In this document: piece after piece, positions 1-64,000 of the stretch | Layout of the letters: each line of letters opens with the position of its first letter | Position numbering within the stretch: the first letter of the stretch is position 1 | Assembly: GCF_000759535.1 (NCBI RefSeq) | Contig: NZ_CP009455.1 | Coordinates: forward strand, 2,356,001-2,420,000 | Direction of reading: 5' to 3' | Source: Pseudomonas cremoricolorata | GTDB taxonomy: Bacteria > Pseudomonadota > Gammaproteobacteria > Pseudomonadales > Pseudomonadaceae | DNA length: 64,000 nt | Program-made: the position numbers and the translations under genes | Notes under the pieces: model-generated | Seen by the model: only the letters and a program-made list of their open reading frames with translations | What the model was told of the DNA's origin: nothing | Databases searched by the model: none

Positions 1-402
1 CACATCGTCTACGGGCTGGCCTTCACCACGCTGTTCTTCCGCAATTACTACTGCAGCGTGCCGCAGGCCCTGGTGCAGGCGGCGCGGCTCGATGGGGCAG
101 GCTTCTTCACGATCTTCGGACGCATCCTGCTGCCGATGTCGTTGCCGATCATCATGGTCTGCCTGATCTGGCAGTTCACCCAGATCTGGAACGACTTCCT
201 CTTCGGCGTGGTGTTCGCCAGCGGCGACGCCCAACCGATCACGGTGGCGCTGAACAACCTGGTCAACACCAGCACCGGGGTCAAGGAATACAACGTCGAC
301 ATGGCGGCGGCGATGATCGCGGGGCTTCCGACCCTGCTGGTCTACGTCGTGGCTGGCAAATATTTCCTGCGCGGCCTCACCGCCGGCGCAGTCAAGGGGT
401 GA
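1..402 (+). CDS. gtsC: Glucose/mannose ABC transporter permease, C-terminal part (GtsC)
   Basis: This is the C-terminal 133 residues of an inner-membrane permease of the carbohydrate ABC family (MalG type); the gene begins before the window. The reading frame is open from base 1. The EAA loop that docks the ATPase is visible (QAARLDGAG, then ILLP about 10 residues later), followed by hydrophobic segments and the usual short basic C-terminus. The stop lies 3 bases before the ATPase gene, so the two are co-transcribed. The assignment to glucose uptake rests on context: ATPase, OprB porin, HexR and the Entner-Doudoroff genes follow in the order known for the gts locus of P. putida. The exact sugar is an inference. 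Confidence 0.85.
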   Translation, partial: HIVYGLAFTTLFFRNYYCSVPQALVQAARLDGAGFFTIFGRILLPMSLPIIMVCLIWQFTQIWNDFLFGVVFASGDAQPITVALNNLVNTSTGVKEYNVDMAAAMIAGLPTLLVYVVAGKYFLRGLTAGAVKG

Positions 403-405
403 CAC

Positions 406-1539
406 ATGGCACGTCTGGAACTTCGCAACGTCAACAAACGCTACGGCAGCGGCCTGCCGGACACCCTCAAGTCCATCGAGCTGGCCATCGATTCAGGCGA
501 GTTCCTGATTCTGGTCGGGCCGTCGGGGTGCGGTAAGTCGACCCTGATGAACTGCATCGCCGGCCTGGAAGAGATCAGCGGCGGGGAGATTCTGGTCGAC
601 GGCGTCGACATCAGCGGCATGAGCCCCAAGGACCGTGACATCGCCATGGTGTTTCAGTCCTACGCGCTGTACCCGACCATGAGCGTGCGCGACAACATTG
701 CCTTCGGCCTGAAGATTCGCAAGCTGCCGCAGGCGGCCATCGACGAAGAGGTGGCGCGGGTCGCCCGGCTGCTGCAGATCGAGCACTTGCTTGGTCGCAA
801 GCCAGCGCAGCTCTCCGGCGGGCAGCAGCAGCGCGTGGCGATGGGCCGCGCGCTGGCCCGTCGGCCGCGCATCTACCTGTTCGACGAACCGCTGTCGAAC
901 CTCGACGCCAAGTTGCGGGTAGAGATGCGCACCGAAATCAAGCTCATGCACCAGCGCCTGAAAACCACCACGGTGTACGTCACCCACGACCAGATCGAGG
1001 CCATGACCCTCGGCGACAAGGTGGCGGTGATGAAGGACGGCATCGTCCAGCAGTTCGGCACCCCTCAGCAGATCTACAACGACCCGGCCAACCAGTTCGT
1101 CGCCAGCTTCATCGGCTCGCCGCCGATGAACTTCATTCCCGCGCCACTGGTGCGTCAGGAAGGGCGAATGATGGCCCTGCTCGACAGCGGTCAGGAGCGT
1201 TGTGCAGTGCCAGTGACGGCGGGCGAAGAATGGCTCGGGCGTGAAGTGATACTCGGCATCCGCCCGGAGCAGATCATCCAGGGCACGGCCCAGGGCAACG
1301 GTATGCCGGGGATCACCGCACAGGTGGAAGTCACCGAGCCCACCGGGCCTGACCTGCTGGTGTTCGTCACCCTCAACGGCACCAAGGTCTGCTGCCGTCT
1401 GGCGCCGGATGTGAGCTGCCAGATCGGCGACAGCCTGCGCCTGCAACTGGACCCAGCGCGGGTCCTGCTGTTCGACGCAGGCACTGGCGAGCGGCTCGAT
1501 CGCGCCGCCGTCGCTCCCCAGCACGAGCACGTCGCGTAA
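406..1539 (+). CDS. gtsD: Sugar ABC transporter ATP-binding protein (GtsD/MalK type)
   Basis: This 377-residue cytoplasmic ATPase powers the sugar permease. Walker A (GPSGCGKST) is near residue 38, the signature LSGGQQQR near 137, and Walker B (IYLFDEP) with the switch histidine (VTHDQ) follow. The last 130 residues form a TOBE-type domain (GIRPEQI), as in MalK/UgpC proteins, and the length is normal for that family. The gene starts 3 bases after the permease stop. With the permease and the OprB porin downstream it should act in high-affinity glucose uptake across the envelope. The substrate is inferred from context. Confidence 0.9.
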   Translation: MARLELRNVNKRYGSGLPDTLKSIELAIDSGEFLILVGPSGCGKSTLMNCIAGLEEISGGEILVDGVDISGMSPKDRDIAMVFQSYALYPTMSVRDNIAFGLKIRKLPQAAIDEEVARVARLLQIEHLLGRKPAQLSGGQQQRVAMGRALARRPRIYLFDEPLSNLDAKLRVEMRTEIKLMHQRLKTTTVYVTHDQIEAMTLGDKVAVMKDGIVQQFGTPQQIYNDPANQFVASFIGSPPMNFIPAPLVRQEGRMMALLDSGQERCAVPVTAGEEWLGREVILGIRPEQIIQGTAQGNGMPGITAQVEVTEPTGPDLLVFVTLNGTKVCCRLAPDVSCQIGDSLRLQLDPARVLLFDAGTGERLDRAAVAPQHEHVA

Positions 1540-1590
1540 ACGCACGCGGCGCCAATCGTCTGAATAACAACAACAGAAGGACGCACTGCA

Positions 1591-2934
1591 ATGGATCATC
1601 GCAAGCACATCACCACCTTCGGCTCGCTGGCCGTCCTGGCGCTGCTCGGCAACGGCGCAGCGCAGGCTGCCGAGGCCTTTGCCAGCGACTCGAAATGGAT
1701 GACCGGGGACTGGGGCGGCACGCGCACCGCGCTGCTCGACCAGGGCTATGACTTCACTCTCGACTACGTCGGCGAGGTCGCCAGCAACCTGCGCGGCGGC
1801 TACAACCACGACCGCACCGCGCGCTACAGCGACCAGTTCGCCCTCGGCGCGCACCTCGACCTGGAGAAACTCTTCGGCTGGCACGACGCCGAGTTCAAGC
1901 TGGCGATCACCGAGCGCAGTGGCCGAAACCTGTCCAACGACCGCATCAGCGATCCGCGTGCCGGGCAGTTCAGCTCGGTGCAGGAAGTCTGGGGGCGCGG
2001 GCAGACTTGGCGGCTGACCCAGCTGTGGCTCAAACAGACCTACTTCGATGGCGCGCTGGATGTGAAATTCGGTCAGTACGGCCCGGGCGAGGAGTTCAAC
2101 AGTTTCCCCTGCGACTTCCAGAACCTGGCCTTCTGCGGTTCGCAGGTGGGTAACTGGGTCGGCGGCATCTGGTACAACTGGCCGGTCAGCCAGTGGGCGC
2201 TGCGGGTCAAGTACAACCTCACGCCTGAGCTGTTCGTGCAGGTCGGGGCGTTCGAGCAGAACCCCTCGAACCTCGATACCGGCAACGGCTTCAAGCTCAG
2301 CGGCAGCGGCACCAAGGGCGCGATCGTGCCGGTCGAGGCGGTGTGGTCACCGAAGGTCAACGGCCTGCCTGGCGAATATCGCCTGGGTTACTACTACAGC
2401 ACGGCCAAGGCCGAGGACGTCTACGAGGACGTCAACGGCAATCCTCAGGGCGTGACCGGCAGCGGCTTCCGCTCGCATTCGAGCAAGCACGGCTGGTGGG
2501 TAGTGGCGCGTCAGCAAGTCACCGCGCACGGCGGCGATGCCAGCCGCGGGCTGAACCTGTTCGCCAACTTCACCGTGCACGACAAGGCCACCAACGTGGT
2601 CGACAACTACCAGCAGGTGGGGATGGTCTACAAAGGCGCGTTCGACGCCCGGCCCAAGGATGACATCGGCTTTGGCGTGGCGCGCATCCACGTCAACGAC
2701 GATGTGCGCAAGCGCGCCGCTCAGCTCAATGCCCAGCGCGGAATTGATGATTACGACAATCCGGCCTTCCTGCCCCTGCAACGCACCGAGTACAACGCCG
2801 AGCTCTACTACGGCTTCCACGTCACCAACTGGCTGACCGTGCGGCCCAACCTGCAGTACATCAAGAGCCCGGGCGCGGTGGACGAAGTCGACAACGCATT
2901 GGTCGCCGGGGTGAAGATTCAGTCGTCATTCTGA
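1591..2934 (+). CDS. oprB: Carbohydrate-selective outer membrane porin OprB
   Basis: A 447-residue outer-membrane beta-barrel porin. It has a signal peptide (hydrophobic LAVLALLGN, cleavage around AAQAAEAF), a mature start with the SKWMTGDWGGTR motif of the OprB family, alternating barrel strands and a C-terminal aromatic residue (QSSF). OprB porins let glucose and related sugars into the periplasm, where the Gts binding protein collects them. A purine-rich ribosome site (AGAAGG) lies about 10 bases before the ATG. It sits 51 bases after the ATPase gene, in the same operon direction. OprB-type assignment is secure; the sugar is inferred. Confidence 0.93.
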   Translation: MDHRKHITTFGSLAVLALLGNGAAQAAEAFASDSKWMTGDWGGTRTALLDQGYDFTLDYVGEVASNLRGGYNHDRTARYSDQFALGAHLDLEKLFGWHDAEFKLAITERSGRNLSNDRISDPRAGQFSSVQEVWGRGQTWRLTQLWLKQTYFDGALDVKFGQYGPGEEFNSFPCDFQNLAFCGSQVGNWVGGIWYNWPVSQWALRVKYNLTPELFVQVGAFEQNPSNLDTGNGFKLSGSGTKGAIVPVEAVWSPKVNGLPGEYRLGYYYSTAKAEDVYEDVNGNPQGVTGSGFRSHSSKHGWWVVARQQVTAHGGDASRGLNLFANFTVHDKATNVVDNYQQVGMVYKGAFDARPKDDIGFGVARIHVNDDVRKRAAQLNAQRGIDDYDNPAFLPLQRTEYNAELYYGFHVTNWLTVRPNLQYIKSPGAVDEVDNALVAGVKIQSSF

Positions 2935-2985
2935 GGGCGCTTGTTGTAAATTTACGCACTTCTTGCAGCCGCACTGCGGTTGATC

Positions 2986-3020
2986 GTGACGGGGCGCCGT
3001 CTGCCACGGCGCCCCGTCAC
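2986..3020 (+). terminator. Perfect 15-bp hairpin between oprB and the mutarotase gene
   Basis: Bases 2986-3000 and 3006-3020 are perfect inverted repeats around a 5-base loop. There is no T-run after the stem, so it may be a weak or factor-assisted terminator, or a stabilising or attenuating hairpin that lowers downstream expression of the mutarotase gene relative to the porin gene. Confidence 0.55.
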
Positions 3021-3055
3021 CTGAGCGACCCAACGACAACAAGAGCTTCAGGCCC

Positions 3056-3910
3056 ATGCCCGACCATCCGCTTCACTGCCTGTTCAGCCCCGAGCGGGCC
3101 AGGCCGACCTTCGACTGGCAGCGTCATCAGCAGCGTGATGTGCTGGTCATCGAGCATCCCGTGTGCCAGGCGGTGTTCGCCCGCCAAGGTGCGCAGCTGC
3201 TGCATTTCCAGCCCAGCGGCGAGCGCCCGTGGCTGTGGTGTGCCGAGCAGTGGCCGCATGTCGGCGCCATTCGCGGCGGCGTGCCGGTGTGCTGGCCGTG
3301 GTATGGCCGACATCCCAGCGAAGACCTGTGGCCGACCCACGGCTGGGCGCGTCTGCTCGACTGGCAGCTGATCGACAGTGCTGAGGATGCCCAAGGCGTG
3401 ACCTTGCACTGGCGCCTGCAACTGTGCGACTGGCAGGTCGATTTGCACGCCCGACTCACCGACACCCTCGAACTGACCCTCACCACCGAACACCAGGACA
3501 GCGAAACCTGCCAACTGAGCCATGCGCTGCTGGCTTACTGGCGTATTGGTCACGTGGCAAAGACAGCGCTGTCTGGGCTGGAAAACGTCGAGGGCTATGA
3601 CCAGATGAATCGCGTTCCTTGCCGCCAGACCAACCCGTTCAACATCGCAGAGGGTTGCCAACGGGTGTATCCCGGCAGCGCCGCCGTGCAGGTGCAGGAT
3701 GCCGCCTGGCAGCGGGCGTTGTGCATCGATACCAGCGACAGCGACGACACCGTAGTCTGGCATCCAGGCAGTCGGCCGTTGGTGGGGGTGACGGGGCGTG
3801 AGGCGCGCGGCTTCGTCTGTGTCGAAGCCGCCAGCGGCTGTAACGAAGCGCTGAGTCTGGCGCCGGGTGAGCAGGCACACTTGCGCCTGCAGGCACATCG
3901 GCTCAGTTGA
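3056..3910 (+). CDS. D-hexose-6-phosphate mutarotase (aldose 1-epimerase family)
   Basis: A 284-residue cytoplasmic enzyme of the galactose-mutarotase-like fold, YeaD subfamily, which interconverts the anomers of glucose 6-phosphate and similar sugar phosphates. Family motifs seen: [12 protein letters not shown] near residue 80, THGWAR near 97 and the late acidic FVCVEAA segment near 258 that carries the catalytic glutamate. It sits between the glucose porin and hexR, consistent with feeding the beta anomer to Zwf. Its 3' end overlaps the convergent hexR gene by 8 bases. Start chosen at ATG 3056, which is preceded by an AAGAG-type site. Confidence 0.87.
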
Positions 3911-4775
3911 GCAGGTCGTCTTCGATGGGGTAGCGGCTGGCGTTGAGGCTTTCCTTGATCTTGCGCAGGTGCGGCTGGAAGTCGACACCGCGGCGCAGGG
4001 TCATGCCGGTGGCGAGTACGTCGAGCACGGTGAGCTGGATGATCCGCGAGGTCATCGGCATGTAGATGTCGGTGTCTTCGGGCAGCGGAATGTGCAGGCT
4101 CAGGCTGCACGCCTCGGCCAGCGGCGAGCCGGCAGCGGTCAAGCCCAGCACCGAAGCACCGTTGGCCCGCGCCAGGCGCGCCACCTCGACCAGCTCGCGC
4201 GTGCGCCCAGTGTAGGAAATGATCACGAACAGATCACCGGTGTGCGCCACTGACGCCAGCATGCGCTGCATCAGCACATCGGCATGTGCCGACACCGCCA
4301 GGTTGAAGCGGAAGAACTTGTGCTGCGCATCCAGCGCCACCGGGGCCGAGGCGCCGAGGCCGAAGAAGTGGATCTGCCGGGCCTGGATCATCATGTCGAC
4401 GGCGCGACTGATCTGTTGCGGTTCGATCTGCTGGCAGGCGCTGTCCAGCGAGGCGATGGCGCTGCCGAAGATCTTCTGTGTGTAGGCCGCCGGATCGTCG
4501 TCAGCTTCCACCGCACGGCTGACATAGGCCGCGCCACTGGCCAGGCTCTGCGCCAGTTGCAGTTTCAGTTCCGGGTAGCCGCTGACACCGAACGAGCGGC
4601 AGAAGCGGTTGACCGTCGGCTCGCTGACCTTGGCCGCCTGGGCCAGTGCGGCGATGCTGAAGCGGGTGGCCTGTTGCGGGTTGAGCAGGATCACCTCGGC
4701 GACCTTGCGTTCGGCTTTGTTCAGTTCGTCGAGGCGGCCCTGGATTTGTTCCAGGAGGTTTCGCGCGCGGTCCAT
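3903..4775 (-). CDS. hexR: HexR, RpiR/MurR-family repressor of glucose catabolism
   Basis: A 290-residue transcription factor with an N-terminal RpiR-type helix-turn-helix ([10 protein letters not shown], then [17 protein letters not shown]) and a C-terminal SIS sugar-phosphate domain ([33 protein letters not shown]). In pseudomonads HexR represses zwf-pgl-eda and other glucose genes and releases DNA when it binds 2-keto-3-deoxy-6-phosphogluconate. A longer reading frame upstream exists, but ATG 4775 is preceded by AAGGA at good spacing and matches the start I recall for HexR ([12 protein letters not shown]). It is divergent from zwf, with an operator between them. Confidence 0.95.
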
Positions 4776-4890
4776 GGGGTGTCCTTGGGTCGATAAGACA
4801 GCCGGCTGTCTGGGCAGCAGGCTTTTTGCAATGGTGTCTATCCTACTGTCGCGCTGTGGGACGCACCACATATCCGTAGGAATACCGATC

Positions 4891-4913
4891 AATGTTGTTA
4901 GATTTACTACATT
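4891..4913. promoter_or_regulatory. HexR operator-like palindrome between hexR and zwf
   Basis: The 23 bases form an imperfect palindrome with outer arms AATGT and ACATT, and 16 of 23 positions agree with the reverse complement. Its TGTnGTnA...TnACnACA layout fits the HexR-type site known upstream of zwf in Pseudomonas. It lies 62 bases before the zwf start and 115 bases before hexR, so HexR could control both divergent promoters. Site identity is inferred from sequence and position. Confidence 0.75.
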
Positions 4914-4975
4914 GATCCTTGAAAATCAGTTTTGAACGCGGTATTTCTAGCCTAACTCGATAAAAGAACCACATT

Positions 4976-6445
4976 ATGCCTGCCATCTCTGTTGAACCCT
5001 GCACCCTGGCGGTGTTCGGTGCCCTGGGCGACCTGGCTTTGCGCAAGCTGTTTCCGGCGCTGTATCAGCTCGAACGTGCCGAGTTGCTACATGCCGACAC
5101 GCGCCTGCTGGCCCTGGCCCGGGAAGCCGGCAGCGCCGAGCAGCACCTGCGCACCATCGAAGCGCAGCTGCGTCGCTACGTGCCCGCTGACGACATCGAT
5201 GCGGTCGCCGTGAGCCGCTTTCTGCAGCGCCTGAGCTACCAGCATCTGGATTTTCTCGAGCCCGAGGGCTATGAGGCCTTGGCGGCCCAGGTGAATGGCG
5301 AGCACCCGCTGATCGCCTATTTCGCCACCGCTGCGGCGGTGTACGGCGCCATCTGCGAAAACCTCGACAAGGCCGGCCTTGCCTCGCGCACCCGAGTGGT
5401 GCTGGAAAAACCCATCGGCCACGACCTTGAGTCGTCGCGGCGGGTCAACGATGCCGTGGCGCGCTTCTTCCCGGAAAGCCAGGTCTATCGCATCGACCAC
5501 TACCTGGGTAAGGAAACCGTCCAGAACCTCATCGCCCTGCGTTTTGCCAACAGCCTGTTCGAAACCCAGTGGAACCAGAATTCGATTTCCCATGTGGAAA
5601 TCACCGTGGCCGAGAAGGTCGGTATCGAGGGGCGCTGGGGCTATTTCGACAAGGCCGGGCAACTGCGCGACATGATCCAGAATCACCTGTTGCAGTTGCT
5701 CTGCCTGATCGCCATGGACCCACCCAGCGATCTTTCGGCCGACAGTATCCGCGACGAGAAGGTGAAAGTGCTCAAGGCATTGGCGCCGATCACCGGTGAG
5801 GGGCTTGCCAGTCGCGTGGTGCGCGGGCAGTACATTGCCGGTTACAGCGATGGCAAACCGGTGCCGGGGTACCTGGAGGAAGACAACTCCAATGCCCACA
5901 GCGACACCGAAACCTTCGTCGCCCTGCGCGCCGACATCCGCAACTGGCGCTGGTCGGGCGTGCCGTTCTACCTGCGTACCGGCAAGCGCATGCCGCAGAA
6001 GCTGTCGCAGATCGTCATTCATTTCAAGGAAACCCCGCATTACATCTTCGCCCCCGAACAGCGCCTGGAGATCGGCAACAAGCTGATCATCCGCCTGCAA
6101 CCGGACGAGGGCATTTCCCTGCGCGTGATGACCAAGGAGCAGGGCCTGGACAAGGGCATGCAATTGCGCAGTGGCCCGCTGCAACTTAATTTTTCCGATA
6201 CCTGGCGCACCTCGCGGATTCCCGATGCCTACGAACGCCTGCTGCTCGAGGTGATGCGTGGTAATCAGAACCTGTTCGTGCGCAAGGACGAGATCGAGCA
6301 CGCCTGGTCGTGGTGCGACCAGTTGATCGCTGGCTGGAAGCGCAGCGGCGACGCCCCCAAACCCTATGCCGCAGGCTCCTGGGGGCCGATGAGCTCGATT
6401 GCATTGATTACCCGAGATGGGAGGGCGTGGTATGGCGATATCTGA
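4976..6445 (+). CDS. zwf: Glucose-6-phosphate 1-dehydrogenase
   Basis: A 489-residue cytoplasmic enzyme that oxidises glucose 6-phosphate to 6-phosphogluconolactone with NAD(P)+ and opens the Entner-Doudoroff route. The N-terminal dinucleotide fold starts at [16 protein letters not shown] (the family's GASGDLA/GALGDLA motif). The active-site signature RIDHYLGKE is near residue 176, and VLEKPIGHD precedes it. Length is normal. The ATG at 4976 has a weak ribosome site. It is the first gene of a zwf-pgl-eda operon; pgl begins inside its 3' end. Regulation by HexR is supported by the operator upstream. Confidence 0.97.
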
Positions 6446-7145
6446 CCTGCAACTACCGAGTTGCGTGAAGGCGCATCAACTGCAAGACGCCACCGCGTTC
6501 GCCGAACGCCTGGCGGGCGATGTCGCGCAGCACCTGCGTGCAGCCATCGCCAGTAAGGGCCAGGCCTGCCTGGTGGTATCCGGCGGGCGCAGCCCGGTGC
6601 CGTTCCTCGAGCGTCTGGCGCGTGAGTCGCTGGACTGGTCGAAGGTCACCGTGAGCCTGGCCGATGAGCGCTGGGTGCCGGTCGAGCACGCCGACAGCAA
6701 CGCCGGCCTGCTGACCCGTCACCTGTTGCAAGGCCCGGCCGCCGAAGCGCGTTTCATCGGCCTGTACCAGGTCGCGCCCGACCTTGAGCGCGCCGCAGAA
6801 CTGGCCGACGCGGCGCTGGCCGAGTTGCCGCCGATCGATGTGCTGGTGCTGGGCATGGGCGATGACGGCCATACCGCCTCGCTGTTCCCGGCAAGCCCGA
6901 ACCTGGCCGAGGGCCTGGCCCGTGAAGGCCAGCGCCGCTGCCTGCCGATGCTGGCACCGGTGGTGCCGCACCAGCGCCTGAGCCTGACCCGTGCACTGCT
7001 TGCCAGTGCGGCGTTCACCGCGTTGGCCATCCAGGGCCCCGGCAAGCTGGCCGCCCTGCGCGCGGCACTGGCCGCAAGCGACGATCAGGCCTTGCCGATT
7101 CGCGCCTTTCTTCACGACCCCCTGGACATCTACTGGTGCCCATGA
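6432..7145 (+). CDS. pgl: 6-phosphogluconolactonase
   Basis: A 237-residue enzyme (SOL/DevB type, glucosamine-6-phosphate-isomerase fold) that hydrolyses 6-phosphogluconolactone to 6-phosphogluconate. Seen motifs: [14 protein letters not shown] near residue 45, the [10 protein letters not shown] segment near 75 and [13 protein letters not shown] near 145. An in-frame ATG at 6417 exists, but GGAGG immediately before ATG 6432 and the start MAISDLQLP favour 6432. It overlaps the end of zwf by 14 bases, so translation is probably coupled, and it is followed closely by eda. Confidence 0.93.
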
Positions 7146-7162
7146 GCCAAGGATCATCCGCT

Positions 7163-7846
7163 ATGACCACCCTCGAACGCCCGCAGCCGCTGCTGAGCAT
7201 GGCCGAGAAAACCGCCGCGATCGACGCGATCTGCGCCAGGGCACGTATTCTCCCGGTGATCACCATCGCCCGCGAGCAAGACATCCTGCCGCTGGCCGAC
7301 GCACTGGCGGCCGGGGGCATTCGCACCCTGGAAGTGACGCTGCGGTCCGAGCACGGGCTCAAGGCCATCGAAGTGCTGCGCGCCGAGCGCCCCGAGCTGT
7401 GCGTGGGCGCCGGTACGGTGCTTGACGGGCGCATGTTCGCTGCCGTCGAGGCGGCCGGTGCGCAGTTCGTCGTCACCCCAGGCATCACCCCGGCGTTGCT
7501 CGACGCCGGCGTACACAGCGACATCCCGCTGCTGCCCGGCATCAGCACCCCGTCGGAGATCATGAGCGGCTACGCCTTGGGCTACCGCCGCTTCAAGCTC
7601 TTCCCGGCCGAGATCAGCGGCGGCGTGGCGGCGATCAAAGCCTTCGCCGGCCCCTTCAGCGACATCCGCTTTTGCCCCACCGGCGGCGTCAACTCCGCCA
7701 ACGCCCGCAACTACATGGCCCTGCCCAACGTCATGTGCGTCGGCGGCACCTGGATGCTCGACAGCAGCTGGATCAAGAACGGCGACTGGGCACGGATCGA
7801 GGCGAGCAGTGCCGAGGCGATGGCGTTGTTGGAAAACAACGGTTGA
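7163..7846 (+). CDS. eda: KDPG/KHG aldolase (2-keto-3-deoxy-6-phosphogluconate aldolase)
   Basis: A 227-residue TIM-barrel class I aldolase that splits KDPG into pyruvate and glyceraldehyde 3-phosphate, the last step of the Entner-Doudoroff pathway. Motifs: LEVTLRSEHG with the catalytic glutamate near residue 56, GAGTVLDG near 86 and the Schiff-base lysine in RRFKLFPAE near 146. ATG 7163 is chosen because AAGGAT lies 8 bases before it and homologues start MTTLERPQP; the frame extends further upstream to 7136 without a ribosome site. It is the last gene before a strong terminator. Confidence 0.95.
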   Translation: MTTLERPQPLLSMAEKTAAIDAICARARILPVITIAREQDILPLADALAAGGIRTLEVTLRSEHGLKAIEVLRAERPELCVGAGTVLDGRMFAAVEAAGAQFVVTPGITPALLDAGVHSDIPLLPGISTPSEIMSGYALGYRRFKLFPAEISGGVAAIKAFAGPFSDIRFCPTGGVNSANARNYMALPNVMCVGGTWMLDSSWIKNGDWARIEASSAEAMALLENNG

Positions 7847-7870
7847 CAGCATCCTGACTGCCAGTCATGG

Positions 7871-7908
7871 AAACGGCGCGTGCTCGGCGGAGCACGCGCC
7901 GTTTTTTA
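7871..7908 (+). terminator. Strong intrinsic terminator after eda
   Basis: A perfect 15-bp inverted repeat (7871-7885 and 7890-7904) with a 4-base loop, ending in a run of six T. This is a textbook rho-independent terminator for the zwf-pgl-eda operon. Because the stem also begins with AAA it could work weakly on the other strand. Confidence 0.92.
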
Positions 7909-7910
7909 TT

Positions 7911-8146
7911 GGTGGCCTGTTCGAACGCGCGCGCAGGCATCAAGACGGACGCGCTGCAGACAGTGCCTTGGTCCAGCACCCTGTGTGACGCTTGCACGTT
8001 GAGTCGATTGTAAAGGCCTCGATAACTGACACTTACTCAATAGTGCATCTTCCGTTCAATCACTGATATTTCTGCCAGTTGTATTCAGCACTCATGCTCT
8101 TAGTCTGAGGGTGCAATTAACCCATCGAAGACCTAGAGGTGATGCC
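7911..8146. other. Intergenic region upstream of the first halovibrin-like gene
   Basis: A 236-base gap between the eda terminator and the next gene, richer in A+T than its surroundings. It should hold the promoter of the downstream secreted-protein gene. I see no confident -35/-10 pair, RNA gene, repeat or operator in it. Confidence 0.4.
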
Positions 8147-9427
8147 ATGAACGCATTGTCTGGAACGCTGCTGCCTGCGTGTTTGATTTCGCTCGTTATT
8201 TGCACGCCAGCCGTCAGTGCCGATAGTTGTGAAGTGGTCGTTAAGAAGTTGCAGACGTGGTATCAGAGTACGCCGAGCGGATGCGGCAGCGATCCTGCCG
8301 TGGACTGCTCTGGTATCCTCATGCGCGGTACCCATCGAGCGCCGAATGGCGAATACGATGTGTGGAATCCCAGTCCCAACTCCGAGCAGTCTGGCGGGGT
8401 GTCGATGTCGTGGATGCGCAGTGACAAGATTGGTTATGAAGATCCGGGTTTAAAAGCCAATAATGGGATTATCTTTACCCCGCGACAGTTTGTCGAAGCC
8501 CCGCAGAAGAAACTCGATGTCTTCTGCGCCTATCCCATCGATGCCTGGACAGACTTTCGCACTGAGCGCGGGTGTGGCGACTTTTCGCAAACACCGCAAA
8601 TAGAGAAAAGTTGTCAGGCGCTGGGGATCAAGGATGTGGCCGATTGGAAACGCCAGTACGACGCGTTGGGCGGCAGCGCCGATCGGCAGGAGCGACACAA
8701 GCGCCAGTGCGCCTTCAGCATGAGCGGTAGCCAGTCGCGCGAAGGTCGACGTGATGCCTTTGCGCAGTTCATCAAGGCGCGCCAGGCTATCGCCGATACC
8801 CAAGAAGGCCGCCAGGTGCAAACGGAGTTGCGCGTGGTGAGCTGGAAGAAGGGTGAAGACGTGCCAGTCGCAGCATTTTTCTACAGCAATGCACAGGGCA
8901 AACGCGATGCCCAGAAGAATCAGTTCGATTACTATCAGCGCACCGGAAACTGGGTGCCGGTGGTCAACATGGGGTTCCCGGCCAACGCCAACCAGAAAGC
9001 GCGCTTTGCCTGTGAACAAGGTGCTCAGCACCGCGACCTGCCGCGTCGGGTGAGCGCCAGTGCGCAGTCGTGCAAGTCGTACATTGACAAGGCTCAGTGG
9101 ATTCAGCGCGATGATCCGTATCTGGGCAAAGGCGTCTGGAGCCTGTCGGTGACCCCCACCGATTGCGGCCGCACCATCAAGGAGGACCAGACCGACGCCA
9201 TGTACGCCGAGCTGGTGAGCAAATACGCGAATGATCCGCGCTGGAGCGGTGCCGATTACGGTGGCGGTATGCGCAGGCAGTTGGTCTGCCACATGGCGCT
9301 GGTCGACAACGGTCGCGAAGTGCGCAACAAGGGCTCGTTCAATCTGGAGCCGGTGCGCCCTGACGTGAGCCATCAAGCGTCGCTCAAGCAAGGCTGCAAT
9401 CCTTACCCGGCAGTTCGTTATCCGTAG
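8147..9427 (+). CDS. Secreted halovibrin (HvnA)-like protein with one C-terminal WNLEP-type module
   Basis: A 426-residue exported protein. The signal peptide is residues 1 to about 24 (hydrophobic LLPACLISLVIC, cleavage near AVSA-DS). The N-terminal part is cysteine-rich with VWNPSPNSEQSGGVSMSW, CAYPIDAWTDFR and RGCG. From memory this pattern matches Pseudomonas proteins named halovibrin HvnA, after the secreted NAD+ glycohydrolase of Vibrio fischeri; activity is not shown here. A C-terminal module (residues 313-426) contains WSLSVTP, MRRQLVCH and FNLEPVRP...GCNP and resembles DUF2599. ATG 8147 is chosen for the AGAGGT before it and the clean signal peptide. It is convergent with a homologue. 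Confidence 0.72.
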   Translation: MNALSGTLLPACLISLVICTPAVSADSCEVVVKKLQTWYQSTPSGCGSDPAVDCSGILMRGTHRAPNGEYDVWNPSPNSEQSGGVSMSWMRSDKIGYEDPGLKANNGIIFTPRQFVEAPQKKLDVFCAYPIDAWTDFRTERGCGDFSQTPQIEKSCQALGIKDVADWKRQYDALGGSADRQERHKRQCAFSMSGSQSREGRRDAFAQFIKARQAIADTQEGRQVQTELRVVSWKKGEDVPVAAFFYSNAQGKRDAQKNQFDYYQRTGNWVPVVNMGFPANANQKARFACEQGAQHRDLPRRVSASAQSCKSYIDKAQWIQRDDPYLGKGVWSLSVTPTDCGRTIKEDQTDAMYAELVSKYANDPRWSGADYGGGMRRQLVCHMALVDNGREVRNKGSFNLEPVRPDVSHQASLKQGCNPYPAVRYP

Positions 9428-9433
9428 TGCAAA

Positions 9434-9461
9434 GCCCGACGCCGGGCAGGCGGCGTCGGGC
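9434..9461. terminator. Hairpin between the convergent halovibrin-like genes
   Basis: An 11-bp perfect inverted repeat (9434-9444 and 9451-9461) with a 6-base loop. On the minus strand it is followed by TTT, on the plus strand by a mixed sequence, so it best serves the minus-strand gene but may end both transcripts. Confidence 0.6.
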
Positions 9462-9475
9462 ATCTCGCGGTTGAC

Positions 9476-11134
9476 TCAGGTTGGATTACAGCCTTGTGCC
9501 TTGGCCTGCGCCGCAGTCACGGCCGGGCGGTAGGGCTCCAGATTCCAGTCGGCTTTGTTCCGGTAGTTGTTCTGCAGACAGGCCAGCTGAATGCGCATGC
9601 TCCCGGGACCGCCTTCCTGCCATTCGCGGTCCGTTCCACGCAGGCGCTCCAGCTCTGCGTACAGCGCTTCATTGCTGGCACTGCGTCCGGCCTGGGTCGG
9701 CACCACGCGCAAGCCCCACACGGGCTGACCGCTGGCGCTGTCGGTGAACTGCGACCAGGCGGATGAGGCGATCAGCGGTGAGCTCGGCGCGATGAACGGG
9801 TTGCACCCGGCTCTGGCCGCTTCAGCCGGGCTGACGAGCGGGCGAAATGGTTCGAGATTCCACACCTTGTTGGCGGGGTAGTTGTCGATCAGGCAACTTA
9901 ACTGCTGACGCATGCTGCCGGGCTCGCGCTCGCTTTCCTGCCATTGCGCATCGCTGCCGCGCAGCGCACGCAGCTCGTCGTAGAGTGCCTGCGGGTTGCT
10001 GGCCTGGATCGCCTGACCCTGTGCGCTGGGCACTACGGTCAGGGTCCATTCCTGACGGCCAGTGCCAGGGTCGAGGCGCAATGCCCAGTCCGCCGACTGC
10101 ACATACTGCCGCGGCGCTGCCGGCTGGTCGCCGATCGCGATGACCTGATCCTCGGGGGCATAGCTGAAGCGCTGGCTGGCTGGCTTCTTGAAGTCCAGGC
10201 GCAGAATCGGCACCGCGTAACCCTGGGCATACAGCTTGCGCTGGAAATTACGTGCCGGCTCCAGGCCGACCACGGGGGTAGGGCGCTTCACATCGCCGCG
10301 GGTCGGTGCGACATAAGTGCTGTTGACGTCCCAGACGAACGCGTCGATGTAGGGCAGGCGCGCGCTGCCGTCGCCGTCCTCGCTGGCATTGCGCAGCATC
10401 ATCTCGTTGCTCAGCTCGCGGCGAGCGAAGTGGTCGTTGCGCACGTTGGGGTTCTGGTGGGTATCGATCATTGCGTCCCAGTCACTGGCCTGCTCGACGT
10501 TCCATGAGCATTGCGTCACCTGGATGCGGTTCATGTCGGTGCGCACGAAGCGGTAGTTCTGTCGCCATTGGTTGGCCGTGTCGATCCCGAGGCTGTCGCA
10601 ACTGCCCCAGGCCAGCGCCTGATTGCGGTTGGCCGGCACGGTGGCCGACTTGGCCTGATTGTCAGTGGGCAGCGGCTGGTTGTAGCCACCGCAGCCATGC
10701 CAGCGCCGCTCGGGACCGGTGAAGCCGTCGAACGAATAGATGCACATGAAGCCGGTTTCCATCACTGGGAGGCCCAGCGCGTGTGCGTCCCGGGGGGTGC
10801 GCAGTATGAATCCGGCCGGGCGCACCAGGCCGTTGATGCTAAGGTCGCGGCGTATCCAACTGTAGGACGTAGCGCCGGTTTTCTTGGCGAACTCGCTATA
10901 GTCCCAAGGGTTGAATGGCCCGTCATCGACCATGCGCAAGGTCACGCCGCTGCAATAGTAGTGGCCGCGCGGCGCGCCGGTGTCCGGTTCACGACAGGCA
11001 TTGTCGAGGGTGTTGTAGTTGCGGTTGATCCGCTCGACCGTGGCGTGGGGGTCGAGAGCGGGGATAAGCGGCTGGGCTGTGACGGCGGGCGACAACGCGG
11101 TCAGCAGCACGATGGCAGAGACGTGATTGCGCAT
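9476..11134 (-). CDS. Secreted halovibrin (HvnA)-like protein with two tandem C-terminal modules
   Basis: A 552-residue exported protein, distantly homologous to the gene it faces. Signal peptide residues 1 to about 20 (AIVLLTALSPAVTA). Shared N-terminal landmarks: YYCSGVTLR, SYSWIRRD, CIYSFDGFTGPERR with HGCG, and CDSLGIDTANQWRQNY with QCSWNV. It ends with two tandem copies (residues 344-446 and 457-552) of the module found once in the partner, each with W-L-V-P, SMRxQLxC, WNLEPxRP and a final GCNP. AGGAG sits 7 bases before the ATG. Likely a secreted NAD-active or toxin-like protein, by family resemblance only. The doubled module suggests a binding or stabilising domain. Confidence 0.72.
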   Translation of the reverse strand: MRNHVSAIVLLTALSPAVTAQPLIPALDPHATVERINRNYNTLDNACREPDTGAPRGHYYCSGVTLRMVDDGPFNPWDYSEFAKKTGATSYSWIRRDLSINGLVRPAGFILRTPRDAHALGLPVMETGFMCIYSFDGFTGPERRWHGCGGYNQPLPTDNQAKSATVPANRNQALAWGSCDSLGIDTANQWRQNYRFVRTDMNRIQVTQCSWNVEQASDWDAMIDTHQNPNVRNDHFARRELSNEMMLRNASEDGDGSARLPYIDAFVWDVNSTYVAPTRGDVKRPTPVVGLEPARNFQRKLYAQGYAVPILRLDFKKPASQRFSYAPEDQVIAIGDQPAAPRQYVQSADWALRLDPGTGRQEWTLTVVPSAQGQAIQASNPQALYDELRALRGSDAQWQESEREPGSMRQQLSCLIDNYPANKVWNLEPFRPLVSPAEAARAGCNPFIAPSSPLIASSAWSQFTDSASGQPVWGLRVVPTQAGRSASNEALYAELERLRGTDREWQEGGPGSMRIQLACLQNNYRNKADWNLEPYRPAVTAAQAKAQGCNPT

Positions 11135-11275
11135 GGTGAGGCTCCTGTAGGGGAACCATCACCATGCGAGTGCCCAGAACGAGCGTCTACTGGCAAAATT
11201 GGCAGGGAAAAAGCCCTTGTTGGCCCGGCAAGTGCTCTGTTCATGGCAGGTCTGGCGATCAGCTTCCAGAGCATG

Positions 11276-11308
11276 AAAAAACCCGCATCACTGGATGCGG
11301 GTTTTTTT
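11276..11308. terminator. Bidirectional intrinsic terminator after leuA
   Basis: A perfect 14-bp stem (11276-11289 pairing with 11294-11307) with a 4-base loop. It has a run of A on one side and seven T on the other, so it can end transcription on both strands. On the minus strand it lies 22 bases after the leuA stop. Confidence 0.9.
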
Positions 11309-11329
11309 GCTACCGGAGCCGCGCAGCGA

Positions 11330-13003
11330 TCAGGCTGCCTTGGCCTTCTGCTGGCTCAGCGAGCGGTTCAGCGCGCTGAACAGGGCCTTGAAGCTGGCGG
11401 TGGTGATGTTTTCGTCGATGCCAACACCGTGTACCGGGCGTTCACCGGCCACGCGCAGTTCGATGTACGCTGCCGCCTTGGCGTTGGTGCCGGCGCCGAT
11501 GGCGTGTTCGTTGTAGTCCATGATCTCGACGGCAACCGGCAGGCCGGCGACCAACGCTTCCAGGGCGCCATTGCCCTTGCCGCGCCAGTGCAGGGTGGTT
11601 TCACCTTCGCCGGCGACTTCCACTTCCACGGCGCTGTGGCCGTTTTCTTCCTGCAGGCGATGGCTGACCAGCGCGTACGGGCTGTTGGCTTGCAGGTATT
11701 CCTTATGCAACAGGCTGTAGATCTGCTGCGCGGTCATCTCCAGACCCAGGCGGTCGGTTTCACCCTGCACGACCTGGCTGAACTCGATCTGCATGCGCCG
11801 CGGCAGGCTGATGCCGTATTCCTGTTCGAGCAGGTAGGTGATGCCGCCCTTGCCCGACTGGCTGTTGACGCGAATCACCGCCTCGTAGCTGCGACCGATG
11901 TCGGCTGGGTCGATTGGCAGGTAAGGCACTTCCCACAGCTCGCCCTCTTGCTGCTTGCTCAGGCCCTTGCGGATGGCGTCCTGGTGCGAGCCGGAGAACG
12001 CGGTGTGCACCAGGTCGCCAACGTACGGATGGCGTGGGTGCACCGGCAACTGGTTGCATTCCTCGACCACCTTGCGCACGCCGTCGATGTCGGAGAAGTC
12101 CAGTTGCGGGTCGATGCCCTGGGTGTAGAGGTTGAGCGCCAGGGTCACCAGATCGACGTTGCCGGTGCGCTCGCCATTGCCGAACAGGCAGCCTTCAGCG
12201 CGGTCGGCGCCGGCCATCAGGCCCAGTTCGGTGGCGGCGATGCCGGTGCCGCGGTCGTTGTGGGTGTGCAGGCTGATGATCACGCTGTCGCGGCGATTGA
12301 TGTTGCGGCAGAACCACTCGATCTGGTCGGCGTAGACGTTCGGCGTGGCCACTTCGACGGTCGCCGGCAGGTTGAGGATGATCTTGTGCTCAGGGGTAGG
12401 GTTCCATACCTCGATCACCGCATCGCAGACTTCCTTGGCGAACTCCAGTTCGGTGGCGCTGAAGGTCTCGGGCGAGTACTGGAAGGTCCATTCGGTTTCC
12501 GGTTGCTGCGCGGCGTACTTGACGAACAGCTTGGCGGCGTCGACGGCGATCTTCTTAACGCCGTCCTTGTCGGTGTTGAAGACGATGCGGCGGAACGCCG
12601 GGCAAGTGGCGTTGTACAGGTGGACGATGGCTTTCTTCGCCCCACGCAAGGATTCGAAGGTGCGTGCGATGAGGTCTTCACGGCCCTGGGTGAGCACCTG
12701 GATGGTGGTGTCGTCAGGGATATGGCCGTCTTCGATCAGGCTGCGCACGAAGTCGAAGTCGGTCTGCGATGCGGCCGGGAACGAGGCTTCGATTTCCTTC
12801 ACGCCCACTTGTACCAGCGTCTTCCAGAAGCGCAGCTTCTTCTCGGCATCCATCGGCTCGATCAGCGACTGGTTGCCATCACGCAGGTCGGAACTGCACC
12901 AGATCGGCGCGGCGGTGATGGACTTGGACGGCCAGGTGCGATCGGGCAAATCGATGGTGGGGAAGGCGCGGTACTTCTTCGACGGGTCTTTGAGCATGGT
13001 CAT
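11330..13003 (-). CDS. leuA: 2-isopropylmalate synthase
   Basis: A 557-residue enzyme that condenses acetyl-CoA with 2-ketoisovalerate, the first committed step of leucine synthesis. The HMGL-like TIM barrel carries the metal site ([13 protein letters not shown] near residue 37) and SLHTHNDRG with the HTH metal ligands; the C-terminal regulatory domain is the allosteric leucine-binding region ([15 protein letters not shown]). The length is that of the long LeuA type found in Pseudomonas. Start set at ATG 13003 ([11 protein letters not shown]); a TTG 9 bases upstream is possible, but AAAGGA spacing and homologues favour the ATG. A leucine-rich leader ORF precedes it. Confidence 0.95.
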
Positions 13004-13079
13004 TTGGAGCAATCCTTTAATGTGCGGCCTGATCGGGCCTGCCGGGCAGAAACGAGGTAAGCGGGCGGGGCGACGCGAA

Positions 13080-13157
13080 TTACCTGGATAGTCGTGCGCT
13101 GACCAGGCAAAGGCTGCGGTGCTGACGAAGCAGAAGGTGGGTGTGGGCGGTATTCAT
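13080..13157 (-). CDS. Putative leucine-rich leader peptide upstream of leuA
   Basis: A 25-codon open frame runs from ATG 13157 to TAA 13080, ending 76 bases before the leuA ATG. It encodes six leucines, three of them consecutive ([10 protein letters not shown] near the middle). Such a position and composition suits a leader peptide that senses leucyl-tRNA by ribosome stalling. The ribosome site is weak, and I could not define a clear terminator/antiterminator pair: only a short GGCC-based hairpin is visible between the leader and leuA. The ORF is read directly; the attenuation role is inferred. Confidence 0.55.
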
Positions 13158-13312
13158 GGCGTCAACCGTAACCAGCGCTGCGGGGGTTGGCAAGCGCTGC
13201 GAAAAAATTGAGAGAAATGCTTAAAAAGTTTCTTTTTACGCTTTCAGCTAGCGCAAAATTGGCGATATTTCATTTTTGCTTGCTGAATAATTTTCACAAG
13301 CGCAAGGCACCA

Positions 13313-13375
13313 CCGGTAGGAGCGGCTTCAGCCGCGAAGGCCTGCAAAGCAGGCCCGCTACCGCCTGCGGCCCTG
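13313..13375. repeat. REP-like Pseudomonas intergenic element
   Basis: The segment contains the GTAGGAGCGGCTTCAGCCGC pattern typical of P. putida-group REP elements. It has a 6-bp stem at 13322-13327/13330-13335, a second 7-bp stem at 13339-13345/13349-13355 and outer arms GGTAGGAGCGG/CCCGCTACC that could close a cruciform. It lies in the gap between leuA and the M23 peptidase gene and may double as a terminator for the upstream part of the leuA region. Bases 13158-13312 are A+T-rich and presumably hold the leuA promoter. Confidence 0.75.
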
Positions 13376-13380
13376 AACGC

Positions 13381-14208
13381 TCAAGGCTGAAACGCCCCAA
13401 TGAAGATCGCCGGATCGACCCGCGCATCGTTCAGGCTGACGTTCCAGTGCATGTGCGGGCCTGTCGCCCGCCCAGTGGAACCCACGCGACCGACGACCTC
13501 ACCCCGGCGCAGCGTCTGGCCGTTTTGCACGTCAATCTTCGACAGGTGGCAGAACATGCTGATGAAGCCCTGGCCGTGATCGACGAACACCGTGCGACCA
13601 TTGAAGAAGTAGTCGCCGATCAGAATCACCTTGCCGTTGGCCGGGGTCTTGATCGGTGTTCCGGCCGGTACGGCGAAGTCCAGGCCGGCGTGGGGGTTGC
13701 GCTCTTCGCCATTGAAGAAGCGGCGCACGCCGAACTTGCTCGACAGCGGGCCGTTGACCGGTTTGTCGAGTATCAGGTTGCTCGGCAGGGTCGGGCTGAA
13801 GCTGCGGTAGGCCTTGATCTGCTCGGCCAGTTCGCGGTCGATGCGCTTGAGGTCGGCCGGGTTCGGATTGACCTGGCGCTGGTTCTTCAGGGTGATGCGC
13901 TGTTCGGGGTACTTCTTGCTGCCCACGCTGAAGGACAGCTGGCGCGTGCCTTGGGTGAGGGTCGCGGTGCCCGGTTTCTGCGTCAGCGGAATGCCGACGA
14001 TGGCCAGCCAGTTGTCCTGCTCCTTGACCACCAGCACCGGCTTGCCGTCGAAGCGGGCGCTGGGGGCGTTGGCGCCAGGGCCGAGGTCGACCACCGCCAC
14101 GCCGCCGGGCACGGGCTTGTTCAGCGCGCGGGTGATGTAGCTGGCCTGGGCCAGCGGTGCCAGCAGAATCAGGCAAAGGGCGAACAGCGGGGCGAGCGAG
14201 CGGGGCAT
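13381..14208 (-). CDS. M23-family peptidoglycan endopeptidase (LytM domain), exported
   Basis: A 275-residue exported protein. Signal peptide residues 1-22 (FALCLILLAPLAQA). The last 130 residues form a LytM/M23 zinc metallopeptidase domain with NPHAGLDFAVPAGTPI (first His and Asp ligands) and GPHMHWNVSLNDARVDP (HxH). The N-terminal domain resembles the beta-rich region common in such proteins. All metal ligands are present, so it is probably an active cell-wall hydrolase rather than an EnvC/NlpD-type activator. Its start is 3 bases after the xseA stop, so it is co-transcribed with xseA. Confidence 0.9.
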   Translation of the reverse strand: MPRSLAPLFALCLILLAPLAQASYITRALNKPVPGGVAVVDLGPGANAPSARFDGKPVLVVKEQDNWLAIVGIPLTQKPGTATLTQGTRQLSFSVGSKKYPEQRITLKNQRQVNPNPADLKRIDRELAEQIKAYRSFSPTLPSNLILDKPVNGPLSSKFGVRRFFNGEERNPHAGLDFAVPAGTPIKTPANGKVILIGDYFFNGRTVFVDHGQGFISMFCHLSKIDVQNGQTLRRGEVVGRVGSTGRATGPHMHWNVSLNDARVDPAIFIGAFQP

Positions 14209-14211
14209 GTG

Positions 14212-15591
14212 TCAGTCCAGTAAAGAGAGGGTGACCGGGGTCTGGAAGTTGTCTTCGACGCGCACTTTCAGCTCGCCTTCGCCCAGGCGCGCGGTCAGCG
14301 CCTGGCCGTTGCGGGTCTGCGCGGCGCTGCGCACGGCGTGGCCGTGTTCATCGAGCAGAATGCTGTAGCCGCGGCCCAGGGTTGCCAGCGGGCTGACCAC
14401 CTGCAAGGTCTGCAACTGCGCCTGGAAGCGCTGGCGGCGGTCCTTGAGCAGCTCGCGCATGGCCCGTGGCAGGCGTTCTGCCAGGGTGTCGAGGCGCTGG
14501 CTGAGCAGCGTCAGCGCGCGCCCTGGATGCTGCGCCGCCAAGCGCATGTCCAGGCGGCTCAGGCGCTCATGGCGGCGCTGCAGGTCTTGCGCGAAGGCGC
14601 GGCGCAGGCGCATGTCGAGGTCATCGAGACGCTGCGCCTGCTGGCGCAGGCGTTCGCCGGGATGGCGCAGGCGGCGGGTCAGGCCCTCGACGCGCAGGTG
14701 CTCGTGGGCCAGGCGGTTGCGCATGCGCAGCACCAGGCGCCGCTGCAAGGTTTCCAGGCGCTGGCGCAGGCCGCTGCTGTCGGGCGCCAGCAGCTCGGCG
14801 GCGGCTGAAGGGGTAGGGGCGCGCACGTCGGCGACGAAGTCGCTGATCGACACGTCGGTTTCATGCCCCACTGCGCTGACGATGGGCGTGACGCAGGCGG
14901 CCACGGCGCGCGCCACGGCCTCTTCGTTGAAGCACCAGAGGTCTTCCAGCGAGCCGCCACCGCGGGCCAGGATCAGCGCATCGAAGCCCTGGCGGTCGGC
15001 CAGTTGCAGGGCGCGAACGATCTGCGCCACTGCCTCGCGGCCCTGCACGGCGGTGGGGATCAGGTTCAGCTCGACCTGTGGCGCGCGCCGGCCGAACACG
15101 CTGATGATGTCGCGAATCACCGCGCCGGTCGGCGAACTGATGATGCCGATACGCTGCGGATGGGCGGGCAACGGACGCTTGCGCTCGGTGCTGAACAGGC
15201 CTTCGGCGCTGAGCTTTTCCTTCAGCGCCTCGAAGGCCAGGCGCAGCGCGCCGTCACCGGCCGGCTCCAAGGCGTCGACGATCAGTTGATAGTCGCCACG
15301 CCCCTCGAACAGCGACACCCGCCCGCGCACCCGCACTGCCAGACCATCGCGCAGGGCCTGGCGCACGCGCGCGGCGTTCTGCCGGAACAGCGCGCAGCGA
15401 ATCTGCGCGCCGCTGTCCTTGAGGGTGAAATACAGGTGGCCGGACGCCGGGCGGGCGAGGTTGGACAGCTCGCCTTCCACCCAGACACTGCGGAACACAT
15501 CTTCCAGCAGCACCCGGGCGCGGCCGTTGAGCTGGCTGACGGTGAGGACTTCGCGGTCCAGACCGAGGCGGTCGAAGGGGTCTTTGATCAT
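14212..15591 (-). CDS. xseA: Exodeoxyribonuclease VII large subunit
   Basis: A 459-residue subunit of the cytoplasmic nuclease that degrades single-stranded DNA to short oligonucleotides, working with many XseB subunits. It has an N-terminal OB fold (SVWVEGELSNLARPASGHLYFTLKD), the central catalytic core (GIISSPTGAVIRDI; ILARGGGSLEDLW; SAVGHETDVSISDFVADVRAPTPSAAA) and a long coiled-coil before the C-terminal RGYSILLD segment. The frame opens at ATG 15603, overlapping the LysR stop; I use ATG 15591 because homologues begin MIKDPF. No xseB lies nearby. Confidence 0.94.
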   Translation of the reverse strand: MIKDPFDRLGLDREVLTVSQLNGRARVLLEDVFRSVWVEGELSNLARPASGHLYFTLKDSGAQIRCALFRQNAARVRQALRDGLAVRVRGRVSLFEGRGDYQLIVDALEPAGDGALRLAFEALKEKLSAEGLFSTERKRPLPAHPQRIGIISSPTGAVIRDIISVFGRRAPQVELNLIPTAVQGREAVAQIVRALQLADRQGFDALILARGGGSLEDLWCFNEEAVARAVAACVTPIVSAVGHETDVSISDFVADVRAPTPSAAAELLAPDSSGLRQRLETLQRRLVLRMRNRLAHEHLRVEGLTRRLRHPGERLRQQAQRLDDLDMRLRRAFAQDLQRRHERLSRLDMRLAAQHPGRALTLLSQRLDTLAERLPRAMRELLKDRRQRFQAQLQTLQVVSPLATLGRGYSILLDEHGHAVRSAAQTRNGQALTARLGEGELKVRVEDNFQTPVTLSLLD

Positions 15592-15599
15592 GGGCGGCA

Positions 15600-16541
15600 T
15601 CATGGCAGTTGCGTGCCGTGGCCTTCAAGCGGCTCAGGGCAATCATCGCTCGTGCTGAAGGCCTTCCCGGCCAGCGCCTGCAGCAATTGCTGCAGCATCG
15701 GTTCGGGCTGCCGGCGGCAGGCCAGCGCCACTGTGCTGTGGCAAGGCTCACGCAGCGCTACGAAGCGCACCGAGGGCGCCGCGATGTCGGCCATGCACGC
15801 CGGCAGCAGGGCCACGCCGAAGCCGGCCTGGATCAGTTGCAGTTGGGTGGTCTTGCGCGATACCACCTGCGCTGCCTGGGGGAAGAAACCGGCCTCCATG
15901 CACAGCCCGGCGGCCAGGTAGCTGAGGCCACCGCGCTGGCGGTGGGGAATGGAGACGAAACGCTCGTCGCGCAGATCCTCGAGGCTGACCGCGTCGGCCC
16001 TGGCCAGTGGATGACTGTCCGCCACGGCGAGCAGCAGCGGTTCGTTGAACAACGGCAGCAGTTGCACGTCCTGATGCTGGCGCAATACCGGCAAGCGCAG
16101 CAGGCCGAGATCCAGCCGCCCCTCGGCGATATCGCTCAGTTGTGCTTCGGAGGACTGCTGGGCGATGTCCAGGCTGATGCCAAGGTTGTCGCGCACGTAG
16201 CGGCCAAGCCGCTGCAGCAGCGTGCCGGTCAGCGGTACGGTGCTGGAGTGGCTGATGCGCAGGCTGCCACGCAAGCCCTGGCCGACCTGCTGCGCGAGTT
16301 GCTCGGCCTTGTGCAGGTCGGCCAGCAGCGGCCGAGCGCGTTCGAGAAAGGCGAGGCCGGCGGGCGTCAGCCGTGGCTGGCGCGCCGTGCGCTCGAACAG
16401 CGCCGTGCCCAGGTGCTGCTCGAGGTCGCGAATCTGCCGGCTCAGGGCGGATTGGGCGATGTACAACCGCTCGGCCGCAGCGGTGAATCCGCCGCAATCG
16501 GCGATCTCAACGAAATAGCGCAGTTGGCGAATGGATGTCAT
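15600..16541 (-). CDS. LysR-family transcriptional regulator
   Basis: A 313-residue regulator with an N-terminal winged helix (RYFVEIADCGGFTAAAERLYIAQSALSRQIRDLEQ) and a periplasmic-binding-like effector domain. It is divergent from a TauE/SafE permease gene 97 bases away, the usual geometry for a LysR protein controlling its neighbour. Its stop overlaps the first possible xseA start (ATGA), so xseA may be read through from it. The effector is not evident; a sulfonate or organic acid would suit the permease family. Confidence 0.88.
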   Translation of the reverse strand: MTSIRQLRYFVEIADCGGFTAAAERLYIAQSALSRQIRDLEQHLGTALFERTARQPRLTPAGLAFLERARPLLADLHKAEQLAQQVGQGLRGSLRISHSSTVPLTGTLLQRLGRYVRDNLGISLDIAQQSSEAQLSDIAEGRLDLGLLRLPVLRQHQDVQLLPLFNEPLLLAVADSHPLARADAVSLEDLRDERFVSIPHRQRGGLSYLAAGLCMEAGFFPQAAQVVSRKTTQLQLIQAGFGVALLPACMADIAAPSVRFVALREPCHSTVALACRRQPEPMLQQLLQALAGKAFSTSDDCPEPLEGHGTQLP

Positions 16542-16638
16542 GTCATGCCGTATCCAGATGGGTGCGTGATCAATTGCATATTAGTCGGCATGGCTCGGCA
16601 CTGGCTACGCTACAGCCGTTCCCTGCGGAGCCCTTTGC

Positions 16639-17394
16639 ATGATTGCCTTATCCACGTTTTCCCTGCTCGACTGGCTGCCCATCGCGCTCGCCGTTGGCGC
16701 GGCCTATATCGTCTTCGGCATTGCAGGCTTCGGCACCGCGCTGGTGGCCGGGCCGGTGCTGATTCATTTCATGCCGCTGTCGCGGGTCATTCCGCTGCTG
16801 GTGGTGCTGGATTTCGTCGCCGCGCTGGGCAACCTGCTGCCCTCGCGGCGCGATGTAGTGCGCGCCGAGCTGCTGCGTCTGCTGCCGTTCATGGCGCTGG
16901 GTTGCACGCTGGGGGTGGTGTTTTTGCTGCAACTGAAATCCGAGCTGTTGCTGCTGTTGATGGGCGTGTTCGTGACCGCCTACGGCATTTATGGCCTGGC
17001 GGTCAAGGCGCGGCCCACGCGCTTGTCAGGGCTGTGGGCAGCGCCGATGGGCACGATCGGCGGACTGTTCGGGGCGATGTTCGGCAGCGGCGGCTTTCTC
17101 TATGCGATGTACTTGAGTGCGCGCCTTGAGGTCAAAGAGCAGGTCCGCGCGACGCAAAGCGCGTTGATCAGTTGCAGCACCGTGGTGCGCCTGGCGCTTT
17201 TCCTGGTGGCCGGGGTATACGCCGACCTCAGTCTGCTGCTGCTGGCGGTATGCCTGTTGCCGGTGATGTTAGCGGGGCTGTGGCTGGGGCGCCGGCTGAC
17301 TCGCAGGCTGTCCCGCGAGGCCTTCGTGCAGGTGATCACCTGGCTGGTGCTGTGTAGCGGTATCGCGCTGATCGTGCGCTACCTCAGCGCCTGA
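16639..17394 (+). CDS. TauE/SafE-family membrane transporter
   Basis: A 251-residue inner-membrane protein with 7-8 hydrophobic segments and the family's FGIAGFGTALVAGP motif near residue 27 and the repeat-related GTIGGLFGAMFGSGGF near 136. TauE/SafE proteins export sulfite, sulfoacetate or other small anions, or import them in some cases. It is divergent from a LysR gene that probably regulates it. Substrate unknown. Start at ATG 16639, giving a short polar N-terminus before the first membrane helix. Confidence 0.87.
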   Translation: MIALSTFSLLDWLPIALAVGAAYIVFGIAGFGTALVAGPVLIHFMPLSRVIPLLVVLDFVAALGNLLPSRRDVVRAELLRLLPFMALGCTLGVVFLLQLKSELLLLLMGVFVTAYGIYGLAVKARPTRLSGLWAAPMGTIGGLFGAMFGSGGFLYAMYLSARLEVKEQVRATQSALISCSTVVRLALFLVAGVYADLSLLLLAVCLLPVMLAGLWLGRRLTRRLSREAFVQVITWLVLCSGIALIVRYLSA

Positions 17395-17442
17395 GCAGGC
17401 TGTAGACTTGCCGTCTCATCGTAGTTCGCAGGCCCGCCGTAC

Positions 17443-17994
17443 ATGAATCACCAGCGCATTCTCGTCCCCCGACAATCTACGGTGCTCGCCCACGAAGCGC
17501 GGTCGCGGGCCATCGTCCGCTGGCTAGTGCGCGAGAAGGTCATCGACCAAACCCTGAGCACCTGTGGCAGCACCGGCAACCGTATGGGCCATGCCCTGGC
17601 GCCTGGCGCGCGCAAGATCGCCCTGCATCCTGAGCGCCTGCCGTTCGAGCAACAGGCCAACGGTCTGGAAGTGGTGCTCAAGCGCTGCATCTATACGCCC
17701 ACCGAGGGTTTTCTCGAAGAGGCCGGTTGCCCGGAGTGCCGGCGAGAAGTCGGCGAGCCGCTGTTCGACAGCCTGGAAGAATGGATGCCGGGGCTGACCG
17801 ACAACTTCATGTGCCCACTGTGCGGGCATGAAGACGACATCAACGGCTTTCTGTTCCTGCAACCCTGCGCGTTCTCCAATCTGGGCTTCATCTTCAACAA
17901 CTGGGGCGAGGCCGGTTTTACCCCGGCGTTTCTCGAGCAGTTCGCCGACTGGCTGGACCAGCCGCTGGCAGTGGTGCAGGTGACCCGCGACTGA
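17443..17994 (+). CDS. Conserved hypothetical protein with paired CxxC motifs
   Basis: A 183-residue soluble protein of unknown role. Two Cys pairs, CPEC near residue 98 and CPLC near residue 122, suggest one structural zinc site. There is no signal peptide or membrane segment. Homologues in pseudomonads are, as I recall, sometimes labelled sugar ABC transporter ATPase, but no Walker A, signature or Walker B motif is present, so that name would be wrong. It sits alone between the TauE gene and guaB. No clear ribosome site supports the ATG, but the reading frame and composition are convincing. Confidence 0.78.
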   Translation: MNHQRILVPRQSTVLAHEARSRAIVRWLVREKVIDQTLSTCGSTGNRMGHALAPGARKIALHPERLPFEQQANGLEVVLKRCIYTPTEGFLEEAGCPECRREVGEPLFDSLEEWMPGLTDNFMCPLCGHEDDINGFLFLQPCAFSNLGFIFNNWGEAGFTPAFLEQFADWLDQPLAVVQVTRD

Positions 17995-18033
17995 AGCTGC
18001 GTGCGTGCTGTTGGCGGGGTTTGCCGCTGGTAA

Positions 18034-19587
<1,554 letters not shown>

Positions 19588-19595
19588 GGGCTTCG

Positions 19596-19648
19596 AGCGG
19601 CAGGTGACGAGCTGCAAGCGTTACGCTTGGGCTCGCTCACCTGCCGCT
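19596..19648. repeat. Long imperfect hairpin between guaB and guaA
   Basis: Two arms of about 24 bases (19596-19619 and 19624-19648) pair almost perfectly, starting with the 12-base arm AGCGGCAGGTGA. A further AGCTTGCAGCTTCAAGCT-type stretch follows at 19686-19715. Both look like dispersed Pseudomonas intergenic repeats. The hairpin lies 9 bases after the guaB stop and could adjust the guaB:guaA transcript ratio. Confidence 0.75.
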
Positions 19649-19732
19649 TTCAACTTCAAACCTGTCGTTCGCGTCCCCCGATCAACTTGCAGCTTGCAGC
19701 TTCAAGCTAGCAGCTGAATCAGAGATTCCCCG

Positions 19733-21310
19733 ATGGCCCTCGATATCCACGCCCACCGTATCCTGATCCTCGACTTCGGTTCCCAGTACACCCAACTGAT
19801 CGCCCGCCGCGTGCGCGAGATCGGCGTGTACTGCGAGCTGCACCCGTTCGACATGGACGACGAGGCGATCCGCGCCTTCAACCCACGCGGCATCATCCTC
19901 GCCGGCGGCCCTGAGTCGGTGCATGAAGCCAACAGCCCGCGCGCACCGCAGGCAGTGTTCGACCTCGGCGTACCGCTGCTGGGCATCTGCTACGGCATGC
20001 AGACCATGGCCGAACAGATGGGCGGCAAGGTGGCCGGTTCCGAACTGCGTGAATTCGGCTACGCCCGCGTCGACGTGGTTGGCAAGAGCCGCCTGCTCGA
20101 TGGCATCGAAGACCACATCGACGCCGACGGCGTGCTGGGCCTGGACGTGTGGATGAGCCACGGCGACAAGGTCACGCAGATGCCAGCCGGCTTCAACGTG
20201 CTGGCCAGCACCCCGAGCTGCCCGATCGCCGGCATGTTCGACGATGCTCGCGGCTACTACGGCGTGCAGTTCCACCCGGAAGTGACCCACACCAAGCAGG
20301 GCGGTCGCATCCTCTCGCGCTTCATCCAGGACATCTGCGGCTGCGAAGCGCTGTGGACCCCGTCCAACATCGTCGAAGACGCCATCGCCCAGGTGCGTGA
20401 GCAGGTCGGTTCGGCCAACGTTCTGCTGGGGCTGTCCGGCGGTGTCGATTCTTCGGTTGTCGCCGCGCTGCTGCACCGCGCCATCGGCGACCAGCTGACC
20501 TGCGTGTTCGTCGATAACGGCCTGCTGCGCCTGCACGAAGGCGACCAGGTGATGGCCATGTTCAAGGAGAACATGGGCGTCAAGGTCATCCGCGCCGACG
20601 CCGAAGCGCAGTTCCTCGACAACCTGGCCGGCGAAGCCGACCCGGAGAAGAAGCGCAAGATCATCGGCCGCACCTTCATCGACATCTTCGATGCCGAAGC
20701 CAGCAAACTGGAAAACATCCAGTTCCTCGCCCAAGGCACCATCTACCCCGACGTGATCGAGTCGGCCGGCGCCAAGAGCGGCAAGGCCCACGTGATCAAA
20801 TCGCACCACAACGTCGGCGGCCTGCCGGAAGAAATGAACCTCAAGCTGGTCGAACCACTGCGCGAGCTGTTCAAGGACGAAGTGCGCAAGATCGGCCTGG
20901 AACTGGGCCTGCCGTACGACATGGTCTACCGCCACCCATTCCCCGGCCCAGGCCTGGGCGTGCGTATCCTCGGTGAAGTGAAGAAGGAGTACGCCGACAT
21001 CCTGCGCCGCGCCGACCACATCTTCATCGAAGAACTGCGCAAAGCCGACTGGTACCACAAGACCAGCCAGGCCTTCGTGGTGTTCCAGCCGGTGAAGTCG
21101 GTCGGCGTCGTCGGCGACGGCCGCCGCTACGCCTGGGTCGTCGCCCTGCGCGCCGTGGAAACCATCGACTTCATGACCGCCCGCTGGGCCCACCTGCCGT
21201 ACGAACTGCTGGAAACCGTCAGCGGCCGCATCATCAACGAGATCGAAGGCATCTCGCGCGTGACCTACGACGTCTCGAGCAAGCCGCCGGCGACGATTGA
21301 GTGGGAATGA
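19733..21310 (+). CDS. guaA: GMP synthase (glutamine-hydrolysing)
   Basis: A 525-residue enzyme that aminates XMP to GMP using glutamine and ATP. The N-terminal class I glutamine amidotransferase has the nucleophile in LLGICYGMQ near residue 86 and the FHPEV histidine-glutamate pair near 180; the ATP pyrophosphatase domain has the P-loop LSGGVDSSV near 232; the C-terminal dimerisation domain ends in the conserved KPPATIEWE. Length is exactly that expected. It is 145 bases after guaB in the same direction and closes with an intrinsic terminator. Confidence 0.97.
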
Positions 21311-21356
21311 TCCCGCGTCCGGCACTGCCCGGCACGATCTAGCAAAAAATACCCTG

Positions 21357-21382
21357 AAGCCCGCGTAATTGCGGGCTTTTGG
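21357..21382 (+). terminator. Intrinsic terminator after guaA
   Basis: An 8-bp stem (21357-21364 and 21371-21378) with a 6-base loop is followed by T residues. It lies 46 bases after the guaA stop. Confidence 0.85.
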
Positions 21383-21403
21383 CTTTTTGGAGGTTGGTGA
21401 CCA

Positions 21404-21832
21404 TTGCAGAATTCCAGAGTAATCAAATGGATGTTTTGGCCGCTGCTGGTCATCTGCCTCGGACAGGCGCTCTGGGTCTTTTTGTCGTGGTCATGGCGAC
21501 CTGACCCAAGCATGGTCCTTTCGGCGACGCCGGTGGGTGAGGGTGGGGCCATCTATGAGGTGCTGTACGACTCGGGCGGGGCGACGGGCTCCTACGTGTA
21601 TCGCTACTTCGTCATGGAGCGACAGCCGAGTGAAGCGGCGTTGTTCGAGAAAACCAGGAAGGCCAAACCGTTTCTGGTGACGAAGATGCCTGGGGCGGTA
21701 CGTGAGGTCGTTGGCACCTCGGTGAAACTGCGCACGCGTGACACCCTCTATGACTTCCACAATGTGGCCAGTTTCAAAGTCGGTGGGCAACTGACTATCG
21801 TGAGGTTCTATCTGGATGCGACGCGGCCATAG
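21404..21832 (+). CDS. Hypothetical membrane-anchored protein
   Basis: A 142-residue protein of unknown function. A hydrophobic N-terminal segment (residues 10-27, MFWPLLVICLGQALWVFL) acts as a membrane anchor or uncleaved signal; the rest is soluble and should face the periplasm. The start is unusual: TTG at 21404, chosen because a strong GGAGG lies 10 bases before it, while the first in-frame ATG (21428) would cut into the hydrophobic segment. It stands alone between the guaA terminator and a TetR gene. I do not recognise a family. Confidence 0.65.
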   Translation: MQNSRVIKWMFWPLLVICLGQALWVFLSWSWRPDPSMVLSATPVGEGGAIYEVLYDSGGATGSYVYRYFVMERQPSEAALFEKTRKAKPFLVTKMPGAVREVVGTSVKLRTRDTLYDFHNVASFKVGGQLTIVRFYLDATRP

Positions 21833-21910
21833 TTCGTTCGTTTGAAAGGTACTTTCGCAGTTCAATCACGGTTGAGGCGATGCGCCTATGGGGCGCTCGC
21901 TATCGTCGAT

Positions 21911-22480
21911 CTACACCAACCGCCCCAACACCGCCTCCACATCATCCAGAAACCCCGTCCAGTCGCCATCTTCGTCGATGCCGTTGATGCGCAGCAGAAA
22001 CAGCCCTTCGACGGCGAGGAACGCCACTCGGGCGGCGCTGGCGTGCGGTGAGTCGCCGGCCAGGCGTTGGAAGATGCCGCGGTACCAGTCGCGGGTCTCG
22101 CGCAGATGCTCGGGGTTTTCCAGGTAGCTGACCATCAACCCCGCAGTCTTGGCATCCATGGCCTGCTGTGAGGTGCGGGTGGCGGCGATGTAGCTGCGAA
22201 TGAACGCCACTGGGTCGTCCGTGGCGGCCTCGTCGAGCATCGCGTCGAAGCGGCGGGTCCAGCGTTCGATCAGGCTGCGCAGCAGCTCGTCGCGGCTGGG
22301 GAAGGTGTATTGCACGCCGCCCTTTGAGATGCCTGCGGCCTTTGCCAGGGCGCCGATGGTCAGCGCGGCGCCGCCTTGTTCGCGTACCAGTGCTTCGGCC
22401 ACATCCAGCAGCCCGTCGCGGGTGATGGTTGGTTTTCTACCCACTGTCTTTCTCACTTGACCTGCGTTGCTGAGCGTCAT
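21911..22480 (-). CDS. TetR-family repressor (SmvR-like) of the adjacent efflux pump
   Basis: A 189-residue regulator. The helix-turn-helix is at about residues 27-60 (LTIGALAKAAGISKGGVQYTFPSRDELL), followed by a ligand-binding helical domain. The frame runs upstream to 22543, but ATG 22480 gives the family-typical length and leaves the palindromic operator outside the gene. It is divergent from an MFS drug exporter whose start is 53 bases away. Probably represses the exporter and itself until a cationic drug or biocide binds; the ligand is inferred from the pump type. Confidence 0.87.
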   Translation of the reverse strand: MTLSNAGQVRKTVGRKPTITRDGLLDVAEALVREQGGAALTIGALAKAAGISKGGVQYTFPSRDELLRSLIERWTRRFDAMLDEAATDDPVAFIRSYIAATRTSQQAMDAKTAGLMVSYLENPEHLRETRDWYRGIFQRLAGDSPHASAARVAFLAVEGLFLLRINGIDEDGDWTGFLDDVEAVLGRLV

Positions 22481-22484
22481 TACG

Positions 22485-22496
22485 ATACGACCGTAT
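22485..22496. promoter_or_regulatory. TetR-type operator palindrome
   Basis: A perfect palindrome of ATACG and CGTAT with a 2-base spacer lies between the divergent TetR and MFS starts, 4 bases upstream of the TetR ATG and 37 bases before the MFS GTG. The position suggests control of both promoters by the TetR protein. Confidence 0.7.
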
Positions 22497-22533
22497 TTAT
22501 ATTCCCGTTGCCGCTCGAATCTTAGGTGAGATC

Positions 22534-24051
22534 GTGTCCCCACGCCAACCCGACCCCAAGCGCTGGCTGATCCTGCTGGCCGTGATGCTGGCGTTCCTGC
22601 CGGTGGTGCTCGACATGACTATCCTGCATGTCGCCATTCCTACCCTGACCCAGGCGTTGGCCGCGTCCAACAGCCAGGTGCTGTGGATCATCGACATCTA
22701 TCCGCTGCTGATGGCCGGTCTGCTGGTGCCCATGGGCACCTTGGCCGACCGCATCGGCAACCGGCGCATTCTGCTGATTGGCCTGGTGATTTTCGGTCTG
22801 GCCTCGGCCCTGGCTGCGTTCGCGACCTCGGCGCAGATGCTGATCGGCGCGCGGGTGCTGCTGGCACTGGGTGGCTCGATGATCATGCCGTGCGTGCTGG
22901 GGCTGATCCGCCGCACCTTCGAAGACAGCAAGGAGCGGGGCCTGGCGCTGGGCCTGTGGGGCACGGTAGGGGCGGCCGGTGCGGCCATCGGGCCGTTGGC
23001 CGGTGGCGCGCTGCTGGAGCATTTTTGGTGGGGCTCGGTGTTTCTGATCAATGTGCCGGTGATGCTGGTGGTGGTGCCGGCCTGCTGGCTGCTGTTGCCG
23101 CGTCAGGAGCAGACCACGCCCGGACATTGGGCGATAGGCCAGGCGCTGTTGCTGGTCGCCGGCATGATCGCGGTGGTGTATGCGATCAAGGCAGGCTTTG
23201 CCGGCAAGCAACCGCTGCTGGTGGCCTTGCTGACCTTGGCCTTCGGCGTGGCCATGCTGGCGCTGTTCGTTCGCAAGCAGTTGCGTTCAGCGGTACCGAT
23301 GCTGGATTTGTCATTGTTCGCCCATCCTGCCATCGTCGCCGGGATCATCATGGCTGTGGTCGCCAGTGGCGCACTGGCCGGGGTCGAGCTGACCCTGGCG
23401 CAGGAGCTGCAGTACGTGTTGGACAGAACCCCGCTGCAGGCCGGTGTGTTCATGATTCCGATCATGGTGGCGGCGGCAGTGGGTGGCCCGATCGCCGGTT
23501 GGCTTTCCGCACGTTACGGGCTGCGCCTGGTGGCCAGCGCGTCGTTGCTCACAGCGGCGCTCTCGCTGGGCTGGCTTGGCGTGGAAGATTTCGATGCGCC
23601 CGGCATCCTGGTGCCGGTGCTGCTGGCGCTGCTGGGGTTGTCGTTGAGCATTGGCCTGACAGCTTCCTCGATTGCCATCATGGGCGCGGTCGAGGCTAGC
23701 AAGGGCGGAGCCGCCGGGTCACTGGAGGCGACCGGGTACGAACTGGGCACTGGCCTTGGGATCACGTTTTTCGGGGTGTTCATGTCGGTCATCTATGGAC
23801 GCCACCTCACCCCGGTCGACGGGCTGTCCAGTGACATGGCAAGCCAGGCCAGTGCGTCGATGGGCGATACCTACCTGGTAGCGCAGCAGCTTGCCGGCGA
23901 GCAGGCTGCGGCGCTGATCACTGCGGGCAAGGCGGCGTTTTCCACCACCCATACTGTGCTGCTGCTGACCACGGCCGGCTTGATGGCAGGCCTGGCGGTT
24001 CTGGTGTTTTTCCTGCTGGCGGGGGCGCGCAAAGAAGCGAATACGCACTAG
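22534..24051 (+). CDS. MFS drug/biocide exporter, SmvA/QacA type (14 TM)
   Basis: A 505-residue inner-membrane drug:proton antiporter of the DHA2 group. It has about 14 hydrophobic segments, the motif A-like ADRIGNRRILLIG near residue 68, the LDMTILHVAIP start typical of QacA/SmvA and GSMIMPCVLGLIRR near 112. SmvA-type pumps expel quaternary ammonium compounds, chlorhexidine and dyes. Start is GTG 22534, with AGGTGAG just upstream. It is divergent from, and probably repressed by, the TetR gene. The drug range is inferred. Confidence 0.9.
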   Translation: MSPRQPDPKRWLILLAVMLAFLPVVLDMTILHVAIPTLTQALAASNSQVLWIIDIYPLLMAGLLVPMGTLADRIGNRRILLIGLVIFGLASALAAFATSAQMLIGARVLLALGGSMIMPCVLGLIRRTFEDSKERGLALGLWGTVGAAGAAIGPLAGGALLEHFWWGSVFLINVPVMLVVVPACWLLLPRQEQTTPGHWAIGQALLLVAGMIAVVYAIKAGFAGKQPLLVALLTLAFGVAMLALFVRKQLRSAVPMLDLSLFAHPAIVAGIIMAVVASGALAGVELTLAQELQYVLDRTPLQAGVFMIPIMVAAAVGGPIAGWLSARYGLRLVASASLLTAALSLGWLGVEDFDAPGILVPVLLALLGLSLSIGLTASSIAIMGAVEASKGGAAGSLEATGYELGTGLGITFFGVFMSVIYGRHLTPVDGLSSDMASQASASMGDTYLVAQQLAGEQAAALITAGKAAFSTTHTVLLLTTAGLMAGLAVLVFFLLAGARKEANTH

Positions 24052-24195
24052 CAGGCGCCTGCGAGCCGCACAAACGTAATGTGAAACTTTATCAACAACC
24101 GTTAGAGTAGCGGCCGTCGTCATGGTCCTGCTGCCGGAATCATCGAGGATCAGGGACGTATCTTCCGTTAAATCCGTCAAAGCAAGGACAGTGCG

Positions 24196-26379
24196 ATGTC
24201 GTCTAGAACAACAAGTGCCGCCACCCGCCAGCAACCCCCCGCGTTGAAGTTGACCACCTTGGCCCTGGCGCTGGGAGGGTGGTTTTCCGCGTTGGCCGAT
24301 GCGCAGGAGGCGGGCGCCAGCGTGATCGAACTGGGTGATACCACGGTCAGCGGGCAGGCCTGGGAAAGCCCCACCGCGCCGCTGGCTGGCAAGGTGGCGC
24401 TGCGCAATGGCAGTGCCACCAAGTCCAATGCGGCGATCACTGAAACACCGCAATCGGTGTCGGTGGTCACCGCCCAGGACATGACCGACCGTAACGCCGA
24501 TACCTTGGCCGATGCGGTCAGCTACACCCCAGGTTTCACCAGCCAGCCGGGCAGCTTCAACCGCACTGCCGACCGTTTCCGCGTGCGCGGCTTCGATGTC
24601 GAGTCGGGCACCGGGGGCTCGCTGCGTGATGGCATGCGCCTGCAGAGCAATTCCTACGATGGCGTGCAGGAACCGTTCGGCCTGGAGCGGGTGGAAGTGG
24701 TGCGCGGCGCAGCGTCGGTGCTGTATGGGCAACTGTCGCCGGGCGGCTTCGTCAATGGCATCAGCAAGCGCCCGACCGAGACGCCGCTGCACCAGCTGGG
24801 CCTGCAATACGGCAGCCACGACCGCAAGCAGCTCACCGGTGACTTCAGTGGCCCGCTGGGCGATAGCGACACCCTCAGTTACCGGCTGACCTTGCTGCAA
24901 CGCGACAGCGACACCGCCCAGGATCACATCAACGACGACAAGCTCTACATCGCCCCGGCGCTGACCTGGCGCCCCAATGAAGACACCTCGTTGACCCTGC
25001 TGTCGTTCTATCAGAAGAGCGACACGCGCTTTTCGGCGCCGCTGCCTTACCAGATGGTCAAGCACGTTGGCGACGGGCCGTTCACCATTGGCCGACACGA
25101 TTTCATCGGCGAGCCGCACTACGACGACATGAATGGCGAGATGTCCGCCCTCGGCTATGAATTCGAGCACCACTTCAACGAGCACACGCGCATCAGCAAC
25201 AAGCTGCGTTATTACCAGTCGGAGGTGAAATGGAGGTACCTGCAGGTCGACCCTCGCAGCGTTGCTGGTTCCGCCAGCTCCGGGCTGCTGGGCCGCCAGT
25301 ACAGTGACCGCCATGAACGCTCGCGAGCCCTGGCCAGCGACACCAACCTTGAAAGCCGCTGGACCCTCGCCGGGGCCGAGCACACCTTCATGCTCGGTGT
25401 GGACACCTACGACGCTTCCTACGATTCACACAACTTTCGCGGCGCCGCTCCTGCGCTCGACCTGACCCGCTACGACTACGGCCAGCCGGTGCTGGTCGAC
25501 AGAAGTCAGGCGCTAGACCGTGGCTCGCAGCTCGACACTTTGCAGACCGGCGTGTACTTCCAGGATCAAATTCGTTTCGACGATCACTGGCTGCTGCTGC
25601 TAGGTGGCCGTCACGACTGGGCCAGACAGAACCAGCGCGCCTTCCGCACCGGGCAGAAGCTCAAGCAGAGCGATGAAGCCACCACTTGGCGCGCGGGCCT
25701 GGTGTATCAGGCCGACAACGGTTTGGCGCCGTACCTGAGTTACAGCGAGTCGTTCTTCCCGGTTGGGGTCGCCGAGTTCACTGGGCGAACCTTCGAGCCG
25801 ACCGAGGGCAAGCAATATGAGGTGGGTATCCGCTATCAGCCCCAGGACAGCAATCTGCTGCTCAGCGCGGCTATTTACGAACTGACCCAGCAGAACGTGG
25901 TGAAGAACGACTTAAATGGCAATCCACAGCAGGTGGGCGAACAGCGTTCCCGCGGGCTTGAGCTTGAGGCCAAGGCCGAGCTGACCGACGATCTGACGCT
26001 GCTGGCCTCGTATGCCTACACCGATGCCCGCATCACCCAGAGCGCCACGCCCGCTGACAAAGGCCAGCGCAGCGAGGACACGCCGTATCACCAGGCCGCG
26101 CTGTGGGCCGACTACAGCTTCGGCCGGTTCGGCCTGGCGCAGTTGAAAGTCGGTGCCGGTGCCCGGTACAAGGGCACCACGCAAGCCTCGGGCATCGATT
26201 CGCAGAGGCCGGCCTATACCCTGTTCGACCTGCGCGCCAGCTACCAGATCGACCCGCACTGGGACGTTGCCATCAACGCCAACAACGTCACCAACCAGCA
26301 GTACACCTACTGCGAGTACGCCATCTGCCGTTATGGCGATGAGCGTGAGGTGGTAACGTCGGTGAACTTCCGTTGGTAG
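24196..26379 (+). CDS. TonB-dependent siderophore receptor (FhuA-like)
   Basis: A 727-residue outer-membrane receptor. A basic N-terminus and hydrophobic LTTLALALGGWFSALADA form the signal peptide. The plug domain begins ITETPQSVSVVTAQDM and has FRVRGFDVE and VEVVRGAASVLYGQLSPGGFVN; the barrel ends in the C-terminal aromatic motif, with a late CEYAICRYGDER segment as in ferrichrome-type receptors. It has no N-terminal signalling (STN) domain, so it is not coupled to an ECF sigma factor. No convincing Fur box was seen in the 144 bases upstream. It precedes a Tat-exported aminotransferase gene. The siderophore is unknown. Confidence 0.92.
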   Translation: MSSRTTSAATRQQPPALKLTTLALALGGWFSALADAQEAGASVIELGDTTVSGQAWESPTAPLAGKVALRNGSATKSNAAITETPQSVSVVTAQDMTDRNADTLADAVSYTPGFTSQPGSFNRTADRFRVRGFDVESGTGGSLRDGMRLQSNSYDGVQEPFGLERVEVVRGAASVLYGQLSPGGFVNGISKRPTETPLHQLGLQYGSHDRKQLTGDFSGPLGDSDTLSYRLTLLQRDSDTAQDHINDDKLYIAPALTWRPNEDTSLTLLSFYQKSDTRFSAPLPYQMVKHVGDGPFTIGRHDFIGEPHYDDMNGEMSALGYEFEHHFNEHTRISNKLRYYQSEVKWRYLQVDPRSVAGSASSGLLGRQYSDRHERSRALASDTNLESRWTLAGAEHTFMLGVDTYDASYDSHNFRGAAPALDLTRYDYGQPVLVDRSQALDRGSQLDTLQTGVYFQDQIRFDDHWLLLLGGRHDWARQNQRAFRTGQKLKQSDEATTWRAGLVYQADNGLAPYLSYSESFFPVGVAEFTGRTFEPTEGKQYEVGIRYQPQDSNLLLSAAIYELTQQNVVKNDLNGNPQQVGEQRSRGLELEAKAELTDDLTLLASYAYTDARITQSATPADKGQRSEDTPYHQAALWADYSFGRFGLAQLKVGAGARYKGTTQASGIDSQRPAYTLFDLRASYQIDPHWDVAINANNVTNQQYTYCEYAICRYGDEREVVTSVNFRW

Positions 26380-26448
26380 TCGAACGGCCCGTGGCGACCC
26401 TTGAGGTTGAACGGTTCAGCTCGGGCGAAGCGTTCTGCGCCTGACCAG

Positions 26449-26467
26449 GGGTGGCTCTGTGCCACCC
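26449..26467 (+). terminator. Short hairpin between the receptor and aminotransferase genes
   Basis: A 7-bp stem (26449-26455 and 26461-26467) with a 5-base loop but no T-run. It is at best a weak terminator or attenuator, so the aminotransferase may be partly co-transcribed with the receptor. Confidence 0.4.
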
Positions 26468-26525
26468 TAAACCCCTTCGTCAGGGATGCGTCCTCCAGTG
26501 AATCTACTTCAGGAGACGCAGAATC

Positions 26526-27614
26526 ATGGAAGGTCTATCTCGTCGTCGTCTTGTCGGCCTGAGCGCGGCGCTGCCGCTGCTCGGCCAACTGAGTTGGGCG
26601 GCGCCGGCAGCTGCTGCTGCGGCCCCAGGCCCATCGCCGGTACGCCTGAATTACAACGAAAGCCCGTTCGGCCCCAGCGCTGCGGCGCAGGCGGCCATGC
26701 ACCAGGGTGTGGCCGGGTGCGGGCGCTATCCATACCCACTGCAGTACCAGTTGATCGAGGTGTTCGCGCGCCAGCAGGGAGTGGACGAGGATCAGGTGCA
26801 GGTGTTCTGCGGCTCCAAACTGGCGTTGCAGAATGCCGTGCATGCGTTCACCGGGCCGCGCAGCCTGGTGGTGCCCGAGCCGTCCTATGAAACCCCAGCG
26901 CAGACCGCCCAGGCGCGCGGTACGAAGGTGCACAGCGTGCCGCTGAATGCGCAGCAAGCGCATGATGTCGATGCCATGCTGGCCATCGACCCCAAGCCTG
27001 GGCTGATCTACCTGTGCAACCCCAACAACCCCACCGGCAGCATGACCCCCACGGCCGACATCGAGCGCCTGCTGCGCAAGGCGCCGGCCGACAGCGTGGT
27101 GGTGGTCGATGAGGCGTACATCCATTTCAGCGATGCGCCCAGTTGCATTCCTCTGGTGAAAACCCACGCCAACCTGCTGGTGCTGCGTACCTTTTCGAAG
27201 CTGTACGGCATGGCCGGTGCTCGGGTCGGTCTGGCCGTCGGCCAGGCGCCCTTGCTGGAGGCGCTGGAGACGTTCGATGGCTACAACGTGGCGGCTGAGC
27301 CGAGTTTGCGTGGCGCGCTGGCAAGTCTGGAAGACGCGAGCCTGGTGGCGCGGCGCAAACAGGGTAACCAGCAGCGGCGTGACGCCACCGTGACGCGCCT
27401 GAGCCGCGCCGGCTGGCGCTGCACGGCGTCCCAGGCCAACTGCTTCATGGTCGATGTACGCCGCCCCGCCGAGGCGATCGTCGCGGCGCTCAAAGGGCAG
27501 CAGGTGCTGGTCGGGCGGGTGTGGCCGAGCTGGCCGACGTGGATTCGCGTCAGCGTGGGCGACGAGGCGCAGATGCGCCGCTTCGAAGACGCGTTTTTCC
27601 GCGTGCTTGGCTAA
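26526..27614 (+). CDS. Tat-exported PLP-dependent aminotransferase (class I/II, HisC-like)
   Basis: A 362-residue fold-type I aminotransferase. Motifs: LNYNESPFGPS near residue 41, CNPNNPTGS near 163, VVDEAYIHF near 193, and the PLP lysine in TFSKLYGMAGARVG near 222. The N-terminus carries a twin-arginine signal (SRRRLVGLSA, then a hydrophobic stretch to AAPAAAAAA), so it should be folded with its cofactor and exported to the periplasm. That is unusual for this fold. Periplasmic PLP enzymes such as PvdN and PtaA modify pyoverdine in Pseudomonas, and the FhuA-like receptor upstream suggests a siderophore-related substrate. The function is inferred. Confidence 0.82.
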   Translation: MEGLSRRRLVGLSAALPLLGQLSWAAPAAAAAAPGPSPVRLNYNESPFGPSAAAQAAMHQGVAGCGRYPYPLQYQLIEVFARQQGVDEDQVQVFCGSKLALQNAVHAFTGPRSLVVPEPSYETPAQTAQARGTKVHSVPLNAQQAHDVDAMLAIDPKPGLIYLCNPNNPTGSMTPTADIERLLRKAPADSVVVVDEAYIHFSDAPSCIPLVKTHANLLVLRTFSKLYGMAGARVGLAVGQAPLLEALETFDGYNVAAEPSLRGALASLEDASLVARRKQGNQQRRDATVTRLSRAGWRCTASQANCFMVDVRRPAEAIVAALKGQQVLVGRVWPSWPTWIRVSVGDEAQMRRFEDAFFRVLG

Positions 27615-27840
27615 GCGCACACGCGCACGGCGTGACGCCAGCGACGAGCGTGAACTGTTAACCCCGGCACATCCGCCGCTCATGCTGTTGTGAGTGACGC
27701 TGCGATTGTTGTGCGCAGCGCCCACAGCGGTTGTCAGTAGCAGGCGGGTTGACTTCAATGTCCGCCTTCCTCCAACGCCAGAGGCCCGGTTCGCCGGCGC
27801 AACAGCCTTGGGTTCCTTGTCTTTATCAGGATCGAAACCG

Positions 27841-28275
27841 ATGCGTGTTTATCTTAGATGGGCGGCCGTGCTGGTCGCAGCGCTGACCTTGTGGATGGGC
27901 CTGGCCCACGCCGAAGAGCGCCCGCCAGTGGCGGACAAAGTAGTGGCTTACCAGGGCGAGCAGGGGGTCAAGGTGTGGACCCTGCGCATCGGCGAGCGCA
28001 GCGCCAACGAGGCCTTGGTGCAGATCGAAGGCATCGACCACGACTGGAACATGCGCATCCAGAAGATGCACGTCGAGAAGACCAGCAAGGACACCCGCTA
28101 CTCCACCACCGTCGACGGGCAGAAGTTCGTGGTGCTGATCGTCCAAGGCATGTGGGGCGGCGAGCTGAACCTGCCGGGAGAGGCGCAGGCGCTGTCGGTC
28201 GGTTACTCCGAAGGGCTGTCGAACGAAGGCAATGCCCAGGCGTTTCTGACCGATTACCTCGATGCGCACAAGTGA
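27841..28275 (+). CDS. Hypothetical secreted protein
   Basis: A 144-residue protein with a clear signal peptide (residues 1-24, RWAAVLVAALTLWMGLAHA). The mature part of about 120 residues is mixed alpha/beta in character with no recognised motif or cysteine. The frame is open to 27694, but ATG 27841 starts the signal peptide exactly and has an AGGA-type site before it. It is followed after 37 bases by two membrane-protein genes that overlap each other, so the three probably form one operon. The 226 bases upstream of it hold nothing I can assign. Confidence 0.75.
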   Translation: MRVYLRWAAVLVAALTLWMGLAHAEERPPVADKVVAYQGEQGVKVWTLRIGERSANEALVQIEGIDHDWNMRIQKMHVEKTSKDTRYSTTVDGQKFVVLIVQGMWGGELNLPGEAQALSVGYSEGLSNEGNAQAFLTDYLDAHK

Positions 28276-28312
28276 TTCGCGCTTGTCGTTTTCCCTGACC
28301 TGGATGTGATTC

Positions 28313-28960
28313 ATGGCCTACACCGAACGACCGTCGCCCGCCACTGGCGACGACCACGACCCTGCACGCGCCGTTCAACGTGAGCGGATGATCACCGAAC
28401 TCAGGCAAACCATCGCGCGCGTTCCGGAGCAGACCGAGTTCACCAACACGAAGATCTTCAAGGTCTGGGGTCCGGTGGCGGTTGTGGCGCTGCTTGGCTT
28501 GGTGGCGCTCAGCATCAGCCTGGGCAAGCTCGGCATGATCGCCGCCAGCGTCTTCCTGCTGCTGGGGGCGCTGTGGATCAGTTGGGAGCACCGCAACGCA
28601 GGTCAGCCCTTCATGCGCCTGACCCGGCGGCAGCTGTTCGTCGACACCCTCGACCAGCCAGTGGAGCTGGCCGACGTCGAGGACATCGACGTGCAGAAGG
28701 AAGCCATGGCCATGCTGGCGCAGACCCTCACCCTGGGCGAGACGGCAACCCTGCCCACGCACCGCGTGCTGCACATGCGCCCGTTCGCGAGCCAGGCCGA
28801 GGTCAGCAAAGACCCGCAGCCTCAGGTGCGCATCGTGTCGGCAGGCCTCGCCTCGGCCGGGCGCACACTGGGCCGCGAGGAAGTCGTCGCGCTGCTCAGC
28901 GCCTACCGCGATGCGGCCCAGGCCCAGCGTACCCTGGATGCGCTGCTCAGCCATGCATGA
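28313..28960 (+). CDS. Hypothetical two-helix membrane protein
   Basis: A 215-residue protein: a soluble N-terminus of about 50 residues, two adjacent hydrophobic helices (about 52-88, VWGPVAVVALLGLVALSISL and the next stretch), then a soluble domain. The layout, with a membrane hairpin followed by a compact domain, resembles PH-like bacterial membrane proteins, but I see no diagnostic motif. Its stop overlaps the start of the next gene by 8 bases, so the two are translationally coupled and may act together. Confidence 0.75.
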   Translation: MAYTERPSPATGDDHDPARAVQRERMITELRQTIARVPEQTEFTNTKIFKVWGPVAVVALLGLVALSISLGKLGMIAASVFLLLGALWISWEHRNAGQPFMRLTRRQLFVDTLDQPVELADVEDIDVQKEAMAMLAQTLTLGETATLPTHRVLHMRPFASQAEVSKDPQPQVRIVSAGLASAGRTLGREEVVALLSAYRDAAQAQRTLDALLSHA

Positions 28961-29612
28961 GGTGATTGGCGAAGACGAGCTGGCCTGGCTGCAGGCGTCT
29001 GCCGAAGGCCCGAGCGAGACCTTCGACATCATCGAGTTGTCGCTCGGCAAGGCCGTCGCTTGCGCCGTGGTGGCGCTGCTGGCGCTGGCGGCGGGCGGTT
29101 TTCTTGCCCTGACAGCCAGCCGCATTGCCGAGCACCTGTCCGGCGGCCTGTTGTCAGTGCTCTGGGGCCTGGCCCTGGCGCTGCTGGCGGCGGGGTTGGC
29201 CGGGCTGTCGCTGGCCGAGGCGCTGCGCCGTCGGCATGGCGCGCGGGTGCTGACGGTGAGCCGCGACACCTTGCGCTTTGCCGACGACATCGAGCTGCCT
29301 TGGGAAACCTTCGACAGCTTCGAGGTCGATCAGCGTCTGGTGACCACCTCGCTGCTGTTCGCCATCGCGGCCTACGCGCAGATGCCACCGCTGCCGAACG
29401 TGGGTCTGGCATCCTTGGCCGCACCGCACGTGCAGCCGGTGCCCGGGGGTTTGCGCATCAAGATCTGGATGTGCACGCCCAAGGTGAATGGCCGGACGCT
29501 GGACTATCAGGCACTGGCCAATCTGCTTTTCCCCTACCTCGAAGGCGCCCAGGCGCGTCGGACATTAAGCCGGCTGTACCCAGACGTGGAAAATATCGGC
29601 GGTATACGCTGA
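28953..29612 (+). CDS. Hypothetical two-helix membrane protein, coupled to the preceding gene
   Basis: A 219-residue protein of unknown role with the same general plan as its upstream neighbour: short soluble N-terminus, two hydrophobic helices (about residues 28-52 and 62-85) and a C-terminal soluble domain. ATG 28953 is used rather than the upstream frame opening at 28911, as it lies at the overlap with the preceding stop. The similar plan suggests the pair arose by duplication, although sequence similarity is low by eye. Confidence 0.75.
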   Translation: MHEVIGEDELAWLQASAEGPSETFDIIELSLGKAVACAVVALLALAAGGFLALTASRIAEHLSGGLLSVLWGLALALLAAGLAGLSLAEALRRRHGARVLTVSRDTLRFADDIELPWETFDSFEVDQRLVTTSLLFAIAAYAQMPPLPNVGLASLAAPHVQPVPGGLRIKIWMCTPKVNGRTLDYQALANLLFPYLEGAQARRTLSRLYPDVENIGGIR

Positions 29613-29855
29613 AACTTTCTGACAGTATTCGTGAGTGTTATCGCAAGTTTTAAAGATAACGCCCACGACCTCTGGTAATAACATCTAAAGTTGAAATGAA
29701 GAGCGACGAGATAACTGCCAACTTCGCGGCTGTTTTTGTCATATACCGTAAAGTCTCAGCGATTCATTTAGCCATTGGCCCGAGCTACTGTACGGCGCCG
29801 GGAAGTTGCCAGTGCGGCTTTCCTGGCCCGTCCATATCTATTCAGGGCATCTCCA

Positions 29856-30356
29856 ATGCATGCGTCTTATCTGGCTCGACTGCTTCGCTATCCCATTGAA
29901 GTCGAATTGTTGCGCTGGGCGCTGATCGTGATCTTCGTGCTGTTCGGCTATGCCAAATGGTTCGACTACGAGGCTGATGCGCTGATCCCGCTGGTCAGCA
30001 ACAGCCCGGTGCTGTCGTGGCTGTACCCGACGCTGGGCATCCACGGCGCCAGCTACCTGCTGGGTGCAGTGGAATGGACCCTGGCGCTGCTGTTGCTGGC
30101 GGGCATCTGCGCACCCTCGCTGACCTTGCTGGCAGCGGCGGGCTCGAGCGTGACGTTTCTATTGACCAGCAGCCTGGTATTAACCACCCCAGGCTGCTGG
30201 GACGCGTCAGTCGGTGGTTTTCCAGCACTGGGCAGCACCGCCGGGTTTCTGATCAAGGACATCGTATTGCTGGCCGGTTCGCTGCTGCTGCTCAGGCATG
30301 CCGCGGGACAACTGCGAAACAGTGAATGCAACGGTCGATGCCAGCGCTACGGGTAG
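29856..30356 (+). CDS. DUF417 (YkgB/RclC-like) membrane protein
   Basis: A 166-residue inner-membrane protein with four hydrophobic segments and the family pattern FGYAKWFDYEADALIPLVSNSPVLSW near residue 25. E. coli RclC of this family takes part in resistance to reactive chlorine; most members have no known biochemical role. The frame is open to 29775, but ATG 29856 gives the normal family length. The 243 bases upstream are A+T-rich and should hold its promoter; I see no specific operator there. Confidence 0.85.
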   Translation: MHASYLARLLRYPIEVELLRWALIVIFVLFGYAKWFDYEADALIPLVSNSPVLSWLYPTLGIHGASYLLGAVEWTLALLLLAGICAPSLTLLAAAGSSVTFLLTSSLVLTTPGCWDASVGGFPALGSTAGFLIKDIVLLAGSLLLLRHAAGQLRNSECNGRCQRYG

Positions 30357-30402
30357 GGGCGAGCTGCCATGGGCAGTGCCCCATGCGCCCACGGGCACGC
30401 CT

Positions 30403-32910
30403 TCAGAACGTACCGCGCAGGGTCAACATGAAGTTGCGCGGCGCGCCATACCAGTTGCCGTAACTGCTGGACTCGACCGTCTGGTAATAGGTTTTGTCGA
30501 ACAGGTTGTTGAGGTTGCCCGCGGCAGTCCAGTGCTCGTCGATACGGTATTCGAGCAACGAGTTCCACACCGCATAACCGGCCTGGGTGAAGTTGTATTC
30601 GTCCTTCGCCGGGCTCAGGGTGCCGTCACCCAGGCGGCGCTGCACCGAGCCTGAGACGTAGTTGGAACTCTGCACCGTGGCGCCCAGCCCGACCTTCCAG
30701 CGCTCAAGCCCCGCCGGTAACTGGTAGGTGGTGAAGAACTTGAACAGGTGCTTGGGCGTTTGCGTGCTCAGCGGCTTGCCGTTGCTGGCACCATCGGCCG
30801 CCTTGGTCTGTTCGTTGATGTTGAAGGTGTAGCCTGCGAACAGCTGCCAACCGGGCATCAGCTCACCGGATACTTCGGCATCGATGCCTTTGCTGACGAT
30901 CTCGCCATCGGCCACGTAGCAGCAGTTGTTCTGGCTGTTCGGGGCGGTTGCGCTGAACACCCTGATCGCCTCGTTCTGACGCTTGACGTAGTACAACGCC
31001 GACGACACGTTCAGCCGTCCGCCGAGCAGCTCACCCTTGCCGCCGAGCTCGTAGGTATCGCCGGTGATGGCCTTGAGCGGTGCGAACGAGCGATCGACAT
31101 ATTCGGTCTGCGGTTTGTAGATCTGCGCATAGCTGGTATAGACCGACCACGCATCGTCGAGCTCGTACACCAACCCGCCGTAGGGGGTGACGATACCGCT
31201 TTCCTTGCCGCCCCGCACGGTGTCGGCGTTGAACGAGGGAACTAATACCCGGTTGAAGCCGTTGAAGTCGGTGTAGCGGGCCCCTGCGATCAGCTTCAGC
31301 GGATCGCTCAACTGCGCCTTGAGCGTGGCGTAGGCGCCGCTCTTGCGGGTGATCCAGGTCGGTGTCTCGTAGTACAGGGGCGGTTTGGCCGGCTCGGGCA
31401 TCGAGCCGATGCTGCCATCGAAGGGGTCGATGGGGACGGCTGAGCCGAAGTCACTGTGGTCGGCGTAGGTGCGGTGACTTTCCGTGTAGTCGACACCCAG
31501 CAGCAGCTCGTGGCTGCGGCCAAGGGCGTCGATGCGGCCGATCAGGTTGCCGTCGAGCAGATCCTGGTCGTTGCTGTAGTCACGAATGAAGCGCTGATAG
31601 GTGCCGCCCGCAGCCAAGGTGGGGTCGATGGGGCCTTCGATCTGCCCTTGGTTCTGCGTGGTCTGGTACTTGCTCTTGGTGTAGCTGGTGTTGAATTCCC
31701 AGGCGTCGTTCAATTGCTGGCGCAGCTTGAGGAAGCCTTCCTTGCGCGTGTAGTTGTTGGTCGACCAGTCGGCCGCCAGCGATGTGCTGCGTGACAGCTT
31801 CAGTGGATCGCCGGTGGTGTAGCGTGGGAAGCCTTCATCCCAGTAGCCGTCCATGTCACGCCATTCGTAGGTGCCGCCCACGGTGACCAGAGTATCCGGG
31901 CTCAGGTCGGCTTCCAGAGTGCCGAATACCACGTGCTTTTCACTGTCGGCGCGGTCGTAGAAGTAGTTTTTGTCTTCATAGGTGACGGCCGCTCGGCCAC
32001 GCAGCTTGCCGTCGAAGCCCAACGGGCCTGTGACATCCACTTCCTGGCGGTAGTTGTTCCAGCTCCCCGCCGAGCTCTGCACGATGACCTGGTTGTGGTC
32101 CAGGGCGCGCTTGCGCACCAGGTTGATGGTGCCGGCCGGCTCGCCGGTGCCGCCATAGAGGCCGTCCGAGCCACGCAGCACCTCGACGTGATCGTACGGG
32201 GTCATGTCCGGCAGGGTGTCGTAGCTCTGCTGGCGCAGAGCCGCGGCGCCGCCATCGGTCTGGATATTGGTCAGCGCGAAGCCGCGCGCCAGGATGCTGG
32301 TGTTGACGTCGTTGCCGCCGGTGGTGCTGATGCCGGTGGTCTGCTCGAGCACCTGGTTCAGGCTGGTCAGGCCTTGATCGTTCATCCGTTGGCGGGTGAT
32401 GGCCGACACCGACTGGGGAATCTCGCGCAGCGTCTGCTCACCCTTGCCGCCAACCTGTGCACTGCCCAGCGCATAACTGCCAGTGCCCTCGGTGACGTTG
32501 CCCAGCACTGCGGCATTGACCAGGGTGGTGCTCAGCTCCAGAGTGCCGGCCTGGGTGTTGCTGGGTTCGAGCACCAGGGTGTGTTCATCGAGCTTGCGCC
32601 AGCTGTAGCCACTGCCTTCGAGCAACTGGTTGAGCGCCTGAGCCAGCGAATAGCGGCCATTGAGCGCCGGGCTGCGGCGTGCCGAGACGTCGCCCGAATT
32701 GAAGATGATGCGCACGTTGGCGGCGTCGGCCAGTTGCGTCAGGGCGCGATCGAGCGGCTGCGCCGCCAGGTGCAGGCTGACCGTACCGGCAGCGGAGGCG
32801 GCCAGAACCGAGATCGGCGTCAGCACTGCGCCGGTTCCGAGTGCCAAGGCCAGGGCCAGTGTCAGGGTATGACCGTGCCGCAGCACGAAGGGGGTGGAGG
32901 TAGCCTGCAT
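30403..32910 (-). CDS. TonB-dependent siderophore receptor with STN signalling domain
   Basis: An 835-residue outer-membrane transducer of the FpvA/FoxA type. After the signal peptide (LALALALGTGAVL) comes an STN domain at about residues 44-115 (HLAAQPLDRALTQLADAANV; NSGDVSARRSPALNGRYS), then the plug (LREIPQSVSAITRQRMNDQG; VEVLRGSDGLYGGTGEPAG) and the barrel ending RNFMLTLRGTF. The STN domain passes the signal of bound ferri-siderophore to the FecR-like anti-sigma factor encoded just upstream, which frees the ECF sigma factor. Gene order fecI-fecR-receptor supports this directly. The siderophore, perhaps a foreign one, is unknown. Confidence 0.94.
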   Translation of the reverse strand: MQATSTPFVLRHGHTLTLALALALGTGAVLTPISVLAASAAGTVSLHLAAQPLDRALTQLADAANVRIIFNSGDVSARRSPALNGRYSLAQALNQLLEGSGYSWRKLDEHTLVLEPSNTQAGTLELSTTLVNAAVLGNVTEGTGSYALGSAQVGGKGEQTLREIPQSVSAITRQRMNDQGLTSLNQVLEQTTGISTTGGNDVNTSILARGFALTNIQTDGGAAALRQQSYDTLPDMTPYDHVEVLRGSDGLYGGTGEPAGTINLVRKRALDHNQVIVQSSAGSWNNYRQEVDVTGPLGFDGKLRGRAAVTYEDKNYFYDRADSEKHVVFGTLEADLSPDTLVTVGGTYEWRDMDGYWDEGFPRYTTGDPLKLSRSTSLAADWSTNNYTRKEGFLKLRQQLNDAWEFNTSYTKSKYQTTQNQGQIEGPIDPTLAAGGTYQRFIRDYSNDQDLLDGNLIGRIDALGRSHELLLGVDYTESHRTYADHSDFGSAVPIDPFDGSIGSMPEPAKPPLYYETPTWITRKSGAYATLKAQLSDPLKLIAGARYTDFNGFNRVLVPSFNADTVRGGKESGIVTPYGGLVYELDDAWSVYTSYAQIYKPQTEYVDRSFAPLKAITGDTYELGGKGELLGGRLNVSSALYYVKRQNEAIRVFSATAPNSQNNCCYVADGEIVSKGIDAEVSGELMPGWQLFAGYTFNINEQTKAADGASNGKPLSTQTPKHLFKFFTTYQLPAGLERWKVGLGATVQSSNYVSGSVQRRLGDGTLSPAKDEYNFTQAGYAVWNSLLEYRIDEHWTAAGNLNNLFDKTYYQTVESSSYGNWYGAPRNFMLTLRGTF

Positions 32911-32999
32911 GTGGGGTATCCGTCATGGAATGTGGGCGTGCGATATGGGAATCATTCGCGCTCACTGGCCACGACGTTTATCGATTGCAAACCTTGCAG

Positions 33000-33971
33000 T
33001 CAGCTCTCGGATTTATTTTTCTCATCGAACAAGACCACGGTCAGCCACGGCAGCCTGACGATTTTTACCGGCTGCGTGCGGCTCAGCACATCGAGCATGG
33101 CGGGCAGGTCGTCGAGGTCGAAGACGCCACTGACCGGGTTGTTCGGCAGTCGCCCGCTGACCACCAGCGCGCCGGGCAGGTAGCGTTCGGTCACCTCGAA
33201 CACCTCGGCCAGGGTCGTGCGGTTGAAGATCAACTTGCCGCGTTGCCAGGCCGCGCCGCTGCTGGGGTCGTACAGGTCGACCGACGAAGGCGCGCGGCCC
33301 TGCTGATACGACACCTGCTGCGACTGTTCGAGACGAACGCGGCTGCCACCGGAGCTGACTTGCACCACGCCCTCGGCCACGCCGACCTGCACCCGGTCGC
33401 GGTGCAGGTCGACGTCGAACCGCGTGCCCACTGCACGTACCTCACCGTCTCCGGCCACCACCACGAACGGTCGCGCCGCATCCTTGCTGACCTGGAACAG
33501 CGCTTCACCCTTGAGCAAGGTGATCTCCCGGCGCTGCGCCGAATAGTCGATGTTCACCGCGCTGGCGCTGTTCAGCCAGACCTGGCTGCCATCGTCGAGG
33601 GTCAGCGTGCGGCGCTCACCGGTGGCCGTTGCCTGATCGGCGGTCAGCACCCTGGCTGGCCCGTGCAGGCCAACCACGGCCAGGGCAGCAACACAGGCCG
33701 CCAGTGCCGCCCAGCGGCGCACGCGCCGGGTTCGGCCAGGTGCCGGCGCCACTTGCGCGGACAGGTTCGGCGGCTGGGTATGGCCCAGGGTGTGCCATAG
33801 CTGTTCGACTTCATCAGCAGCTGCTGCGTGCGCCGCGCTGCGCTGGCGCCATTGCTGGAAAGCCTGCCAGTCGGCCTGGCTGGCGTTGCCGGAATTGAGC
33901 TGCACCCAGCGTTCCAGGGCCTGCTCGTCGAGCTCGGTGCGGGTGGGCTGTGGGTTCATCGGGTCAGGCAT
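33000..33971 (-). CDS. FecR-family anti-sigma/sigma regulator
   Basis: A 323-residue single-pass inner-membrane regulator. An N-terminal cytoplasmic DUF4880 region (EQALERWVQLNSG, WQAFQQWRQRS) binds the sigma factor, one membrane helix lies near residue 100 (WAALAACVAALAVVGL), and the periplasmic FecR domain follows (LTLDDGSQVWLNSAS; GTRFDVDL). It relays the receptor STN signal to the sigma factor. The frame is open to 34055; ATG 33971 gives the usual FecR start. It lies between the sigma gene and the receptor gene, all on the minus strand. Confidence 0.92.
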   Translation of the reverse strand: MPDPMNPQPTRTELDEQALERWVQLNSGNASQADWQAFQQWRQRSAAHAAAADEVEQLWHTLGHTQPPNLSAQVAPAPGRTRRVRRWAALAACVAALAVVGLHGPARVLTADQATATGERRTLTLDDGSQVWLNSASAVNIDYSAQRREITLLKGEALFQVSKDAARPFVVVAGDGEVRAVGTRFDVDLHRDRVQVGVAEGVVQVSSGGSRVRLEQSQQVSYQQGRAPSSVDLYDPSSGAAWQRGKLIFNRTTLAEVFEVTERYLPGALVVSGRLPNNPVSGVFDLDDLPAMLDVLSRTQPVKIVRLPWLTVVLFDEKNKSES

Positions 33972-34018
33972 GGTCGGCACTCGGTGAACGGCAGGCTGCG
34001 GGCAGAGGGATGCGCATT

Positions 34019-34537
34019 CTAAAGCCCCTCGGACTGACGCAGCCAATCGCGGCAATGACGCATGGCTTGCATGATGTATTTGCCCACCATGCTTTCCGAG
34101 ACGCCCAGGCGTTCGGCGATCTGGCCGTGGGTCAGGCCTTCCAGGCGATTGAGCAACAGCGCCAGCCGGGCATTGCTCGGCAGCACCGCCAGGGATTGTT
34201 CCAGCTGCTGCACCGCTTCACGGTCGAGAAAGCGCTTTTCCGGAGAGGCCAGGTGGTCACACAGCTCGTCCGGTGCGGTATCCGGGCTGTGCAGGCCTGA
34301 GCGAAGGCGCTCCTGGCGCAGGCGATCGAGGGCCAGGTTGCCAGCGACCCTGAAGATGAAGGCGCGCGGTTCGAGGATGTGCGAGGTGTCGGCGAGCCTG
34401 GACAGGCGCAGGAAGGTTTCCTGCGCCACGTCAGCAGCGTTTTCCACATTGCCCAGACGCCGGGCGAGGAAGGCCAGCAGATCAGCGTAATGCTCCTGGA
34501 AGGAAATCAGCAGATGATCGGCAGTGGAGGATGTCAT
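34019..34537 (-). CDS. FecI-type ECF RNA polymerase sigma factor
   Basis: A 172-residue iron-starvation sigma factor. Region 2 is NAADVAQETFLRLSR plus PRAFIFRVAGNLALDRLR, and region 4 is LNRLEGLTHGQIAERLGVSESMVGKYIMQAMRHC. It should direct transcription of the receptor gene when the cognate siderophore is present. A Fur-box-like site lies 38 bases upstream of its start, consistent with repression in iron-rich cells. Confidence 0.94.
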   Translation of the reverse strand: MTSSTADHLLISFQEHYADLLAFLARRLGNVENAADVAQETFLRLSRLADTSHILEPRAFIFRVAGNLALDRLRQERLRSGLHSPDTAPDELCDHLASPEKRFLDREAVQQLEQSLAVLPSNARLALLLNRLEGLTHGQIAERLGVSESMVGKYIMQAMRHCRDWLRQSEGL

Positions 34538-34574
34538 GCGTGCAGGTCAAGCCAACGGGGCGCACGACTCTATA

Positions 34575-34593
34575 ACAAATGAAAACTATTATC
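34575..34593 (-). promoter_or_regulatory. Fur-box-like site upstream of the ECF sigma gene
   Basis: Read on the minus strand the 19 bases begin GATAAT and contain TCATT, matching the classical Fur consensus at 12 of 19 positions. It sits just upstream of the FecI-like gene, the expected place for iron control. It is also beyond the end of the HpaB-like gene, so the lyase operon itself is not obviously under it. Confidence 0.6.
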
Positions 34594-34654
34594 ATCCCCG
34601 CCGGCGAGCTGTCCTGCACGCTGTGTCCGTTGAAGCGTCTAGCCAGCGACTCGG

Positions 34655-36133
34655 TTAGCGAAACTCGGCCGTCTCGGCCAGGGCCGAACAGGCCAGGGCC
34701 TTGGCGCCTTCCCAGTCGTATTCACTGTGCACCCGCGACAGCGCGACGAAGTGCGGGCCGGAGTAGAACATCTCGTACTGCAGATGACGCGAGCCGAACT
34801 CCGAACCCATCGCATCCCAGGCCAGCTTCATCACCTGCACCCGTTCCAGGGGCGAAGCGACGCTCGAGTACTGGGTCTGTTCCATCAGCGCGCGGGCTTG
34901 CGGGTTGGCCAGGTCGTCGACGCTGGAAGGCAGCATGATCACCCCGCCGCCAGCCAGTTTGCGCAGGGTTTCGATGAATTTCGGATACACCGACTGCGCC
35001 ACCGCCTGGCACATGTACAGGTGCTTCTTGTCGGGCACCACGTACTTGCCTTGTGTCACCGGGCAGTGGATCAGGCTCTTGAACAGCCCTTCGATCATCA
35101 GCGTGTTGCAGGCCATTTCGCCAAGCAGCTCGCGCACCGCCGGGAAATCGCTGACCCCGGTAATTTCCGTCATGCGCTGGGCAAGCCCTGTCAGGAAATG
35201 CAGCTTGGTGGTCAGGCGCGCAAGGCTTTGCGTGTCCATCAGCACCTCGGCGGCAGTGCTGTGGAACTGGCGCCGGCACATGCCGGTGTCGCCGTAGACG
35301 AACAGCCGCTCCCAGGGCACCAGCACGTTGTCGAAGTAGATCAGCGCGTCGTTCTCATCGAAGCGGCTGCTCAGCGGATGGTCGAAGCGGTTGCTGCCCT
35401 CGGCGTACGACACCCGGGAAAGAATCTTGATGCCGGGGGTGTTCAGCGGCAGCGCGAAGGACAGCGCGTAACGCTCATCGACCCCCGGCTTGAGCGGGTT
35501 TTGCACACCCACCAGCACTTCATCGGCCAGCACCGCGGCGGTGCCGAGCATCTTCGCGCCTGTGACGATCACCCCCGCATCGGTTTCTTTCACCACACCT
35601 AGGGTGTGATAGAGGTTCTGCGCATGCTCGCCGGGGCTGCGCGAGCGGTCGCCCTGGGGATTGACGATGGTGTAGGTGAGGTACAGGTCGCGTTCGCGGG
35701 CGTAGGCAAAGTAGCTTTTCAGCGCGGCAGCGCGATCAGGGCAGTGCGCTTCGAACACCTCGATGTGGGTGAGCATGCCGCTCAGCGCCGCCGAGACATG
35801 ATCCGGGCTGCGCCCCAGCCACCCCAGGCTCTGTCGCGCCCAGGCCAGGGACGCGTGCGCGCGCCCGAGCAGTTGCTCGTGGCGCTGCGGCAGTTCCCAG
35901 GCCTTGCTGACCCGGCGCTGCCCATCGAGGTCGAAGGTCATGTCCTCCAGGTGGCTGGCCTGGTAGTCGTACAGCCCGGCCACCGAGGCGACCGCGCCGG
36001 AAAAGGCCGGATGCTGGCTGTGCCGGGTCAGGCACTGGCCGTTGATGAATACCTGGCGGCCATCGTCGATGGCGCTGAGGTACTGCTGGCCGGTTCGCGC
36101 CTGCGCTGCGCCTGAACGAGGGGATGTGCTCAT
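34655..36133 (-). CDS. HpaB-family flavin-dependent aromatic hydroxylase
   Basis: A 492-residue member of the 4-hydroxyphenylacetate 3-monooxygenase large-component family, which uses reduced FAD from a separate reductase to hydroxylate phenols. Seen features: DRSRSPGEHAQNLYHTLGVV near 160, VTGAKMLGTAAVLADEVLV near 190, DNVLVPWERLFVYGD near 278 and a long helical C-terminal half. It could also be compared with PvcC. No HpaC-type reductase lies in the operon. ATG 36133 overlaps the stop of the preceding gene by 4 bases (ATGA), so the two monooxygenases are translationally coupled. It is the last gene of the five-gene operon. Confidence 0.87.
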   Translation of the reverse strand: MSTSPRSGAAQARTGQQYLSAIDDGRQVFINGQCLTRHSQHPAFSGAVASVAGLYDYQASHLEDMTFDLDGQRRVSKAWELPQRHEQLLGRAHASLAWARQSLGWLGRSPDHVSAALSGMLTHIEVFEAHCPDRAAALKSYFAYARERDLYLTYTIVNPQGDRSRSPGEHAQNLYHTLGVVKETDAGVIVTGAKMLGTAAVLADEVLVGVQNPLKPGVDERYALSFALPLNTPGIKILSRVSYAEGSNRFDHPLSSRFDENDALIYFDNVLVPWERLFVYGDTGMCRRQFHSTAAEVLMDTQSLARLTTKLHFLTGLAQRMTEITGVSDFPAVRELLGEMACNTLMIEGLFKSLIHCPVTQGKYVVPDKKHLYMCQAVAQSVYPKFIETLRKLAGGGVIMLPSSVDDLANPQARALMEQTQYSSVASPLERVQVMKLAWDAMGSEFGSRHLQYEMFYSGPHFVALSRVHSEYDWEGAKALACSALAETAEFR

Positions 36134-37380
36134 AGTTCGAGAAACTCCAAGGGGATGCCCAGCTCGGCACGGCCGACGTAGGTGGCGAACGATTCCCACT
36201 GCGCGCCGACGTGGCCGCGGTACATCGCCACGTCGCTGAAATAGCGCAGCATGCGCGTGTCGCAACGGGCCTGGGAGGTGCCCGAGGTACGGAACAGCAA
36301 CTCGACCGCCTCGCAGGCCTGGCGACCGGCCTGTTGCAACGCACCCCAGGCGCGCACGTTGTGCGCCACGCTGATCGGCTCGCGGGTCTCACACCAGCGT
36401 TGGGCGAGGCGTTGATGCTGCTCGCAGGTATGCAGCAGGGTGGCCTCGGCGGCATCGGTGAGGGCCAGGGCCTGGCCGAAGGCGCGCTGGTACTGCACGT
36501 CTTCGGCGCGCTTACGGCTCGGGTCGAGGGGGTGCGGCAGCAGTTCGATCAGCTCGCGGTATTCATCCAGGGCCGCCCGCGCCGCGCCGATCACCGGTGC
36601 CAGCAGGTTGGCGTGGTAGGGCAGCATCAGGTAACCCAGGTACAGCGGGTTGCCGTGCAGGCGCGTACCGGGGGTGCCGTCGCTGACGTTCTGGTTGGCG
36701 TAGAAGCCGGCGAACGGCACGGCGGCGCGTTCGGGGACGAACACATCGTCCAGGCGGATACTGTTCGAGCCACTGGCGCGCATGCCGAGAATCTCGCTGC
36801 CGCCCCAGTCGTTGAGGATGCAGAAGTCGGCGCGTGGCACCAGGCACGCCAGTGGTTCGCCTGCTGCCCCGGCGTGCTCGTCGATGACCGTGACGATGGC
36901 GTGGGTGGAATAGGTGACGCCGGTGCAGTAGGCGAAGGTGCCGCTGACCCGGTAGCCGCCCTCGACCCGCGTACAGGTGCCGCCGGGAAACGCCCGGTGC
37001 GGGGCGATGAAGTGGCCATCGCTGCCGAACACTTCGTCCTGCACCGCCTGTGGCCAGTGCGAGGCAAGGGTCAGGGCGTGGCCGGCGGCCAGGGTCAGGC
37101 TCCAGCCCAGTGCCGGATGGCCCTGGGAAATCTCGATCATGACCCGGTAAAAATCGCCCAGGCTCATCTCGTGTCCACCATAACGACGCGGTTGCAGCAA
37201 TCGGTAGAAACCGTGCTCGCGGAACCAGTGGTGCATGGCCGGGCTGTAGGTGCCCTGCGAGTCGCTCACTTCCTGTTCGGCGCGCAGCTTGTGGCGTATG
37301 TCGCGCGCGAGCTCGAGATACTCTTCTACTGTCCGGTCGGCGACGGGCGCGGCCGTGACGTGGGTACTTGTTTGGCCCAT
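36130..37380 (-). CDS. Acyl-CoA-dehydrogenase-like flavin monooxygenase (group D)
   Basis: A 416-residue protein with the acyl-CoA dehydrogenase fold: N-terminal helices, a middle beta domain (GGYRVSGTFAYCTGVTYSTH near 150; LRASGSNSIRLDDVFVP-type segment near 215) and a C-terminal helical bundle. The sequence is closer to the monooxygenases of this fold (HsaA, IacA, DszC and SfnC types) than to true dehydrogenases, and no CoA pathway genes are near. Possible jobs are hydroxylation of an indole or phenol, or oxidation of sulfur. AGGA precedes the ATG, and it lies 26 bases after the lyase gene. Confidence 0.84.
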   Translation of the reverse strand: MGQTSTHVTAAPVADRTVEEYLELARDIRHKLRAEQEVSDSQGTYSPAMHHWFREHGFYRLLQPRRYGGHEMSLGDFYRVMIEISQGHPALGWSLTLAAGHALTLASHWPQAVQDEVFGSDGHFIAPHRAFPGGTCTRVEGGYRVSGTFAYCTGVTYSTHAIVTVIDEHAGAAGEPLACLVPRADFCILNDWGGSEILGMRASGSNSIRLDDVFVPERAAVPFAGFYANQNVSDGTPGTRLHGNPLYLGYLMLPYHANLLAPVIGAARAALDEYRELIELLPHPLDPSRKRAEDVQYQRAFGQALALTDAAEATLLHTCEQHQRLAQRWCETREPISVAHNVRAWGALQQAGRQACEAVELLFRTSGTSQARCDTRMLRYFSDVAMYRGHVGAQWESFATYVGRAELGIPLEFLEL

Positions 37381-37406
37381 GGAAATGATCCTGATATCGG
37401 GGTGGG

Positions 37407-38804
37407 TCAGATTTCTTTGAAACGTGCGGTGAACTGGCGCAGGACCGCCGGCTCGTAGGTGAAGTCCAGTGGCCGCAGGCTGGCGGCGCGCTGCACCACC
37501 TCGATCAGCGAGTCGGCCACGTAGTCCATGTGGTTGTCGGTGTAGGTGCGCCGTGGAATGGTCAGGCGCATCAGCTCGAACAACGCCGGCTCCTGCTCGC
37601 CGGTCTGCGGGTGGCGGCCCATCATCAGCGAGCCGATTTCCGTGGCACGCACGCCGCTTTCCAGGTACAGCGCGTTGACCAGCATCTGTGCCGGGAAATG
37701 ATGGCCGGGCACATCCGGGCGAATCTTGCCGGCATCGACGAACACCGCATGCCCGCCCACCGGGGTCTGGATCGGTACCCCGGCCTTTTGCAGGCGCTCG
37801 GCGAGGTACTCGACCTGGGCGATACGGCTGGCCAAGTGATGCACGTCGCAGGCCTCGTCCAGGCCCACCGCCATCGCTTCGAGATCACGCCCCGCCAGGC
37901 CGCCGTAAGTGATGAAGCCTTCCAGCGGCACGCAGCGCAGTTGCGCAGCGCGCAGCAGCTCGCCGTCTTCGCGGAAACAGCACAGACCACCGATGTTGAC
38001 CATGGCGTCCTTCTTCGCCGACAGGGTGAAGATGTCGGCGCAGTCGAACATCTCGCGCACGATCGTGTGGATCGACTGCTCGCGGTAACGCGGATCGCGC
38101 TGCTGGATGAAGTAGGCGTTCTCGGAAAAACGCGCCGCATCGATCACCACCGGAATGCCATGACGACGGGCCATGGAGGCGGCTTCGCGCATGTTGTCCA
38201 TCGCCACCGGCTGGCCACCGACGCTGTTGCAGGTGATGGTGATGACCACCGCCGCCACCTGTTCGGCACCGAGCCGTTCGATGTCGCTGGCCAGGGCGGC
38301 GAGGTCGAAATTGCCTTTCCAGTCGTCATGCCGGGCGGTGTCCAGGGCAGCCGGGCAGATCAGGTTCCTGACCATCGCGCCGGCGATTTCCACGTGCGCC
38401 TTGGTGGTGTCGAAATGGTGGTTGGAGATGAACACCGGCGCTGTCGCGCCGCGTTGCCGGGCGCGCTCGACCAGGCAGGGGAAGAGGATCTGCTCGGCGC
38501 CGCGGCCCTGGTGCACGGGGATGGTGTGGGGGAAACCGAACAGGCGCTCGACGGTATCGCTGAGCTTGAAGAAGCTGCGGCTGCCGGCGTACGACTCATC
38601 GGCCGACATCATCGCGCTCCACTGCCGGTCGCTCATGGCGCCGGTGCCGCTGTCGGTCAGCAGGTCGATGAACACGTCGTCGGCGCGCAGCAGGAATGGG
38701 TTCAGGCCGGCCGTGTGCAGCGCTTGCTGGCGGTAGTCGGGGGTGGTGGTCCTGAGTGGCTCAACCATCTTGATGCGATACGGTTCAGGCATACGAACGG
38801 GCAT
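37407..38804 (-). CDS. Tryptophanase/tyrosine phenol-lyase family beta-eliminating lyase
   Basis: A 465-residue PLP enzyme, collinear with E. coli TnaA and with tyrosine phenol-lyase (TPL). The PLP lysine is K265 in SAKKDAM; Y72, R101 (HQGRGAE) and R413 (LMRLTIPR) are kept. Specificity positions are mixed: D132 (FDTT) as in TnaA where TPL has Thr, I390 (EIGS) as in TnaA where TPL has Arg, but Q457 where TnaA has His463 and TPL has Phe448. Expected chemistry is elimination at C-beta of an amino acid, giving pyruvate, ammonia and a leaving group, or the reverse. GGAGG lies 8 bases before the ATG. Substrate not predictable. Confidence 0.9.
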
Positions 38805-38852
38805 TTTCAGGGCCTCCAGGGCACTCGAAGCGAATAGGGTATTGGCGTTTGA

Positions 38853-39545
38853 TCAACTGTTGACGATGCGCCGCAGCACTTGCCACTGCGCGTCGCTGAG
38901 GGTCAGGCGGTCTTCCTGGTGCAGCACCGAATTGATGCCGACTTTGGCCCGTGCGCCATGGGTACGCAGGTACGCCTCGACGAACTGCGGCTGGTCGGCC
39001 AGAAACGCGATGTCCAGCTCGACCATTTCGCGCACCACCAGCAGCGGTACCGGTGAGCGCAGCGGATTGAAGGTGTCGCTGCGCAGGCCGGGCTTGGGGC
39101 AGTGCGAATAGAACTCGCCGAGCATCAGCCCGGCTGCGAGGAACTGCGGCTTGAGCAGTTCATGGTAATGGTTGACCTGGGCCGGGTCGTCCAGGCCATG
39201 CAGCACGGCGACGATGGTCTTGAACTGGCTGGCATTACCCTGTTGCGGCGCGTTGCCCTTGAAGCGCGAGATCAGGCTCAGTAGATCCGCGCAGATCGCG
39301 GCCTGCTCGCGTTCGGCAAAGGCGATGTCCACCAGCCAGAAGGTTTCGCGCTTGATCGCTGCCGGTGTCCATGGGCACACCGCCCCGCTGCGGCCCAGTT
39401 CGGGATGCGGGTTGCACAGGTAGGCGTGCGACCACTGCGCGATCTGCGTCATCTGCGTCGAGCAGTGCTCGCCGGGGCCCTGCAAGGCTTGGGCGATGGG
39501 GACAAGCGTGAGCTGCGTGGCAGAAGTGTTGTCACGTTCCATCAT
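38853..39545 (-). CDS. Uncharacterised protein of the lyase operon (possibly DUF6875)
   Basis: A 230-residue soluble protein. The most distinctive segment is NPHPELGRSGAVCPWTP near residue 46, followed by a PLRSPVPLLVVREMVELD block near 165. The combination of GRSGxVCP with a compact alpha/beta domain reminds me of the family now called DUF6875, but I cannot confirm this. No signal or membrane segment. GAGGA precedes two adjacent ATG codons (39545 and 39542); either may be used. It lies 39 bases after the MFS gene and 48 before the lyase, so it belongs to the operon and may be a new enzyme of the pathway. Confidence 0.75.
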   Translation of the reverse strand: MMERDNTSATQLTLVPIAQALQGPGEHCSTQMTQIAQWSHAYLCNPHPELGRSGAVCPWTPAAIKRETFWLVDIAFAEREQAAICADLLSLISRFKGNAPQQGNASQFKTIVAVLHGLDDPAQVNHYHELLKPQFLAAGLMLGEFYSHCPKPGLRSDTFNPLRSPVPLLVVREMVELDIAFLADQPQFVEAYLRTHGARAKVGINSVLHQEDRLTLSDAQWQVLRRIVNS

Positions 39546-39584
39546 GACGTCCTCAGAGGGTCGATTGATCAGGCCGGGCGAACC

Positions 39585-41108
39585 TCAGCGCTCGGCACCG
39601 GGCGCGGCTCCTGCCGCGCAAGCAATGTCAGGTTCGGCCAGCGCCCAGCGACTGAGCAGCGCTGCCACCAGGGTCAGAGCGCCCAGGCCGTAGGTCAGGG
39701 TGGCGAAGGCCGCGCTGTAGCACTCGGCGAGGGCGTGGGCAGACACGTTCGCAGCGTTGGCCTGGGCGCTGCTGAAGCTTCCCGTGGCCAGCTCCGCAGC
39801 CACCGCTGTGGCGCTTTCCGGGTTCAGCAGTGTGTCCAGTTGCCCCTGCAACAGGCTGTTGAGCAGGGCCAGTGCAGCGGCCACGCACACCGCCTCGCCG
39901 CAGGCGCGCATGGTGGTGAAGATGCCCGTGGCCATGCCGGCGCGCTCCACCGACACCACCTTGATCGACAGATCGTCCATCAGCCCCCAGGGAACCGCCG
40001 AGCCGATGCCGATCAGCGCCATGGGCAGGCACAGCGTCAGCCAGCTGGCGCCCACCGGCACTTGCGCCAGCCACAGCAGGCCGCCGGCGGCCAGTAGCAA
40101 CCCGGCGAAACACAGGTTGGCCGGGGCGATGTAGCGCGCCATCAGCGCGGAGAGGAACGGCACCACCAGCATCGGCAGGGACAGGCCGAGCATCAGCAGC
40201 CCGGCCTGGCCGGTGCCCAGGCCCTCGACGCCCACGAAGCGCAGTGGCAGCAGAATCAGCAGCACGATGAAGCTCAGCGCGGTGGCAATCGGCAGCAATT
40301 GCACGCCGACGAAACGTTTGCTGGCGAACAGCGACAGGTCGAGCATTGGCCGGGCCTGGCGCTGCTCGATACCAATGAACAGCGCCAGCATCAGCAGCGC
40401 CGCGCCCACCAGGCTGAGCACCGTGAGGCTGCGCCAGCCGTGCGCCGGCACTTGCATGATGGCGAAGGTCAGCAGCACCAGCATGGCGCTGAAACTCAGC
40501 ACCCCGGCCCAGTCAAGGTGGCGCGCGCCAGGGTCGCGGCTTTCGCGCATGCGCGGCGCCGCCAGCAGCCAGGCCAGGCCGCCAAAGGCTGCACCGAGCA
40601 GGAAGATCGAGCGCCAGTTGAAGAACTCCACCAGCGCCCCGGAAATCACCGGGCCGAAGGCCAGACCGAGGCCGAACGCGGTGCCCAGCAGACCGAAGGC
40701 GCGGGTCCGCGCATGGCCTTCATATTCCTGGGCCAGGGTTGCCGAGCCGCCGGCCATGGTCAGCGCCGCGGCGATGCCTTGCAGGCCGCGAATCAGGTCG
40801 AGGAACACCACGTTGGGCGCGCAACTGACCACCACCGAGAGCACCGTGAAGCTACCGATGCCCCAGCAGAACATGCGCTTGCGTCCATACAGGTCGGCCA
40901 GGGTCCCGGCGGCCATGATTGCGCTGCCAAAGCTCAAGGCGAAGGCGTTGACCACCCAGGCCAGCGCCACCGGGCCGCCACCCAGGTCGTCGCCAATCGC
41001 CGCCAGGGCCATGGCCGGGCCGGTGTACTCCAGAGGCAGGATCAAACCGGCGGTGCATACCGCGATCAACACCAAGGCTCGGCGGGTGGTGTCTTGCTGG
41101 GGTTGCAT
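39585..41108 (-). CDS. MFS exporter, DHA2/EmrB-like, first gene of the lyase operon
   Basis: A 507-residue inner-membrane transporter with about 14 hydrophobic segments. Seen: FGSAIMAAGTLADLYGRKRMFCWGIGSF (motif A-like) near 55, TMAGGSATLAQEYEGHARTRAFGL near 117, and APRMRESRDPGARHLDWAG in the central loop. Such pumps expel drugs or a pathway's own product. A strong GGAGG precedes the ATG. It heads the five-gene operon and is divergent from a LysR gene, so the exporter probably removes the product, or a toxic substrate, of the lyase and monooxygenases. Confidence 0.88.
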   Translation of the reverse strand: MQPQQDTTRRALVLIAVCTAGLILPLEYTGPAMALAAIGDDLGGGPVALAWVVNAFALSFGSAIMAAGTLADLYGRKRMFCWGIGSFTVLSVVVSCAPNVVFLDLIRGLQGIAAALTMAGGSATLAQEYEGHARTRAFGLLGTAFGLGLAFGPVISGALVEFFNWRSIFLLGAAFGGLAWLLAAPRMRESRDPGARHLDWAGVLSFSAMLVLLTFAIMQVPAHGWRSLTVLSLVGAALLMLALFIGIEQRQARPMLDLSLFASKRFVGVQLLPIATALSFIVLLILLPLRFVGVEGLGTGQAGLLMLGLSLPMLVVPFLSALMARYIAPANLCFAGLLLAAGGLLWLAQVPVGASWLTLCLPMALIGIGSAVPWGLMDDLSIKVVSVERAGMATGIFTTMRACGEAVCVAAALALLNSLLQGQLDTLLNPESATAVAAELATGSFSSAQANAANVSAHALAECYSAAFATLTYGLGALTLVAALLSRWALAEPDIACAAGAAPGAER

Positions 41109-41159
41109 GAAAATCGCCTCCGTCCCTGAGCAGTAGACGGGGGATGGTATTTGAGGGAT

Positions 41160-41169
41160 AAGTGCACTT
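41160..41169. promoter_or_regulatory. Palindrome in the MFS/LysR divergent promoter region
   Basis: AAGTGCACTT is a perfect 10-base palindrome within the 99-base gap between the divergent MFS and LysR starts. It is 39 bases before the LysR ATG and could be part of a LysR T-N11-A operator. Inferred from position only. Confidence 0.4.
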
Positions 41170-41207
41170 GAAGGGGAGAATATTCAAAAGAGAATTGCGG
41201 TTAGTGC

Positions 41208-42116
41208 ATGAATGATGACATTTCGCTATGGCGCCTGTTTTTCCGTATCGTCGAGCGCGGCAGCCTGACCAAAGCCGCTGACGATCACGATCTTGAGCCG
41301 TCTTCAGTGAGCCGGCGCATCTCTTCGCTGGAGAAGCGCCTGAACGTACGCCTGCTCAATCGCACCACCCGGCAGGTGACCATGACTGAGGCCGGGTCGC
41401 GCGCTTATGAACTGATGCGCCCGCTGATCGATGAAATGGAAGGGGTGATCGCCGACCTCGACGGCGCCTCGCCGTTGATTGCCGGCACCATCCGCATGAC
41501 CGCGCCGGTCAACTTCGGTGAGCGGCATCTGGTGGGCTGGTTGACGGCATTCCAGAAGCAGCATCCGCAGATTCTGCTCGACCTGGTGCTGTCGGACGCG
41601 CGCCTCGATCTGCGTGGCGAAGCCATCGACCTGGCGCTGCGGGTGGGCGAGCCGCCGGTGTCGGACATGCTGATCCGGCGCATCGGCTGCATGCCCAGCG
41701 TCCTCTGCGCCAGCCCCGCCTATGTGCGTGCCCACGGCCTGCCGGAGAAACCCCAGGACCTCACCAGCCACCGCGGCATCCTTTATTCGCTCGGCCAGGA
41801 GCGCCACCGCACTCGCCTGCGCCTGAACCGCGACGGCAAGGAAGTCAGTGTCGAGTTGCAGGGGGTGTTCTACCTCAACAACGTCGGCGCGATTCTGCAG
41901 GCCGTGCGCCAGGGCGCCGGCATCCATCCGGGGCCACGCTGGCTATTCCAGGAAGGGATCGACTCCGGTGAGCTGGTCGAGTTGTTGCCCAAATGGAGCC
42001 TGACCGGTCTGCCGGCGCACCTGGTGCGCCTGAACAACCGCTATGAGCCCAAGCGGGTGAAGGCTCTGGAGGATTGGATCGAGCAGTGTTGGGTACGGGA
42101 GATGGGGGAGCATTGA
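41208..42116 (+). CDS. LysR-family regulator (CrgA type), likely controls the lyase operon
   Basis: A 302-residue regulator with a winged helix (FFRIVERGSLTKAADDHDLEPSSVSRRISSLEKRL) and an effector domain of the CrgA-like subgroup (GTIRMTAPVNFGERHLVGWL; DLALRVGEPPVSDMLIRRIG). It is transcribed away from the MFS-lyase-monooxygenase operon, the standard layout for a LysR activator or repressor of that operon. The inducer is unknown but is probably the pathway substrate. Confidence 0.9.
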   Translation: MNDDISLWRLFFRIVERGSLTKAADDHDLEPSSVSRRISSLEKRLNVRLLNRTTRQVTMTEAGSRAYELMRPLIDEMEGVIADLDGASPLIAGTIRMTAPVNFGERHLVGWLTAFQKQHPQILLDLVLSDARLDLRGEAIDLALRVGEPPVSDMLIRRIGCMPSVLCASPAYVRAHGLPEKPQDLTSHRGILYSLGQERHRTRLRLNRDGKEVSVELQGVFYLNNVGAILQAVRQGAGIHPGPRWLFQEGIDSGELVELLPKWSLTGLPAHLVRLNNRYEPKRVKALEDWIEQCWVREMGEH

Positions 42117-42140
42117 GTGGCGCTGCGGTTTAGCCGCCAA

Positions 42141-42157
42141 GGGCCGCAAAGCGGCCC
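42141..42157. terminator. Hairpin between convergent LysR and TonB receptor genes
   Basis: GGGCCGC (42141-42147) and GCGGCCC (42151-42157) form a 7-bp stem with a 3-base loop; a T-rich stretch follows shortly on the plus strand. Probably ends the LysR transcript and possibly the receptor transcript. Confidence 0.55.
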
Positions 42158-42169
42158 CGGTTGTTTGGA

Positions 42170-44362
42170 TCAGAAGGTGTACTTGGCCGTCAGCATCAGG
42201 TTGCGCGGCGCTCCGTAGTTGTCGCCGCCGTACTGGTAGGAGCTGGAGATGGACGAGTAGTACTTGCGGTCGAACACATTGTTGGCGTTTAGCTGCAAGT
42301 CGAGGTGCTGGTTGACCTGGTAACCGGCCATGAGATCGGTGACGGCATAGCTGCCCTGTTGCAGACGGTAGTTGTTGCCGTCGGCCAGCTCGATGTCGTT
42401 GTACAAACGGCTCTGCCACGACAGCGTGCCGCCGACTCGCAGTTTCTCCAGGTCGCCCTGGAAGCGGTAGTTGGTGGTCAGCTTGAACAGGTGTTCAGGC
42501 ACGTCGGTATCGAAGCGCTGGTTGACGCTTCCCGGATTATTGTCGTCCTTGAGGGTATGCACGCGAGCGTAGGTATAGCCTGCGCCGACCTGCCAGCGGT
42601 CGGTCAGCGCGCCTTGCAGTTCCAAGTCGACGCCCTGGCTGCGCACTTGGCCAGAGGCTTCGTAGCACTGATTCAATCCGCGAGGGCAGACTGCAGTGCT
42701 GGTCTGCACCGCTCGGTTTTCCTGATCGACACGGAACAGCGCCGCGCTGGCGTTCAAGGCACCGTCGAAGTATTCGCCCTTTATCCCCACTTCGTAGTTC
42801 TTGCCCACGATAGGCCGCACGGGTGTGCCTGCCTCATCACGTTCAGATTGCGGGGTAAAGATGTCGCTGTAGCTCACGTACACCGAGTGATGCTGGTCGA
42901 GGTCGTAGATCAAGCCGGCATAGCGGGTCAGGTTGCGGGTGACTTTATAGTCGCCCTCGCCATCACGGTCGTCATAGTCGTACCAGTCCAAGCGGCCACC
43001 GACGATCAGCTTGAGCGGATCAGCCAGGCTGAAGCGGCTGGTGACATAGACGCCTTCCTGGGAGGTAACTGCTTGTGTAGCGCTGCCAAGCTTGGTGAAG
43101 TCAGGTTTGCCTGCCTCCAGCGGATAACCCGACTGGTTGTACGGAGAGTATTGCTGCTCCGTCATGTCATAAATCCGTTTGCTGGCGCCGACCACCAGTT
43201 CGTGGGTGCGACCGAATGCCTGGAACGGCCCACTGGCAAACGCATCCACGCCAGCCTGTTTCTCGTCATAGGTGGCTTTGTAGATGGTGCGGGCCAGGCG
43301 TTGGTCCGGAGTGAAGCGTGACTGATAGGAGCCTCGGAACATCGCATCCTGCTCGGCGTAGTTGGCGTTGAGCTGCAACTTCCAGTCGTTGGCCAGTTGA
43401 TGGCGCAACTCGGCGAACACCGTGTTGATCTCTTGATCCTTGCTCTCCCAGTCGGTGCCAGGGTTGTAGGAGCGCGGCAGGTGCAGGTGGCGGCCGTCCA
43501 GGCCGACCATCGACGAGCCCCAGAAGTAATTGGTCTTGTCCTTCTGGTTGGAGAACCCCAGGGTCAGTGTGGTGCTGTCGGTCAGATCTGCTTCGGTGAC
43601 TGCGTAGAACAAGCCGTGACGCTGCATGGCGTTGTCGACGAAGCTGTTGGCATCGTTGTAGGAAGTCACCACCCGGCCGCGCCAAGTGCCACTGCCGTTG
43701 AGCGGGCTGGAGGCATCCAGCTCGCCGCGGTAGTCGTCCCAACTGCCGGCGGCACCGGTGAGGGTCACTTTCTGCTCAGCCAGCGGCCGTTTGCGCACCA
43801 GGTTTACGGCTGCCGAGGGGTTGCCGGCCCCGGTCACCAGGCCCGTCGCTCCGCGCACCACTTCCACGCGGTCGAACATCGCCAAGTTAGGCTGCGCGCC
43901 GACGCTGACGCCGTTGTAACCGCTGGGGATGCCGTCGTACATCAGATTGTCGATGTCGAAGCCTCGGGCGGTGTAGGTCTGCCTGCCCGGGCCGTCGTTA
44001 TAGTTCAGATAAACGCCAGGGGTTGCCCTTATCACATCATTGATACTGGTCATCCCCTGATCGTCCATCCGCTGGCGGGTAATCACCGTCACCGCCTGGG
44101 GCGTTTCGCGCTGGGTCAGCGGCAGCTTGGTGGCTGTCGACATCGCTCCCGAGGTGTACGACTCACTGCCCTCGGTGGTGCTGCCCAGGTGGGTGTTGAT
44201 GATGTCGGTGGCGCCCAGTTCGATGACCCCGCTCGCAGGCGTAGCCGTTGCCGGTTCGGTGTCCTCGGCCAGGGCCGGGGTGGCGGTGGCCATGCAGACC
44301 ACCAGCGCGAGCAGGTTGAACGGCGGGCGAGGGCGTAGCGGGAGAGAGCAGGACATGGGCAA
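42170..44362 (-). CDS. TonB-dependent siderophore receptor without STN domain
   Basis: A 730-residue outer-membrane receptor: signal peptide (LLALVVCMATATPALA), plug domain (LTQRETPQAVTVITRQRMDDQG; YTARGFDIDNLMYDG; VEVVRGATGLVTGAGNPSAAVN) and a barrel ending APRNLMLTAKYTF. These features place it with catecholate/hydroxamate-type ferri-siderophore receptors. It lacks the N-terminal signalling domain. A Fur-box-like sequence lies 27 bases before the start, so iron repression is likely. Substrate unknown; it ends close to the convergent LysR gene of the lyase operon. Confidence 0.93.
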   Translation of the reverse strand: MPMSCSLPLRPRPPFNLLALVVCMATATPALAEDTEPATATPASGVIELGATDIINTHLGSTTEGSESYTSGAMSTATKLPLTQRETPQAVTVITRQRMDDQGMTSINDVIRATPGVYLNYNDGPGRQTYTARGFDIDNLMYDGIPSGYNGVSVGAQPNLAMFDRVEVVRGATGLVTGAGNPSAAVNLVRKRPLAEQKVTLTGAAGSWDDYRGELDASSPLNGSGTWRGRVVTSYNDANSFVDNAMQRHGLFYAVTEADLTDSTTLTLGFSNQKDKTNYFWGSSMVGLDGRHLHLPRSYNPGTDWESKDQEINTVFAELRHQLANDWKLQLNANYAEQDAMFRGSYQSRFTPDQRLARTIYKATYDEKQAGVDAFASGPFQAFGRTHELVVGASKRIYDMTEQQYSPYNQSGYPLEAGKPDFTKLGSATQAVTSQEGVYVTSRFSLADPLKLIVGGRLDWYDYDDRDGEGDYKVTRNLTRYAGLIYDLDQHHSVYVSYSDIFTPQSERDEAGTPVRPIVGKNYEVGIKGEYFDGALNASAALFRVDQENRAVQTSTAVCPRGLNQCYEASGQVRSQGVDLELQGALTDRWQVGAGYTYARVHTLKDDNNPGSVNQRFDTDVPEHLFKLTTNYRFQGDLEKLRVGGTLSWQSRLYNDIELADGNNYRLQQGSYAVTDLMAGYQVNQHLDLQLNANNVFDRKYYSSISSSYQYGGDNYGAPRNLMLTAKYTF

Positions 44363-44388
44363 GGGCCTGAAAGCTGAAAATGAAAGTT

Positions 44389-44407
44389 GCTTATGAGAAT
44401 CGTTAGC
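44389..44407 (-). promoter_or_regulatory. Fur-box-like site upstream of the TonB receptor gene
   Basis: The 19 bases, read on the minus strand, agree with the Fur consensus at 13 of 19 positions and contain the familiar GAGAAT core on the plus strand. It lies 27 bases upstream of the receptor ATG. Confidence 0.7.
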
Positions 44408-44671
44408 AATCAGTGTGTCAAGATACGTCGCGACATAGGAAATAGAGCACTGTCTTACAGGGTGACAAGATCAAGCCGAGAGTCGCGACCAGTGGTGCAA
44501 TGCTGCGGTCGGCACTCCCCTCAAGAACCGGCCGTGCGCGCCGATGAACTGGTCACGACGTGCCGCTCGCCAGCCAGTTCATTCCCCTGAGCCAAAGTGC
44601 TAGCATCGGCCGCCGCCCGGCATCGACCCCAGCGTCGCTTATCTCCAACGTTGTTCATTCGTCGGACCTAC
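44408..44671. other. Divergent promoter region of the receptor and type I secretion genes
   Basis: This 264-base gap contains a 9-base inverted repeat (44544-44552 and 44574-44582, 21 bases apart). Overlapping its right arm is a weak candidate promoter, TTCATT at 44578 and TAGCAT at 44601 with 17-base spacing, ahead of the secretion operon. Nothing else could be assigned. Confidence 0.4.
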
Positions 44672-46393
44672 ATGCGCCTTTTCTTCGACCCCACGCGAGA
44701 CATCGACGCCGCCTTGCTGCGCTATCGCCGTCTGTTCGGTGTGCTGGCCTTGTTCAGCGGTGTCATCAACCTGCTGATGCTGGTGCCGTCGATCTACATG
44801 ATGCAGGTCTTCGACCGCGTGCTGACCAGCCGCAACGAAACCACATTGCTGATGCTCAGCCTGATCCTGCTGGGTTTCTTCGCCCTCAGTTGCGCGCTGG
44901 AATGGGTGCGCGGGCAGGTGATGATCCGCATGAGCGCCGGGCTCGACACGCACCTGGGCGAGCGGGTGTTCGATGCCGCCTTCGAGCGCAGCCTCAAGGA
45001 GCACAGCGCCAACCCGGCGCAGGTGCTCAGTGACCTCAATGCCATTCGCCAGTTCGTCACCGGGCCGGGCCTCATCGCCCTGTTCGACGCGCCGTGGCTG
45101 CCGCTGTACATCATCGCCACCTTCCTGTTCCACCCCTGGCTGGGCGTGTTCACGGTGATCGGCTCGTTGATTCTGGCCGCCTTGGCGCTGTGGAACGAGC
45201 TGTCGACGCGCAAGAGCATGGCCGAGGCCAACCGCCTGTCGGTGGCCTCGTCCAGCTACGTCAACAGCACCTTGCACAACGCCGAGGTGATTCAGGCCCT
45301 GGGCATGCTCGGGCCACTGCGCAAGCGCTGGTTCAACGTGCAGCAGCGGGTCATCGTCGAGCAGGGCCGGGCCAGCGACCGCAGTGCGCGGATCGCTGCA
45401 CTGTCGCGCTTCGTGCGCATGACCTGGCAGTCGCTGGCGCTGGGCCTGGGGGCGATTCTGGTGATCGAGAACCAGATCTCCGCCGGGGTGATGATCGCCG
45501 TGTCGGTGCTCTTGGGCCGGGCTATGGCGCCGGCCGAAGCGCTGATCGGCTCGTGGAAGCAAATGGGCAACGCCAAGAGCAGCTATGCCCGGCTCAACCG
45601 CCTGTTGGCCGAATTTCCCAAGGCCGCGCCGCGCATGCCGCTGCCGCCGCCGAGCGGCGCGCTGACCCTCGAGCGGCTGGTGGTGACGCCACCTGGCCAG
45701 CAGAAACCGGCCATCAATGGCGTGACCCTGGCCCTGGCCAAGGGAGAGGTGCTGGCGGTGGTGGGGCCGAGCGCCTCGGGCAAGTCGTCGCTGGCGCGGG
45801 CCATGGTCGGCATCTGGCCGGCGCGGCAAGGCTCGGTGCGCCTGGACGGCGCCGAGATCGGCCAGTGGTCGCGGCAAGCGCTCGGTCCGCACCTGGGCTA
45901 TCTGCCCCAGGACATCGAGCTGTTCGACGGCAGCATCGCCGAGAACATCGCCCGCTTCGGCGAAGTCGAGCCTGACAAGGTGATTGCCGCGGCGCAACTG
46001 GCTGGCATCCACCCAATGATTCTGCAATTGCCCAACGGCTACGACACCCTGCTCGGCAGCGGCGGTCTGGGGCTTTCCGGTGGGCAGAAGCAGCGCATCG
46101 GCCTGGCCCGAGCGCTGTATGGCACGCCGGCGCTGGTGGTGCTCGACGAGCCCAACTCGAACCTCGACGATGCCGGTGAACTGGCCCTGGTGCAGGCCGT
46201 GCGCCAGCTCAAGGCCGACGGCTGCACCGTGGTGCTGGTGACTCACCGACCGAGCGTGCTGGCGGCGGTGGACAAGCTATTGTTCCTGCGCGATGGCGTG
46301 CAGCACCTGTTCGGCCCGCGTGACCAGGTGCTCAAGACCTTGCTCCCGGCCGCTGCGGCCAAGCCTGCTGAAATCAGCGATCAACAAGCCTGA
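44672..46393 (+). CDS. Type I secretion system ABC permease/ATPase (PrtD/AprD type)
   Basis: A 573-residue inner-membrane exporter half: membrane domain (LVPSIYMMQVFDRVLTSRNETTLLML near 35; QFVTGPGLIALFDAPWLPLYI near 130), then an ATPase with Walker A GPSASGKSS near 366, signature LSGGQKQR near 476 and Walker B VVLDEPNSNLD. The family exports repeats-in-toxin proteases, lipases or HasA-like proteins with C-terminal signals. No C39 peptidase domain is present. The frame is open to 44597, but ATG 44672 gives the family start MRLFFDPTRD. It heads a complete D-E-F operon. Confidence 0.93.
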   Translation: MRLFFDPTRDIDAALLRYRRLFGVLALFSGVINLLMLVPSIYMMQVFDRVLTSRNETTLLMLSLILLGFFALSCALEWVRGQVMIRMSAGLDTHLGERVFDAAFERSLKEHSANPAQVLSDLNAIRQFVTGPGLIALFDAPWLPLYIIATFLFHPWLGVFTVIGSLILAALALWNELSTRKSMAEANRLSVASSSYVNSTLHNAEVIQALGMLGPLRKRWFNVQQRVIVEQGRASDRSARIAALSRFVRMTWQSLALGLGAILVIENQISAGVMIAVSVLLGRAMAPAEALIGSWKQMGNAKSSYARLNRLLAEFPKAAPRMPLPPPSGALTLERLVVTPPGQQKPAINGVTLALAKGEVLAVVGPSASGKSSLARAMVGIWPARQGSVRLDGAEIGQWSRQALGPHLGYLPQDIELFDGSIAENIARFGEVEPDKVIAAAQLAGIHPMILQLPNGYDTLLGSGGLGLSGGQKQRIGLARALYGTPALVVLDEPNSNLDDAGELALVQAVRQLKADGCTVVLVTHRPSVLAAVDKLLFLRDGVQHLFGPRDQVLKTLLPAAAAKPAEISDQQA

Positions 46394-46400
46394 GGCCGCC

Positions 46401-47735
46401 ATGCAAGCCAGTTCTCACGACCTCTCGCCGGTCGAGCATCAACCAGACGCCGATGCCGCCGGTATCGCCCGCGTCGGCCTGTGGTGCCTGTTGCTCGGCC
46501 TGGGCGGGTTTCTGCTCTGGGCGTTTCTCGCACCGCTCGACCGCGGCGTGGTCGGCAGCGGTACGGTGGTGGTCTCGGGCGAGCGCAAGACCGTACAGTC
46601 ACGCAGTGGCGGCATGCTTGAGCATATCCGCGTGCGTGAAGGCGATCGGGTCGAGCAGGGCCAGGTGCTGCTGCAGTTCAATACCGTACAGGCGCGCTCG
46701 CAGCTCGACGTCGCCCTGGGCCAGTGGCTCAGCGCCCGGGCCGTGGAAGACCGGCTGATGGCCGAGCGCCTCGATGCGCCCCAGGTGAAGTGGTCCGCCG
46801 CGCTGCTGGCACGGGCCAGCGATCCACGCGCCGTGGCAGCCATGGAACTGCAGGGTTATCTGTTCGCCACGCGCCGTGAAGAACTGGCCAGCCGCATGCA
46901 GATCAGCAAGCACGAAATCGCCTCGCTCAACGACCAGCTCAAGGGCTTCGAAGAAATCCGCCGCAACCACGCAGCACAGTTGCAGTTCCAGCAGCAGTCG
47001 TTGCAGGGCATGCGCGAGTTGGCCCGCGAAGGCTACCTGCCGCGCAACCGCCTGTTCGAAGCCGAAAGCAGCGCGGCGCAACTGGGCGCACAACTGGCCT
47101 CGAGCATTTCCGACATCGGTCGTACCCGTCAGGCGGTCAATGAAAGCCAGCTCAAGGGCTTGCAGCAGGCCCAGCAGTTTCGCAGCGATGCCGAGTCGCA
47201 GCTGACCCAGGTCAGTGCGCAGACCTCCAGCCTGCTCGAGCAGATCAAGGCACTGGAATTCGAGCTGTCCAGCGCCACCCTGACCGCGCCGGTCAGCGGT
47301 CAGGTGATGGGCATGACGGTGCATACCGTCGGCGGCATCGTGCAGCCCGGTCAGCGCCTGATGGACATCGTCCCGCAGGGCTCGAGCTGGGTGGTCAAGG
47401 CGCAATTCCCGCCGATGATGGCCGACCGCCTCAAGCCGGGCCTGCCGGTCGATGTGCGCTTCGGCTCGTTGCAGCGCGTGCACACGCCGGTGATCGTCGG
47501 CCAGGTGTCGACGGTGTCCGCCGACCAGCTGGTGGACGAGAAGACCGGCTCGCCGTATTTCTCGGTCGAGGTGCAGGTCAGCCCCAAGGCTGTGATCGAA
47601 CTGCGTGAGTTGGGCCTGGACATCAAGCCCGGCATGCAGGCCGAAGTGCTGGTCAAGACCGGCGAACGGACCCTGGCCAACTACCTTATGCAACCTGTCG
47701 CCGAGCGCATGGCTGGCGCGCTCAAGGAAGAATGA
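46401..47735 (+). CDS. Type I secretion periplasmic adaptor (HlyD family, PrtE/AprE type)
   Basis: A 444-residue membrane fusion protein: one N-terminal membrane helix (about 23-42, VGLWCLLLGLGGFLLWAF), a lipoyl half-domain (GVVGSGTVVVSGERKTVQSRSGGMLEHIRVREGDRV), a long coiled-coil hairpin, and the C-terminal beta domain (SATLTAPVSGQVMGMTVHTVGGIV). It links the ABC exporter to the outer-membrane channel. ATG 46401 is preceded by GAGG and lies 7 bases after the exporter gene; it overlaps the next gene by 4 bases. Confidence 0.93.
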   Translation: MQASSHDLSPVEHQPDADAAGIARVGLWCLLLGLGGFLLWAFLAPLDRGVVGSGTVVVSGERKTVQSRSGGMLEHIRVREGDRVEQGQVLLQFNTVQARSQLDVALGQWLSARAVEDRLMAERLDAPQVKWSAALLARASDPRAVAAMELQGYLFATRREELASRMQISKHEIASLNDQLKGFEEIRRNHAAQLQFQQQSLQGMRELAREGYLPRNRLFEAESSAAQLGAQLASSISDIGRTRQAVNESQLKGLQQAQQFRSDAESQLTQVSAQTSSLLEQIKALEFELSSATLTAPVSGQVMGMTVHTVGGIVQPGQRLMDIVPQGSSWVVKAQFPPMMADRLKPGLPVDVRFGSLQRVHTPVIVGQVSTVSADQLVDEKTGSPYFSVEVQVSPKAVIELRELGLDIKPGMQAEVLVKTGERTLANYLMQPVAERMAGALKEE

Positions 47736-49060
47736 CCGTGGCCCGATCTGTGTTTGCGCTGTTGGCCGTGCTGGCTGCCACGCCGCTGTGTGCCGCCGAG
47801 GCGCCGTTGTCGTTGCTTGGGCTTTACGATGCCTCGCGGCTCAACGATGCCACGTATCAGGTGGCCGGACACGACTACGAAGCCTCGCGCCAGGAGCGCG
47901 CGATCGGGCGCAGCGCCTTGCTGCCGCAGGTGGGCATCAACGCCCGTTACGGCCATGGCGGGCAGTTCGACAAAGAAAGCCCGGCCAGCCGCCAGGACGA
48001 TCAGTACGCCTCCGACAGCGTTGCCTTGACCGTCACCCAACCGCTCTACGACAAAGGCCGTTGGGCCGCCTATGAGCAGGCCAAAGCGCGCGGTCAATTA
48101 GGCGAGGTGCAGCACGACAACGCCGACCAGGCGCTGTTCGACCGGGTGGTGCAGGCCTATTTCGACCTCGCCCAAGTGGAGAACGAACTGGCCCTGACCA
48201 CCCAGCAGAAGGCCTCCATCGAGGGCCTTGCCAGGCAATCCCAGCGGCTGTTCGAGGCGGGCGAGGGCACCATCACTGACCAGGCCGAGGCCCAGGCGCG
48301 GCTCGATTCGATCCGCGCCCAGGAAATCCAGTTGCAGGCCCAGCACCGCTCGGCGTTGCGCCGCCTGGCCGGGCGTTCGGGGTTGAACGTCACGCAGATT
48401 CCACCGATGCAGGCGCAGGCACCGGCCGCCGCCTTGCTCGCGCCCGAGCAGGATCTGGACTACTGGATGGCCAAGGCCGACCAGTCCGCCGGCGTGCTCG
48501 GTGTCAGCCGCGCTTCGGTCAAGCTTGCCGAAGCCAACCTGCGCCAGCAGAAGGCCCAGCATTATCCGACTCTGGCCCTGAGCGGGCGGGTGGCGCGCAT
48601 CGACCAGAGCGATATCAACGAGCTGTCCGAGCGGCAATCGACCTATTACGTCGGTGTAGTGCTGGATATTCCGCTGTACCAGGGCGGTGGCGTCACGGCC
48701 TCTTCGGAAAAGGCCCGTGCGGCGCTGGAAAGCGCCCGTGCCGGGCTGGATGCCCAGGCTCAGCAACTGAGCGAGGACGTCGAACTCAACTACCTGGGCG
48801 TGGTGGCCGGGTTCGAGAAGATCAAGGCGCTGGTCACCGCCGTGCGCTCCGGCGAAACCGCCCTGACCTCGGCGCAGAAGGGCTACGGTGCCGGCGTGCG
48901 CTCGACGGTCGACATCCTCGATGCCCAGCAACGGGTGTTCGCCGCCAAGCGCGACCTGCTCGATACCAAGCTGGCGATGCTGCAAAGCTACGTCAACCTG
49001 CACACCCGCACCGGGCAAATGACCCGTCGTGAGCTCGAGAAGGTGCAGGCGTTGTTTTGA
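47732..49060 (+). CDS. TolC-family outer membrane channel of the type I secretion system (PrtF/AprF type)
   Basis: A 442-residue outer-membrane efflux protein with a signal peptide (residues 1-20, LLAVLAATPLCAAEA) and two OEP repeats of long helices with short strands (DSVALTVTQPLYDKGRW; YYVGVVLDIPLYQGGGV; GVRSTVDILDAQQRVF). It completes the tripartite secretion channel. Its ATG overlaps the adaptor stop (ATGA), so the two are translationally coupled. No secreted substrate or inhibitor gene follows. Confidence 0.93.
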   Translation: MTVARSVFALLAVLAATPLCAAEAPLSLLGLYDASRLNDATYQVAGHDYEASRQERAIGRSALLPQVGINARYGHGGQFDKESPASRQDDQYASDSVALTVTQPLYDKGRWAAYEQAKARGQLGEVQHDNADQALFDRVVQAYFDLAQVENELALTTQQKASIEGLARQSQRLFEAGEGTITDQAEAQARLDSIRAQEIQLQAQHRSALRRLAGRSGLNVTQIPPMQAQAPAAALLAPEQDLDYWMAKADQSAGVLGVSRASVKLAEANLRQQKAQHYPTLALSGRVARIDQSDINELSERQSTYYVGVVLDIPLYQGGGVTASSEKARAALESARAGLDAQAQQLSEDVELNYLGVVAGFEKIKALVTAVRSGETALTSAQKGYGAGVRSTVDILDAQQRVFAAKRDLLDTKLAMLQSYVNLHTRTGQMTRRELEKVQALF

Positions 49061-49066
49061 GTGCCA

Positions 49067-49082
49067 GAGCTGGGCCCAGCTC
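49067..49082. repeat. Perfect 16-base palindrome after the secretion operon
   Basis: GAGCTGGGCCCAGCTC reads the same on both strands, 6 bases after the TolC-family gene. It may be a hairpin that slows polymerase or protects the mRNA 3' end, but it lacks a T-run. Confidence 0.4.
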
Positions 49083-49153
49083 AGGCAACCGAGGTAGCTC
49101 GGGGAACCCCTGGGCCGCCCAAAGCCTGCACACGACTCTGCCAGGCTGCTGGC

Positions 49154-49181
49154 TTGCCTGGGCACTCCGTGCGTGTAGAAT
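49154..49181 (+). promoter_or_regulatory. Sigma-70 type promoter for the small gene at 49215
   Basis: TTGCCT (49154-49159) and TAGAAT (49176-49181) are separated by 16 bases, about 33 bases before the ATG of the downstream gene. Confidence 0.6.
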
Positions 49182-49214
49182 CCCGCCCTTTGCCAGCCCA
49201 CCGGAGCGCCGAAT

Positions 49215-49448
49215 ATGGCCCGTAGAGTTTTTCCCCACTTCGAAGCCGTTTCGGCCATGGTCCCGGTCGAGGGCGGGGGTTATCACGCCGCCATCGCCGT
49301 CAAGCAGCTGATCGGCGGCGGCGCGCCGCGTTTTCACAAGCTGCTCGACGGCCAGACCTTCCGCAGCGCCATGGCCGCCGACGAAGCGGCCAGTGCCGAA
49401 CTGGAGCGCTTGCAGGGCGTCAGCGACGAGGCCGAGCTGATCTGGTGA
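49215..49448 (+). CDS. Small conserved hypothetical protein (77 aa)
   Basis: A 77-residue soluble protein without signal or membrane segment; it has a glycine-rich GGGYHAAIAVKQLIGGGAPRFHKLL stretch and an acidic C-terminus. It has its own promoter-like sequence and a GGAG ribosome site, and it runs to within one base of the convergent flavin reductase-like gene. This supports a real gene. Function unknown. Confidence 0.72.
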   Translation: MARRVFPHFEAVSAMVPVEGGGYHAAIAVKQLIGGGAPRFHKLLDGQTFRSAMAADEAASAELERLQGVSDEAELIW

Positions 49449-50054
49449 TCAGCCCTGCGGCCGGTTCATCTTGAACAGCTCGCCCAGTTCGAAATAGTCA
49501 GCCGGGCCGCCGCCACGCAAAATCGGCTGGGCCGCCGCGGTGTCGTAGATGCCGTCCTTGAGCAGGTGCTCGGCAATGTGCACCGCCACCACTTCGCCCA
49601 GAATCAGCCAGCTGGGCACCAGGGCCTGATCGGCACGCTTGAGCTGCACGATCTGGCTCACCTTGCACTCGAACGACACCGGGCTTTCCCCCACCCGCGG
49701 CACCGCGACGACTCGCGAGGCCGCCGGGGTCAGCCCGCTGAGCTGGAATTCATCGACCTCGGCCGGCACCGCCGCGCAGCTCTGGTTCATCGCCTCGGCC
49801 AAGGGCCGGGTGGCCAGGTTCCAGACGAACTCGCCGGTCTGCTCGATGTTGTTCAGGCTGTCTTTGCGCCCGACACTGCAGAAGCCGACGATCGGCGGAA
49901 TGTAGTTGAAGGCGTTGAAGAAGCTGTACGGCGCCAGGTTCAGCCGGCCTTCGCGGTCGTGGGAAGAAATCCAGCCAATCGGCCGTGGACCGACGATGGC
50001 GTTGAACGGGTCGTGGGGCAGGCCGTGGCCTTTGGCGGGTTCATAGAAGTGCAT
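49449..50054 (-). CDS. Flavin reductase-like FMN-binding protein
   Basis: A 201-residue split-barrel flavoprotein of the flavin reductase-like family (IVGPRPIGWISSHDREGRLNLAPYSFFNAF near 20; SVGRKDSLNNIEQTGEFVWNL near 65). Members bind FMN; some reduce free flavin for two-component monooxygenases, others have unrelated roles. The frame is open to 50075, but ATG 50054 gives the start MHFYEPAKGHG that I recall in homologues. It could in principle supply the two monooxygenases at 34655-37380, but it is 12 kb away and more likely independent. Confidence 0.87.
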   Translation of the reverse strand: MHFYEPAKGHGLPHDPFNAIVGPRPIGWISSHDREGRLNLAPYSFFNAFNYIPPIVGFCSVGRKDSLNNIEQTGEFVWNLATRPLAEAMNQSCAAVPAEVDEFQLSGLTPAASRVVAVPRVGESPVSFECKVSQIVQLKRADQALVPSWLILGEVVAVHIAEHLLKDGIYDTAAAQPILRGGGPADYFELGELFKMNRPQG

Positions 50055-50127
50055 CGCACGCAGCCTTGTCGGCAAGGGAAGAGCTGCCTAGTGTGCCAAG
50101 GCTTGGCGTGGCTGGAAATGCTCTGTA

Positions 50128-51276
50128 TTAAGTGCCGCCCTGTACATCGGGCTCGGCGAGCGCAACGCAGTAGCGGGTGCTGCGCCCGCCGCCGGGCAGG
50201 CGAATCAGGCAGCCTTTGTCGAGCAGGTCTGCCAGGTGGCGCGTGGCCGTGGCCTTGGAGACCTTCGCCACGGCCTGATACTGCGCAGCGCTGATGCCCT
50301 CTTCGAATCCCTTGGGCCCACCGTCGAGCAGGCGGTTGAGCACCTTGCGCTGCTCGGGTGACAGCTCTTGCTCGCGGTGACGCTGCCAGAAGCGTGCCTT
50401 GTGCAGAAGCCGATCAATCCGTTGCAGGGCCTGTTCGAGGCTGCGCAGCAGCGTGGCCAGGAACCAGCGCAGCCAGGGGGTGAGGTCCAGGTCGGCCTTC
50501 TGGCTACTTTCCAGCACTGCGTAGTAGCCGGCCCTGTCATCGAGGATGCTGGCCGCCATGGTGTAGAAGCGAATCGCCTGGCGCTCGCCTTGCGCCAAGG
50601 CCAGGTCGGTCAGTGCGCGGGTCAGCCGGCCATTGCCGTCGTCGAACGGGTGCAAGGTGACGAACCAGAAGTGCGCGATGCCGGCCCGTAGCAGCGGATC
50701 GAGCAGGTGGTCGTTTCGGCTTTGCTCGAACCACTCGAGGAAGGTCTGCAGTTGTGCTTCCAGACCCCGTCGTGGCGGTGCCTCGAAATGCACCACAGGC
50801 TTGTCCAGCCGTCCGGAAATGACCTGCATGGGCGCCTCCCCACGCAGTTGACCGACCTGCACGGGCTGGCTGAGCAGGCTGTCCTGGCTGGGGAACAGCC
50901 AGCGGTGCCAGGTGAACAGGCGTTCCTGGGTCAGCGCTTGCTCCAGGCCTTCGGTCGCATCGAGCATCAACTCGGCCAAGCCTTCGCTGCGTGGCGAAGT
51001 GGGCCCGCTTTCCTCTACCCCCAAGCGTCGCGCCAGCGACGAGCGCACTGATTCGACATTCAGCTGTTCACCTTCGATAGCCGATGACGTGACGATGTTG
51101 CGCAGCAAGGTATCGAGTACCGCACGCCGGTCGGTCAGCCTGTTGACTGCGCTGAGCCTGCCGAGCAGTCGGCCTTGAGCGTCCACGCACTGCCTCAACA
51201 GACCGGCAAGGGCATCGGTTTGCCACGTGAAGTGCGGCCAGTCTTCGTTCTGCCAGATCCATTGCGGTGCGTTCAT
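50128..51276 (-). CDS. Fic-family AMP-transferase with winged-helix C-terminus
   Basis: A 382-residue protein: an N-terminal DUF4172-like region holding the class II inhibitory motif SSAIEG (residues 64-69), the Fic core HPFDDGNGRLTR (residues 209-220, all catalytic positions kept), and a C-terminal winged-helix domain (QYQAVAKVSKATATRHLADLLDKGCL). It should transfer AMP to a protein hydroxyl and be held inactive by its own helix. ATG 51276 is preceded by AGGGGAG. Two perfect tandem inverted repeats lie upstream, so the winged helix may bind its own promoter. The target is unknown. Confidence 0.9.
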   Translation of the reverse strand: MNAPQWIWQNEDWPHFTWQTDALAGLLRQCVDAQGRLLGRLSAVNRLTDRRAVLDTLLRNIVTSSAIEGEQLNVESVRSSLARRLGVEESGPTSPRSEGLAELMLDATEGLEQALTQERLFTWHRWLFPSQDSLLSQPVQVGQLRGEAPMQVISGRLDKPVVHFEAPPRRGLEAQLQTFLEWFEQSRNDHLLDPLLRAGIAHFWFVTLHPFDDGNGRLTRALTDLALAQGERQAIRFYTMAASILDDRAGYYAVLESSQKADLDLTPWLRWFLATLLRSLEQALQRIDRLLHKARFWQRHREQELSPEQRKVLNRLLDGGPKGFEEGISAAQYQAVAKVSKATATRHLADLLDKGCLIRLPGGGRSTRYCVALAEPDVQGGT

Positions 51277-51297
51277 CACTCTCCCCTCAGCGACACG

Positions 51298-51328
51298 ATG
51301 AGCCGAATAATGCTGCTATTCGGCTCAT
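51298..51328. promoter_or_regulatory. Inverted repeat 1 upstream of the Fic gene
   Basis: Perfect 12-base arms ATGAGCCGAATA (51298-51309) and its complement (51317-51328) with a 7-base spacer. It is the promoter-proximal of two copies and lies 22 bases before the Fic ATG, a position suited to an operator that blocks transcription or translation. Confidence 0.75.
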
Positions 51329-51330
51329 TT

Positions 51331-51363
51331 GGTGAGCCGAATAATAACCCTATTCGGCTCACC
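51331..51363. promoter_or_regulatory. Inverted repeat 2 upstream of the Fic gene
   Basis: Perfect 13-base arms GGTGAGCCGAATA (51331-51343) and complement (51351-51363), again with a 7-base spacer. It shares the TGAGCCGAATA half-site with copy 1; the two centres are 34 bases apart, close to three helical turns, so two dimers could bind the same face of DNA. Confidence 0.75.
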
Positions 51364-51379
51364 ACACCCCAACCGAACG

Positions 51380-51412
51380 AAAAAAGGGCGCTCCGTCGTG
51401 CGAAGCGCCCTT
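51380..51412 (-). terminator. Intrinsic terminator after kgtP (minus strand)
   Basis: A 9-bp stem (51384-51392 with 51404-51412). On the minus strand it is followed by a run of T, and it lies 22 bases after the transporter stop. Confidence 0.85.
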
Positions 51413-51434
51413 CAGGGTGACAGCCTGCCTGCGA

Positions 51435-52766
51435 TCAGTCGGTGGTGATACGCGAGTGTTTGCGGGTGTCTTTCATGGTCGCGTAGACCAGCAGCGAACA
51501 GGCGATGCAGGCGGTGACGTACCAGTAGTAGCCGGTTTCCATGCCTGCGCTCTTGAACCACAGGGCCACGTATTCAGCGGTGCCGCCGAAGACCGAGACG
51601 GTCAGGGCGTAGGGCAGGCCGACGCCCAGGGCGCGGATTTCGGTGGGGAACAGTTCGGCTTTGACCACGGCGTTGATCGAGGTGTAGCCGCTGACGATGA
51701 TCAGCGCGGCCATGATCAGGAAGAACGCGCCCCACCAGGTCTGGATGGTGTGCAGGGTGGTCAGGATCGGCACGGTGAAGATCGTGCCCAACACGCCGAA
51801 GGCGATCAGGATAGGGCGCCGGCCGATCTTGTCGGACAGGCCGCCGATGACCGGTTGCAGGCACATGAACAGGAACAGCGTGGCGGCCGAAATGGTGGTC
51901 GAATCGCTGATGCTCATGCCCACCGTATTCACCAGATACTTCTGCATGTAGGTGGTGTAGGTATAGAAGGCCAGGGTGCCGCCCATGGTCAGGCCGACCA
52001 CGGTCAGCAGTTCCTTGGGATGGCGCAGCAGGGTGCGCATCAGGCTTTCCTTGGGCTTGTCGTTTTCTTTCTCTTTTTTGGTGAACGAGGCGGTTTCTTC
52101 CATGCCGCGACGCAGGTACAGCGCCACCACTGCGCACAGCGCGCCGATCACGAACGGCACGCGCCAGCCCCAGGCATAGAGCTCTTCGGTGGTCAGGGTG
52201 TTCTGCAGGATGATCAACACCGCCAGGGCGATGAGCTGACCGGAAATCAGCGTCACGTACTGGAAGCTGGAGAAGAAGCCACGGCGTTCCTTGCTGGCCA
52301 TTTCGCTGAGGTAGGTGGCTGAGGTGCCGTATTCACCCCCCACCGACAGACCCTGCATCAGCCGCGCGACCACCAGCAGAATCGGCGCGGCAACGCCGAT
52401 GGTTTCATAACCGGGGGTCAGGGCGATGACCAGCGAGCCTGCGCACATCAGCAGCACCGAGGCCATCAGCGCAGCCTTGCGCCCCTTGCGGTCGGCGTAC
52501 AGGCCCATCAGCCAACCGCCGATCGGACGCATGAGGAAGCCCACGGCGAAGATCGCGGCGGTGTTGAGCAGTTGTGCGGTGGTGTCGCCGGCCGGGAAGA
52601 AGGCCTTGGCGAAGTACAGCGAGAATGCCGCGTAGACGTACCAGTCGTACCACTCGACCATGTTGCCGATCGAGCCACTGAAGATCGACTTGAGGCGGCT
52701 GGTGGTGCTGCGCTGCGCGGTCGGTGCGGTGGCCGCCCCGCTGGGCAGGGAAGTGCTGTTATCCAT
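51435..52766 (-). CDS. kgtP: MFS alpha-ketoglutarate/dicarboxylate permease (KgtP type)
   Basis: A 443-residue metabolite:H+ symporter with 12 hydrophobic segments and family motifs: GSIGNMVEWYDWYVYAAFSLYFA near 28, MGLYADRKGRKAALMAS near 88, LMQGLSVGGEYGTSATYLSEMA near 135 and SDKIGRRPILI near 305. KgtP imports 2-oxoglutarate in E. coli; relatives in Pseudomonas take C4/C5 dicarboxylates. The frame is open to 52829; ATG 52766 with AAGGT before it gives the normal length. A sigma-54 promoter upstream and the DctB/DctD genes next to it indicate dicarboxylate-induced expression. Confidence 0.88.
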   Translation of the reverse strand: MDNSTSLPSGAATAPTAQRSTTSRLKSIFSGSIGNMVEWYDWYVYAAFSLYFAKAFFPAGDTTAQLLNTAAIFAVGFLMRPIGGWLMGLYADRKGRKAALMASVLLMCAGSLVIALTPGYETIGVAAPILLVVARLMQGLSVGGEYGTSATYLSEMASKERRGFFSSFQYVTLISGQLIALAVLIILQNTLTTEELYAWGWRVPFVIGALCAVVALYLRRGMEETASFTKKEKENDKPKESLMRTLLRHPKELLTVVGLTMGGTLAFYTYTTYMQKYLVNTVGMSISDSTTISAATLFLFMCLQPVIGGLSDKIGRRPILIAFGVLGTIFTVPILTTLHTIQTWWGAFFLIMAALIIVSGYTSINAVVKAELFPTEIRALGVGLPYALTVSVFGGTAEYVALWFKSAGMETGYYWYVTACIACSLLVYATMKDTRKHSRITTD

Positions 52767-52853
52767 CAGGGGATACCTTCTCGTTGTTGTTGTGGTCTTG
52801 GCTTGCTCGTTCCTGGAAACGCGCCGCATCGGTGCGCGGCAGGCTCAGGCGAT

Positions 52854-52869
52854 TGCAGAAGCTGTGCCA
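52854..52869 (-). promoter_or_regulatory. Sigma-54 promoter upstream of kgtP
   Basis: On the minus strand TGGCACAGCTTCTGCA fits the -24/-12 consensus: GG and GC are separated by the required 10 bases and TGGCAC is exact. Transcription would start about 76 bases before the kgtP ATG. The neighbouring gene encodes a sigma-54 activator, so the match is functionally plausible. Confidence 0.8.
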
Positions 52870-53037
52870 ATCGGGTGCAGGCTGATCCAGATGAGTGCAT
52901 GGGCGGTGCAGTCTGCCCATTCAAAGGCAGTATTTGCGGGGGGCTATGCGTTTTTGCGGGAGCGCGGCCAGAGCCGGGAGGAGGAGCGATCAGCGAACGC
53001 GAACGTGTGCCGTCGGCGCAGGCGCGAGCGGTTTTCC

Positions 53038-53061
53038 GCTCATCAATGATTGCTGATGAGC
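53038..53061. promoter_or_regulatory. Candidate DctD enhancer site (inverted repeat)
   Basis: GCTCATCA (53038-53045) and TGATGAGC (53054-53061) are perfect 8-base arms with an 8-base spacer, about 180 bases upstream of the sigma-54 promoter. This is the usual distance for an upstream activating sequence bound by an NtrC-type activator. It could also form a hairpin just after dctD, but there is no T-run. Confidence 0.55.
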
Positions 53062-53071
53062 AAGAATCCGC

Positions 53072-54406
53072 CTATTCACGCTCGATGAAGTCTTCGCGCA
53101 CCAGGCCATGGCGCTGCATCTTTTCATTCAGGGTGCGCCGCGGCAGTTGCAGGCTCTGCATCACCGCCTTGATTTCGCCGTGATGCTGGCGCAGCGCCGC
53201 GCGCAGGCATTGCGCCTCGAACGCCTCCATCTGTTCGCCTAACGAGCTACTTTCAGGCAACGCCTGACTGGCGCCGGCATCGAGCCCCAGCACATGGCGC
53301 TCGGCGGCGTTAGCCAGTTCGCGCACGTTGCCCGGCCAGTCGTGGGCCAGCAGCCGCGCCATGTGCGCACCGTCCAGCGGCGCTGCGCTGCGACCTAGGC
53401 GTTCGGCGCAGTGGCGGGCGAAGTGCTCGAACAACAGCGGAATGTCTTCACGTCGCTCGCGCAGCGGCGCCAGGCGCAATTCGGCGACGTTCAGGCGATA
53501 GGCCAGGTCTTCGCGAAAGCGTCCGGCGCGGGCCTCTTCGAGCAGGTCGGGCTTGGTCGCGGCGATGATGCGCAGGTCGATGGCGATGCTCTGGTTGGCG
53601 CCCAGGCGTTCCAGCTTCTGCTCCTGGATCACCCGCAACAGCTTGGCCTGCTGGGCCAGCGGCATGCTTTCGATTTCGTCGAGAAACACCGTGCCGCCGT
53701 TGGCGTACTCCAGCTTGCCGATACGCTTGCCCTGGGCGCCAGTAAAGGCGCCGCTCTCGTGGCCGAACAGCTCGGCTTCGAACAGCGTTTCGGGAATGGC
53801 CGCGCAATTGAGCGCGACGAAGGGCTTGTCGGCCCGTGGACCGAAATCATGCAGGCAGCGCGCAACGCGCTCCTTGCCGCTGCCGGTCTCGCCGCGGATC
53901 AGCACATTGACCGGCAACCCGGCCAGTTCCAGCACCTGCCGGCGCAACTGCTGCAAGCCCTGGGACATGCCCAGCAGCGTGGCTTCCAGGCGCGATTTGA
54001 GGTCGGCCTGCTCGTGCAGGCGGCGGTTCTCCAGCACCAACTGACGCTTTTCCAGCGCGCGGCGCAGGCTGCCCAGCAGGTGCTGCGGGGTGAAGGGTTT
54101 TTCCAGAAAGTCGTAGGCGCCGTTGCGCATGGCCTCGACCGCCATCGGCACGTCGCCATGCCCGGTCAGCAGGATCACCGGCAGGTCGGCATCCTGCTGC
54201 TGCAAGCGTTCGAGCAGTTGCAGGCCGTCTATGCCCGGCATGCGCACGTCACTGATGACCACCCCGGGAAAATGCGCCGGCAGCTGCGCCAGGCAAGCGT
54301 CGCCGCGCTCGAACACCTGCACCTCGAAGCCCGACAGGCTCAGCCATTGTTCGACCGCAGCGCGGATGCTCGCTTCGTCGTCGACGACGATCACTGAATT
54401 CAACAT
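53072..54406 (-). CDS. dctD: DctD-type sigma-54-dependent response regulator
   Basis: A 444-residue NtrC-family activator. Receiver domain at residues 1-120 (VVVDDEASIRAAV; phospho-acceptor in VVISDVRMPGIDGL; KPF lysine), AAA+ domain at about 143-370 with Walker A GETGSGKE and the sigma-54 contact loop ESGAFTGAQ, and a C-terminal Fis-type HTH (GEIKAVMQSLQLPRRTLNEKMQR). Activates dicarboxylate transport genes when phosphorylated by DctB. Its start overlaps the dctB stop by 7 bases. It is convergent in role with the sigma-54 promoter of kgtP next door. Confidence 0.92.
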   Translation of the reverse strand: MLNSVIVVDDEASIRAAVEQWLSLSGFEVQVFERGDACLAQLPAHFPGVVISDVRMPGIDGLQLLERLQQQDADLPVILLTGHGDVPMAVEAMRNGAYDFLEKPFTPQHLLGSLRRALEKRQLVLENRRLHEQADLKSRLEATLLGMSQGLQQLRRQVLELAGLPVNVLIRGETGSGKERVARCLHDFGPRADKPFVALNCAAIPETLFEAELFGHESGAFTGAQGKRIGKLEYANGGTVFLDEIESMPLAQQAKLLRVIQEQKLERLGANQSIAIDLRIIAATKPDLLEEARAGRFREDLAYRLNVAELRLAPLRERREDIPLLFEHFARHCAERLGRSAAPLDGAHMARLLAHDWPGNVRELANAAERHVLGLDAGASQALPESSSLGEQMEAFEAQCLRAALRQHHGEIKAVMQSLQLPRRTLNEKMQRHGLVREDFIERE

Positions 54407-56157
54407 GCAGGCTCCACATCGCGGGGCAGGGACAGGGTAAAGCAGGCACCGCCGGCCAGGTTCTCGACGCGCAACTGGCCGCCGGCTTCATGCACGATGC
54501 CATAGGAAATCGCCAGACCCAGGCCCAGCCCGTCGCCCACCGGCTTGGTGGTGAAGAAGGGGTCGAAGACCTTGCTCAGATCGGCCTCAGCAATGCCACC
54601 ACCGGAATCGAGCACGCTCAACTGCCAGTCGGCGCCGGCCGGGGCGATGCGGATTTCCAGGCGCTTGAAGCGCTTGTCGGCCATGGCGTCGAGGGCATTG
54701 TGCAGCAGGTTGATCAGCACTTGCTCGAGGCGAATGGCATCGCCGCGCACCCAGGCTGGGCGCGCCAGGTACAGCGCCAGGTCGATCTGCTGGCTGCGCA
54801 GGCGAGTGTCGAGCAGTTGCAGGGCCTGATCGACCACCCCGGCCAGATCCAGGCGCTCGCGCAGCCCGCCTGGGCTGTTGCGAGCGAAGGTCTTGAGGTG
54901 GCCGGTCAGGGCGGCCATGCGCGTGAGCATCTGCTCCAGCGGCTCGAGGGCCTGGCGTGCCTGCTCGTAGCGACCCTGGTCGAGCAGCAGGCGCAGGGTT
55001 TCCAGTTGCATGCGCTGGGTGGTCAGTGGCTGGTTGATCTCGTGGGCCAGGGCCGCCGACATCTGCCCGAGCGCGGCCAGCTTGGCCGACTGCACCAGGC
55101 CCTCCTGGGCCATGCGCAACTCGCGAGTGCGTTCTTCGACCTCGCGCTTGAGCGCGTCGCGGCTGCGCTGGCGCAGACGGGCCAGGCGCAGGCGCTGGCT
55201 GACGAATAATGCGGCGAACACCAGGCTCAGCCATACCGCAGCGGCGCCCAGGGCAGCGTTGCGGCCGTCTTCGGCGACCTGGGGCTGGCGCAGCAGGTGC
55301 AAGGTCCAGCCCTCGCTTTCCAGTGGCAGGCTTTCCCACAGGTACTCGCGCTGGCCCTGCGGACCCTGCACCCGACTCAATCGGCTGTTGTCGCCAAAAC
55401 GGCTGAGTACCTGATGCTGCAACGGCACCAGCGGTTGTTTGTCGTACTGCCGGGTTTCGGCCAGCACCGCACGGTCTTCGCGGTTGAGCGAGCGCAGTTC
55501 GCGGTAGCGCCAGCCGTCCTGGTTGGCGATGAAGATGATGCCGCGGGCATCGCTGACCAGCACCACGTCGTTGCCCTGGCGCCATTCGCGCTCAAGCTCG
55601 GGGAATTCCAGCTTGACCACCATGGCGCCGAGGAAGCGATCGGCTTCGTCGTTGACCGAGCTTGCAAGGAAGTAGCCGGGCACGCCGCTGGTCACCCCGA
55701 CTGCGAAGAAGCGCCCGCTGCCCTCACTGCGCGCTTGCTTGAAGTAGGGACGGAAACCGTAGTTGGAGCCCACGTAAGTGGTCGGCAGACGCCAGTTGCT
55801 CGCGGCAACGGCCAGGCCGGTGTGGTCGAGCAGCTCCAGGGTCGAGGAATTGGCGGCGCCGTTGATCCGTTCGAGTTTGCGGTTCAGCGCATCCTGCACG
55901 GCGGGCGACACCGGCCCGCGCAGGGCGGCGATCAGTTCCGGGTCCAGCGCCAGCACCGCAGGCAACGCGCGGTAGCGGTCGATCAGGGTGTGCAGCGAGT
56001 TGGCGTACAGGCTCAGTTGCTCACTGGCCCGCCGAGCATCGGCCTGCAGCGCTTCGCGCTTGGCCTGGTGCATGGCCCAGCCGGCGCTGAGCACGGTGCC
56101 AGTTACGATCAGCAAAATCATCAGCCCCAGACGCAGGGCGCGATAGGACGGTGGCAT
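54400..56157 (-). CDS. dctB: DctB-type C4-dicarboxylate sensor histidine kinase
   Basis: A 585-residue inner-membrane kinase: TM1 near residue 10-30 (LGLMILLIVTGTVLSAGW), a periplasmic double-PAS (PDC) sensor of about 250 residues, TM2 (LGAAAVWLSLVFAALFV), a coiled linker, the HisKA box LAALGQMSAALAHEINQPLTTQ with the phospho-histidine, and the ATPase domain (LINLLHNALDAM; GDGLGLGLAIS). It senses dicarboxylates and phosphorylates DctD. The frame begins at ATG 56184; ATG 56157 is chosen as it starts just before TM1 and has a weak GGAA site, but either is possible. Confidence 0.9.
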   Translation of the reverse strand: MPPSYRALRLGLMILLIVTGTVLSAGWAMHQAKREALQADARRASEQLSLYANSLHTLIDRYRALPAVLALDPELIAALRGPVSPAVQDALNRKLERINGAANSSTLELLDHTGLAVAASNWRLPTTYVGSNYGFRPYFKQARSEGSGRFFAVGVTSGVPGYFLASSVNDEADRFLGAMVVKLEFPELEREWRQGNDVVLVSDARGIIFIANQDGWRYRELRSLNREDRAVLAETRQYDKQPLVPLQHQVLSRFGDNSRLSRVQGPQGQREYLWESLPLESEGWTLHLLRQPQVAEDGRNAALGAAAVWLSLVFAALFVSQRLRLARLRQRSRDALKREVEERTRELRMAQEGLVQSAKLAALGQMSAALAHEINQPLTTQRMQLETLRLLLDQGRYEQARQALEPLEQMLTRMAALTGHLKTFARNSPGGLRERLDLAGVVDQALQLLDTRLRSQQIDLALYLARPAWVRGDAIRLEQVLINLLHNALDAMADKRFKRLEIRIAPAGADWQLSVLDSGGGIAEADLSKVFDPFFTTKPVGDGLGLGLAISYGIVHEAGGQLRVENLAGGACFTLSLPRDVEPAC

Positions 56158-56251
56158 GGGCTGTTCCGCGTGCAATGGGGCCATGGGATGGATCGAAAAC
56201 CAGCGCTGGCGGGTGGATCACACGCCGCCGAACACCGGGTCAACGCGTGGC

Positions 56252-58540
56252 TCAGCGCAACTCGAAGTGCTGCTGTTGCACGTTCTGCGAATCCAGCCCG
56301 ACCTGCACGTTGAACTGCCCAGGTTCGGCCACCTGTTGCAGTTGCGCGTTGAAGAACTTCAGGTCGCTTTCGCTGAGGGTGAACGTCAGCTCGCGGGTTT
56401 CGCCGGCCTTGAGCAGCACTTTCTGGAAGCCCTTGAGTTCCTTGACCGGACGGCTCATCGAGGCGGTGACGTCCTGCACGTACAACTGCGCCACGGTTTC
56501 ACCGTCGCGCTCGCTGGTGTTCTTCACCGTGACCTTGGCTTGCAGGCGCTGCCCGCGTTGCAGATGGTCGGCGGATAACGTCAGGTCGGACAGGGTGAAG
56601 CTGCTGTAGCTCAGGCCGTAGCCAAACGGATACAGCGGGCCATTGGGCTCTTCGAAATACTGTGAGGTGTAGTTGCCAGGCTCGCCGGGGGTAGCCGGGC
56701 GACCGATGCTGGGCCGGTTGTAGTACATGGGAATCTGCCCCACCGAACGCGGGAAGGTGATCGGCAGCTTGCCGGAGGGGTTGTAGTCACCGAACAGCAC
56801 GTCGGCGATGGCATTGCCGCCTTCGGTGCCGCTGAACCAGGTTTCCAGAATCGCATCGGCCTGTTCGCGCTCCCAGGTGATCGACAGCGGTCGGCCGTTC
56901 ATCAGCACCAGCACCAGCGGCTTGCCGGTGTCTTTCAGGGCCTTGATCAGGGCTTTCTGGCTGGCCGGGATGTCGAGGCTGGTGCGGCTCGCCGACTCAT
57001 GGGACATGCCCTTGGATTCGCCTACCACGGCCACCACCACATCGGCCTGGGCCGCAGCCTTGAGTGCTTCATCGATCATCACCGCCGGCGGACGCGGGTC
57101 GAGGACGATCTTGTCGTCCTTGGCGTTGAAGAAATTCAGGTAGTCGAGGATGGCGTTGTCGCGGGTGACATCCGCGCCCTTGGCATACAGCAGCTTGCCC
57201 TTGCCGTCGAGGGCATGCTCCAGGCCCTCGCGGACGCTGACGGCATGCTCGGGGCGGCCATCGGCGGCCCAACTGCCCATGATGTCCAGCGGCGCATCGG
57301 CCAGCGGCCCGACCAGTGCCACCGTGGCCGACTTGCGCAGCGGCAGGGTGTCGTCGCGATTTTCCAGCAACACCAGGCTGCGCCGCGCAACGTCACGGGC
57401 GGCGGCGCGGTGCAGGCGGGTTTCGGCGTAGTAGTCCTGCAGATCGTCCTCGGCCTTGCCGATGCGCAGGTACGGGTCTTTGAACAGGCCCATGTCGTAC
57501 TTGGCGCCCAGCACCTCGCGCACCGCGCGGTCGAGTTCGGCCTGGGACACTTCGCCGGCTTTGAGCAGACCGGGCAGTTCTTCGCCGTACAGCGAGTCGT
57601 TCATGCTCATGTCGATGCCGGCCTTGATCGCCAGCTTGGCGGCCTCTCGGCCATCGCGGGCAACGCCGTGGCGAATCAGCTCCTTGATCGCGCCGTGGTC
57701 GCTGATGGTCACGCCCTTGAAGCCCCATTGCTGGCGCAGCAGGTCGTTCATCAGCCACGTGTTGGCGGTGGCCGGTACGCCGTTGATCGAGTTGAGCGCG
57801 ACCATCACCCCGCCAGCGCCGGCGTCGATGCCCGCACGGTAGGGCGGCAGGTAGTCGTTGTACATTTTCGGCAGGCTCATATCGACTACGTTGTAGTCGC
57901 GCCCGCCCTCCACCGCGCCATACAGGGCGAAGTGCTTGACGATGGCCATCACGCTGTCATGCTCGGCGCCGCTCTTGCCCTGCAAGCCGCGCACCATCAC
58001 CTCGGCGATGCGCGAAGTCAGGTAGGTGTCTTCACCGAAGCCTTCGCTGGTGCGCCCCCAGCGCGGGTCGCGGGCGATGTCGACCATCGGCGCGAAGGTC
58101 ATGTCCACCGAGTCGGCTGCCGCTTCGATGGCCGAGGTGCGCCCGACTGTGGTGATGGCGTCCATGTCCCAGCTCGAGGCCAGGCCCAGGCTGATCGGGA
58201 AGATGGTGCGTTCGCCGTGCACGGTGTCGTAGGCGAAGAACATCGGAATCTTCAGGCGGCTGCGCATGGCCGCGTCCTGCATGGGGCGGTTTTCCGGCGC
58301 GGTGCGCGAATTGAAGGTGCCGCCGATGCGGCCTGCGGCGATTTCCTCGCGAATCTTCTCGGCGGGCATCTCGGGGCTGATGCTGATCAGGCGCAACTGG
58401 CCGATTTTCTCCGCCTGGCTCATCTGCCCTAGCAGGTGATCGATGAATGCCTGTTTGTCTTGCAGTGGCGGTGCGGCGGTGGCGGCCAGGGCCGCCTGAC
58501 TGACGAGGCCCAGGGCCAGACCCAGCAAGGACGATTTCAT
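56252..58540 (-). CDS. bglX: Periplasmic beta-glucosidase, GH3 family
   Basis: A 762-residue exported glycoside hydrolase. Signal peptide residues 1-20 (SLLGLALGLVSQAALA); GH3 N-terminal TIM barrel (FAYDTVHGERTIFPISLGLA; DPRWGRTSEGFGEDTYL; KHFALYGAVEGGRDYN), with the nucleophile aspartate in VTISDHGAIKELI; GH3 C-terminal domain (GTEGGNAIADVLFGDYNPSGKLPITFP) and a fibronectin-III-like tail. It releases terminal glucose from beta-glucosides in the periplasm. ATG 58540 is used; ATG 58552 upstream is less suited to the signal peptide. It is in the same direction as dctB but probably separate. Confidence 0.94.
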   Translation of the reverse strand: MKSSLLGLALGLVSQAALAATAAPPLQDKQAFIDHLLGQMSQAEKIGQLRLISISPEMPAEKIREEIAAGRIGGTFNSRTAPENRPMQDAAMRSRLKIPMFFAYDTVHGERTIFPISLGLASSWDMDAITTVGRTSAIEAAADSVDMTFAPMVDIARDPRWGRTSEGFGEDTYLTSRIAEVMVRGLQGKSGAEHDSVMAIVKHFALYGAVEGGRDYNVVDMSLPKMYNDYLPPYRAGIDAGAGGVMVALNSINGVPATANTWLMNDLLRQQWGFKGVTISDHGAIKELIRHGVARDGREAAKLAIKAGIDMSMNDSLYGEELPGLLKAGEVSQAELDRAVREVLGAKYDMGLFKDPYLRIGKAEDDLQDYYAETRLHRAAARDVARRSLVLLENRDDTLPLRKSATVALVGPLADAPLDIMGSWAADGRPEHAVSVREGLEHALDGKGKLLYAKGADVTRDNAILDYLNFFNAKDDKIVLDPRPPAVMIDEALKAAAQADVVVAVVGESKGMSHESASRTSLDIPASQKALIKALKDTGKPLVLVLMNGRPLSITWEREQADAILETWFSGTEGGNAIADVLFGDYNPSGKLPITFPRSVGQIPMYYNRPSIGRPATPGEPGNYTSQYFEEPNGPLYPFGYGLSYSSFTLSDLTLSADHLQRGQRLQAKVTVKNTSERDGETVAQLYVQDVTASMSRPVKELKGFQKVLLKAGETRELTFTLSESDLKFFNAQLQQVAEPGQFNVQVGLDSQNVQQQHFELR

Positions 58541-58742
58541 GCGCGATTCCATCGTAGAAGCGCTGGCCGTATCAGGGTGATACGCGCGAGCAAGGTTTTC
58601 AGGCGGCTATTGTTGTACAGTTCGCCGAACCGGACGGTGCCGATCTGTCCGCGGTCCAGCGGCGGATTATGCCTGAATATGGCGACGGCTCCAGACCCGC
58701 GATGGCCAGTACAACTATAAGAACGTAGCCGAGACCCCAGGC

Positions 58743-59360
58743 ATGACCCCGCTCAACGAATACGACCAACGTCTGCTCGCCGAGGCCATCGCACGCGCCG
58801 AGCGGCGCACCGCTGCCGAACTGCTCGCCGTGCTCGCCCGCCGCGCCGACGATTACGCCTACCTGCCGCTGTTCTGGGCCGCGTTGCTGGCCTTGCTCGT
58901 CACTTCGCTGCTGCAGGTGCTGACCGGTTGGCCCAGTGGGCGCACGCTGATGGTGGTGCACGGGCTGGTGTTTCTGCTGCTGTGTCTGCTGCTGCGCCAT
59001 CCGCGCCTGGCCGCGCAGTTGGTGCCACGGGCGCTGCGCCATTGGCAGGCAGCGCGTCTGGGCAGGCGCCAGTTCCGGGTGCATCAGGGTGAAGCTGGGC
59101 AGTCGGGGCTGCATGCGCTGATCTTCGTCTGCGAGGCTGAGCGCTACGTGCGCATCCTGCTGGCGCCCCAGGTGGCCGAGCATATGCCGCCTGCAACCTG
59201 TCGGGCGGTGGAAGCGCAATTGCGCCATCGCCTGCAGCAGGGCGAGTTGGTGGCGGGTTTCATCGAGGCTATCGATGCCTGCGCTGAACACCTGAGCCGG
59301 GCTTTGCCCGTCGCGCGTCGTCGTGCGCTGGTGGGGGCAAGGGTGCGCGTGCTGGACTGA
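58743..59360 (+). CDS. TPM-domain-like membrane protein
   Basis: A 205-residue protein with two hydrophobic helices in the middle (about residues 38-62 and 68-86) and a C-terminal domain with FVCEAERYVRILLAPQVAEHM near 125. The N-terminal LAEAIARAERRTAAELLAVLARRADDY and this block resemble the TPM (TLP18.3/Psb32/MOLO-1) family, whose members sit at the membrane and have no settled bacterial function. Divergent from bglX. ATG 58743 is the only reasonable start. Confidence 0.75.
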   Translation: MTPLNEYDQRLLAEAIARAERRTAAELLAVLARRADDYAYLPLFWAALLALLVTSLLQVLTGWPSGRTLMVVHGLVFLLLCLLLRHPRLAAQLVPRALRHWQAARLGRRQFRVHQGEAGQSGLHALIFVCEAERYVRILLAPQVAEHMPPATCRAVEAQLRHRLQQGELVAGFIEAIDACAEHLSRALPVARRRALVGARVRVLD

Positions 59361-59447
59361 CCGCGGGGCCTTCGCGGCAGCGGCGTGGCCACGTAGAATG
59401 GCCGCCACTGCGCACCGCGCTCCTGCATCCCGAGGCACCTGCTGTCC

Positions 59448-60668
59448 ATGTCCGCTACGCCGTCCGCTTCCCCCGACGCCCTTACCCAGTTCTTCACCCT
59501 GCTGCAACAGGCGCTCGCCACTGGCAGCCTGAGCAAGCTGGTGCTGGCCCGCCCTGTGGGCGCCGACCCGACCTTGCAGCGCATCATCGCCAAGCCGGTG
59601 CTGGTCAAGGGCCAGGCGTGTCTGTCGCTGGTGTACCGCCACCAGACCCGCGACATCACCCGCAACCTGCCACTGGAACAGGTGCCGGCGCTGCTCGGTG
59701 AACTGCTGCCGGGCAGCTTTCGCAATGCTCACCTGTTCGACGGCGAGGGTGAGGTGCAGCTGACCTTCAGCAAGAAGGGCAAGCCGATGCTGCAGCGCCA
59801 CGGCGCCCAGGCGCCGCTCAAGGCCACGGCCAGCACGGGTCATGATCGCGAGAAGAAACGCTACCTGGAGCTGTCCCGGCCGTTTCTGCACGACCTCGGC
59901 GTCACCGATGCCCAAGGCGCACTGATTCCGTCGATGTCGCGCAAGTGGAAGCAGATCAACAAGTTCATCGAGGTCTTCGACCATGCCCTGGGCAGCGCAC
60001 CGTTGCCTGCCGAACAGCCGCTACGGGTGGCCGACTTCGGCTCGGGCAAGGGCTACCTGACCTTCGCCATGCACGACTACCTGCGCAACAGCCTGGGCCG
60101 CGCTGCTGAGGTCACCGGGGTCGAGCTTCGCGCCGAGCTGGTCGAGCTGTGCAACGCTGCGGCGGCGCGTCTGCAGCACCCGGGCCTGGAGTTTCAGTGC
60201 GGTGACGTGCGCAGCGTGGTGCCCGAGGCGATCGAGGTGATGATCGCCCTGCATGCGTGCGACATCGCCACCGACTATGCGATTCACACCGGCATTCGTT
60301 GCAACGCGGCGATCATCATGTGCTCGCCGTGCTGCCACAAACAGATTCGCCCGCAACTGCGCAGCCCCGATGTGCTGCAACCGATGCTGCATTACGGCCT
60401 GCACCTGGGCCAGCAGGCGGAAATGCTCACCGACAGCCTGCGCGCGCTGTACCTGGAAGCCTGTGGCTACGAAACCAAGGTGTTCGAGTTCATCTCGCTG
60501 GAACACACCAACAAGAACAAGATGATTCTGGCGGTCAAGCGCCGCCAACCCCAGGACACCACCGCCCTGCTGGCGCGCATCGCCGAGCTGAAGGCGTTCT
60601 ACGGGGTCAGCGAGCACTGCCTGGAAACGCTGCTGCGCGCCGACGGCCTTCTGGCCGCAGCGCAGTAG
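59448..60668 (+). CDS. SAM-dependent methyltransferase-like protein
   Basis: A 406-residue cytoplasmic protein. The N-terminal 150 residues are family-specific; the central Rossmann fold has motif I as VADFGSGKGYLTFAMHDYL near 195, then VTGVELRAELVELC, IALHACDIATDYAI and a cysteine-containing MCSPCCHKQIRPQL. This resembles the methyltransferase_13-type family found in bacteria and eukaryotes (METTL25-like). The substrate is unknown, RNA or protein being likely. A TAGAAT box with TTCGCG 17 bases upstream (59371-59399) is a plausible promoter. Confidence 0.82.
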   Translation: MSATPSASPDALTQFFTLLQQALATGSLSKLVLARPVGADPTLQRIIAKPVLVKGQACLSLVYRHQTRDITRNLPLEQVPALLGELLPGSFRNAHLFDGEGEVQLTFSKKGKPMLQRHGAQAPLKATASTGHDREKKRYLELSRPFLHDLGVTDAQGALIPSMSRKWKQINKFIEVFDHALGSAPLPAEQPLRVADFGSGKGYLTFAMHDYLRNSLGRAAEVTGVELRAELVELCNAAAARLQHPGLEFQCGDVRSVVPEAIEVMIALHACDIATDYAIHTGIRCNAAIIMCSPCCHKQIRPQLRSPDVLQPMLHYGLHLGQQAEMLTDSLRALYLEACGYETKVFEFISLEHTNKNKMILAVKRRQPQDTTALLARIAELKAFYGVSEHCLETLLRADGLLAAAQ

Positions 60669-60673
60669 TCGTC

Positions 60674-61681
60674 TCAGCGGCGTCGCGATGCAGGAAAGGC
60701 GATGCTCAGAGTAGTCTGCGCCAGCGGGTGAGTGCTGGCGTCGAAGAAGTCCAGCGCGCAGCCTACCGCCGCCAGGCGCTGGCTGAAATGACTCTGCTGG
60801 TTGTGCACCGAGGCCTCGCCCAAGGGGCGAATGGCCACGGCGATGCGCGCTGGCCGCGCCTGGATGATGGCCTCCAGCAGGTGCTCGTCGGCGCTGTCCA
60901 GATGCTGGCCGAGCAGGCACAGGTTGCCGTCCTCGCCAGCCAGCTGCGCCAGGCACCAGCTCAAGTAGTCGCTGCTGCGAATAGCTTGAAGCTTCTGCGC
61001 GCTGGGCCCCTCGTTGATGAACAACGGCACTTCCCCGGGCACGTTCACGGCCGCGCCATCGAGCAGCTCGCTGCCCACTGCGCCACGCCTGCGCGTGGTG
61101 CCGTCGGCCTGGCGTAGCAGATGCAGGCCTCCGTGCAGGTGCAGCACCCGCGTGCCGGCGCCGGCGGTGCGGCGCACATCGAAGCTGCCTTGCTCATCGA
61201 ACAGTTCGGCGAACCCCGACGGGTCGTGCTCCATGGCCCACGGCAGGATCAGGTCGTAATTGCTGGTGTAGACGCTTTGGTAACGGCGCAGTTCGGCGTT
61301 GAGCTGGCCCAGGGTCACCGGCGGCAGCAGTGCCAAGGGCAGGTGCACGGCGCGCAAGGCGTGAATCAGCGCCTGTTTGATCGAGTAGTAGCGGTTCAGC
61401 GGCGCGGTGGAGTTGATCGCCAGTGCGGCATTGCTGCGGATGGTGGTGTTCAGCGCGCTCAGCACCGGCTCGAACAGCTCGGTGCCCAATGCCTTGAACA
61501 GTGCCTGGTCGCTGATCGCCAGGGCCTTGTGCCGTACCTGCTGCGCCTGCTCGAACAGCGAGTAGTAACCGAACGGCTTCCACAGGGCGCGGCTGGCGCC
61601 GTTGCCCAGCAGCAGGGCCGGGTAGGCGTGACGGTCGGAGAGCTCGGCCCAGGAGGGCAGGTGGGCATCGCGTGCTGGCAT
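60674..61681 (-). CDS. DUF4917 family protein with SIR2-like motifs
   Basis: A 335-residue cytoplasmic protein. Landmarks: LLLGNGAS near residue 24, TSNYD at 139-143 and HLHGGLH at 181-187. This GNG...TxNYD...HLHG series is the hallmark of SIR2-like NAD-binding folds, including the NADase effectors of several antiphage systems, and matches what I recall of DUF4917. It stands alone: no effector-sensor partner is adjacent, and it ends 5 bases from the convergent methyltransferase gene. Enzymatic NAD hydrolysis is possible but unproven. Confidence 0.77.
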   Translation of the reverse strand: MPARDAHLPSWAELSDRHAYPALLLGNGASRALWKPFGYYSLFEQAQQVRHKALAISDQALFKALGTELFEPVLSALNTTIRSNAALAINSTAPLNRYYSIKQALIHALRAVHLPLALLPPVTLGQLNAELRRYQSVYTSNYDLILPWAMEHDPSGFAELFDEQGSFDVRRTAGAGTRVLHLHGGLHLLRQADGTTRRRGAVGSELLDGAAVNVPGEVPLFINEGPSAQKLQAIRSSDYLSWCLAQLAGEDGNLCLLGQHLDSADEHLLEAIIQARPARIAVAIRPLGEASVHNQQSHFSQRLAAVGCALDFFDASTHPLAQTTLSIAFPASRRR

Positions 61682-61855
61682 GGGGTATCCGTAGGCTGAA
61701 ACACAAACGCGGCGACTGTATCACGTTGCCTGCCGCGAAGAAGTTGCGCGCTCGACGCATGGAAGCGACGGCTTTCATCTGCCAGTCCTTGAGGTCGGAC
61801 GCGGCTGTCTATATCGTCCGCAGCATCTTTATCAAGGTGCAAAGGGTTACAGCGT

Positions 61856-62338
61856 ATGGCAAGCGACAATCTGGGCGCCGAGCAGTATGTCGAGGGTCGC
61901 CTGGTAGCGGTGATCCTGCTGGTGCTGACTGCCCTGGGCGCATTCGCCGCCACCACGTTTTGCGGTGAGCGAGGTTGCGTGTTGACGGCGCAGGCGGTGG
62001 TCTGTGCGGTGACGTCGGCGCTGTGCGTGTTGCTGTTGCTCAATCGCCGCGCGCTGCGTGCCAAGCGCGAAGGCCGCAGCTACTCGCTGGCCTACCTGCT
62101 GGCCTGGATCTGGGCGGGGGGCGCGACGGCGGTGGTGCTCAGCCAGCCCGCCTTGGCCGATGAAGCCCCGGCGCTGCTGTCGGTGGTGCTGTCGAGCTTG
62201 CTGGGTGGGGTCGCGGCGGCTATCGTCGCGCACCTCTGGCACGAGCGCGAGCAACGCCCGCCGACGCCGCGTGCCGCTCGCACCCCGCGGCGTGGCAAAG
62301 CCGAGCAGGCATTGGCGCAGGTCAAGGCGCGTCTGTAG
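61856..62338 (+). CDS. Hypothetical small membrane protein
   Basis: A 160-residue protein with about four hydrophobic helices (near 16-34, 44-60, 78-96, 105-125) and a basic C-terminal tail of about 30 residues (PRRGKAEQALAQVKARL). No known motif. Its end overlaps the convergent SulP gene by 17 bases. The 174-base gap before it presumably carries its promoter. The composition matches native genes of the window, so it is probably real. Confidence 0.7.
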   Translation: MASDNLGAEQYVEGRLVAVILLVLTALGAFAATTFCGERGCVLTAQAVVCAVTSALCVLLLLNRRALRAKREGRSYSLAYLLAWIWAGGATAVVLSQPALADEAPALLSVVLSSLLGGVAAAIVAHLWHEREQRPPTPRAARTPRRGKAEQALAQVKARL

Positions 62339-64000
62339 CCGGCGCCGCCTGCGCCCGGCGCTGGCGATTGCGCCACAGCCGGTAGGCGCGGATGCCGGCA
62401 CGCACCGAGCCGAACAGCAACTCGCCTTCCATCTCCCGCGCCAGCCCTGAGCGCACCAGCATGCGCAGGAAACGCCCACGGGCGCGGGCGATGGCGAAAT
62501 GCACACCCTGCGCGGCCAGGGTGGCGCGCACTTCGCGCAAGGCTTCAAGGCCCGTCACATCCAGACTGCTCACCGCCTCGGCATCGAACAGCACGGCCTT
62601 GATCTGCTGCTCGCGTTGCATCGCTTCGAGCAGGCGCAGTTTGAAGTAGTCGGCATTGAAGAACAGGATCGCGTCGTCGAAGCGGTACACCAGCAGCCCC
62701 GGCACCGTGCGCGCCTCGGGGTGGTGGCGCAGGTTGACCTGGCCCTCGACCCCGGGCAGCCAGCCGAGCACCGCGTCGGTCGGCTGATAGATGCTGTACA
62801 GCAGGCGCAGAATGGCCAGGGTCACGGCGAAGATGATCCCCGGCAGCACGCCCAGGCCGAGCACGCCGGCGGTGGTCAGCAGGCACAGGCAGAACTCGAA
62901 GCGGCTGAGCGTGAGGATGCTGCGCAGCGACTGCACATCGATCAGCCCCCAACCGGCCATCAACAGCACGGCGCCGAGGGCGGCCTGGGGAATCCACGCC
63001 ATGGGCGCGGTGAACAGCAGCAACACCAAGGCAATCACCAGGGCGGCGACGATGCCCACCAGTTGGCTGCGCCCGCCGACCATGTCGTTGACCGCGGTGC
63101 GTGAATCGGCGCCGCTGATGGCAAAGCCTTGCGACAGCCCGGCGGCCAGGTTGCTCACGCCCAGGGCGACGAACTCGTGGTTGGCGTTGATCGCATAGCC
63201 GTGGCGCGCGGCGAAGCTGCGCGCGGTGAGCATGGCGCTGCAAAAGCTCACGGTGGCGATGCCCAGGGCGTCGCGCAGCAGACTCTTGGTTTCTTCCAGG
63301 CTGATCTGCGGCCAGGCCAGGTGCGGCATGCCACCCGGCACCGGGCCGAGCACGGCGACGCCGAAGCGGTCCAGGCCGAACAGCCCGCTGAGCGCGGTGA
63401 ACACCGCCACCACCACCAGCGCCACCGGCAGGCGCGGGTAGCGCCGTGGCAACACGATGAGCATGGCCAGCGCAGCCAGGCCCAGGGTCAGGGTCAGCCA
63501 GCGGATTTCGCCCAGGCGATTGAGGAAGTCGAGCAGGCTCAGCACGAAGCCTTCACCGACGAAGCTGAAACCCACCACCTTGGACAACTGCCCGGCGATC
63601 AGGCTCAGGCCGATGCCGTTGAGGTAGCCGATCAGAATCGGCCGCGAAAAGAAGCTGGCGATGAAGCCGGCGCGGGCCAGCCCCGCGCCGATCAGCATGG
63701 CCCCCACCAGCAGGGTGACGACTACCGACAGCTCGGCGGTGCGCTGTGTGTCACCCATCGCCAGCGGCGCTACGGCCCCGGCGATCATCGCGCAGGTGGC
63801 GGCATCCGGGCCGACCATCAACTGCCGCGAACTGCCGATCAGGGCGTAGACGATCATCGGCAGCACGCAGGCGTACAGACCATATTGCGCCGGCAGGCCG
63901 ACGATCTGCGCATAGGCGATGGCAATGGGAATCTGAATGGCTGCTACCGACAGACCCGCCTGCACATCGGCCGAGAACCATTCACGGCGGTAACGCAGCA
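62322..64000 (-). CDS. SulP-family anion transporter, N-terminus cut by the window edge
   Basis: At least 559 residues of a SulP/SLC26-type inner-membrane transporter; the frame remains open at base 64000. The visible start (YRREWFSADVQAGLSVAAIQIPIAIAYA) is the usual SulP N-terminal signature, so only a few residues are missing. There are 10-12 membrane helices with a GSSRQLMVGPDAATCAMIAG block and FAISGADSRTAVNDMVGGRSQ, and a C-terminal STAS domain (VLFDAEAVSSLDVTGLEALREVRATL). Substrates of the family are sulfate, bicarbonate or dicarboxylates; which one applies is not evident. Confidence 0.92.
   Translation of the reverse strand, partial: LRYRREWFSADVQAGLSVAAIQIPIAIAYAQIVGLPAQYGLYACVLPMIVYALIGSSRQLMVGPDAATCAMIAGAVAPLAMGDTQRTAELSVVVTLLVGAMLIGAGLARAGFIASFFSRPILIGYLNGIGLSLIAGQLSKVVGFSFVGEGFVLSLLDFLNRLGEIRWLTLTLGLAALAMLIVLPRRYPRLPVALVVVAVFTALSGLFGLDRFGVAVLGPVPGGMPHLAWPQISLEETKSLLRDALGIATVSFCSAMLTARSFAARHGYAINANHEFVALGVSNLAAGLSQGFAISGADSRTAVNDMVGGRSQLVGIVAALVIALVLLLFTAPMAWIPQAALGAVLLMAGWGLIDVQSLRSILTLSRFEFCLCLLTTAGVLGLGVLPGIIFAVTLAILRLLYSIYQPTDAVLGWLPGVEGQVNLRHHPEARTVPGLLVYRFDDAILFFNADYFKLRLLEAMQREQQIKAVLFDAEAVSSLDVTGLEALREVRATLAAQGVHFAIARARGRFLRMLVRSGLAREMEGELLFGSVRAGIRAYRLWRNRQRRAQAAPATDAP

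Follow-up and report, generated by a model that had tools for sequence, protein, structure and literature searches.

A group of five co-directional genes with a divergent LysR gene, found in Pseudomonas cremoricolorata, probably represents a small biosynthetic operon that would produce an oxidised indole from L-tryptophan and export it. The genes lie in the 64,000 bp stretch of contig NZ_CP009455.1 that was analyzed in this work (positions 2,356,001 to 2,420,000, hereafter the window) and are arranged as follows, in window coordinates:

34655..36133, minus strand: HpaB-like flavin monooxygenase, 492 aa (HpaB_N, E 9.5e-81; HpaB, E 1.9e-55)
36130..37380, minus strand: flavin monooxygenase of the ACAD fold (HsaA/C2-HPAH/XiaF-like), 416 aa (Acyl-CoA_dh_2, E 3.9e-12)
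37407..38804, minus strand: PLP lyase of the tryptophanase family, putative hydroxytryptophan indole-lyase, 465 aa (Beta_elim_lyase, E 1.1e-83)
38853..39545, minus strand: candidate heme-dependent tryptophan hydroxylase of the DUF6875 family, 230 aa (Pfam PF21780; Cys57-Pro58 invariant)
39585..41108, minus strand: MFS exporter, DHA2/EmrB-like, 507 aa (Pfam MFS_1, E 1.8e-34)
41109..41207, no strand: LysR/MFS intergenic region, presumed promoter/operator (conserved blocks in the five-locus alignment)
41208..42116, plus strand: divergent LysR-family regulator (Pfam LysR_substrate and HTH_1)

The ORF check recovered all five operon ORFs on the minus strand at 34655..41108, with gaps of 39, 48, 26 and −4 bases in the series MFS, DUF6875, lyase, ACAD-like, HpaB-like; the HpaB-like ATG at 36133 overlaps the ACAD-like stop by 4 bases. 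A longer HpaB-like ORF from TTG 36265 is dispensable, and the start was placed at 36133 because the orthologs begin at the same ATG. The arrangement described in the sequence-only reading, five same-strand genes with small gaps or an overlap and a divergent LysR gene, was confirmed in its coordinates and is kept in all five loci compared. The same gene set was also detected by synteny in other genomes: the six-gene unit (LysR and the five genes) is retained in five genomes with different flanks, and it terminates at HpaB in every locus compared. Gene order, spacing and gene lengths are maintained in 5/5 loci, the intergenic gaps being 38–45, 44–48 and 26–31 bases and the last one −4 in four loci and +12 in the fifth. 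The dN/dS values vary from 0.03 to 0.31 across 15 gene comparisons between the window and three of the other loci, which indicates purifying selection. Since order, spacing and lengths are kept in all five loci and dN/dS is this low, the gene set is beyond chance, and the comparison supports treating the five genes and the divergent LysR gene as one operon-like set.

The LysR gene adjoins the MFS gene in 5/5 loci, and the two proteins share 72–98% and 74–96% identity, respectively, with the window in the four other loci. The best NCBIfam model for the MFS protein is efflux_EmrB, with a score under the model's cut-off. No consensus sigma-70 site was found between LysR and MFS (41109..41207), and scans for consensus promoters and terminators gave numbers not above about the shuffled level (2 against a mean of 1.1 and 2 against a mean of 4.1). 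It should be mentioned that, in the window and the P. cremoricolorata locus, the unit has TonB receptors of the FauA/FhuE type and a sigma/FecR pair as neighbours. At an E threshold of 1e-8 these had no match in the stretches from UBA6562, P5A and G354, and a link to iron uptake as a conserved feature was rejected on this ground.

The 230-residue protein had been regarded as one of unknown function, which has to be corrected: it matches Pfam DUF6875 (PF21780) with 179.2 bits against a curated cut-off of 24.5, no other profile exceeds its cut-off, and the family has now been tied to a function. Members of DUF6875 are reported to bind heme and to oxidise L-Trp, and one of them, ZigI, is a proposed C7 hydroxylase; this literature covers tryptophan or indole-pyruvate, not free indole (PMC13307353). 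Cys57 is invariant in all 45 DUF6875 sequences. The best structural match to the predicted fold (Foldseek with VIA-align, on a predicted model) is AglA, reported as a Cys-ligated heme amino-acid hydroxylase, namely a thiolate-heme N-hydroxylase of an arginine derivative (YqcI/YcgG family, PF08892; PDB 9ub3, 9ub5; PMC12866846). The two have the same overall predicted fold but 10% identity in the aligned part, and belong to different Pfam families with different substrates. Cys57 falls at a plausible place for the heme-ligand position of AglA (Cys44), as judged with an aligner that gives no residue map. The DUF6875 alignment profile gave a single chance-level match (E 0.34) to PDB sequences. On this analysis the DUF6875 protein most likely acts first in the pathway, as a heme-dependent tryptophan oxygenase, and would bind heme.

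The lyase scored 650.8 bits against the tryptophanase equivalog model TIGR02617 (tnaA; cut-off 825.8) and 517.8 bits against the tyrosine phenol-lyase equivalog model TIGR02618 (cut-off 720.7), under the cut-off in both cases. It resembles TnaA of Escherichia coli and Proteus vulgaris over its full length (E 4e-176 to the Proteus enzyme), with the PLP Lys and the Asp, Ile, Tyr and Arg residues preserved; in the residue map on E. coli TnaA, Lys265 (PLP; Lys270 of TnaA), Asp132 (Asp137) and Ile390 are retained. Mapped on TnaA alone, Ile390 occupies, as in the E. coli enzyme, the position that we take to be phenol-binding in tyrosine phenol-lyase (Arg381, presumably Ile396 of E. coli TnaA). A pocket of the tryptophanase rather than the tyrosine phenol-lyase type is supported by the sequence. 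Unlike in TnaA, His463 (His458 in Proteus) is replaced by Gln457, the gene sits in an oxygenase operon, and the conserved unit has no tryptophan permease gene.

In the Proteus tryptophanase, His458 is reported to bond the Asp that contacts N1 of indole and, in one chain, also N7 of 7-aza-Trp; the H458A variant has 1.6% of kcat left on L-Trp, and its kcat/Km on S-ethyl-cysteine is 10-fold up (PMC11301627). The action of tryptophanase on a hydroxytryptophan has a reported precedent, the conversion of 5-HTP to 5-hydroxyindole (PMC7857600). Because a tryptophanase-type pocket is combined with a changed residue at the indole edge, the lyase sequence points to a modified (hydroxylated) tryptophan as substrate. 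As to the earlier suggestion that the lyase releases an aromatic or a thiol from an amino acid, the residues favour hydroxylated tryptophan over an unspecified aromatic or thiol source. Some relatives of the lyase are named cysteine desulfhydrase in databases.

The lyase and the DUF6875 protein co-occur. A full-length lyase (85–100% identity) is present in 4 of 398 Pseudomonas genomes, and the same four carry DUF6875 at an identity of at least 70%. In the lyase clade, seven of the eight named species with the Gln-type enzyme also appear in the DUF6875 list, versus none of the four with the His or Leu type. The six-gene set occurs in a few Pseudomonas species and partly in Xenorhabdus, where the protein tables give the genes contigs of equal length and neighbouring locus tags, a weaker basis for co-location than a read locus. 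In a class-level draw of 369 genomes DUF6875 matched in its own genome alone, and the enterobacterial marker PF06899 had no match in sets of 60, 79, 51 and 80 genomes of this draw; a lyase search in a small order (3 genomes) also gave no match. Among 72,556 plasmid records, 61 contain DUF6875 (42 from Rhizobium and 16 from Streptomyces), all at less than 60% identity. One Streptomyces DUF6875 gene is located near trpA-, trpC- and trpF-like genes, and the family spans at least Pseudomonadota and Actinomycetota.

In the PDB, the ACAD-like protein is closest to 3-HSA hydroxylase, C2-HPAH and XiaF. It shares with them the His of the MYRGH stretch, at the HsaA/C2 His position that we take to be catalytic, and this residue is kept in 14/14 aligned ACAD-like sequences; however, its score against the HsaA equivalog (150.7 bits) is far under the cut-off of 450, and the operon has no reductase gene. 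HsaA and C2-HPAH are phenol hydroxylases, and HpaB relatives likewise use phenols as substrates. The HpaB-like protein has both Pfam domains of the 4-hydroxyphenylacetate 3-monooxygenases but remains under the cut-offs of HpaB-1 (329.9 of 480.2 bits) and HpaB-2 (269.5 of 885.2 bits). Of the three residues presumed to contact the phenol (Arg100, Tyr104 and His142 in Thermus numbering), the first is retained as Arg108, whereas the others are replaced by His112 and Tyr154. The Arg/His/Tyr pattern was found in 5/5 HpaB-like orthologs of the cluster, compared with Arg, Tyr or Phe, and His in 5/5 other Pseudomonas HpaB proteins. The proposed general logic of a lyase, two flavin monooxygenases and an exporter is supported.

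We infer the substrates, the order of steps, the C7 position, the product, the direction of transport and the regulation of the pathway as follows. As a small heme enzyme with a Cys ligand, the DUF6875 protein would hydroxylate the benzene ring of L-Trp, with C7 as the best guess. The lyase, re-tuned by the His-to-Gln change at the indole edge, would convert the hydroxytryptophan to a hydroxyindole, pyruvate and ammonia. The ACAD-like and HpaB-like enzymes, with reduced flavin supplied by a reductase encoded elsewhere, would then introduce one or two further oxygens into the phenolic ring. The result would be a dihydroxyindole/quinone or a product of the indoxyl type, which the DHA2-type MFS pump would export under the control of the divergent LysR regulator. 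More tentatively, it is possible that Pseudomonas and insect-associated Xenorhabdus share a specific version of this route as a new natural-product pathway: a heme Trp 7-hydroxylase would pass 7-hydroxy-L-tryptophan to a dedicated hydroxytryptophan indole-lyase, and both flavin hydroxylases would convert the released 7-hydroxyindole to an indole catechol/quinone for export.

It seems unlikely that indole is formed first, the lyase cleaving plain L-Trp and the DUF6875 protein and flavoenzymes oxidising free indole, with indoxyl, isatin or something like indigo as the product; the operon would then be an indole oxidation operon similar to the Acinetobacter indole oxygenase or XiaF. Plain indole is not a phenol, the type of substrate on which HpaB relatives act. 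In favour of this reading, the lyase has Lys265, Asp132 and Ile390 as well as the remaining tryptophanase residues that were compared, and XiaF is a relative of the ACAD-like enzyme. A flavoprotein oxygenase turning indole to indigo has been reported (PMC4577076), but the His replaced here matters for L-Trp, as the low activity of Proteus H458A indicates (PMC11301627), and free indole lies outside the DUF6875 literature consulted (PMC13307353).

We consider it unlikely that the operon serves detoxification or catabolism, in which LysR would sense an indole-type compound or an aromatic amino acid from the environment and the other proteins would degrade or expel it. LysR genes beside oxygenase genes are generally common in catabolism, the MFS protein is of the drug-efflux type, and yet the conserved unit ends at HpaB in the five loci compared and lacks an enzyme for ring cleavage, a CoA ligase and an importer of its own. 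Indole oxidation has been reported as detoxifying (PMC4577076). Least credible to us is another amino-acid substrate, with the lyase cleaving an S-substituted cysteine or tyrosine-type compound and the DUF6875 protein oxidising something other than tryptophan. The tyrosine phenol-lyase score is also below the tryptophanase score, the presumed phenol-binding Arg position is Ile as in E. coli TnaA, and both flavoenzymes come from phenol-hydroxylase families. The gain of Proteus H458A on S-ethyl-cysteine (PMC11301627), the desulfhydrase names of some relatives and the arginine-derived substrate of AglA (PMC12866846) would fit such a role, but DUF6875 proteins are reported to oxidise tryptophan (PMC13307353).

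The earlier remark that no Pseudomonas pathway with this set is described still holds: the literature searched contained no described pathway with this gene set, no title on this operon in P. cremoricolorata or on biosynthetic genes for 7-hydroxyindole, and no dedicated hydroxytryptophan indole-lyase as a kind of enzyme. Pseudomonas clusters of the fluopsin, mangotoxin and 7-hydroxytropolone types were set aside, as none of them is known to carry both DUF6875 and a tryptophanase-like lyase.

The zig (zigralone) cluster of Micromonospora zingiberis likewise is a biosynthetic cluster with a DUF6875 protein (ZigI) and a proposed C7 hydroxylation of a Trp-derived indole. However, it contains an aminotransferase, a prenyltransferase, P450s and a TPP enzyme, encodes no FMO, has no tryptophanase-type lyase among its listed genes, and retains the side chain as indole-pyruvate, whereas the operon is proposed to cut it off (PMC13307353). 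BifE, a heme-dependent Trp hydroxylase of the TDO-like family, is also reported to hydroxylate free tryptophan in bacteria, but its group is a sub-family of tryptophan-2,3-dioxygenase (PMC13285481), while the DUF6875 protein matched PF21780 alone above cut-off.

The analysis gives a "hypothetical protein" of the DUF6875 family a testable role and connects this protein with a lyase in which a single active-site change is telling; every proposed step can be assayed with a single protein and a single substrate. If the proposal is true, the operon would provide bacteria with genes for making hydroxyindoles, and the exported indole catechol/quinone may function in pigmentation, signalling or iron binding or have antibiotic activity. 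When added from outside, 7-hydroxyindole itself has been tested against microbes and biofilms, as reported in PMC12073863.

The sequence-only reading had placed five open reading frames and a divergent LysR gene in this region, and their positions were confirmed in the window (34655-41108 on the minus strand and 41208-42116 on the plus strand, respectively). The intergenic gaps are 39, 48, 26 and -4 bases, taking 36133 as the start of the HpaB gene. The surrounding genome is a single contig of 4.78 Mb.

For comparison, twelve proteins from the window were set against 12 loci (L016-L027), among which two loci appear twice (P. cremoricolorata DSM 17059, L016 and L025; Pseudomonas sp. UBA6562, L017 and L026). 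The genes for LysR, the MFS exporter, the DUF6875 protein, the lyase, the ACAD-like protein and HpaB were found whole and in identical order in P. cremoricolorata, UBA6562, P. fluorescens P5A (L027) and genome G354 (L018), so that the complete block is present in five genomes, the window included, while the neighbours outside it vary. Spacing across the loci is 38-45, 44-48 and 26-31 bases, then -4 (four loci) or +12 (G354), and dN/dS against three other loci (G354 left out) is 0.03-0.31 in 15 comparisons. Genes for two FauA/FhuE-like TonB receptors and for a sigma/FecR pair lie on both sides of the unit in the window (30403-34537 and 42170-44362); among the five genomes they border the block only here and in P. 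cremoricolorata, with none detected next to it in the UBA6562, P5A and G354 stretches.

Six other loci (L019-L024) carry remoter DUF6875 genes (22-50% identity), and comparison with the window proteins revealed none of the other operon enzymes there; an additional sigma-like match was found in L019 and a LysR-like match in L020. The L019 gene (9581-10495) is about 50% identical to that of the window; the lyase and flavoenzymes are absent beside it, and by eye its surroundings resemble chemotaxis/motility genes.

The DUF6875 and lyase genes are rare in the Pseudomonas genomes sampled. DUF6875 matches were detected in 11 of 398 Pseudomonas genomes: four at 70% identity or more (G000, G335, G164, G354), one at 51% (G188) and six weak. 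Lyase matches occurred in 20 genomes; full-length proteins at 85-100% identity are confined to the same four, and the remaining 16 do not exceed 34%. Thus, wherever one of these 398 genomes encodes a full-length lyase of tryptophanase type, it also carries a DUF6875 gene. Full-size yet distant relatives (30-34%) in six Pseudomonas genomes (L036-L041) are probably other beta-eliminating lyases. The operon lyase is the only tryptophanase-family match in its own genome.

Its best PDB relative is the tryptophanase of Proteus vulgaris (E 4e-176; species as named in PMC11301627). It scores below both equivalog cut-offs, tryptophanase (650.8 against 825.8 bits) and tyrosine phenol-lyase (517.8 against 720.7 bits). 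Residue mapping showed that Lys270, Tyr74, Arg230, Arg419, Asp137 and Ile396 of E. coli TnaA are all conserved, and that His463 is replaced by Gln457. In the Proteus enzyme, this His bonds the Asp that contacts N1 of indole and, in one of the chains, N7 of 7-aza-tryptophan as well, and the H458A variant retains 1.6% of kcat on L-Trp (PMC11301627). The replacement lies along the substrate's N1/C7 edge, where a change would be expected if C7 bears an extra group. It could also be a sign of some other substrate: H458A raises kcat/Km on S-ethyl-cysteine ten-fold (PMC11301627).

Among the window lyase and the best 120 of 8000 scored homologs, this position is occupied by His in 102, Gln in 16 and Leu in three proteins. 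Every Gln and Leu protein falls in one clade of 21 (support 1.0), whose other two members, the proteins of Photorhabdus temperata and Xenorhabdus doucetiae, have His. Apart from the window, seven of the eight named species with the Gln type (P. fluorescens, P. gingeri, NPDC089734, X. bovienii, SGI240, X. nematophila and X. vietnamensis, but not X. griffiniae) are also among the DUF6875 matches listed, against none of four with His or Leu (P. temperata, X. doucetiae, X. mauleonii, X. szentirmaii). Since the species are related, the names come from cluster representatives and 120 of 207 DUF6875 matches were listed, we put no probability on this co-occurrence. In the lyases of X. mauleonii (P0144) and X. 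szentirmaii (P0147) Leu replaces the indole-edge His, and Glu replaces the usually strict Asp137 (aligned in P0144, as read in P0147); they perhaps act on yet another substrate.

Close lyases and DUF6875 proteins, as well as ACAD proteins of 49-51% identity, appear in the protein tables for Xenorhabdus. Equal contig sizes in these tables (proteins clustered at 90% identity) suggest that the genes are co-located: all three in X. vietnamensis (410,291), Pseudomonas sp. NPDC089734 (241,415) and one further contig (8,825); DUF6875 and lyase in Xenorhabdus sp. SGI240 (8,655); DUF6875 and ACAD in X. khoisanae (204,436) and Xenorhabdus sp. DI (152,779; ID858_05375 and ID858_05365); lyase and ACAD in X. 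nematophila (96,116).

The nearest solved structures to the ACAD-like protein are HsaA, C2-HPAH and XiaF, and the His at the HsaA/C2 catalytic position is retained in 14/14 aligned sequences. The HpaB-like protein retains the phenol-pocket Arg, while Tyr and His are exchanged (His112, Tyr154) in all five cluster orthologs; in a draw of 119 genomes, five of five other Pseudomonas HpaB proteins show the combination Arg, Tyr or Phe, then His. No reductase gene lies within the operon; of five flavin-reductase-family matches in the genome, the nearest is about 7 kb past the LysR gene:

49449-50075, minus strand, flavin-reductase-family gene

This gene, unlinked to the unit, is a possible partner of the flavoenzymes.

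Taken together, the findings point, with moderate confidence, to an exported, tryptophan-derived, hydroxyindole-based product, predicted no further than 'oxidised hydroxyindole', which a predicted heme oxygenase, an altered tryptophanase and a pair of flavin hydroxylases would make. The full version, with the C7 position, is weaker and stays tentative. No characterised match to the operon was found in the literature searched at listing level, where subscription papers are thinly covered; the DUF6875 preprint might list it.

DUF6875 genes also occur on plasmids, with matches in 42 Rhizobium plasmid records. On the R. etli symbiotic plasmid p42d (L030, 7887-8582) the gene adjoins a YbaK-family gene, a few kilobases from nodD3/nodD2. 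On a Streptomyces plasmid (L031, 7920-12480) it is close to trpA-, trpC- and trpF-like genes, together with one gene of class V aminotransferase fold and one of the acyl-CoA dehydrogenase family; this may be a further cluster for tryptophan oxidation. Elsewhere in the window, a tRNA-like element with a four-base anticodon reported by ARAGORN (61536-61616, minus strand) overlaps a long open reading frame (60674-61681, minus strand) and is probably spurious.
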